A DNA stretch of 34,884 nt, taken from Crocinitomicaceae bacterium. GTDB taxonomy: Bacteria; Bacteroidota; Bacteroidia; Flavobacteriales_D; Crocinitomicaceae. Shown one piece after another: positions 1 to 34,884 of the stretch. A program made the position numbers and the translations under genes. Below the pieces are notes generated by a model. The model ran no database searches, was not told the origin of the DNA, and saw nothing but the letters and a program-made list of their open reading frames with translations. The first letter of the stretch is position 1. Each line of letters opens with the position of its first letter. The stretch lies in contig QKAV01000043.1 of NCBI GenBank assembly GCA_003247185.1, positions 1 to 34,884 of the forward strand, written 5' to 3'.

Positions 1-1
1 A

Positions 2-2635
2 CTGATGTCCAAACTCGGAGATAGCAGGTATAGTGAGATCAACAAACTCATCGTAAAATACGCGCGCTCCAAAATAGAAGAGGGCAATAAGTGGAACATT
101 AAGTCAGACCTCGTTAAGTTCAGTTCGATCATTGATGACGAGCGAAATAAAAAAGGCGTGGAAATGCTATTGCAAAATGACTTTTCATCTGAGCATTTTG
201 AAGGCATTACGCGAACAATGAATTCCATACGGGATACGTTATCTGAGAAATTTCAGCGCATTTTACCTGTTCTGGACCAGATTGATTCCAAGCTAATCCC
301 AGGTGGAAAAACTACAATTAACTCGCTTGTTTCGCGCGCAAATCAATCCGGATTTCCTACGGATGTTATTTTTACACCCAGCATTCATAAAAATCTGACT
401 GAACCTGAGAAGAAGGGCTTTCCTGATGAACTCGCAGTCTTATTATTTGAGGTTCAGGATTACTGGACCCAGAATCTGCATTTGTATGCCGCACTAAAAG
501 ACTTCCGGAAAAACTATTTCAATATGGCGCTGTTAAAGTTCATCGCTATTGAACTTATTGAAATGCGCAAAAACGAACGAATTGTCCGAATATCCGAATT
601 CAATGAGCTTATCGGAAAACTGATTCAAAATGAAGATGCACCATTCATCTATGAAAGACTTGGAAATAAGTTTCAGCACTTTCTTCTGGACGAGTTTCAG
701 GACACCTCGTTTATGCAGTGGCGAAATCTGATACCATTGATTCACAATTCACTTGCGAATGGGAGTCTGAATTTAATCGTTGGTGACGCGAAACAATCTA
801 TTTACAGATTTAAAAACGGACTTGCCGAACAATTTGTTGAACTTCCGGGAATTTACAATCCGGATCATGATCCAAAAATCGAACAGGAATCTTCATTTTT
901 CCGCTCAATGGGATTGAAATATGAATTGGATAGTAACTGGCGATCCAGTCCACTGATCGTTGAATTTAACAATGCCTTTTTTTCTGAACTCAGATCACAT
1001 CTATCTGAAAAAGGAAAAGATTTCTACAACGCAATCCAACAAAACCCCAGAAGGGAATTATCCGGTTACATTGAAATCATTTCTGATCCGGTGGAACTGA
1101 ATCCGGAAGAAACGCTACTGGAATTAGTCGGCGTAATAGACAACTGTCTGGAAAATGGATTTGCTCCCTCGGACATCTGCATTTTGGGTCCAACGAATAA
1201 ACTCTGCAGTTCATGGGCGCTTAACCTGACGAAAGCAGGATATAAAGTTGTTTCATCAGACTCGCTGCTGATAGATTCAGACCGCAGCGTTAAACTCCTG
1301 ATCAGTTATCTGAAATTGAGACAAAATCCTGCCGGCGAAACGCAGCAAAAGCAATTTGCGGCAGATTATCTGGAGCTTCATAATGGTGTTTCACTCTATA
1401 CAGACTATTATAATCCGGAAGCCAAAAACAAAAGTGAACGATTTGATTTTGACCAATTCCTGAAAGACCATTTTGAAAATGTATTTGCATTGAACCTCAG
1501 TTATGAGTCCTTATATGATTTGGTTCAGCAGTTCATCAATCTGGCTCATATCGATGAATTAAAGAATTCTTATGTACACCATCTTTCAGATACCATATAT
1601 GAATTCGAGCAGTTAAATGGCCCCGATTTATCAGGGTTTATTGAGTTTTATCAGGCAAACAAGAATAAACTTGCCGTTCAGGTTCCGGAAAGTGATGACG
1701 CACTGAAAATCATGACCTTCCACAAGTCAAAAGGATTAGAGTTTCCGGCGGTAATTATACCCACCACTACATTCAAAGAGAATTCCAGTAAGGAGTTTAT
1801 CTATGAGCATGACGATCTACTGATCTATAAAAAACCTGGTTCGAAAGAAGTATTACCGGAAGCCATGGCCATCTACCAGGAAGAAAACGATCAGACCTTT
1901 ATTGATGTTGTCAATTCAATCTACGTGGGAATGACAAGACCGGAAGAACGATTAATTGTGCTCAACTATGGACATTCCAATTCCTTCGCTCAGAGTTTTC
2001 ATCAGGTATTAAAAGAAATGGATGGCGCAGAGCTTGACGGGGACAGAGTTACTTACCGAACAGAAAATGTAAGCCGCAGTAAACATGCCGGCAGCAAAAA
2101 GACGGACAATTACATCCCTCATTCCGTAAAAGACCTTCTCTGGTTTCCCGACATTGCGCTTCAGGATAAAAGTGAACTGCTGGAAAATGACCTGCTGGAA
2201 AATGAACGACAGTATGGTATCCAATTTCACACGTTGATCGCCAATCTACCACTTCCTTTTGAAGAACATGATATTTCTTCTATCCTGAAATCAAAAATTG
2301 ACCTGGGAGAAATATCCGAGGCATACAGGGACCGTCTGTATTCAGATGCCAGGCAGATGATGGATAATGATTTGTTTAAAACCCTGATCAGCGAACGCAA
2401 GCAAGACTATTCCGAACTAACTCTTTTGACAGATACCGGTGAAGAATCCAGACCGGACAGAGTTGTCTTAAAAACAGATGCAACAATCGTAATCGATTTT
2501 AAAACCGGAAAACAGAATCAGAACAAACATGAAAAACAGGTTCGTTCTTACTGCAGTCTGCTCGAAGAAATGAATTACAATAATGTGGCCGGTTATCTTT
2601 ATTACACCGACAAGCATGAACTCTTAGCGGTCTGA
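2..2635 (+). CDS. AddA/RecB-like UvrD-family helicase-nuclease, C-terminal part (5' end outside window)
   Basis: The reading frame is open to the window edge, so the visible 876 residues from the first ATG (base 5) are only the C-terminal part. The Walker A motif that begins superfamily 1 helicases is not seen and should lie upstream. Visible, counted from that ATG: Walker B/motif II DEFQDT (229-234), motif III GDAKQSIYRF (260-269), motif IV-like NWRSS (about 313), motif V TFHKSKGLEF (about 570), motif VI YVGMTRPEERL (about 640), and a C-terminal PD-(D/E)XK nuclease with PDRVV then IDFKTGK (about 817-832) and a downstream Q-x3-Y. This is the architecture of AddA/RecB proteins, which unwind and resect double-strand breaks for recombination. 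The AddB-like partner is not in the window. AddA is the likely role; other UvrD-nuclease fusions are possible. The 3' end overlaps hutU tail to tail by 12 bases. Confidence 0.88.
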   Translation: MMSKLGDSRYSEINKLIVKYARSKIEEGNKWNIKSDLVKFSSIIDDERNKKGVEMLLQNDFSSEHFEGITRTMNSIRDTLSEKFQRILPVLDQIDSKLIPGGKTTINSLVSRANQSGFPTDVIFTPSIHKNLTEPEKKGFPDELAVLLFEVQDYWTQNLHLYAALKDFRKNYFNMALLKFIAIELIEMRKNERIVRISEFNELIGKLIQNEDAPFIYERLGNKFQHFLLDEFQDTSFMQWRNLIPLIHNSLANGSLNLIVGDAKQSIYRFKNGLAEQFVELPGIYNPDHDPKIEQESSFFRSMGLKYELDSNWRSSPLIVEFNNAFFSELRSHLSEKGKDFYNAIQQNPRRELSGYIEIISDPVELNPEETLLELVGVIDNCLENGFAPSDICILGPTNKLCSSWALNLTKAGYKVVSSDSLLIDSDRSVKLLISYLKLRQNPAGETQQKQFAADYLELHNGVSLYTDYYNPEAKNKSERFDFDQFLKDHFENVFALNLSYESLYDLVQQFINLAHIDELKNSYVHHLSDTIYEFEQLNGPDLSGFIEFYQANKNKLAVQVPESDDALKIMTFHKSKGLEFPAVIIPTTTFKENSSKEFIYEHDDLLIYKKPGSKEVLPEAMAIYQEENDQTFIDVVNSIYVGMTRPEERLIVLNYGHSNSFAQSFHQVLKEMDGAELDGDRVTYRTENVSRSKHAGSKKTDNYIPHSVKDLLWFPDIALQDKSELLENDLLENERQYGIQFHTLIANLPLPFEEHDISSILKSKIDLGEISEAYRDRLYSDARQMMDNDLFKTLISERKQDYSELTLLTDTGEESRPDRVVLKTDATIVIDFKTGKQNQNKHEKQVRSYCSLLEEMNYNNVAGYLYYTDKHELLAV

Positions 2636-4639
2636 CGTTACATTAAACGCATTTTCCAAAACTTCATCTGTTACCAGCTCGGGTACAGTAACCTTTAATT
2701 TCGGTTCTACTTCCATCGCTCTCTTTATCGCAAACATCGCCCCTTCATTTCGTGCCCAGCTTCTTCTTGCGATTCCATTATTGACATCCCAATGCAACAT
2801 CGATTTTAATCTTCGTTCCGAATCTTCAGATCCATCCAGCAACATTCCGAAACCTCCGTTGATAACTTCACCCCAGCCAACACCACCGCCATTATGAATA
2901 GAGACCCAGGTAGCTCCTCTAAAACTATCGCCGATCACATTTTGGATCGCCATGTCAGCCGTAAATCTGGAACCATCATAAATATTGGATGTTTCACGGA
3001 ATGGAGAATCTGTTCCTGATACGTCGTGATGGTCTCTACCCAACACAACCGGACCAATTTTACCTGCTTGTATGGCATCGTTGAATGCTTTAGCAATCTT
3101 CATTCGTCCTTCAGCATCAGCATATAGAATCCGTGCCTGAGAACCAACCACTAATTTGTTCTCCTGAGCACCTTTTATCCATTGTATGTTATCCGCCATT
3201 TGCTGTTGGATTTCAGCAGGACTGTTCTTCATAATCTCTTCTAAAACCTCACAAGCTATATCATCGGTTGCTTTAAGATCTTTAGAATCATTTGATGCGC
3301 ATACCCATCTGAACGGACCGAAGCCATAATCAAAACACATAGGTCCCATGATGTCCTGTACATAAGACGGATATTTGAAATCTATTCCATTCTCAGCCAT
3401 TACATCTGCACCTGCTCTGGATGCTTCCAACAAAAATGCGTTACCATAATCGAAGAAATAAGTGCCCTTAGCTGTATGTTTATTAATTGCAGCAGCATGT
3501 CTGCGCAACGATTCCTGTACTTTCAGCTTAAATTGTTCAGGATCAACCGCCATCATCTCATTCGACGCTTCAAACGACATTCCTGCAGGATAATAACCTC
3601 CCGCCCACGGATTGTGTAACGAAGTTTGATCTGATCCCAGATCAATATGTATAGATTCCTGATCGAATTTCTCCCAAACCTCAACAATATTTCCAAGATA
3701 TGCGATTGAAACCACTTCCTTGTTCTCCTGTGCAACTCTTACTCTGTCAACCAATTGGTCAAGATCTGAGATAACTTCGTTCACCCAGCCCTGTTCATTT
3801 CTAATCCTCGTGATTTTGGGATTCACTTCAGCACAAACCGTAATGCAGCCTGCAATAGTTCCTGCCTTCGGCTGAGCACCACTCATCCCCCCTAATCCGG
3901 AAGTAACAAACAATGAACCTGCCGGATCTTTCTTTATCTTTCTGAAGCCATTAAGTACAGTGATCGTTGTTCCGTGAACAATCCCCTGCGGACCAATATA
4001 CATGTATGATCCTGCGGTCATCTGTCCATACTGCGTTACGCCAAGTGCATTGAACTTTTCCCAATCATCCGGCTTGGAATAATTCGGAATCATCATACCA
4101 TTTGTTACAACAACTCTTGGCGCATCCTTGTGCGAAGGGAAAAGCCCCATCGGATGTCCGGAATACATTACCAGTGTTTGTTCGTCCGTCATTTCCGACA
4201 GATACTTCATCGTCAGACGATATTGAATCCAATTCTGAAAAACTGCTCCGTTTCCTCCGTAAGTGATTAACTCATGTGGATGTTGTGCAACCGCATAATC
4301 CAGATTATTCTGAATCATCAGCATAATCGCTTTCGCCTGTTGGCTTTTTCCCGGATAATCCTCTATGTTTCTGGCGTGCATTGTATAATCCGGACGAAAG
4401 CGATACATATAGATTCTTCCGTATGTTTCTAATTCTTCAGCAAACTCCTTCGCCAATTCCTTATGAAATTTAACAGGAAAATATCGCAGCGCATTTCGAA
4501 CAGCCAATTTCTTCTCTTCTATGGTCAAAATGTCCTTTCTTTTTGGAGCATGATTCAAAGACGTATCATATTCCTTTCTTTCAGGAAGTTCCGACGGTAT
4601 CCCTTCCACAATTGCTGTTCTAAACAAATCCAAATTCAT
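2624..4639 (-). CDS. hutU: Urocanate hydratase (urocanase), long form
   Basis: Converts urocanate to 4-imidazolone-5-propionate, the second step of histidine degradation, in the cytoplasm with tightly bound NAD+. At 671 residues it is about 110 longer than classical urocanases (about 555). Family segments are clear: GHPMGLFPSH (161-170), SGLGGMSGAQPKAGTIAG (247-264, the NAD+ region), FDYGFGPFRW (436-445), GRDHHDVSGTDSPFRE (534-549) and SIHNGGGVGWGE (580-591). The classical active-site signature FQGLPxRICW corresponds here to VVGSQARILY (497-506), so the signature cysteine is leucine 505. That is either a subfamily trait or a sign of altered catalysis. No hutH, hutI or hutG is in the window. 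The ATG at 4639 follows a convincing promoter at 4655-4684. Identity is firm; catalytic details are inferred. Confidence 0.9.
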   Translation of the reverse strand: MNLDLFRTAIVEGIPSELPERKEYDTSLNHAPKRKDILTIEEKKLAVRNALRYFPVKFHKELAKEFAEELETYGRIYMYRFRPDYTMHARNIEDYPGKSQQAKAIMLMIQNNLDYAVAQHPHELITYGGNGAVFQNWIQYRLTMKYLSEMTDEQTLVMYSGHPMGLFPSHKDAPRVVVTNGMMIPNYSKPDDWEKFNALGVTQYGQMTAGSYMYIGPQGIVHGTTITVLNGFRKIKKDPAGSLFVTSGLGGMSGAQPKAGTIAGCITVCAEVNPKITRIRNEQGWVNEVISDLDQLVDRVRVAQENKEVVSIAYLGNIVEVWEKFDQESIHIDLGSDQTSLHNPWAGGYYPAGMSFEASNEMMAVDPEQFKLKVQESLRRHAAAINKHTAKGTYFFDYGNAFLLEASRAGADVMAENGIDFKYPSYVQDIMGPMCFDYGFGPFRWVCASNDSKDLKATDDIACEVLEEIMKNSPAEIQQQMADNIQWIKGAQENKLVVGSQARILYADAEGRMKIAKAFNDAIQAGKIGPVVLGRDHHDVSGTDSPFRETSNIYDGSRFTADMAIQNVIGDSFRGATWVSIHNGGGVGWGEVINGGFGMLLDGSEDSERRLKSMLHWDVNNGIARRSWARNEGAMFAIKRAMEVEPKLKVTVPELVTDEVLENAFNVTSDR

Positions 4640-4654
4640 CCGTTATCTTTTTTG

Positions 4655-4684
4655 CAAATCTAGTTAATTAAAAAGCCCCGACAA
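4655..4684 (-). promoter_or_regulatory. hutU promoter, Bacteroidota type
   Basis: On the minus strand, TTG (4684-4682) is followed after exactly 19 bases by TAGATTTG (4662-4655), fitting the Bacteroidota consensus TTG-N19-TAnnTTTG. Transcription would start near 4651, giving a leader of about 12 bases before the ATG at 4639. The -33 TTG lies in the loop region of the terminator of the upstream gene, so the two signals share DNA. Confidence 0.6.
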
Positions 4685-4695
4685 TTGTCAGGGCT
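4669..4695 (-). terminator. Intrinsic terminator of the glycine-rich T9SS protein gene
   Basis: Bases 4674-4678 pair with 4691-4695 and 4680-4682 with 4687-4689, with one mismatch between them and an AATT loop. Read on the minus strand, the stem is followed by a run of T (4674-4670). It lies 21 bases after the stop codon of the upstream gene at 4716 and before hutU. Confidence 0.8.
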
Positions 4696-4715
4696 CTGCT
4701 TAAATTTATTTTGTA

Positions 4716-7313
4716 CTATTTGATTATAGTAACATGTCCATTATAGGTGTACTTCGCATCGTTCAATACATCCTTCGTTTCAATAGTCCATGTGTATGTC
4801 CCGATCGGCAGTTTGACACCTGCAAACGTTCCGTCCCATGGTACTTCGATGTCATGACTTTCCCACACAACTTCTCCCCATCTGTCAAATACAAGCAATT
4901 CAAAATCATAGATATCAATTCCTTCCATATACACGCGCCAGCCCTGATTAAATTCATCCCCGTCAGGAGTAAAGGCATTAGGAGCATAAATCAGTACTTC
5001 AGGCAATACAACGAGTTCATAATCGATCGTATCCTTACATCCCAATTCAGATGTCACAATCAGCGAAACATAATAGGTTCCCGTTTGCCCGTCAGGGAAT
5101 TGTGTGATAACTGTTTCTTCATTACTTGTTGAAGGATATGCTGATTCAAAGTACCAATCATACTCATTTGCAAGTGTTGAAGTACTGGTGAATATCACCT
5201 GTGTATTAAACATTTTTACTGGATTCGGTGAGTGCTGGAAATTAGCAACAGGCTTTGGTTTAACATTCAAGGCTGCTGTAAAAGTAGTTGAGTCAATACA
5301 TCCCAAATAAGATGTAATAATCATTTGAATATCGTACGTTCCTTCATAAAATTCCGGCGTCACGATCGTATCCATATTGACATACTCGTAATGTCCGTCA
5401 ACTAACCAGTAATTATATTGAGACAATGCAGGGTCAGTTGTATTCACAATATGGAACACTGCCGGTTCACATTGCTCCGGATCCAGTACTTCATATTGTG
5501 GAACCGGTAATGGCGCTACATACACGTTTGTTGTCATAACCAATGGCGTTGTTTCACAGCCATCCGTAATTGTTACCGTGTAATCCTGAGTTACAGGAGG
5601 ATTTACACTAAACTGATGCATTGTATTTGGCCCTGACTGTGTTTCACCTGACGACCAGACAAAGTTGTATGGTGCACCAATTCCTCCTGAAACATCTGCC
5701 CAAACATCTGTTGGATACCCCGGACAAATCGTATCAAAAGGTGAAATATTCCCTGCTAACGGCGGATACATACTTACATCAATCGTTTCCGTAGGAGATG
5801 TACATCCATTCGGACTTTCCACATATACGGAGTACGAAGAATTAATTGTCGGATTAACCTGTTGAGTTGCCCCGGTATTTGAAGTGAAATCCCAGTGGTA
5901 CATGTACGGGCCACCGCCGCCACCTGAACCTGCTGCCACAAGCGTCGCTGTTCCGTTTTCACATACTGTTGTATCTGAACTCACAACTATAGAAGGATCT
6001 CTATAGACAGTTACTGTAAATGTCTCTGCCGGACCAGTACAAATCGCATTTGTAGGCGTAACCGATATCGTTCCTATTTGATCAGCTGAAGTTGCATTAC
6101 CATAGAATGCGATAATATTACCATTACCTTGTGGCCCCAATCCAATAGCCGTATTCGTATTTGACCAATGATACGTAGAGTTGGGATCATTTCCTGTAAA
6201 TGCAGGAACGTTTACAACTTCTCCCCTACAAACCACAATATCTGAAATAGGATCAACTATTGGTGATTGATAAACCACTACATCTGTCGTAGCACTCAAT
6301 ATACCCGGACAGTTCGGATCAGTTACCGTTACTGTATAAGTTCCATTATAAGCTGTTGTAGAATTCGGTATTACCGGGTTTTGAGAATTTGATGTAAATC
6401 CGTTTGGTCCGGTCCACGAGTAATTAGATCCTCCGGAAGCAGACAACTGAATATTTTGACCTGAACAATATGGCCCGGAGTTAGAAGCATTTGCTGACAA
6501 TCCTCCGTTGAATGTAAACGTAACATAACCATTTCCGGTATTTGTCCCTGAACTACAAGATCCACCTGTTGGTACGAGGCTTGATCCGCCACCGCCACCG
6601 CCACCGCCGGCGAATGAAGTTAAACTGATATTATCGGAACCGCCGCCACCGCCGCCGTAGTATCCACCACCGCCGCCGCCGCCCGGATTATTTCCGTATC
6701 CAACATCTACACCTCCAGCTCCTCCTTGTCCAAAAGATCCGCTACCTCCGGTTCCTCCTCCACTTGTCCATGGAGTTCCACCGGAACCACCCGCGGTTGA
6801 AGTTCCTCCATTACCACCGTAACCGTATGTTGTTTCGCCGGTGCCGCCTATCGGGCAGCCACCATTTCCTCCCATTCCTACCTGATCTCCTCCTCCGGTA
6901 CCGCCACCGCCGCCGGCAACAGCAATTGCATTCATCAAACCTCCAGGTGCTAATGATATTGCGGAATAACCTCCTCCGGCACATGACGAAAGACCGATAC
7001 CCGACGGTTGACCTGAACCTCCTCCACCAAATCCTGCTGTCGGACATCCACCCTGCTCGCCGATACTGATCTCCAAAACCTGACCGGGAGTTACACTTAT
7101 CGTTGCCGTAACTACAGCTCCGTTTCCACCATTCACTCCCCCTCCTTCTGCTCCTGCTACAACTACATCAACAGACTGAACACAGTTCGGAACTGTCCAT
7201 GTATAAGTACCACCAGTATTATAGTTAACGACTGTCTGAGCAGACGAAAAATTTGCTATAAAAAAAGAAAATAAAACGAGCTTAGCCGATTTAAATATAT
7301 GCATCACATTCAT
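4716..7313 (-). CDS. Secreted glycine-rich, Ig/PKD-domain protein with T9SS type B C-terminal sorting domain
   Basis: 865 residues. A signal peptide (about 1-25, ending FSSAQ) is followed by a strongly glycine-rich region (about 50-270) with runs of up to eight glycines, then several Ig/PKD-like beta modules of about 80-90 residues (including SYSVYVESPNGC and PKPVANFQHSPNPV). The last 90 residues (776-865) match the gliding-motility-associated CHU_C domain: NAFTPDGDEFNQ, then FDRWGEVVWES, then a P-x-GTYTW stretch. That domain sends proteins through the type IX secretion system to the cell surface or medium. The partner or substrate is unknown; adhesion or a surface-matrix role is an inference from the architecture. 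The nearest upstream gene is eno, 119 bases away; its own terminator follows. Glycine codons create a CCG/CCA triplet tract at 6586-6684. Confidence 0.88.
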   Translation of the reverse strand: MNVMHIFKSAKLVLFSFFIANFSSAQTVVNYNTGGTYTWTVPNCVQSVDVVVAGAEGGGVNGGNGAVVTATISVTPGQVLEISIGEQGGCPTAGFGGGGSGQPSGIGLSSCAGGGYSAISLAPGGLMNAIAVAGGGGGTGGGDQVGMGGNGGCPIGGTGETTYGYGGNGGTSTAGGSGGTPWTSGGGTGGSGSFGQGGAGGVDVGYGNNPGGGGGGGYYGGGGGGSDNISLTSFAGGGGGGGGSSLVPTGGSCSSGTNTGNGYVTFTFNGGLSANASNSGPYCSGQNIQLSASGGSNYSWTGPNGFTSNSQNPVIPNSTTAYNGTYTVTVTDPNCPGILSATTDVVVYQSPIVDPISDIVVCRGEVVNVPAFTGNDPNSTYHWSNTNTAIGLGPQGNGNIIAFYGNATSADQIGTISVTPTNAICTGPAETFTVTVYRDPSIVVSSDTTVCENGTATLVAAGSGGGGGPYMYHWDFTSNTGATQQVNPTINSSYSVYVESPNGCTSPTETIDVSMYPPLAGNISPFDTICPGYPTDVWADVSGGIGAPYNFVWSSGETQSGPNTMHQFSVNPPVTQDYTVTITDGCETTPLVMTTNVYVAPLPVPQYEVLDPEQCEPAVFHIVNTTDPALSQYNYWLVDGHYEYVNMDTIVTPEFYEGTYDIQMIITSYLGCIDSTTFTAALNVKPKPVANFQHSPNPVKMFNTQVIFTSTSTLANEYDWYFESAYPSTSNEETVITQFPDGQTGTYYVSLIVTSELGCKDTIDYELVVLPEVLIYAPNAFTPDGDEFNQGWRVYMEGIDIYDFELLVFDRWGEVVWESHDIEVPWDGTFAGVKLPIGTYTWTIETKDVLNDAKYTYNGHVTIIK
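6586..6684. repeat. CCG/CCA triplet-rich low-complexity tracts inside the glycine-rich gene
   Basis: Three tracts of repeated CCG/CCA triplets (6586-6612, 6640-6657, 6664-6684) encode runs of glycine on the minus strand. The period is three bases, so slippage would add or remove glycines without shifting the frame. Confidence 0.75.
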
Positions 7314-7432
7314 TTGTTAAGTAGACGTAACTCCCCTATGAAGGTTGCGTCAACTTTTTAGGTAATGGCGCGAAATTACACCAACTAAACCGAGTTAATG
7401 CATAATTGTTAAAAAACAAACAACTCGAAAAC

Positions 7433-9819
<2,387 letters not shown>

Positions 9820-9834
9820 ATTTCAAATTTTGGA

Positions 9835-9842
9835 CAAATTTA
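9835..9842 (-). promoter_or_regulatory. Candidate carA-eno promoter -7 box
   Basis: TAAATTTG on the minus strand (9842-9835) fits the Bacteroidota TAnnTTTG element, 15 bases upstream of the carA ATG. The -33 position 19 bases further up reads TGG rather than TTG, so this is a partial match. Its place between a terminator and a start codon supports it. Confidence 0.4.
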
Positions 9843-9878
9843 CTATTCAAATTTGATAAACCCATTTAGTTAGGGCAT

Positions 9879-9908
9879 AAAAAAAAGGCGCCCGAATTGA
9901 GCGCCTTT
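9879..9908 (-). terminator. Intrinsic terminator at the end of the ribosomal superoperon
   Basis: GGCGC (9887-9891) pairs with GCGCC (9901-9905) around a 9-base loop, and the stem is extended by three A:T pairs. On the minus strand it is followed by eight T (9886-9879). It begins 16 bases after the rplQ stop codon, with carA starting afterwards. Confidence 0.88.
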
Positions 9909-9924
9909 CATTTTATCATAAGAA

Positions 9925-10536
9925 TTACTTCTCTTTTTCTTCTGAGTCATCCTCAGCTTTAGGCTCTTCAGTAGCTTCCTCTTCACTTGAAGTCTCTGCT
10001 TCCTCAGCAACTGTCTCCTCAACAACTTCTGCTTCTGCTACTGTTTCTTCACCAGCTACTTCATCAGTTGTTTCCTCAGTTACAGTCTCTTCAACCGCTG
10101 CTTCAGGAGCAGCTGTCTTAACACCACCTCTACGTGAACGACGAGTTGTTTTCTTAGCCTTATCATTTGTGTATAGTTCGTTGAAGTCAACCAACTCGAT
10201 CATACACATTTCTGCATTATCTCCCAAACGATATCCTGTACGAATGATACGTGTATATCCTCCCGGACGATCTGCAATCTTAGGCGCAACTTCTCTGAAC
10301 AATTCAGTTACAGCATTCTTGTTTTGCAATTCACTGAATACAATACGACGTGAGTGAGTTGAATCTGTTTTTGACTTTGTCAAAAGTGGTTCAATGTAAA
10401 CTCTCAACGCCTTTGCCTTAGCAACCGTTGTATTGATTCTTTTGTGCTCGATCAAAGAACAAGCCATGTTAGAAAGCATTGCTTTTCTGTGCGCTGCTTT
10501 ACGACCTAAGTGGTTAATTTTCTTACCGTGTCTCAT
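9925..10536 (-). CDS. rplQ: 50S ribosomal protein L17 with long acidic C-terminal tail
   Basis: Residues 1-122 are a normal L17 ([20 protein letters not shown] start, [15 protein letters not shown] near 97-110), which binds 23S rRNA at the exit-tunnel side of the large subunit. The protein then continues through a basic linker (about 124-140) into a tail of about 60 residues rich in Glu, Val, Thr and Ala, in which nearly half the residues are acidic (total 203 against about 120-130 in E. coli). The tail is low complexity and probably disordered; its function is unknown. It is the last gene of the superoperon, separated from rpoA by an unusually long 92-base structured spacer and followed by a strong terminator. 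Confidence 0.97.
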
Positions 10537-10558
10537 TTTGTAAAATTTCGTAAGTAAC

Positions 10559-10629
10559 GGTTAGCTGGATTGTGTATCGCCCAAAGCCAGCCACCTATTA
10601 CGCCATTGTTATTAAATTATCAGCGATAC
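10559..10629 (-). promoter_or_regulatory. Structured rpoA-rplQ spacer, candidate pseudoknot regulatory RNA
   Basis: In the transcript a stem forms between bases 10587-10595 and 10559-10568 (nine pairs with one bulge and one wobble), closing an 18-base loop. That loop holds GCGATAC (minus-strand reading of 10580-10574), which is perfectly complementary to GTATCGC (10629-10623) at the rpoA stop codon. Loop-to-upstream pairing would make a pseudoknot just before rplQ. No T run follows, so it is not a terminator. Confidence 0.5.
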
Positions 10630-11621
10630 TAGTCTTTATCTAATTTGTATTTAGAAACATTCATTCCGAAAGAAAGACCTTTGTTCTCTACAAGATCCTC
10701 CAACTCCGTTAATGATTTTTTACCGAAGTTTCTGAATTTCAACAGATCATTCTTATTGTAAGAAACCAAATCACCAAGTGTTTCTACATCTGCAGCTTTA
10801 AGACAGTTCAGTGCACGAACAGAAAGATCCATGTCCACTAGTTTTGTCTTAAGCAACTGACGCATGTGCAATGAAGTTTCATCAAATTCTTCTGTTTCAG
10901 CTTTCACTTCGCTATCAAGTGTGATACGCTCATCAGAGAACAACATGAAGTGATGAATAAGAATCTTCGCTGCTTCTTTCAAAGCATCTTTCGGATGAAT
11001 TGAACCATCTGTTGTAATGTCGAAGATCAATTTTTCGTAATCGGTCTTTTGCTCAACACGATAGTTTTCAATCGCATACTTTACGTTCTTGATCGGAGTA
11101 AAGATAGAGTCGATTGCAATTGTTCCGAAAGGAGCATTTTCATCTCTGTTTTCCTCTGCCGGATAGTATCCGCGACCTTTGATGATCTTCAATTCGATCT
11201 CTAACTTCACAGAAGATTCCATGTTACAAATAACAAGATCCGGATTCAATACCTGGAAAGCTGAGGTGAATCTACCGATATCACCAGCTGTCAATTGCTC
11301 TTGTCCTGATACTGTTACTACAACAGTCTCGCTATCTGTTCCATCGATTTGTTGTTTGAAACGTACTTGTTTCAAGTTCAAAACGATTTCAGTAACATCT
11401 TCTACTACTCCTTTGATTGTAGAGAATTCGTGATCAACACCTTCGATTCTAACCGAAGCGATCGCAAAACCTTCAAGTGAAGAAAGAAGGATACGACGCA
11501 ATGCGTTTCCTACAGTGATACCATATCCTGGCTCCAATGGACGGAATTCAAATTGTCCCTGGTGCTCATCGGACTGGATCATAATCACTTTGTCCGGTTT
11601 TTGAAAGTCTAAAATTGCCAT
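10629..11621 (-). CDS. rpoA: DNA-directed RNA polymerase alpha subunit
   Basis: The alpha dimer is the assembly platform for beta and beta' and contacts upstream DNA and activators. 330 residues, normal. The N-terminal domain carries the dimerisation segment ([16 protein letters not shown], about 36-51); a short acidic linker (about 245) leads to the C-terminal domain with the helix-hairpin-helix-like stretch [20 protein letters not shown] and the [13 protein letters not shown] segment (about 268-312) that bind DNA and regulators. It lies between rpsD and rplQ as in the alpha operon elsewhere. Both flanking spacers are long and structured, which would allow its output to be set apart from the ribosomal genes. 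Confidence 0.98.
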
Positions 11622-11645
11622 TTTGTTTTCTTCTTTTTAATTGTC

Positions 11646-11701
11646 CCCCGGTTGCGCGGTCTGACAGATTGAAGAAAGTCTATCAGACCCTTTGGCCAGG
11701 G
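11646..11701 (-). promoter_or_regulatory. Structured rpsD-rpoA spacer, two-tier stem
   Basis: Bases 11679-11689 pair with 11658-11668 over 11 positions (one G-U) around a 10-base loop. An outer stem of six pairs joins 11696-11701 with 11646-11651. The structure ends about 24 bases before the rpoA ATG. No T run follows directly, so terminator function is unlikely; a protein-binding or processing site is more probable. Confidence 0.55.
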
Positions 11702-11718
11702 TTCAATGTTGTTAATTA

Positions 11719-12324
11719 TTATTTCGAGTAAAGCTCGACGATTAGTTGTTCCTTAATGTTTTCAGGAATCATTTCTCTTGAAGGAAGAGCAACCATTTTA
11801 CCTTCCATTTGAGAAGGATTCCACTCTAACCAGTCAAAAGATTTAGTACTTGAAGCTAATGAGTTATTGATTGCTTCAAGAGATTTTGATTTCTCACGAA
11901 CTCCAATAACATCACCTACTTTCAAAGAATAAGAAGGAATGTTTACTACTTCTCCGTTCACTGTAATGTGTTTGTGAGATACAAACTGACGCGCAGCTCT
12001 TCTCGTAGGAGCAATCCCTAAACGGAACACTGTGTTATCCAAACGAGCTTCACACAATTGAAGTAGGTTCTCACCCGTAATTCCCTTCATACGTGATGCT
12101 TTGTCGAACATGTTAGCAAATTGACGCTCAAGGATACCGTAAGTATACTTTGCTTTTTGCTTTTCACCCAACTGAATCGCGTATTCAGATTGTTTACCTC
12201 TACGCTTATTTGGTCCATGTTGACCTGGTCCGTAGCTTCTTCTTTCTAACGCTTTATCCGGTCCAAAAATTGGATCTCTAAAACGACGCGCGATGCGCGA
12301 TTTTGGTCCTCTATATCTTGCCAT
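11719..12324 (-). CDS. rpsD: 30S ribosomal protein S4
   Basis: Primary 16S rRNA binder that starts assembly of the 30S body and lines the mRNA entry site. 201 residues, normal. It starts [15 protein letters not shown], has the conserved [24 protein letters not shown] region, and an S4 RNA-binding domain (about 92-155: [35 protein letters not shown]). There are no N-terminal zinc cysteines, so it is the zinc-free form. In E. coli, S4 represses its own operon by binding a pseudoknot. Here the spacers on both sides of rpsD are long and folded, which would fit a similar autoregulatory role, but that is inference. Confidence 0.98.
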
Positions 12325-12337
12325 TTGTTATTTTTTT

Positions 12338-12394
12338 GGATCACATCATGAATTAAGGCTTACTCCTTCGATGATGCCCAGCGGGTAAAGATCC
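12338..12394 (-). promoter_or_regulatory. Structured rpsK-rpsD spacer, nested three-part stem
   Basis: Three nested pairings lie in one spacer: GATCC (12390-12394) with GGATC (12338-12342), ATGATG (12371-12376) with CATCAT (12344-12349), and CCTT (12365-12368) with AAGG (12355-12358). The last arm ends 13 bases before the rpsD ATG. Candidate autoregulatory site upstream of S4; I recall a Bacteroidia S4 leader candidate in the literature but cannot test membership here. Confidence 0.5.
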
Positions 12395-12407
12395 GTTTTG
12401 TTATTTA

Positions 12408-12794
12408 TTAAACTCTTCTTCGTTTTGGTGGACGACATCCGTTGTGCGGAAGCGGAGTAACATCAACGATTTCAGTTACCTCAATTCCAGCGTTGTGAAG
12501 TGAACGGATAGCAGACTCACGTCCAGCTCCTGGTCCTTTCACATACACTTTAACTTTACGTAGTCCGAAGTCACGAGCTTCATTTGCTGCATCCTCAGCC
12601 GCAACCTGTGCAGCATAAGGAGTGTTCTTTTTAGAACCTCTGAAGCCCATCTTTCCAGCCGATGACCAAGAAATTACCTGACCAGCGTTGTTTGTCAAAG
12701 AAATAATGATATTGTTGAAGGTAGCTTGAATATGCGCTTCACCAATAGCATCTACTTTGACATTCTTCTTCTTTTTTGCGTTAGACTTTGCCAT
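12408..12794 (-). CDS. rpsK: 30S ribosomal protein S11
   Basis: Platform protein of the 30S subunit near the mRNA exit and E site. 128 residues, normal, with a Lys-rich start ([19 protein letters not shown]), the [20 protein letters not shown] strand region and the conserved C-terminal [18 protein letters not shown]. The order rpsM-rpsK-rpsD-rpoA-rplQ is the classic alpha operon. It follows rpsM by 37 bases and is followed by the first of three long structured spacers (83 bases). Confidence 0.98.
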
Positions 12795-12831
12795 TATTTA
12801 GCTTTTGATTAATTCAATTATTACTTACGAA

Positions 12832-13197
12832 TTACTTTTTCTTATTCGCAACTGTCTTTCTCTTACCTTTACGAGTACGAGAGTTGTTCTTCGTTCTTTG
12901 TCCGCGTAATGGAAGACCAGCTCTGTGTCGAATACCACGTTGGCATCCGATATCCATCAATCGCTTAATGTTCAACTGTACTTCTGAACGCAATGCTCCT
13001 TCAACTTTAATTTCATTGATTGCATTACGAATATCAGCAAGTTGGTCATCATTCCAATCCTGAACTTTGATGTTTTCATCAATACCAGCTGCAGCAAGAA
13101 TTTTCTGTGCTGTGCTTCTTCCGATTCCGTAGATGTATGTCAAACCGATTACACCTCTTTTATTTTTTGGTAAATCAATACCTGCAATACGTGCCAT
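12832..13197 (-). CDS. rpsM: 30S ribosomal protein S13
   Basis: Head protein of the 30S subunit that contacts the P-site tRNA and, through its N-terminal half, the 50S subunit (bridge B1). 121 residues, normal. It begins [26 protein letters not shown] and has the helix-two-turn-helix region, and the RNA-contacting tail [22 protein letters not shown] followed by Lys residues. Ten bases after rpmJ. Confidence 0.98.
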
Positions 13198-13207
13198 ATT
13201 CTAAAGA

Positions 13208-13324
13208 TTATCCTTGTCTTTGTTTAAACTTCGGGTTCTTTTTGTTAATCACATAAACCCGCCCTTTACGTTTAACGATCTTACAATCAGCAGATCGTTT
13301 TTTAACTGATGCTCTTACTTTCAT
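13208..13324 (-). CDS. rpmJ: 50S ribosomal protein L36, zinc-free type
   Basis: A 38-residue protein found by reading the gap between infA and rpsM: it starts [20 protein letters not shown] and ends NPKFKQRQG. The MKVRASVKK start and KQRQG end are diagnostic of L36, which binds 23S rRNA in the large subunit. Zinc-binding L36 proteins use a C-C-C-H set; here only Cys14 remains, the others being Ser11, Asn27 and Phe33, so it is the C-minus form that does not bind zinc. It starts at ATG 13324, 19 bases after infA, and precedes rpsM by 10 bases. Confidence 0.95.
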
Positions 13325-13343
13325 CTTTTTTCTTTTTGTTAGA

Positions 13344-13562
13344 TCACTTGTATCTAAATGTTATTCTACCCTTTGTTAAATCATAAGGGCTCATTTCAAC
13401 TTTCACTTTATCTCCAGGAAGAATCTTAATGTAGTACATTCTCATTTTTCCTGAAATGTGAGCAGTGATAACATGCCCGTTTTCTAGTTCCACTCTAAAC
13501 ATTGCGTTTGACAATGCTTCGATGATCACTCCATCCTGTTCAATTGAAGACTGCTTCGCCAT
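13344..13562 (-). CDS. infA: Translation initiation factor IF-1
   Basis: Binds the 30S A site and helps IF-2 and IF-3 select the initiator tRNA. 72 residues, exactly the usual length, an OB fold of the S1 type: [20 protein letters not shown] start, [20 protein letters not shown] core, and [11 protein letters not shown] end. It lies three bases after secY, with no map or adk gene between as in many other bacteria; rpmJ follows. Confidence 0.98.
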
Positions 13563-13565
13563 AAA

Positions 13566-14906
13566 TTAAAAACCTGATAATTCGTTTTGAGTTCTTCTTC
13601 CTTTGATACGGGTTCCTTCCATCAAACCATCCATGTGTCGGTTCAACAAATATGATTCAATTTGCTGAAGTGTATCCAAAACAACACCGACCATGATAAG
13701 GAGAGAAGTACCTCCGAAGAACATGGCAAAAGCGTCATTTACTCCAGCCATCTTAGCAATGGCAGGAATAATTGCAATCATCGCCAGGAACAATGATCCC
13801 GGGAAAGTGATACGAGAAACTAATGAATCAATATAGTGTGCAGTTTCTTCTCCCGGGCGAACACCTGGAATAAAACCACCACTTCTTTTCAAATCATCCG
13901 CAATCTTACGTGGGTTAATCATAATTGCAGTGTAGAAATACGTGAAGACAATGATCAACACGGCTAACGCTACATTATAACCTACTCCATAAATATTACC
14001 GAAGATTTTAGATAAGAATCCGCTTTCACCGCCTCCGCTGAATAACATGATAGGAACAGTCATGATTGCTTGTGCAAAGATGATTGGCATTACCCCGGAA
14101 GCATTTACCTTGATCGGTAAATAATTTCTGGCACCTTGTTCTTCAGCTGCTCTTGCTCCGGCAACGCGCTTAGCTGTATTCAGAGGAATTTTTCTAACCC
14201 CCTGAACAATAAGTACTGTTCCAAGTACAACCGTCATAAACACAACGATCTCCAGAACAATCTTAATCAGGTTTCCTGATTCAACAGAGAAACCAAATTC
14301 AGCCATAAACGCTCCTGGCAGACGAGACAAGATTCCCACAGTAATCAATAGGGAAATACCATTTCCTATTCCTTTATCTGTGATTCTCTCACCTAACCAA
14401 ACCGCAAACATAGATCCGGCTACCATAACAATAATCGATTGAGTCCACCAGAATGTAGTTGCATCTACAGGAAGTGCTCCCTTGTTTTGCACATACAAAG
14501 TCAAGTAACTTGGCGCTTGCAGTGCACAAATGATAATTGTAAGGATTCTTGTATAATTATTGATCAACTTTCTTCCACTTTCTCCTTCATTCTGCATTTT
14601 TTGTACAGCCGGAACAGCCATACCTAATAATTGCATAATGATTGAAGCTGAGATATACGGCATAATACCTAATGCCATGATTGAAGCATTTGTAAATCCA
14701 CCTCCCGAGAAAAGAGAAAGAAGAGTTTCTAGCATATTCTGGTCACCTGCCTTTTGTGCTTCTACCAATGCGGTATAATTCACTCCGGGAAGGATAATGA
14801 AATTTCCAATTCGATAAACCAGAATAAGGCCAAGCGTAAGCAATATACGCTTACGCAGTTCCTCAACTTTCCAGATGTTAGTTATATTTTTTATAAATCG
14901 TTTCAT
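13566..14906 (-). CDS. secY: Preprotein translocase channel subunit SecY
   Basis: Forms the protein-conducting channel in the inner membrane with SecE and SecG. 446 residues, normal, with about ten hydrophobic spans. Conserved points: RILLTLGLILVYRIGNFI (TM1), the plug region near ETLLSLFSGGGF, the TM2 segment with ALGIMPYISASIIMQLL, WLGERITDKGIGNGISLLI (cytoplasmic loop into TM5), and the late cytoplasmic loop MINPRKIADDLKRSGGFIPGVRPG where SecA and ribosomes dock. It sits at the end of the spc cluster after rplO, as is usual, which ties channel supply to ribosome supply. Confidence 0.98.
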   Translation of the reverse strand: MKRFIKNITNIWKVEELRKRILLTLGLILVYRIGNFIILPGVNYTALVEAQKAGDQNMLETLLSLFSGGGFTNASIMALGIMPYISASIIMQLLGMAVPAVQKMQNEGESGRKLINNYTRILTIIICALQAPSYLTLYVQNKGALPVDATTFWWTQSIIVMVAGSMFAVWLGERITDKGIGNGISLLITVGILSRLPGAFMAEFGFSVESGNLIKIVLEIVVFMTVVLGTVLIVQGVRKIPLNTAKRVAGARAAEEQGARNYLPIKVNASGVMPIIFAQAIMTVPIMLFSGGGESGFLSKIFGNIYGVGYNVALAVLIIVFTYFYTAIMINPRKIADDLKRSGGFIPGVRPGEETAHYIDSLVSRITFPGSLFLAMIAIIPAIAKMAGVNDAFAMFFGGTSLLIMVGVVLDTLQQIESYLLNRHMDGLMEGTRIKGRRTQNELSGF

Positions 14907-14931
14907 TCTGAAAAAATGTTGGCAAAGTTAA

Positions 14932-15378
14932 TTAGATTTCTGAACAATTCCCACCTTGTCCTTCAATTGCTGCTTTAGCAGTAGCTGAAAACTTGTGTGC
15001 TGTTACGTTAATCTTTGCTTTCAATTCTCCACGACCTAAAATCTTAACTAACTCGTTTCTAGAAACTAAACCATTCTCCATCAATACTTCAGGAGTGATT
15101 TCAGTTACATTTTTACGATCAATTAGATTTTGGATAATATCAAGATTGATTGCTTTGTATTCAACTCGGTTAATATTCTTGAAACCGAATTTAGGAACAC
15201 GTCTTTGAAGTGGCATCTGACCTCCTTCAAAACCAATCTTCTTTGAATATCCTGAACGAGACTTTGCTCCTTTGTGTCCACGTGTAGATGTACCACCATG
15301 GCCAGATCCCTGACCACGAGCGATTCTCTTTCTATTTTTTGTAGAGCCCTTCGCGGGAGTTAAATTATGTAAATTCAT
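14932..15378 (-). CDS. rplO: 50S ribosomal protein L15
   Basis: Late-assembling large-subunit protein near the peptidyl-transferase region of 23S rRNA. 148 residues, normal. The N-terminal part is the long basic Gly/Arg-rich extension (RKRIARGQGSGHGGTSTRGH, about 18-37), followed by the globular domain with EGGQMPLQRRVPKFGF (about 51-66). It lies 21 bases after rpmD and 25 before secY, the standard spc order. Confidence 0.97.
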   Translation of the reverse strand: MNLHNLTPAKGSTKNRKRIARGQGSGHGGTSTRGHKGAKSRSGYSKKIGFEGGQMPLQRRVPKFGFKNINRVEYKAINLDIIQNLIDRKNVTEITPEVLMENGLVSRNELVKILGRGELKAKINVTAHKFSATAKAAIEGQGGNCSEI

Positions 15379-15399
15379 TTCTGTTACGTTTTAAAGGGT

Positions 15400-15576
15400 T
15401 TACTCAACAACCTCAACTAGGTGTTGAACTTTTTTAACCATACCCATGATTTGAGGAGTTGCTTCGTGTTCTACAACCTGATTCAACTTTCTCAATCCCA
15501 ATGCCTTAATCGTAGCCTTTTGACGAGCCGGACGATTAATAGCGCTTCTTACTTGCTTAATTTTAATTGTTGCCAT
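15400..15576 (-). CDS. rpmD: 50S ribosomal protein L30
   Basis: A 58-residue protein read in the gap between rpsE and rplO. It starts MATIKIKQVRSAINRPARQK and contains KALGLRKLNQVVEHEATPQIMGMVKKV, the canonical L30 pattern (IKQVRSxI near the N terminus, then LGLRKxxxxV). It binds 5S/23S rRNA in the large subunit. Start is ATG 15576, 11 bases after rpsE; this order (rpsE-rpmD-rplO) is universal in spc clusters. Confidence 0.95.
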   Translation of the reverse strand: MATIKIKQVRSAINRPARQKATIKALGLRKLNQVVEHEATPQIMGMVKKVQHLVEVVE

Positions 15577-15587
15577 TTCGAATTCTA

Positions 15588-16103
15588 TTAACCGTTAAAC
15601 ACTTTATCAAGTGTCACCCCACGTTGTTTCGCCACTGTAACTGCATCACGCATTTGAGCTAATGCATCAATTGTAGCTTTTACTACGTTGTGAGGGTTTG
15701 ATGACCCTTGAGACTTCGCCAGGACATTGTGTACACCAACGCTTTCCAATACAGCACGCATCGCACCACCTGCGATAACTCCTGTACCTTCTGATGCCGG
15801 ACGTAACATTACTCTTGCTCCACCAAATTTTCCTTTTTGAATATGAGGAACAGTACCATGAAGAATCGGAACGCGAATCAAATTCTTTTTCGCATCATCG
15901 ATTGCTTTTGAAATCGCTTCTGTAACCTCTTTTGCTTTACCAAGTCCGTGACCTACGATTCCGTTCTCATCTCCAACCACAACGATTGCAGAGAAACTGA
16001 ATGTACGTCCACCCTTAGTTACCTTCGTAACACGGTTAACGGCAACTAGCTTGTCTTTAAGCTCAATATCTGCTGATTTTACTCTGTTTACTACTGTTGC
16101 CAT
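15588..16103 (-). CDS. rpsE: 30S ribosomal protein S5
   Basis: Contacts 16S rRNA helix 34 and the mRNA entry tunnel with S3 and S4, and affects decoding accuracy. 171 residues, normal. The N-terminal dsRBD-like domain includes [20 protein letters not shown] and [17 protein letters not shown]; the C-terminal domain includes [20 protein letters not shown] and [16 protein letters not shown]. Three bases after rplR. Confidence 0.98.
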
Positions 16104-16106
16104 CTT

Positions 16107-16454
16107 TTAAAATTTAAGTCCGCCTTCTCTTGCTGAGTCAGCCAATGATTTAACTCTACCGTGATACAAATATCCGTTTCTGTCGAATACAACCTTCTCG
16201 ATGCCGGCTTTGATTGCTTTTTCAGCGATCTCTTTACCAACAGTAGCAGCTTGATCAACTTTGTTTCCAGATAGATCTTTCTTGTATGATGATGCTGATA
16301 CTAGTGTTGTACCAGTTGAATCATCAATAATTTGTGCGTAAATCTGCTTATTACTTCTGAATACAGATAAACGCGGAACAGAAGTAGTACCCGTAATATT
16401 TTTACGGATTCTTCTTTTGATCTTTTGTCTTCTTACAACTTTACTAAATGCCAT
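16107..16454 (-). CDS. rplR: 50S ribosomal protein L18
   Basis: 5S rRNA-binding protein of the central protuberance, working with L5. 115 residues, normal. It has a basic N terminus ([40 protein letters not shown]) and the C-terminal [26 protein letters not shown], both typical. It lies 19 bases after rplF and 3 bases before rpsE. Confidence 0.97.
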
Positions 16455-16473
16455 AACATTTGATATCTAATGA

Positions 16474-17028
16474 TTATTTCTTCCCGGCAGATTTACCTGC
16501 CTTTCTTCTGATTTCTTCACCTAAGAATCTAATTCCTTTTCCTTTGTAAGGTTCAGGTTTACGGAGGGAACGAATCTTAGCAGCAGCCTGACCAAGCAAT
16601 TGCTTGTCGTGAGACTCCAATGTTACCATTGGTGCCTTACCTTTTTCAGATACTGTAGATATCTTGAGTTCTTTCGGGAATTCGATAACGATCGGGTGAG
16701 AATAACCCAAAGCCAACTCTAATGTTTGACCTGTAGCATTCGCACGGTAACCGACACCGATAACCTCTAACTCTTTTTTGAACCCTTCCGAAACGCCTTG
16801 AACCATATTGTTAAGCAATGCACGGTATAAACCATGTTTTGCTCTATGATCAGGTGCGTCTGATTCGCGGGTGAAAGTAACTGTACCATCCTCTATAGAA
16901 AGCGTAATACAAGAATCTACTTCTTGAGAAAGCTCTCCCTTAGGACCTTTAACAGTAATCACGTTACCGTCAACTTTCACTTCTACTCCACTCGGGATTG
17001 TTACTGGGGATTTACCTATCCTTGACAT
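16474..17028 (-). CDS. rplF: 50S ribosomal protein L6
   Basis: Large-subunit protein near the factor-binding site and sarcin-ricin loop. 184 residues, normal. It has two similar domains: MSRIGKSPVTIPSGVEVKVD at the start, and the C-terminal domain with the family signature region EPYKGKGIRFLGEEIRRKAGK (about 158-178). 17 bases after rpsH. Confidence 0.98.
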   Translation of the reverse strand: MSRIGKSPVTIPSGVEVKVDGNVITVKGPKGELSQEVDSCITLSIEDGTVTFTRESDAPDHRAKHGLYRALLNNMVQGVSEGFKKELEVIGVGYRANATGQTLELALGYSHPIVIEFPKELKISTVSEKGKAPMVTLESHDKQLLGQAAAKIRSLRKPEPYKGKGIRFLGEEIRRKAGKSAGKK

Positions 17029-17045
17029 TTTCTAAAACTTAATTT

Positions 17046-17444
17046 TTAATACACGTAGCAAAGAACTTCTCCACCTACGTTTTCTTTTCTTGCTTCCTTG
17101 TCTGTGATCACTCCTTTAGAAGTTGAAACGATTGCAATACCCAAACCGTTCATAACTCTTGGCATTTCATCTGCATTGGAATACTTACGTAAACCTGGCT
17201 TAGAAATACGCTCAATTTTAGTGATCGCAGGAACTTTTGTTGACTGATTATATTTCAAAGCGATTTTGATTACGCCTTGTTTATCGTCCTCCTCGAATTT
17301 GAAATCTGTAATATATCCCTGATCAAACAAAATTTGTGTCATCGCACGTTTAATGTTTGAACCTGGAATTTCAACGATTTTCTTTTTCGCAGCGCTTGCG
17401 TTACGAATTCGAGTCAAGTAATCTGCTATTGGATCTGTATACAT
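17046..17444 (-). CDS. rpsH: 30S ribosomal protein S8
   Basis: Primary 16S rRNA binder of the central domain; in E. coli it also represses the spc operon by binding its mRNA. 132 residues, normal: [21 protein letters not shown] start and the signature [33 protein letters not shown] end. No equivalent S8 target was recognised in the short spacers here. 17 bases after rpsN. Confidence 0.98.
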
Positions 17445-17461
17445 AATTCCTTAACTATTAA

Positions 17462-17776
17462 TTACCAACTTGATTTTTTAACTCCCGGGATCAGGCCATC
17501 CAAAGCCATTTCACGGAAAGTAACCCTAGAAATTCCAAACTGACGCATGTATCCTCTTGGACGACCTGTAAGACCGCAACGGTTGTGTACACGACATTTA
17601 GCAGAATTCGCAGGCAACTTTTGAAGTTTCATCATAGCATCCCATTTTGCTTCCTGCATTTCGTCAGATTCATCCTTTGATTTAAGGATCTTCACTAACT
17701 CCTCGCGTTTCGCTTCATAACGAGCTGCTAGCTTTTCTCTCTTGCGCTCACGCGCTTTCATTGATTCTTTAGCCAT
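17462..17776 (-). CDS. rpsN: 30S ribosomal protein S14, zinc-free form
   Basis: Head protein of the 30S subunit near S3 and S10. The C-terminal half ([40 protein letters not shown]) is the conserved S14 core. There is no CxxC-x(n)-CxxC zinc set; only Cys61 and Cys67 remain. At 104 residues it is close to the E. coli long form but longer than the 89 residues I expect in many Flavobacteriia; the extra residues are in the charged middle section (about 33-50). 9 bases after rplE. Confidence 0.96.
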
Positions 17777-17785
17777 TTCTTCTAG

Positions 17786-18337
17786 TTATTTTTTTGTGAA
17801 TGGGAAACCAAATGCATCTAACAATGCTTTACCTTCTTCATCATTTGTTGCAGATGTAACAAAGGTAATATCCATTCCAAGAATACGATTTACTTTGTCA
17901 ATGTCAATCTCAGGGAAGATGATGTGTTCTTTAACTCCCATATTGAAGTTACCACGACCATCAAATCCTTTTGCATTAACACCTCTAAAATCTCTTGTAC
18001 GCGGTAATGAAACTGATAATAAACGATCTAAAAATTCGTACATTCTTGCACCACGCAACGTTACTTTCGTTCCGATTGGCATTCCTTTACGCAATTTAAA
18101 GTTCGAGATGTCTTTCTTTGAAATCGTAGGTACTGCTTGTTGACCAGCGATTCTTGACAAATCAGCAACTGCATTGTCAATCAGTTTTTTATCAGCCACT
18201 GCATCTCCAATACCTTGGCTCAAAACGATCTTTTGAAGTTTCGGCACCTGCATCACAGATTTATAACCGAACTGTTCAGTAAGTGCCGGAATAATTTCTG
18301 CACTATACTTTTCCTGAAGTCTTGGTGTGTAGCTCAT
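17786..18337 (-). CDS. rplE: 50S ribosomal protein L5
   Basis: Binds 5S rRNA in the central protuberance and touches the P-site tRNA and S13. 183 residues, normal. Features: [36 protein letters not shown] start region and the signature around [26 protein letters not shown] (about 131-156). The ATG overlaps the rplX stop by one base (TAATG at 18335-18339), suggesting translational coupling. Confidence 0.98.
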
Positions 18338-18654
18338 TACTTAATCTCCTCTCCTGATTTTTTAGAATAACGTACTATTTTCCCATTTTTGTCCGCTTTA
18401 CGGCCAATGCGTGATGCCTGACCTTTGTGAACAACCATAAGGTTCGATACATGAATAGTTCCTTCAATATCCATGATTCCACCTTGAGGATCTGCTGCAC
18501 TTGGTTTTTGGTGTTTTTTAATCATGTTAACACCTTCAACTGTTGCGCGCATTTTCTTTCTGTCGATCGAAAGTACTTTTCCTTCCTGACCGTTTGATTC
18601 ACCGCTAATTACTTTAACAGTGTCTCCTACTTTAATGTGTAATTTCTGTTGCAT
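18337..18654 (-). CDS. rplX: 50S ribosomal protein L24
   Basis: Assembly-initiating large-subunit protein at the nascent-chain exit. 105 residues, normal. The KOW motif is at the start ([27 protein letters not shown]), then [13 protein letters not shown] and the [19 protein letters not shown] stretch. 13 bases after rplN, overlapping rplE by one base. Confidence 0.98.
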
Positions 18655-18667
18655 AACTTCAATTATT

Positions 18668-19036
18668 TTAAAGTACCTCAGGAGCTAATGATACGATTTT
18701 CATAAAATCCGCATCACGAAGCTCACGAGCAACTGGTCCGAAAATACGTGTTCCTCTCATTTCTCCTGCCGCGTTCAAAATAACGCAAGCATTGTCATCG
18801 AAACGAATATAAGAACCGTCAGGACGACGTACTTCTTTTTTAGTTCTTACTACTACCGCTGTGGCAACTGCACCTTTTTTGACAGCTCCGGACGGCATTG
18901 CACTCTTAACGGCAACAACGATTTTATCGCCCACAGATGCATAACGACGCTTAGTTCCTCCTAATACACGGATTACTAATACCTCTTTTGCACCGGAGTT
19001 ATCTGCTACCTTAAGTCTTGATTCACTCTGTATCAT
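18668..19036 (-). CDS. rplN: 50S ribosomal protein L14
   Basis: Interface protein of the large subunit that forms bridges to 16S rRNA and pairs with L19. 122 residues, the standard length: [20 protein letters not shown] start, a signature around [20 protein letters not shown], and [14 protein letters not shown] near the end. 8 bases after rpsQ. Confidence 0.98.
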
Positions 19037-19044
19037 TACTAAAA

Positions 19045-19302
19045 TTATTTAGCTCGTTCGATAATCTCTACTAATCTCCAGTTCTTTGATTTCGACAAAG
19101 GTCGAGTTTCCATGATGCGAACAGTATCACCGATATTGCAATCGTTCTTTTCATCATGCGCAACGAACTTGGAAGTCATTTTTACGAACTTTCCGTATTT
19201 CGGGTGTTTTACTTTACGCTCAACTGCAACAACGATAGATTTATCCATCTTATCGCTAGTTACGATCCCGATTCGTTCTTTTCTTAAATTACGCTTTTCC
19301 AT
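19045..19302 (-). CDS. rpsQ: 30S ribosomal protein S17
   Basis: Primary 16S rRNA binder (5' domain) with an OB fold. 85 residues, normal: [33 protein letters not shown], then [32 protein letters not shown], both diagnostic. Start ATG 19302, 29 bases after rpmC. Confidence 0.98.
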
Positions 19303-19331
19303 TTCAAGCTTCTTTCTTTGTTAAACAGGTC

Positions 19332-19526
19332 TTAAGCCTGTGCTTCACGTTTTGTTAATTCGGTTTTAAGACGTGCGATGTTTCTACGCAACGAACGGAT
19401 CTGCAGTGGATTTTCCATTGGAGATACTTTGTGCGCCAAACGCATTTTAACCAAAGTTTCAGTTCCGTTAGCGATCTGATCCTTTAGGTCTTCAACCGAC
19501 ATTTTAGTGATTTCTTGTTGTTTCAT
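19332..19526 (-). CDS. rpmC: 50S ribosomal protein L29
   Basis: Small two-helix protein at the tunnel exit, part of the docking site for SRP and trigger factor. 64 residues: KMSVEDLKDQIANGTETLVKMRL, then the signature-like NPLQIRSLRRNIARLKTEL. The ATG at 19526 is chosen, 8 bases after the rplP stop; an in-frame TTG two codons upstream (19532) is a less likely start because it lacks any family support. Confidence 0.96.
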   Translation of the reverse strand: MKQQEITKMSVEDLKDQIANGTETLVKMRLAHKVSPMENPLQIRSLRRNIARLKTELTKREAQA

Positions 19527-19534
19527 AACCAATA

Positions 19535-19963
19535 TTATTTACCTGGTACAACATAATCGTTACGCGTAACGAACTTACATTTCACAGGAAGTTTTTGTGC
19601 TGCTAAACGCATTGCTTCCTTTGCGATTTCGTAAGGTACGCCGTCCGCTTCAAACATGATACGACCAGGACGCACTACAGCCACCCAGTGACTTGGTGCA
19701 CCTTTACCTTTACCCATACGTACTTCTGCCGGTTTTGCAGTTACAGGTTTGTCAGGGAAAATTCTGATCCAAACCTTTCCTTCACGTTTCATGTAACGTG
19801 TTACCGCGATACGAGCTGCCTCGATCTGACGTGAAGTAATCCAACCCGGCTCCAAAGTTTTTAGACCAAATGATCCGAAATCAACTGTACTACCTCTGTG
19901 AGCAATACCTCTGTTTCTTCCCTTAAAGGCCTTTCTGTGCTTGGTTCTTTTTGGTGATAACAT
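19535..19963 (-). CDS. rplP: 50S ribosomal protein L16
   Basis: Late-assembling protein needed for the A-site tRNA pocket of the peptidyl-transferase centre. 142 residues, normal: [20 protein letters not shown] start, the conserved [26 protein letters not shown] region (about 71-96) and [29 protein letters not shown] near the end. It follows rpsC by 36 bases. Confidence 0.98.
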
Positions 19964-19999
19964 TTTAATTCAATTTTTAATTACACTGCACTGCAGTCA

Positions 20000-20716
20000 T
20001 TACTTTTTAGCTCTTCTCTTAGTTGCTGGTTTTCTTGTTCCACCACCCGCTTTAGCTTGCTCTGCACCAACATTTGGAGAAAGATCACGCTTACCGTAAA
20101 CTTCGCCTTTACAAATCCACACCTTGATTCCAAGACGACCGTAAGTCGTGTGTGCTTCTGCACGTGCATAATCGATGTCAGCTCTGAACGTATGTAACGG
20201 AGTACGTCCATCCTTGTACATCTCTGAACGAGCCATCTCTGCACCATTCAAACGTCCGGAGATCTTAATTTTGATTCCTTCCGCTCCCATGCGCATTGTA
20301 CTCGCGATAGCCATTTTAATTGCTCTTCTGAAAGAAATACGCGCTTCCAACTGACGGGCAATTCCATCAGCAACTAAACGTGCATCAAGCTCAGGACGCT
20401 TTACTTCGAAGATGTTGATTTGAATCTCTTTCTTCGTAAGCTTCTTAAGCTCTTCTTTCAATTTGTCAACCTCCTGACCACCTTTACCAATGATCACTCC
20501 CGGACGTGCTGTGTGGATTGTAACGGTTACCAACTTCAGCGTGCGTTCGATAATGATCTTAGCAATACTAGCTCTAGATAAACGAGCTTCAAGATATCTA
20601 CGGATTTTATCGTCTTCAACGATTTTATCTCTGTAGTTCTTTCCTCCATACCAATTAGAGTCCCATCCTTTGATGAAACCTAATCTATTTCCAATTGGAT
20701 TCGTTTTTTGTCCCAT
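20000..20716 (-). CDS. rpsC: 30S ribosomal protein S3
   Basis: Forms the mRNA entry pore and helicase with S4 and S5. 238 residues, normal. A KH-type domain (about 60-110; the [17 protein letters not shown] part contains the GxxG loop) is followed by the C-terminal S3 domain ([26 protein letters not shown]) and a short basic tail ([10 protein letters not shown]). 11 bases after rplV. Confidence 0.98.
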
Positions 20717-20727
20717 TTATCTAAATT

Positions 20728-21129
20728 TTATTCTGCGTCCTTACCGTCAACAACGATAGTAACATGGTTTGACCTTTTTCTGATTCTGTGTGCACGACCT
20801 TGAGGTGCAGGTTGAATACGCTTTAACATTGGAGCAGGTGTAACCTGAATCTCTTTTACATAAAGCGTTTCTTCCTCGATACTTTTACCTTCGTTTTTCA
20901 ATTCCCAATTGGCAATTGCTGAACGAAGAAGCTTCTCAAGACTTGTCGAAGCAACCTTTGGATCATGTTGCAAAATGTTCAATGCTTTGTTGACTTCAAC
21001 ACCGCGAACAAGATCTGCAACCAGTCTCATCTTACGTGGAGAGTAAGGAGAGTTGTTCAACTTAGCAAATGCCATGTTGTTCTTTTGCTCCTTAATTTTC
21101 TCTGCTCTTAATCTTTTTCTAGCTCCCAT
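20728..21129 (-). CDS. rplV: 50S ribosomal protein L22
   Basis: Lines the nascent-peptide tunnel with L4; its beta-hairpin tip is where macrolide-resistance changes map. 133 residues with an N-terminal extension of about 19 residues ([18 protein letters not shown]) before the usual start [25 protein letters not shown]. The C-terminal hairpin [29 protein letters not shown] is intact. The extension is in frame with an ATG and lies in the expected spacing (10 bases after rpsS), but a start at Met19 cannot be excluded. Confidence 0.95.
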
Positions 21130-21139
21130 AACTCGCTAA

Positions 21140-21415
21140 TTATCTTTTCTTATCCTTTTTACCTGCGTGTCCACGGAAGTTACGAGTAGGCGAAAATTCT
21201 CCTAGTTTGTGACCTACCATGTTTTCAGTTACGAATACAGGTATGAACTTATTACCATTATGTACAGCGAAAGTAAGACCAACAAAATCAGGCGTGATCG
21301 TACTTGCGCGAGACCACGTCTTGATAACTGCCTTGCTTCCTGATGCTTGTGCATCATCCACTCGCTTCATTAATTTATAATGAACAAACGGTGGTTTTTT
21401 CAACGAACGACTCAT
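21140..21415 (-). CDS. rpsS: 30S ribosomal protein S19
   Basis: Head protein forming an intersubunit bridge with S13. 91 residues, normal: [20 protein letters not shown] start, [51 protein letters not shown], which contains the family signature. 7 bases after rplB. Confidence 0.98.
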
Positions 21416-21422
21416 ACACTAA

Positions 21423-22247
21423 TTATTTTTTTCTTCTTTCGATGATAAACTTATCTGAATACTTCTTCTTCGCACGCGTTTTGTATCCCTTAGCTGGCAT
21501 ACCATTACGTGAACGTGGGTGACCTCCGGCATTACGTCCTTCACCTCCACCCATTGGGTGATCAACCGGGTTCATTACCACACCACGAACGCGTGGACGA
21601 CGACCCAACCAACGTGAACGACCTGCTTTACCAGATACAACCAGGTTATGCTCTGAGTTAGACACTGCACCGATTGTTGCCATACATGTTGTCAAAATCA
21701 TACGTGTCTCTCCTGAAGGCATCTTTACGATAGCATATTTACCATCACGTGCATTCAATTGTGCATAAGTACCCGCTCCACGAGCAATAGAACCACCTTT
21801 ACCTGGCTTCAACTCGATATTGTGAATCACAGTACCAAGTGGAATGTCTGCTAAGTAAAGCGCATTTCCAACGTTAGGAGCAGCATCTTTTCCTGAAACA
21901 ACTGTATCACCTGCTTTAAGACCTTCCGGTGCAAGGATATAGCGTTTCTCACCATCTGCATAATAAAGAAGAGCAATACGTGCAGTTCTGTTCGGATCGT
22001 ATTCGATCGACTTAACAGTAGCAGGAACTCCTTCTTTTTCGCGTTTGAAATCGATGACACGATACTTTTGTTTGTGTCCACCACCGATATAACGCATCGT
22101 CATACGACCATCATTGTTACGTCCACCAGACTTGCTTTTACCTTTTACAAGGCTCTTCTCTGGTGAAGACGTAGTGACCTCAGAATAGTCGCTGATGATC
22201 TTGTGTCTTTGCCCTGGAGTAGTAGGCTTGAATTTTTTAAGACCCAT
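21423..22247 (-). CDS. rplB: 50S ribosomal protein L2
   Basis: Highly conserved large-subunit protein needed for subunit joining and peptidyl-transferase activity. 274 residues, normal: [20 protein letters not shown] start, [22 protein letters not shown], and the C-terminal signature region [30 protein letters not shown] (about 221-250), which includes the conserved histidine of the peptidyl-transferase neighbourhood. 10 bases after rplW. Confidence 0.98.
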
Positions 22248-22257
22248 TTCTTTCTAC

Positions 22258-22554
22258 TTAAAAATTATTAAACAAATCAATCGTTTCTCCATCAGCAACA
22301 GTTACAACTGCTTTTTTCCAGCGTTTTGTAGGTTGCTCAACGATACCTCTGTTTGTATATTTTACAGAGGATTTACCACCGCCATAATTCATGGTACGTA
22401 CTTCAGTAATCTGAACTCCGTACATGTTCTCGACAGCATTCTTAATTTCCAATTTATTAGCTGAAGGATCTACTTCAAAAGAGAAACGGTTTCTTGTTTC
22501 GCTTTGTCCTGTAGCCTTCTCTGTGATAATTGGTCTCTTGATAATTGTCTTCAT
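22258..22554 (-). CDS. rplW: 50S ribosomal protein L23
   Basis: Tunnel-exit protein and main docking site for trigger factor and SRP. 98 residues, normal: IIKRPIITEKATGQSE start, NRFSFEVDPSANKLEIKNAVENMYGVQITEVRTMNYGGG core. 7 bases after rplD. Confidence 0.97.
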   Translation of the reverse strand: MKTIIKRPIITEKATGQSETRNRFSFEVDPSANKLEIKNAVENMYGVQITEVRTMNYGGGKSSVKYTNRGIVEQPTKRWKKAVVTVADGETIDLFNNF

Positions 22555-22561
22555 CTTTCAA

Positions 22562-23188
22562 TTAGTTTAAAATCTTTTCGATTGTTTCAATTGAACTCTG
22601 AGCCATAACCACTTTACCTGCATGTAACACATCAAATGTATTCACAGAATCAGCTGTTACGACTTTAACCTTCTTAAGGTTACGAGATGACAAATAAACA
22701 TTGTCATTTTTCTCTCCAAGGATCATAAGAACTTTTGTTCCTTCTAATTTCAAATCCTTGATCAAAGCAACGAAATCCTTTGTTTTGATTGCATTCAGAT
22801 TCAAATCATCGATTACGATCAAATCATCACTCTTTGCTTTGTAAGAGAAAGCTGACTTACGAGCCAATCTTTTCACTTTTACATTCAATTTGAAACTGTA
22901 GTTTCTTGGACGTGGTCCGAAAATACGTCCACCACCAACACGTGTTCCTGATTTTATACTACCGGCACGTGCACCACCTGTTCCTTTTTGCTTTTTAATC
23001 TTGCGCGTAGAACCAGCGATTTCATTTCTTTCTTTCGCTTTATGTGTTCCTTGACGTCTGTTTGCAAGATGTTGCTTAACATCCAAGTAAATTGCATGAT
23101 CGTTTGGTTCAATACCGAAAACTGAATCTGACAAGTTTACAGATTTAGATGTAGCGTTACCTTTCGCATTAATAACTTTTACTTCCAT
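22562..23188 (-). CDS. rplD: 50S ribosomal protein L4
   Basis: Lines the peptide tunnel with L22; in E. coli it also controls the S10 operon by attenuation. 208 residues, normal: the loop region KQHLANRRQGTHKAKERNEIAGSTRKIKKQKGTGGARAGSIKS, then GGGRIFGPRPRNY, are diagnostic. The start codon overlaps the rplC stop by one base (TAATG). No S10-type leader with an L4 hairpin is possible upstream of rpsJ here, since only 12 bases separate fusA from rpsJ. Confidence 0.98.
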   Translation of the reverse strand: MEVKVINAKGNATSKSVNLSDSVFGIEPNDHAIYLDVKQHLANRRQGTHKAKERNEIAGSTRKIKKQKGTGGARAGSIKSGTRVGGGRIFGPRPRNYSFKLNVKVKRLARKSAFSYKAKSDDLIVIDDLNLNAIKTKDFVALIKDLKLEGTKVLMILGEKNDNVYLSSRNLKKVKVVTADSVNTFDVLHAGKVVMAQSSIETIEKILN

Positions 23189-23802
23189 TACTTCTCAATT
23201 GTTATGGTTGAACCTTTAGGTCCTGGTACAGAACCTTTTACAACGATCAAATTCTTGTCAGCAAGAACTTTCAAAACTTCCAAGTTCTCAATTGTCACTT
23301 GTTTGTTACCTGTTTGTCCGGCCATACGCATTCCTTTGAATACGCGAGCTGGATAAGAAGCAGCTCCAATTGACCCCGGAGCACGTAATCTGTTGTGCTG
23401 ACCGTGAGTACTTTGACCTACCCCACCAAATCCGTGACGTTTAACAACTCCCTGGAAACCTTTACCTTTAGAGGTTCCTGTGACGAAAACGAACTCTCCT
23501 TCTTCGAAAATATCAACACTTACTGTGTCTCCAAGGTTCAGTCCGTCGAATCCATCGAATTCAACCAACTTCGCCTTAGGCTCAGTGTTGGCTTTCTTAA
23601 AGTGACCTTTCAACGCGTTTGGTGTATTCTTTTCTTTGCGATCACCAAAACCAAGTTGAACGGCGTCGTAACCATCTCTGTCTTGTGTTTTCACTTGAGT
23701 GACTACACAAGGACCAGCTTCTATAACTGTGCATGGCATAGCTTTGCCCTCAGCACTGTAGATGCTAGTCATTCCGATCTTTCTACCAATAATACCTGGC
23801 AT
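23188..23802 (-). CDS. rplC: 50S ribosomal protein L3
   Basis: Early-assembling protein whose extended loop reaches the peptidyl-transferase centre. 204 residues, normal: [20 protein letters not shown] start, signature segment [57 protein letters not shown] (about 109-165). A 36-base gap separates it from rpsJ; one-base overlap with rplD. Confidence 0.98.
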
Positions 23803-23838
23803 ACTTTAATTATTAATTGTTATTACTTATTTACTTTA

Positions 23839-24144
23839 TCACACTTTGATCTCTACATCAACACCACTTGGCAATTCCAAACGCATCAATGCATCAACAG
23901 TCTTTGAAGAAGAGCTGTAGATATCCATTAATCGCTTGTAAGAACAAAGTTCGAACTGCTCACGTGCTTTCTTGTTTACGTGTGGAGACTTCAATACAGT
24001 ATAAATTCTCTTGTGAGTTGGCAATGGAATTGGACCACTAACAACCGCACCTGTAGCCTTTACTGTTTTTACGATCTTCTCAGCTGATTTATCAACCAAA
24101 TTGTGATCGTATGATTTCAGTTTTATTCTAATTTTCTGACTCAT
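23839..24144 (-). CDS. rpsJ: 30S ribosomal protein S10
   Basis: Head protein of the 30S subunit, which also acts with NusB in antitermination. 101 residues, normal: [30 protein letters not shown], then [29 protein letters not shown], both signature regions. It begins only 12 bases after fusA, so the str and S10 clusters are joined in one transcript unless an internal promoter lies in fusA. Confidence 0.98.
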
Positions 24145-24156
24145 TTTCTTTAACTA

Positions 24157-26259
24157 TTAAGCTGTTACACCTTTAATCTTTGCAATTACTTCGTCAGCAA
24201 CGTTCTTAGGCGCTTCTGCATAGTGAGAGAACTCCATACTTGAGTTTGCTCTACCTGAAGTGATTGTACGCAATTGCGTTACATAACCAAACATTTCCGA
24301 AAGTGGCACATCAGCTTTAACAACCTTAGCACCAGCTCTGTCATCCATACCTTTCATGATACCACGACGACGGTTAAGATCGGCTACCACATCCCCCATT
24401 GATTCTTCCGGAGTAACAACCTCCAATTTCATCATAGGCTCAAGAAGAACCGGACTACAGTTTTTAACTGCAGATCTGAACGCCATTTTCGCAGCTAATT
24501 CGAATGAAAGCTGATCTGAATCGACTGCGTGGAATGAACCATCAATTAATTCTACTTTCATCGCCTCGATAGGGAATCCTGCAAGAACACCGTTAGACAT
24601 GGCTTCTCTGAATCCTTTTTCAACAGAAGGGATAAATTCTTTCGGAACGTTACCACCTTTTACTGAGTTAATAAATTCAAGACCTGTCTTTTCCGGATTG
24701 TCCTGCGGAGAAATTTTAACAATGATGTCCGCGAACTTACCACGTCCACCTGATTGTTTCTTATAAACCTCTCTGTGATCAACTGAACTCGTGATATTCT
24801 CACGGTAAGATACTTGAGGAGCACCTTGATTCACTTCCACCTTGAACTCACGACGTAAACGGTCGATGATGATATCCAGGTGAAGCTCACCCATTCCTGA
24901 GATAACTGTTTGACCAGTTTCCTCATCCGTTTGAACGCGGAATGTAGGATCTTCTTCAGCCAATTTAGCCAATGCAGTACCCAATTTATCTGAATCTGCC
25001 TGAGTTTTAGGCTCAATCGCAACACCAATTACCGGATCCGGGAAGTCCATAGACTCAAGAACGATAGGCGCATTTTCAGCACACAATGTATCTCCTGTCT
25101 TGATATCCTTAAATCCAACCAATGCACCGATATCTCCGGCACCTAGTTCGTTAATTTGGTTTTGCTTGTTTGCGTGCATTTGGAAGATACGAGAAATACG
25201 TTCTTTGTTTCCGGAACGTGTATTCAATACGTATGAACCAGCTGGCAATTTACCAGAGTAAGCACGTGTAAAACACAAACGACCAACGTAAGGGTCAGTT
25301 GCAATTTTAAATGCTAATGCTGAGAAAGGCTCATCAAAACTTGGCTTACGTTTCTCTTCTGCACCAGTTTTAGGATTCGTACCAACGATTGCTTCAATAT
25401 CCAATGGTGAAGGAAGGATTTCCATTACCATATCCAACATTGCCTGAACTCCTTTGTTTTTAAATGCAGAACCACACATCATTGGTACAACTTTACCAGC
25501 GATAGTTGCTTCACGCAAAGCATCAAGGATCTCACGCTCAGTTAACGATTCAGGATCTTCGAAATACTTTTCCATCAAAGTATCGTCGAATTCAGCTACA
25601 GCTTCTAATAATTCTTCACGCAATTGAGTTGCCTCATCTAAAATATCTGCCGGAATTTCAACTTCCTGAAAAGTCATTCCTTGATCTTCTTCGTTCCAAA
25701 CAATTCCTTTGAAGTTGATCAAATCAACAACTCCTTTGAAATCATCTTCAGCACCGATATTCAATTGTAATGGAAGTGCGTGACTTCCTAACATTTCTTT
25801 TACTTGCTTACAAACAGCTAAGAAATCAGCTCCCTGACGGTCCATTTTGTTAACGAAACCGATACGAGGAACATTGTAGTTGTTTGCCAAACGCCAGTTT
25901 GTTTCAGATTGTGGCTCAACACCATCAACAGCAGAGAAAAGGAATACAAGACCATCCAATACACGAAGTGAACGATTCACCTCAACTGTAAAGTCAACGT
26001 GTCCCGGAGTGTCAATAATGTTCATATGGTACTCCTGACCACGGTAATTCCATTGTAGAGTTGTCGCAGCAGAAGTAATAGTAATACCTCTTTCCTGCTC
26101 TTGCTCCATCCAGTCCATTGTAGCACCACCTTCGTGTACCTCTCCGATCTTGTGGTTAACACCACCATAATAAAGGATACGCTCAGTAGTTGTCGTTTTA
26201 CCCGCGTCGATATGCGCCGCGATACCAATGTTTCTGGTAAATTTAAGATCTCTTGCCAT
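24157..26259 (-). CDS. fusA: Elongation factor G
   Basis: GTPase that moves tRNA and mRNA through the ribosome and, with RRF, recycles it. 700 residues, normal. G-domain motifs: AHIDAGKT (G1, 15-22), [11 protein letters not shown] (G2, 57-67), DTPGH (G3, 83-87), NKMD (G4, 137-140) and the [10 protein letters not shown]5 region near 263. Domains II to V follow, with [15 protein letters not shown] in domain III and the domain IV tip region near residue 500-600. Three bases after rpsG and twelve before rpsJ; tuf, common after fusA elsewhere, is not here. Confidence 0.98.
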
Positions 26260-26262
26260 AAT

Positions 26263-26733
26263 TTAGAATCTGAAATGTGAAAAGGCTTTATTTGCTTCAG
26301 CCATTCTTAATGTATCCTCTTTCTTTTTGAAGGCAGCACCTTCTTCTTTTGAAGCTGCGATGATCTCTGACGCAAGTTTTTGAGACATTGTCTTCTCGTT
26401 ACGTTTGCGAGCATAACCAATCAACCACTTCATTGCTAATGACTGTTTACGAGAATCACGAACCGGAGTAGGGATCTGGAAAGTAGCTCCACCTACACGG
26501 CGGCTTCTTACCTCTACACTTGGAGTTACATTTTCCAATGCTTTTTTCCAAGTATCCAAACCAGTTGTTTCTTCTACTTTAGCATCAACAAGATCAATTG
26601 CATCATAAAAAATCTTGAATGCTATACTTTTCTTTCCGTCTAACATCAGGTTGTTCACGAATTTAGTTACCTGAACATCGTTGAATTTAGGATCCGGAAG
26701 TATCGCTATCTTTTTGGCTTTTCTTCTTCTCAT
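26263..26733 (-). CDS. rpsG: 30S ribosomal protein S7
   Basis: Primary binder of the 16S rRNA 3' domain at the head; in E. coli it represses the str operon. 156 residues, normal: [20 protein letters not shown] start, the [21 protein letters not shown] helix and the [26 protein letters not shown] region. 28 bases after rpsL and three before fusA; this short rpsL-rpsG gap leaves little room for an E. coli-like S7 site. Confidence 0.98.
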
Positions 26734-26761
26734 CTCTTTAAGACTTTAAATCCGTTAAAAA

Positions 26762-27139
26762 TTAGGCTTTCTTAGGACGTTTAGTTCCATACTTCGAACG
26801 TCTCTGAGTTCTTCCCTCAACACCCGCAGTGTCTTCAGCACCACGAACGATGTGATAACGAACCCCTGGAAGGTCTTTCACCCTTCCACCTCTTACTAAC
26901 ACCAAGGAGTGCTCCTGTAAGTTGTGTCCTTCACCTCCGATGTACGCGTTAACTTCTTTTCCATTCGTTAAACGAACACGCGCTACTTTACGCATAGCCG
27001 AATTCGGCTTCTTAGGAGTAGTGGTGTAAACCCTTACACATACCCCTTTACGCTGTGGACAAGAATCAAGTGCCGCTGACTTGCTTTTCTTTACCACCGC
27101 TGTTCTCCCTTTGCGAACTAATTGTTGGATAGTTGGCAT
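26762..27139 (-). CDS. rpsL: 30S ribosomal protein S12
   Basis: Decoding-centre protein. 125 residues, normal. [12 protein letters not shown] start, [22 protein letters not shown] (39-60) and [24 protein letters not shown] (84-107). The positions where streptomycin resistance arises, Lys43 and Lys88, are wild type, and Asp89 (methylthiolated in some bacteria) is present. It is the first gene of the superoperon, about 55 bases after the predicted transcription start. Confidence 0.98.
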
Positions 27140-27171
27140 AAAAAATACTTTAGTTTATTACAATATAAATT

Positions 27172-27196
27172 ACCCCCAAATACACTTTTGAGGGGT
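27172..27196 (-). promoter_or_regulatory. 5'-terminal hairpin in the rpsL leader
   Basis: In transcript orientation ACCCC and CAAA (27196-27192 and 27190-27187) pair with TTTG and GGGGT (27180-27177 and 27176-27172), nine pairs with one bulged base (27191) around a 6-base loop. No T run follows. Depending on the exact start base (about 27194) the outermost one or two pairs may be missing from the RNA. Confidence 0.55.
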
Positions 27197-27197
27197 G

Positions 27198-27227
27198 CAA
27201 AGATATGTACTTAATTCGATAAACCAA
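27198..27227 (-). promoter_or_regulatory. Promoter of the ribosomal superoperon (str-S10-spc-alpha)
   Basis: On the minus strand TTG (27227-27225), then exactly 19 bases, then TATCTTTG (27205-27198), fitting the Bacteroidota TTG-N19-TAnnTTTG consensus. It is in an intergenic region, with rpsL starting about 58 bases downstream, and no better match was seen there. Confidence 0.75.
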
Positions 27228-27288
27228 GAAGTTATCAAAAAAAAGTGCGTTTTTTTCACAATTTCGTGTTAACATAAATTCTATCAAC

Positions 27289-27317
27289 CAAAAAAAAGAG
27301 CTGCAAATTGCAGCTCT
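27289..27317 (-). terminator. Intrinsic terminator after the small lipoprotein gene
   Basis: AGAGCTGC (27297-27304) pairs with GCAGCTCT (27310-27317), eight pairs around a short AAATT loop. On the minus strand it is followed by a T run (27297-27291). It starts 25 bases after the lipoprotein stop codon and lies ahead of the superoperon promoter. Confidence 0.88.
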
Positions 27318-27342
27318 CCTTAATGATAATCGGGGATATACA

Positions 27343-27555
27343 TTACTTAATCAAACAAGTCCTACTAAAAGAACCTGATGACGTAGACATGCCCTCGCAA
27401 GTATCTGTTGCTTTCTTTTTGGAATCCGTAATGGTTACTGAAGTAATCGCTGTGCTGGTTCCATCCGTAGCGGTACACTCACAAGTATAATCTTTCTTAC
27501 AGGAAACTAAAACTAGTGCTCCAAACACTAGAACTGATAAAATATTCTTTTTCAT
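27343..27555 (-). CDS. Small Cys-rich lipoprotein of unknown function
   Basis: 70 residues. The start is the ATG at 27555, because the next residues form a lipoprotein signal: MKKNILSVLVFGALVLVSC, with lipobox Cys19; a TTG 17 codons upstream would bury the signal and is rejected. After KKDY (20-23) come four more cysteines: a close pair CEC (25, 27), one near 49 and one at 67, enough for two disulfides in the periplasm or on the outer membrane. No family is recognised; short lipoproteins of this sort are common in Flavobacteriales. It lies 76 bases downstream of pdhB on the same strand, has no clear promoter of its own, and is followed by a strong terminator. Confidence 0.75.
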   Translation of the reverse strand: MKKNILSVLVFGALVLVSCKKDYTCECTATDGTSTAITSVTITDSKKKATDTCEGMSTSSGSFSRTCLIK

Positions 27556-27631
27556 TTTAATGGTTTTAAAGATCAATATATAGATCGAATTTAATAAAAA
27601 ACCCAACCTCCAATTAAAACGTCAAAAAAAA

Positions 27632-28612
27632 TTATCCCCGGTACAAAACAGATTTTACTGCACTGATTACTCTACCGACATTTGGCAGTGCCTCTTCAAT
27701 CAATGTGGGCGAAAATGCAAATGGCGTATCCGTTTGAGTTACACGCATTACCGGCGCATCCAGGTGGTCAAATGCGTATCTCTGCAAATGATATGCAATC
27801 TCCGAAGAGATGGATGCCAAAGGCCATGATTCTTCAACCACAACACAACGATTTGTTTTCTTTACAGACTCAACAACCGCAGCATAGTCAATAGGACGAA
27901 CAGTTCGAAGATCAATGATCTCACATGAAACACCTTCTTTTTCCAACTGTTCAGCAGCCTCTAGCGCCACTTTAATTATTTTTCCAAACGAAACGATCGT
28001 AACGTCCGTACCTTTTCTTTTTACATCAGCAACACCTATAGGAATAATATACTCTCCTTCAGGTATCTCTCCCTTATCCCCATACATTTTCTCTGATTCC
28101 AAAAATACAACCGGATCGTTATCCCTGATTGCAGCCTTTAAAAGTCCTTTGGCATCATACGGTGTACTCGGGGTAATTACTTTCAATCCCGGAACATGTG
28201 CATAGAACGCCTCAAAAGATTGAGAGTGCGTAGCAGCCAGCTGTCCTGCCTGTCCGTTTCCTCCTCTGAAAACAATCGGACAATGATACTGACCTCCAGA
28301 CATCTGCAACATCTTAGCGGCACTGTTAATAATCTGGTCAGCCGCCAGTATAGCAAAGTTCCATGTCATAAATTCCACAATCGGACGCAAACCGTTCATT
28401 GAAGCACCCACTCCTATCCCGGCAAAACCGAGCTCGGCAATCGGAGTATCGATCACTCTGTCAGGACCGAATTCATCCAACATACCCTGAGACACTTTAT
28501 AGGCACCATTATACTCTGCAACCTCTTCTCCCATAAGGAAAACGCTGTTGTCTCTTCTCATTTCTTCTGACATTGCCTCTTTAAGGGCTTCTCTGAACTG
28601 TACAGTCTTCAT
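27632..28612 (-). CDS. pdhB: Pyruvate dehydrogenase E1 component, beta subunit
   Basis: With the alpha subunit (not in the window) it decarboxylates pyruvate using thiamine diphosphate and passes the acetyl group to the E2 lipoyl domain. 326 residues, normal. Family features: GEEVAEYNGAYKVSQGML (28-45), DTPIAELGFAGIGVGAS, EFMTWNFAILAADQIINSAAK, RGGNGQAGQLAATHSQSFEA, and the C-terminal transketolase domain with VVVEESWPLASISSEIA. A related 2-oxo acid dehydrogenase beta subunit is the main alternative, but the overall match favours pyruvate. Divergent from etfB; an inverted repeat overlaps its promoter. Confidence 0.93.
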   Translation of the reverse strand: MKTVQFREALKEAMSEEMRRDNSVFLMGEEVAEYNGAYKVSQGMLDEFGPDRVIDTPIAELGFAGIGVGASMNGLRPIVEFMTWNFAILAADQIINSAAKMLQMSGGQYHCPIVFRGGNGQAGQLAATHSQSFEAFYAHVPGLKVITPSTPYDAKGLLKAAIRDNDPVVFLESEKMYGDKGEIPEGEYIIPIGVADVKRKGTDVTIVSFGKIIKVALEAAEQLEKEGVSCEIIDLRTVRPIDYAAVVESVKKTNRCVVVEESWPLASISSEIAYHLQRYAFDHLDAPVMRVTQTDTPFAFSPTLIEEALPNVGRVISAVKSVLYRG

Positions 28613-28636
28613 AGGCTTGAACTTGTTCTAAAACGG

Positions 28637-28661
28637 ATGCCAAATGTACATAATTTGGCAT
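28637..28661. promoter_or_regulatory. Inverted-repeat operator candidate over the pdhB promoter
   Basis: ATGCCAAAT (28637-28645) and ATTTGGCAT (28653-28661) are perfect 9-base inverted arms around 7 bases. The minus-strand -7 box of pdhB, TACATTTG (28648-28641), lies inside the repeat, and the expected start site is at its edge. There is no T run, so a terminator is unlikely; a dimeric repressor site is the natural reading. Confidence 0.6.
28641..28648 (-). promoter_or_regulatory. Candidate pdhB promoter -7 box
   Basis: TACATTTG on the minus strand fits TAnnTTTG, 28 bases upstream of the pdhB ATG. The sequence 19 bases further up (28671-28668) reads TTCA, only a partial -33 match. Confidence 0.5.
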
Positions 28662-28673
28662 ATAACCTGAATA

Positions 28674-28690
28674 AATAATTCCGAATTATT
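28674..28690. repeat. Short AT-rich inverted repeat upstream of pdhB
   Basis: AATAATT (28674-28680) and AATTATT (28684-28690) are inverted arms around CCG, 12 bases from the operator candidate. It may be a second binding site or chance, since it is AT-rich. Confidence 0.35.
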
Positions 28691-28839
28691 CTTCGACGAT
28701 ACAACAAACACAATCCTGATTCCTGATTTCTCAACACTGATGGCAGGTATAATCCTGTTTCATTTCCTTTGTTCAAAGCCTATAAAAGGGCAATCACTCA
28801 ACTTTTTGCCTATCGGTAACATTTTAGCATTAGAATTGT

Positions 28840-28847
28840 TAAATTTG
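28840..28847 (+). promoter_or_regulatory. Candidate etfBA promoter -7 box
   Basis: TAAATTTG fits TAnnTTTG, 24 bases before the etfB ATG, giving a leader of about 20 bases. The -33 position does not show TTG, so support is partial. The rest of the 259-base divergent region between pdhB and etfB holds no gene that I can see. Confidence 0.45.
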
Positions 28848-28871
28848 CTACGCTTAAAAAAAATCAGACGT

Positions 28872-29612
28872 ATGAAAATTTTGGTATGTATTAGTAAAGC
28901 ACCTGATACGACGTCGAAGATCGCGTTTACAGACGGCAACACGAAATTTGATGAAAATGGTGTACAATATATTGTTAACCCTTACGATGAATGGTATGCT
29001 TTAGTGAGAGCACTGGAGCTGAAGGAGGCTAACGGAGGTTCCGTAACGATTGTTACTGTTGGAACAGCAGCTGATGAAGCTGTAATAAGAAAGGCACTGG
29101 CAATTGGTGCTGACGAAGCAGTTCGTATTGACGCCGAACCGGTTGATGCATACTACACAGCTATGCAAATTGCTGAATACGCAAAATCAAATGCTTTTGA
29201 TCTTATCTTAACAGGTAAGGAGACTATTAATTATAATGGTTCACAAGTTGGAGGAATGATTGCTGAAGCAATGAATATGCCTTATGCTTCTTTAGCAACC
29301 AAACTTGATGTTTCAGGAAATACGGCTACCATTGACATGGAAATCGTTGGCGGACTAGAGGTAGCGGACGTACAGCTTCCTGCCGTAATTTCATGTGCAA
29401 AAGGAATGGCAGAACAACGTATTCCTAACATGAGAGGAATTATGGCTGCCAGAACGAAACCCCTGAATGTAGTAGCTCCTGCTGCGATCGAACCTTTAAC
29501 TTCATTTGAGAGTTATGAGATGCCTGCTGCAAAATCAGCGTGCAAAATGATCGATCCTGCCAATATGGATGAATTGGTTTCATTACTTCACAACGAAGCT
29601 AAAGTGATCTAA
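28872..29612 (+). CDS. etfB: Electron transfer flavoprotein beta subunit
   Basis: With EtfA it carries electrons from acyl-CoA dehydrogenases to the respiratory chain; the beta subunit binds AMP. 246 residues from the ATG at 28872, chosen because MKILVCISKAPDTTSKI is the family start; the open frame extends 44 codons further upstream but contains the promoter. Seen: DEWYALVRALELKE, ALAIGADEAVRID, DLILTGKETINYNGSQVGGMIAE (the AMP/interface loop) and the C-terminal PNMRGIMAARTKPL. etfA follows 24 bases later. Confidence 0.95.
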   Translation: MKILVCISKAPDTTSKIAFTDGNTKFDENGVQYIVNPYDEWYALVRALELKEANGGSVTIVTVGTAADEAVIRKALAIGADEAVRIDAEPVDAYYTAMQIAEYAKSNAFDLILTGKETINYNGSQVGGMIAEAMNMPYASLATKLDVSGNTATIDMEIVGGLEVADVQLPAVISCAKGMAEQRIPNMRGIMAARTKPLNVVAPAAIEPLTSFESYEMPAAKSACKMIDPANMDELVSLLHNEAKVI

Positions 29613-29636
29613 GGTTAATTTCTAAAGTATTTGAAT

Positions 29637-30575
29637 ATGTCAACATTAGTATATATTAATAGTTCAAACGGAATTGCTAAAAGTGGATTTGAAGCAATTA
29701 CCTATGCAAAGAAACTTGGAGGTGACGTCGTTGCTGTAACGAATGGGAACCTTGCAGCAGATCAATTGGGTAAATTAGGAGAGTACGGCGCTTCCAAAGT
29801 TCTTGTAGATCGTTCGATCGTATCCAATGATCCTGTTCAATTAACCAATCTTATTGCTAAAGCTGCTGAAACAGTAGGTGCAGATACTATCGTATTTTCA
29901 CATGATTTGGTAGCTAAATCAGTTGCTCCGAGATTGTCTGTAAAATTGAAAGCAGGTCTTGTAGCCGGAGCTATTGATGTTCCGAACGGAGATAAAGTAA
30001 AAGTGAATGTATTCAGTGGTAAAGCATTTGGGTATGTAAAACTTCACTCTGCAAAACGCATTATCTCATTATTACCGAACAGTTTTCAACCGGAAGCAAC
30101 CGGAAGTGCATGCGGAGTAGAAGATTTTAATGCAGATGCAGGTACAAACTCAATCACAGTTAAAGATGTTAAGAAACCGGAAGGTGAGATTCCATTACCG
30201 GAAGCTGAACTGGTTGTTTCTGCTGGTAGAGGATTAAAGGGGCCTGAAAACTGGGGTATCGTTGAAGATCTGGCGCACGCCTTAGGAGCTGCAACAGCAT
30301 GTTCACGCCCGGTAGCTGATATCGGATGGAGACCTCATCACGAACACGTTGGACAAACAGGTGTTGCTATCCGTCCGAATTTGTATATTGCAGCAGGTAT
30401 TTCAGGTGCCATTCAACACTTAGCCGGTGTTAATGGTTCAAAAGTGATCGTTGTTATCAATACGGATCCTGAAGCACCATTCTTCAAAGCAGCAGACTAC
30501 GGAGTGGTAGGCGATGCATTTGAAGTTTTACCGAGACTAACTGAAGCCGTAAAGAAATTTAAAGCTTCTCATTAA
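29637..30575 (+). CDS. etfA: Electron transfer flavoprotein alpha subunit
   Basis: Binds the redox-active FAD of the ETF heterodimer. 312 residues, normal. The C-terminal FAD domain is very clear: SAGRGLKGPENWGIVEDLAHALGA (about 197-220), then CSRPVADIGWRPHHEHVGQTG, PNLYIAAGISGAIQHLAG and INTDPEAPFFKAADYGVVGD. The ATG at 29637 is chosen over a TTG two codons upstream. The gene ends 13 bases before a strong terminator. Confidence 0.97.
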   Translation: MSTLVYINSSNGIAKSGFEAITYAKKLGGDVVAVTNGNLAADQLGKLGEYGASKVLVDRSIVSNDPVQLTNLIAKAAETVGADTIVFSHDLVAKSVAPRLSVKLKAGLVAGAIDVPNGDKVKVNVFSGKAFGYVKLHSAKRIISLLPNSFQPEATGSACGVEDFNADAGTNSITVKDVKKPEGEIPLPEAELVVSAGRGLKGPENWGIVEDLAHALGAATACSRPVADIGWRPHHEHVGQTGVAIRPNLYIAAGISGAIQHLAGVNGSKVIVVINTDPEAPFFKAADYGVVGDAFEVLPRLTEAVKKFKASH

Positions 30576-30588
30576 TTGAATATTGTGT

Positions 30589-30616
30589 GTCCGGAGGAGA
30601 CTCCGGACCATTTTTT
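30589..30616 (+). terminator. Intrinsic terminator of etfBA, abutting the next start codon
   Basis: GTCCGGAG (30589-30596) pairs perfectly with CTCCGGAC (30601-30608) around a GAGA tetraloop (GNRA type), then CCA and six T (30611-30616). It begins 13 bases after the etfA stop codon. The start codon of the next gene is at 30620. Confidence 0.85.
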
Positions 30617-30619
30617 ACA

Positions 30620-31216
30620 ATGGAAAAGATCAAACTTGAAATAGTTGGACTCTCTTATAGTCAGACGCAATCTGGCGCTTATGCTCTTGTGTTATCAGAA
30701 GCCGGGGGAAACCGACGACTTCCTATTATCATTGGAGGATTTGAAGCCCAGGCGATAGCTATAGAATTAGAAAAAATGGTTCCAACCAGACCATTGACTC
30801 ATGATCTTTTTAAAAATTTCGCACAGGCATTTGATATCGTTGTTAAAGAAGTTGTAATCTACAATCTCGTTGAAGGCATTTTTTATTCCAAATTAATTTG
30901 TGAGAGAGACGGGCAGATCGTAGAAATTGACGCACGAACGTCAGATGCTATAGCAATCGGAATCCGATTTAACTGTGAAATTTATACATTCGAAAACATT
31001 CTATCCAGTGCCGGAATAATGCTGGATGAAGAAGATCTAAACGAGGATGAGAGCGACTTTTCATCTGACTCATTCGAAGAAGAAACTCAGGAAGTTAATA
31101 GTTTGGATAGTCTGACTATCGACGAACTACAGACTGAACTAAACCAAGCTATTGAAAATGAGGATTACGAACTGGCTTCCAGAATCCGTGACGAGATCAA
31201 CAAAAGGAATCCTTAG
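30620..31216 (+). CDS. Bifunctional nuclease (BFN, DUF151) domain protein with C-terminal UVR motif
   Basis: 198 residues from ATG 30620. Residues about 1-130 match the BFN domain: LPIIIGGFEAQAIAIELE (about 32-49), RPLTHDLFKNFAQAFDI and EIDARTSDAIAIGIRF (about 97-112). Plant and bacterial BFN proteins have been reported with DNase/RNase activity. After an acidic low-complexity linker (about 138-160) comes a UvrB/UvrC (UVR) motif, IDELQTELNQAIENEDYELA. Activity and substrate here are inferred. A GTG 11 codons upstream (30587) is rejected: it would put the N terminus inside the terminator. No own promoter is visible; expression may depend on read-through from etfBA. The 3' end overlaps the transporter gene. 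Confidence 0.82.
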   Translation: MEKIKLEIVGLSYSQTQSGAYALVLSEAGGNRRLPIIIGGFEAQAIAIELEKMVPTRPLTHDLFKNFAQAFDIVVKEVVIYNLVEGIFYSKLICERDGQIVEIDARTSDAIAIGIRFNCEIYTFENILSSAGIMLDEEDLNEDESDFSSDSFEEETQEVNSLDSLTIDELQTELNQAIENEDYELASRIRDEINKRNP

Positions 31217-32810
31217 TATTGCCTTTGTATTTTATTTCACGACTTTATTCGCGCAAAATCTAGAAGGTACCACCTATTATTCAGCTGATGGTAAGAAATT
31301 TGAGTTTGTAAATGGCTCTGAATTCAATAACACAGACACTTCTCTTTTTTTAGGGCACGTTGGAAGTTGGGAAGTCGGAAACGGAAAGCTGATTCTTTTC
31401 ACTGCTGTTGATGACTCCACCGAGATCAGAGATACGCTGGATATTACCTATCAATCAAAAGATCGGATTTCCGTATATAACGGGGCGCGCTATTTTACAC
31501 TTCAAAAGAAAAATGCTTCAAGATCTGAGAATTACTTCACATCAATTATCCGTGCTATTCTCGGAATGTCTGCATTATTATTACTCGGTTTTCTATTCAG
31601 TGCTGACCGTAAACATATCAACTGGTCGCTTGTAATCAAGGGAATTCTGTTACAGGTTGTCCTTGCACTGCTTATTCTAAAAGCTCCATATGTGGAAGGC
31701 TTTTTTGAATTCTTATCCCGCGCTTTCGTGAAAGTAGTTGATATGGCTCACGAAGGTGCAACATTTGTCTTCGGTAGTTTTATCGATGGAACTGTAAATC
31801 CGTATGTGAAGAACTTCGCTACCTGGATTTTACCCTCGGTTATCTTCTTCTCTGCCCTGACAAGTTTAATGTATTATTGGGGAATTCTGCAACGAGTAGT
31901 AATGGGAATGGCATGGCTCATGAAACGCGTTATGGGACTTTCCGGTGCAGAAAGTGTATCTGCGGCGGGAAATATTTTCCTGGGACAGACTGAAGCTCCT
32001 TTACTCGTAAAACCTTATCTGGGTAGAATGACCAAATCGGAAATTCTTTGTCTGATGGCAGGAGGAATGGCAACAATTGCAGGTGGAGTTTTAGCATCAT
32101 ATATTGGTTTCTTAGGAGGAGAAGACCCTCAGCAAAAGGTCTATTTTGCAAAGCATCTGCTTACTGCATCACTGATGAGTGCACCTGCAGCTATTGTTTT
32201 TGCTAAAATGCTTTTTCCGGAAAGAGAGGAAATCAATCCTGACCTAAGTGTAGAAAAAGAAAAACTAGGTGCAAACGCACTTGAAGCCATCACAAACGGT
32301 ACAACCGATGGTTTAAAATTAGCCGTGAATGTCGGAGCCATGCTGATCGTATTCATTTCGTTAGTTGCACTGGCAAACTGGCTTCTCGGAAAATTTGGTT
32401 ATTACACCGGACTCAACGACATTATCGCCTCATTCGGTCATTATTCTTCACTTTCTTTTGAAGCTGTTTTAGGATATACCTTGTCACCTTTTGCTTGGAT
32501 CATGGGAGTTCCATGGGAAGACAGTTTAATTGTAGGACAATTACTCGGTGAGAAAACAATTCTGAACGAATTTGTGGCATACGGAAATTTGGCAACGCTG
32601 AAATTCTACATGTCAGATAAAGCTGTTCTGATGACGACTTATGTACTCTGTGGTTTTGCCAACTTTGCCTCTATTGGTATTCAGGTCGGTGGAATTGGCG
32701 CACTTGCTCCTGAGAGAAAAAGCACGCTTGCCAAATTTGGAATGAAGGCCTTGATAGCAGGAACGCTGGCCTGTATGTCTACTGCAGTTATTGCCGGAAT
32801 GTTATACTGA
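31158..32810 (+). CDS. CNT (NupC) family nucleoside transporter with an N-terminal exported domain
   Basis: 550 residues from ATG 31158. A signal-like segment (about GILSIAFVFYFTTLFAQ, 17-33) is followed by about 85 residues of beta-rich, lipocalin-like sequence (LEGTTYYSADGKKFEF, GSWEVGNGKLILF), then a typical concentrative nucleoside transporter with about eight or more membrane spans. Family segments include GAESVSAAGNIFLGQTEAPLLVKPYL, GGMATIAGGVLASYIGFLGG and GFANFASIGIQVGGIGALAPERK. CNT proteins import nucleosides with H+ or Na+; the substrate cannot be read. It overlaps the preceding gene by 59 bases; a GTG at 31188 would give a tidier signal peptide (start TRSTKGILS) and a 29-base overlap, and may be the true start. 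Its stop overlaps the next start as TGATG. Confidence 0.85.
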   Translation: MRITNWLPESVTRSTKGILSIAFVFYFTTLFAQNLEGTTYYSADGKKFEFVNGSEFNNTDTSLFLGHVGSWEVGNGKLILFTAVDDSTEIRDTLDITYQSKDRISVYNGARYFTLQKKNASRSENYFTSIIRAILGMSALLLLGFLFSADRKHINWSLVIKGILLQVVLALLILKAPYVEGFFEFLSRAFVKVVDMAHEGATFVFGSFIDGTVNPYVKNFATWILPSVIFFSALTSLMYYWGILQRVVMGMAWLMKRVMGLSGAESVSAAGNIFLGQTEAPLLVKPYLGRMTKSEILCLMAGGMATIAGGVLASYIGFLGGEDPQQKVYFAKHLLTASLMSAPAAIVFAKMLFPEREEINPDLSVEKEKLGANALEAITNGTTDGLKLAVNVGAMLIVFISLVALANWLLGKFGYYTGLNDIIASFGHYSSLSFEAVLGYTLSPFAWIMGVPWEDSLIVGQLLGEKTILNEFVAYGNLATLKFYMSDKAVLMTTYVLCGFANFASIGIQVGGIGALAPERKSTLAKFGMKALIAGTLACMSTAVIAGMLY

Positions 32811-33778
32811 TGAACCTAACGGAGCGCGTTTTTGAGATATCATCTGATCGCGAGTTTGAACAAATCGCACTTGAGCTTTTTGAATTCCAGTACAGCAGAA
32901 ATACAGTATACCGGTCATTTGCCGATGGCTTGAAAATGAACCATCCGAAAACGCTGGAAGAAATTCCGTTTTTGCCCATCTCATTCTTTAAATCGCACCG
33001 CATCATACTTGACGGTTTAAAGGAAGAAGTTATTTTCAAAAGCAGCGGAACAGGAGGCGAAAGATCAGCGCATTTTGTACATTCTACCCAACTGTATGAA
33101 AAATCCTTCGTAAATGCCTTCAGGCAATTTTTCGGTGATCCTGAAGAACTGGTCATTCTGGCACTATTACCCAATTACCTCGAACAAGGAGAATCGAGTC
33201 TGGTCTATATGGTGGATCAGCTCATCCGCCTGACAAAAGATGAGAATAGTGGTTTCTATTTGAATGATCTGCACCAATTGATCAGACACATTGCGAGCAT
33301 TAAATCAACAGGAAAACGCATCATACTTTTTGGTGTAAGTTATGCCTTATTGGATCTTGCCGCCTTATCTCCGGACCTAAACGGAGTAACAGTAATCGAA
33401 ACCGGCGGGATGAAAGGACGACGTAAAGAGATGACCAAATCAGATCTTCATGAAACCCTCCGCAAAGGACTCGGTGTTGAGTCTATTTATTCCGAATACG
33501 GAATGACCGAACTGCTATCGCAGGCATACAGCACAGGAGAACTTCTTTTCAATACGCCGTCCTGGATGAGAATCCTTATTCGCGATACGAATGACCCTTT
33601 GACCTATCTTGAAAACGGAAAAACCGGGGGAATCAATGTTATTGATCTTACCAATATCTACAGTTGTTCCTTTATTGCCACACAGGATCTGGGTAAGAGC
33701 TTTTCCAACGGTCAGTTCGAAGTATTAGGCAGATTTGATATGGCTGATATCAGAGGTTGCAACCTACTGGTGCAGTGA
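32810..33778 (+). CDS. LuxE/PaaK-like acyl-protein ligase family (adenylate-forming)
   Basis: 322 residues. Adenylate-forming features: FLPISFFKSHR (54-64), the phosphate-binding loop FKSSGTGGERS (76-86), a central ETGGMKGRRKEMTKSDLHE, IYSEYGMTELLSQAYS, and a C-terminal LGRFDMADIRGCNLLVQ. LuxE transfers an activated fatty acid to a C-terminal cysteine; Cys317, six residues from the end, is placed suggestively, but this is inference. No luxC, luxD or luxAB is near, so bioluminescence is not implied. The substrate is unknown. It starts in TGATG overlap with the transporter and is followed 23 bases later by the TauE-like gene. Confidence 0.75.
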   Translation: MNLTERVFEISSDREFEQIALELFEFQYSRNTVYRSFADGLKMNHPKTLEEIPFLPISFFKSHRIILDGLKEEVIFKSSGTGGERSAHFVHSTQLYEKSFVNAFRQFFGDPEELVILALLPNYLEQGESSLVYMVDQLIRLTKDENSGFYLNDLHQLIRHIASIKSTGKRIILFGVSYALLDLAALSPDLNGVTVIETGGMKGRRKEMTKSDLHETLRKGLGVESIYSEYGMTELLSQAYSTGELLFNTPSWMRILIRDTNDPLTYLENGKTGGINVIDLTNIYSCSFIATQDLGKSFSNGQFEVLGRFDMADIRGCNLLVQ

Positions 33779-33801
33779 TTCCTTTTAGCTATATTTACGT
33801 T

Positions 33802-34191
33802 ATGGAGCAGCAAACGGTCATCATTTTAGTGATAGTAGGTGTATTGGCAGGTATCCTTAGCGGATTTGTCGGTGTGGGTGGAGGTGTCATTATCGTACCC
33901 GCATTAGTATATGCCTTAGGAATGAGTCAACATAGTGCGCAGGGAACAAGCTTATTCGTGTTACTTCTTCCGGTTGGAATATTAGCCGTTCACAACTACT
34001 GGAAATCAGGAAATATTAATTGGAAATTTGGCTTGATTATAGCCGTTACCTTTGTAGTCGGAGGGTATATCGGATCGAAACTCGCGCTCAGACTCTCTCC
34101 TGCTATTGTTAAATTGATCTTCGGTGGCATTATGGCATACGTATCTGTAAGAATGATGCTATCCGGTTATAATGGACTTACAAATGAGTAA
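33802..34191 (+). CDS. Half-size TauE/SafE family membrane protein
   Basis: 129 residues, about half of a usual TauE/SafE protein (about 250, eight spans). Four hydrophobic segments can be seen: about 5-35 (GILSGFVGVGGGVIIVPAL, the family start motif), about 50-65, 73-95 and 100-120. Full-length members are thought to export sulfite or sulfonates, with two similar halves; a single half would probably work as a dimer. ATG 33802 is chosen, as it begins right before the first span; an upstream TTG (33757) is in the preceding gene. The 3' end overlaps the M20 gene by 8 bases. Confidence 0.75.
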   Translation: MEQQTVIILVIVGVLAGILSGFVGVGGGVIIVPALVYALGMSQHSAQGTSLFVLLLPVGILAVHNYWKSGNINWKFGLIIAVTFVVGGYIGSKLALRLSPAIVKLIFGGIMAYVSVRMMLSGYNGLTNE

Positions 34192-34884
34192 CGAAGTACA
34201 TAGTTATATCAAAAAAAGATCTTCAGAATTACAAGATGAAGTACGTTTGATACGCGAACATTTGCATCAACATCCGGAACTATCATATAAGGAGTTTGAA
34301 ACAATGGCATTTGTCAAGTCCAAATTGGATGAATATGGCATCGAAAATCAATCGGGAATCGGAGACACAGGCGTAGTTGGATATATTTCCAATGGGAATG
34401 ACTCTTACTGTATTGGTCTGCGCGCGGATCTGGATGCATTACCCATCTATGAACAAAATGATGTTACTTATCGATCTCAGGTAGATGGCGTTATGCATGC
34501 ATGTGGACACGATGTTCATACATCCGTATTACTTGGAGCTGCAAAAATTCTGAATGAAATTAAGTCTCAGTTACCCCATTCCATCAAGTTGATCTTTCAA
34601 CCCGGAGAAGAGAAAAATCCGGGCGGTGCTACTTATATGATTCGTGATGGTGTACTGGACAATCCCGAAATAAAATCCATGTACGCACTGCATGTTTTTC
34701 CGGAGCTTGAAGCCGGAGAGCTCGGGTTAAAAAGTGGATTATACATGGCTTCATGTGATGAAATCCATCTGACAATTAATGGCGTTGGCGGACACGGGGC
34801 TACTCCTCACAAGTGCATCGACCCCATTATTATCGGAGCAGGCCTGATCCTTGAATTGCAGCAAGTGGTATCCAGAAAATGTGA
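34184..34884 (+). CDS. M20 family amidohydrolase (peptidase M20D type), 3' end outside window
   Basis: Frame open to the window edge, 233 codons visible. Metal and catalytic motifs of the M20D amidohydrolase/aminoacylase group: IREHLHQHPELSYKE (about 20-34), GLRADLDALPI (about 85-95), MHACGHDVHTSVLLGAA (about 111-127, Cys and His metal ligands), FQPGEEKNPGGA (catalytic Glu-Glu pair), ALHVFPEL (His) and NGVGGHGATPH at the start of the lid domain. Such enzymes cleave N-acyl amino acids or related amides; the substrate is unknown. It starts 8 bases before the end of the preceding gene (ATGAGTAA), so translation is probably coupled. Confidence 0.92.
   Translation, partial: MSNEVHSYIKKRSSELQDEVRLIREHLHQHPELSYKEFETMAFVKSKLDEYGIENQSGIGDTGVVGYISNGNDSYCIGLRADLDALPIYEQNDVTYRSQVDGVMHACGHDVHTSVLLGAAKILNEIKSQLPHSIKLIFQPGEEKNPGGATYMIRDGVLDNPEIKSMYALHVFPELEAGELGLKSGLYMASCDEIHLTINGVGGHGATPHKCIDPIIIGAGLILELQQVVSRKC

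Follow-up and report, generated by a model that had tools for sequence, protein, structure and literature searches.

The window, that is the whole stretch of 34,884 nucleotides analyzed from contig QKAV01000043.1 of a Crocinitomicaceae bacterium (assembly GCA_003247185.1), displays on its minus strand an operon with the order rpsM, rpsK, rpsD, spacer, rpoA, spacer and rplQ. rpsD is at positions 11719–12324, rpoA at positions 10629–11621 and rplQ at positions 9925–10536, all on the minus strand. The rpsD-rpoA spacer in its entirety (positions 11622–11718, minus strand) is termed element A here, on the basis of its fold and a covariance model match. Since element A starts directly after the rpsD stop codon, a shared transcript with the element in its interior is most likely. 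The gene immediately downstream, rpoA, is its presumed target; rplQ, a carA-like gene and eno follow.

A first-pass annotation of this DNA had described a two-tier stem at positions 11646–11701, i.e. 11 pairs with a 10-base loop inside a stem of 6 pairs. Folding of the minus strand confirms this arrangement: there is an outer stem of 6 pairs, a 6 × 6 internal loop, an inner stem of 11 pairs and a loop of 10 bases, with an energy of −26.7 kcal/mol (z = −4.67) that was equaled in 0 of 200 shuffles. The strand had been left unstated. The hairpin is real, but the transcript is the minus strand and the plus strand folds less well (−24.6 kcal/mol, z = −3.83, 1 of 200 shuffles equal). The fold of the full 97-base spacer on the minus strand (−31.4 kcal/mol, z = −5.80, 0 of 200 shuffles equal) also gains a basal stem of 4 pairs, ATTG/CAAT. 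As the annotation had it, 24 bases lie between the end of the outer stem and the rpoA ATG, and no T run follows; the tail is A-rich. A terminator scan gave no minus-strand site in the spacer and one plus-strand site, at positions 11686–11703. Element A does not have the form of an intrinsic terminator.

The 5′ arm of the basal stem (P0), ATTG, is at positions 11704–11707 and its 3′ arm, CAAT, at 11640–11643. The outer stem (P1) is formed by positions 11696–11701 and 11646–11651, and the inner stem (P2) by positions 11679–11689 and 11658–11668. Between P1 and P2 is the internal loop, with CCAAAG as its 5′ strand (positions 11690–11695) and GCGCAA as its 3′ strand (positions 11652–11657). The apical loop has the sequence TTCTTC at positions 11671–11676, and its predicted pairing partner, GAAGAA, is upstream of the rpoA ATG at positions 11628–11633. 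All of these are on the minus strand. The basal stem, the near invariance of the internal loop, the complementarity of the apical loop to the rpoA start region and the start-masking pseudoknot predicted from it go beyond what the first-pass annotation had noticed.

Conservation and covariation of element A

A first alignment of 34 elements, the window's included, was made by MAFFT and was not fitted to a covariance model. In this alignment 16 of the 27 proposed pairs are doubly changed, and 117 cells are doubly changed, compared with 47.9 after shuffling (0 of 500 shuffles reached this number). The second alignment consists of 100 distinct relatives aligned to the covariance model and is hence biased towards the model. 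Here 91.5% of cells are paired compared with 79.4% in shuffles, 17 of 26 pairs are doubly changed, and the doubly changed cells number 378, compared with 113.5 after shuffling and 31–63 when the partner is slid. By the first-pass annotation, sequence conservation lacking compensating changes would have spoken against its view; this is not what the relatives show, and the structure is not due to chance. On the evidence of sequence comparison, element A is a selected, covarying RNA structure and is more than a strong hairpin.

The support is spread over the three stems. All six pairs of P1 are doubly changed and 96.3% of its cells are paired among the relatives; for P2 these values are 10 of 11 pairs and 83.0%, and 98.5% of the P0 cells are paired in the 100 relatives. 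The stems have many G-U pairs, as expected of an RNA and not of a DNA palindrome. Mispairing affects two middle pairs of P2, one in 66 of 97 sequences and the other in 50 of 100. The perfect pairing of all 11 positions in the window's inner stem is thus a local extreme: it is present as first described, but it is not typical of the element.

The columns that are at least 97% identical in the 100 relatives are TTG/CAA of P0, CNAAAG and GCGCAA of the internal loop, TCTTCA of the apical loop and GAAG upstream of the start codon. The second C of the CCAAAG strand is variable in the alignments; the other bases of this strand, and the GCGCAA strand, are nearly invariant.

Occurrence in related genomes

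Among the first 110 loci compared, most rpsD-rpoA spacers were short or contained a clearly conserved element. Eight loci (L041, L042, L054, L055, L082, L084, L089 and L099) have spacers of 55–106 bases that are element-less. The median spacer length is 20 bases without the element and 96 bases with it.

A covariance model, R1, was built from the 34 aligned elements, among them the window sequence. R1 matches the window at positions 11621–11718 (106.7 bits, E-value = 3.8e-21), and this is the sole match at E ≤ 1 in its own genome. Within the family of the window, 41 of 100 genomes have R1 matches, the window's own included; rejection of one match leaves 40 of 100. The other 60 are without an accepted match (7 of the 100 are also without an rpsD match), and element A is therefore dispensable. 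The rejected match, in genome G037, was considered as a second genomic copy; it scores 31.1 bits and ends within a reading frame that we take to be RlmH, and it was set aside as a chance match.

At the order level 70 of 306 genomes have a match, with the window's own genome and the same rejected match counted, and at the phylum level 7 of 392, the own genome again counted. A scan of family f16, which we take to be Flavobacteriaceae from the placement of its rows with named ones in the tree, gave 96 of 299 genomes. In these three scans the lower limit of genome completeness was 85 or 90%; the samples overlap, and the stricter filters used for large scans can lose weak matches. Each of the positive genomes listed has one match. 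The element is flanked by rpsD and the rpoA ATG in 167 of the 168 model-match loci read (L112–L279), the exception being the rejected match. Thus element A is found at a constant position across at least three families. Carriage by phage was also considered: 11 pattern matches were present in viral contigs, and 0 of them were backed by the model (there was one unrelated match of 16.3 bits).

A quick RpsD plus RpoA tree of 130 chosen rows, 55 of them with the element, requires at least 15 changes of presence on the best tree, 7 of which are forced by well-supported branches, compared with approximately 42 when labels are shuffled. The presence of element A is patchy; it is mostly inherited and has been repeatedly lost or regained. 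Two near-sister genomes of Aequorivita (L067 and L076) differ in that only one of them has the element. Fluviicola chungangensis and Polaribacter aestuariivivens are among the element-bearing species, and the Flavobacterium loci that were read are without the element.

The lack of an accepted match in 60 of 100 sampled family genomes is what one might expect of a chance hairpin, or of a purely structural insulating hairpin with no specific function. That reading is already contradicted by the covariation and by nearly invariant loops kept in one place in at least three families, and it is extremely improbable.

Predicted pairing of the apical loop with the rpoA start

The TCTTC of the apical loop is complementary to a GAAGA that ends 3–10 bases 5′ of the rpoA ATG (180 elements). 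Among element-bearing loci, 201 of 202 have GAAGA within the final 18 spacer bases, compared with 3 of 76 loci without the element (duplicate loci counted). The single element-bearing exception carries GAAGG. The three element-less loci with GAAGA belong to Aquimarina and have short spacers. In these loci (L046, L047 and L053) the hairpin is absent and GAAGAA is kept before rpoA; the GAAGAA sequences are possibly relics of a deleted element. Some elements have apical loops with repeated TCTTCTTC.

The five core pairs of the predicted pseudoknot are never doubly changed in the 100 relatives, so the case for them is their invariance and their position. The sixth pair, at the edge, does covary. 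It is paired in 157 of 181 elements compared with 140.4 in shuffles, and is unpaired in 24 of 181. Nine elements are both paired and doubly changed at this pair, where 1.07 are expected (0 of 50000 shuffles as high, the shuffles ignoring relatedness). The variants come from few lineages: A-T and G-T are from one f1 clade, and G-C is from three f16 genera. Because of the small number of lineages and the neglect of relatedness in the shuffles, the edge-pair covariation is good but not decisive support for a pseudoknot.

By itself, a UUCUUC/GAAGAA duplex would be weak (five predicted pairs, −4.2 kcal/mol). The linker from the basal stem to GAAGA was parsed as 7 bases in 157 elements, 8 in 9, 6 in 8 and 3 in 7 (181 elements; the 3-base cases are probably parsing slips). 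A linker of about 7 bases would be too short to reach the apical loop unless the hairpin is bent at the internal loop, a bend that we infer. P0 and P1 together span 12 positions and P2 spans 11, and a sharp bend at the 6 × 6 loop would therefore bring the apical loop beside GAAGA.

Neighboring elements and possible control of rpoA

At E ≤ 5 the rpoA spacer has no match among the Rfam 15 families. At gathering scores the window yields a single known RNA, RF03141 (the S4-Flavobacteria leader), at positions 12344–12376 on the minus strand (44.4 bits), between rpsK and rpsD. Element A is not RF03141: the sole RF03141 match in the window is before rpsD, and the rpoA spacer has none at E ≤ 5. The two are alike in that, according to PMC7247131, RF03141 is a hairpin-based leader of the same operon in related bacteria. 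However, RF03141 is directly upstream of rpsD, spans 33 model positions and has a different sequence and structure, whereas element A is downstream of rpsD and precedes rpoA. A covarying conserved structure upstream of a gene of a ribosomal protein operon is one mark of r-leaders in general, and element A displays it; r-leaders are also bound by a ribosomal protein whose gene is downstream, and some resemble the rRNA site of their ligand. Among the titles and abstract openings listed from the open PMC literature, there was no paper on a leader RNA before rpoA in flavobacteria. Element A is a real RNA element that is absent from Rfam 15.

The best match to the E. coli S4 operator, Alpha_RBS (RF00140), is 16.9 bits at positions 13165–13204 (positions 10500–13700 scanned), compared with a gathering score of 38. 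As described in a review (PMC10931766), the E. coli operator is a pseudoknot over a cistron start in the S13-S11-S4-alpha-L17 operon, and in this it resembles element A, whose pseudoknot is predicted. It differs in acting at rpsM, with the alpha cistron unaffected. The same text cites Meek and Hayward (1984) for a proposed second S4 site before E. coli rplQ, for which it finds that strong evidence was not provided. That proposal likewise concerns a further internal operator, but before rplQ and not before rpoA.

Crude scans for mimicry of an rRNA site gave no clear excess of candidates over letter shuffles. In the rrn regions of two element-bearing genomes (16S placed by Rfam, 23S presumed to be within the scanned stretch), a crude scan for exact words gave 0 occurrences of CCAAAG and 1 of GCGCAAC in each. 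A similarly crude scan for the loop plus flanking helix with up to 3 mismatches gave 4 and 5 candidates, compared with shuffled means of 5.55 and 4.0. R1 scores at most 13.6 bits in 16S loci with their flanks.

By pattern, the S4 leader is present before rpsD in 143 of 200 loci with element A and in 45 of 75 without it; by Rfam, in 20 chosen loci, it is present in 7 of 9 and 7 of 11, respectively. Some relatives have other sequences at this place.

These data bear on the reading that element A is a second S4 operator, in which S4 would bind this hairpin too and would extend repression to rpoA and rplQ where a long spacer breaks translational coupling. The element is in the S4 operon immediately after rpsD, the E. 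coli counterpart is a pseudoknot at a start site (PMC10931766), and spacer medians of 20 and 96 bases mean that coupling could differ. However, element A does not match RF03141 at E ≤ 5, the S4 leader is present both with and without element A, and according to the same review repression by S4 in E. coli does not affect the alpha cistron, whose regulation is described as independent of S4. S4 had been put forward as a binder in the first-pass annotation. Nothing specific points to it: the known S4 leader is already before rpsD and does not match element A, and the crude scans gave no rRNA-like site. A second S4 operator is unlikely.

The rpoA-rplQ spacer (positions 10537–10628, minus strand) has another conserved structured element, termed type B1. 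Its stems are CGTAA/TTACG, GGT/ACC and GGCTGG/CCAGCT, and TATCGC and GCGATA could cross-pair. B1 has no Rfam match at E ≤ 5. Relatives have before rplQ either B1 or one of two dissimilar types, B2 and B3. RNAalifold structures of the rplQ elements have 93.8–98.8% of cells paired and 4–10 doubly changed pairs each, values that are without a shuffle control. By patterns that were widened after inspection of missed loci, an rplQ-proximal element is present in 191 of 198 loci with element A and in 13 of 76 without it (duplicate loci included); tighter patterns give 165 of 198 and 12 of 76. The rplQ-proximal elements are possibly L17 leaders. The same element A is found in both main groups, whereas the rplQ elements differ between the groups. 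The raw association of element A with the rplQ elements is strong, but relatedness may explain it: a comparison of element A with the S4 leader and the rplQ elements that was corrected for relatedness had 7 supported independent pairs, no significance and low power.

Element A itself might be an autoregulatory leader through which L17 acts on rpoA and rplQ. The gene after rpoA, rplQ, is the sole ribosomal protein gene among the downstream genes named, and seven element-bearing loci lack a recognized rplQ-proximal element. Against this, the separate element in the other 191 of the 198, of three dissimilar types, is a more natural target for L17 and is also present in 13 of 76 loci without element A. 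This reading is quite improbable.

The simplest reading is masking of the start by the pseudoknot together with a ligand at the internal loop. Element A is probably a cis-acting translational regulator of rpoA of this kind, a judgment drawn from comparative data and slightly lowered in view of the few lineages behind the pseudoknot edge. The transcript would fold into a long hairpin of P0, P1, the 6 × 6 internal loop and P2, and the apical-loop UCUUC would pair with GAAGA just 5′ of the rpoA AUG to form the pseudoknot. The pseudoknot would then block the 30S subunit at the rpoA start (a direction of control that we infer), and a putative ligand at the invariant internal loop would stabilize or release the fold. 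Synthesis of alpha could thereby be set independently of rpsD and rplQ. The first-pass view that the structure sets rpoA apart from rpsD fits with the anatomy, i.e. the position, the complementarity to the start, and the separate elements before rpsD and mostly before rplQ, by which rpoA appears to be separately served.

Since rpsD has its own S4 leader and rplQ mostly its own element, S4 and L17 would be less likely ligands, and alpha or an outside factor more likely. RpoA itself is a tentative guess, as is another protein or a metabolite; S4 is a rather unlikely candidate and L17 an improbable one. A more specific model, in which alpha binds the internal loop of its own mRNA, locks the start-masking pseudoknot and limits its own synthesis, with S4 and L17 each controlling its own cistron through the separate elements, is possible but doubtful. 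We know of no bacterial alpha subunit that is an autoregulatory RNA binder. Alpha nucleates RNA polymerase assembly, and autogenous control, if true, would be a feedback loop on the assembly scaffold of the core enzyme in bacteria without Shine-Dalgarno pairing.

rpoA sits among ribosomal protein genes, and an RNA acting on it would be a handle on the supply of polymerase versus ribosomes. Taken together, element A and the rplQ elements suggest that each cistron of the operon may have its own control. This would refine Table 1 of Eckert and Weinberg (2020, PMC7247131), where a single S4 leader is given with rpsD, rpoA and rplQ as its regulated genes. Bacteroidota ribosomes do not recognize Shine-Dalgarno sequences (PMC9976891), and initiation in F. 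johnsoniae is tuned by the secondary structure of the mRNA (PMC6847099). For this phylum, element A also offers a case in which structural control of translation can be studied.

At least 30 bases separate rpsD from the element in 31 of 181 cases. Six of these have a TAnnTTTG site, which resembles the Bacteroidota −7 motif, and some of the 31 hold terminator-like hairpins. Separate transcripts may exist where such hairpins or sites are upstream of the element, and this, together with the location of a long stem in the spacer, is consistent with a processing or stability site, i.e. a stem that is cut by a double-strand RNase or that blocks an exonuclease and gives the rpoA-rplQ mRNA a half-life of its own. 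Such a site needs no invariant internal loop, no apical TCTTCA and no GAAGA in a nearly fixed place before the ATG, and P2 is often broken by mismatches. Nothing points to RNase processing, which the first-pass annotation had also suggested, and a processing site is improbable as the explanation of element A.

A small hairpin with GATGCGTTAGCATC recurs immediately 3′ of the rpsD stop codon in loci L006, L119, L127, L143 and L156. In some relatives this hairpin is followed by a terminator-like hairpin and then by the rpoA element.
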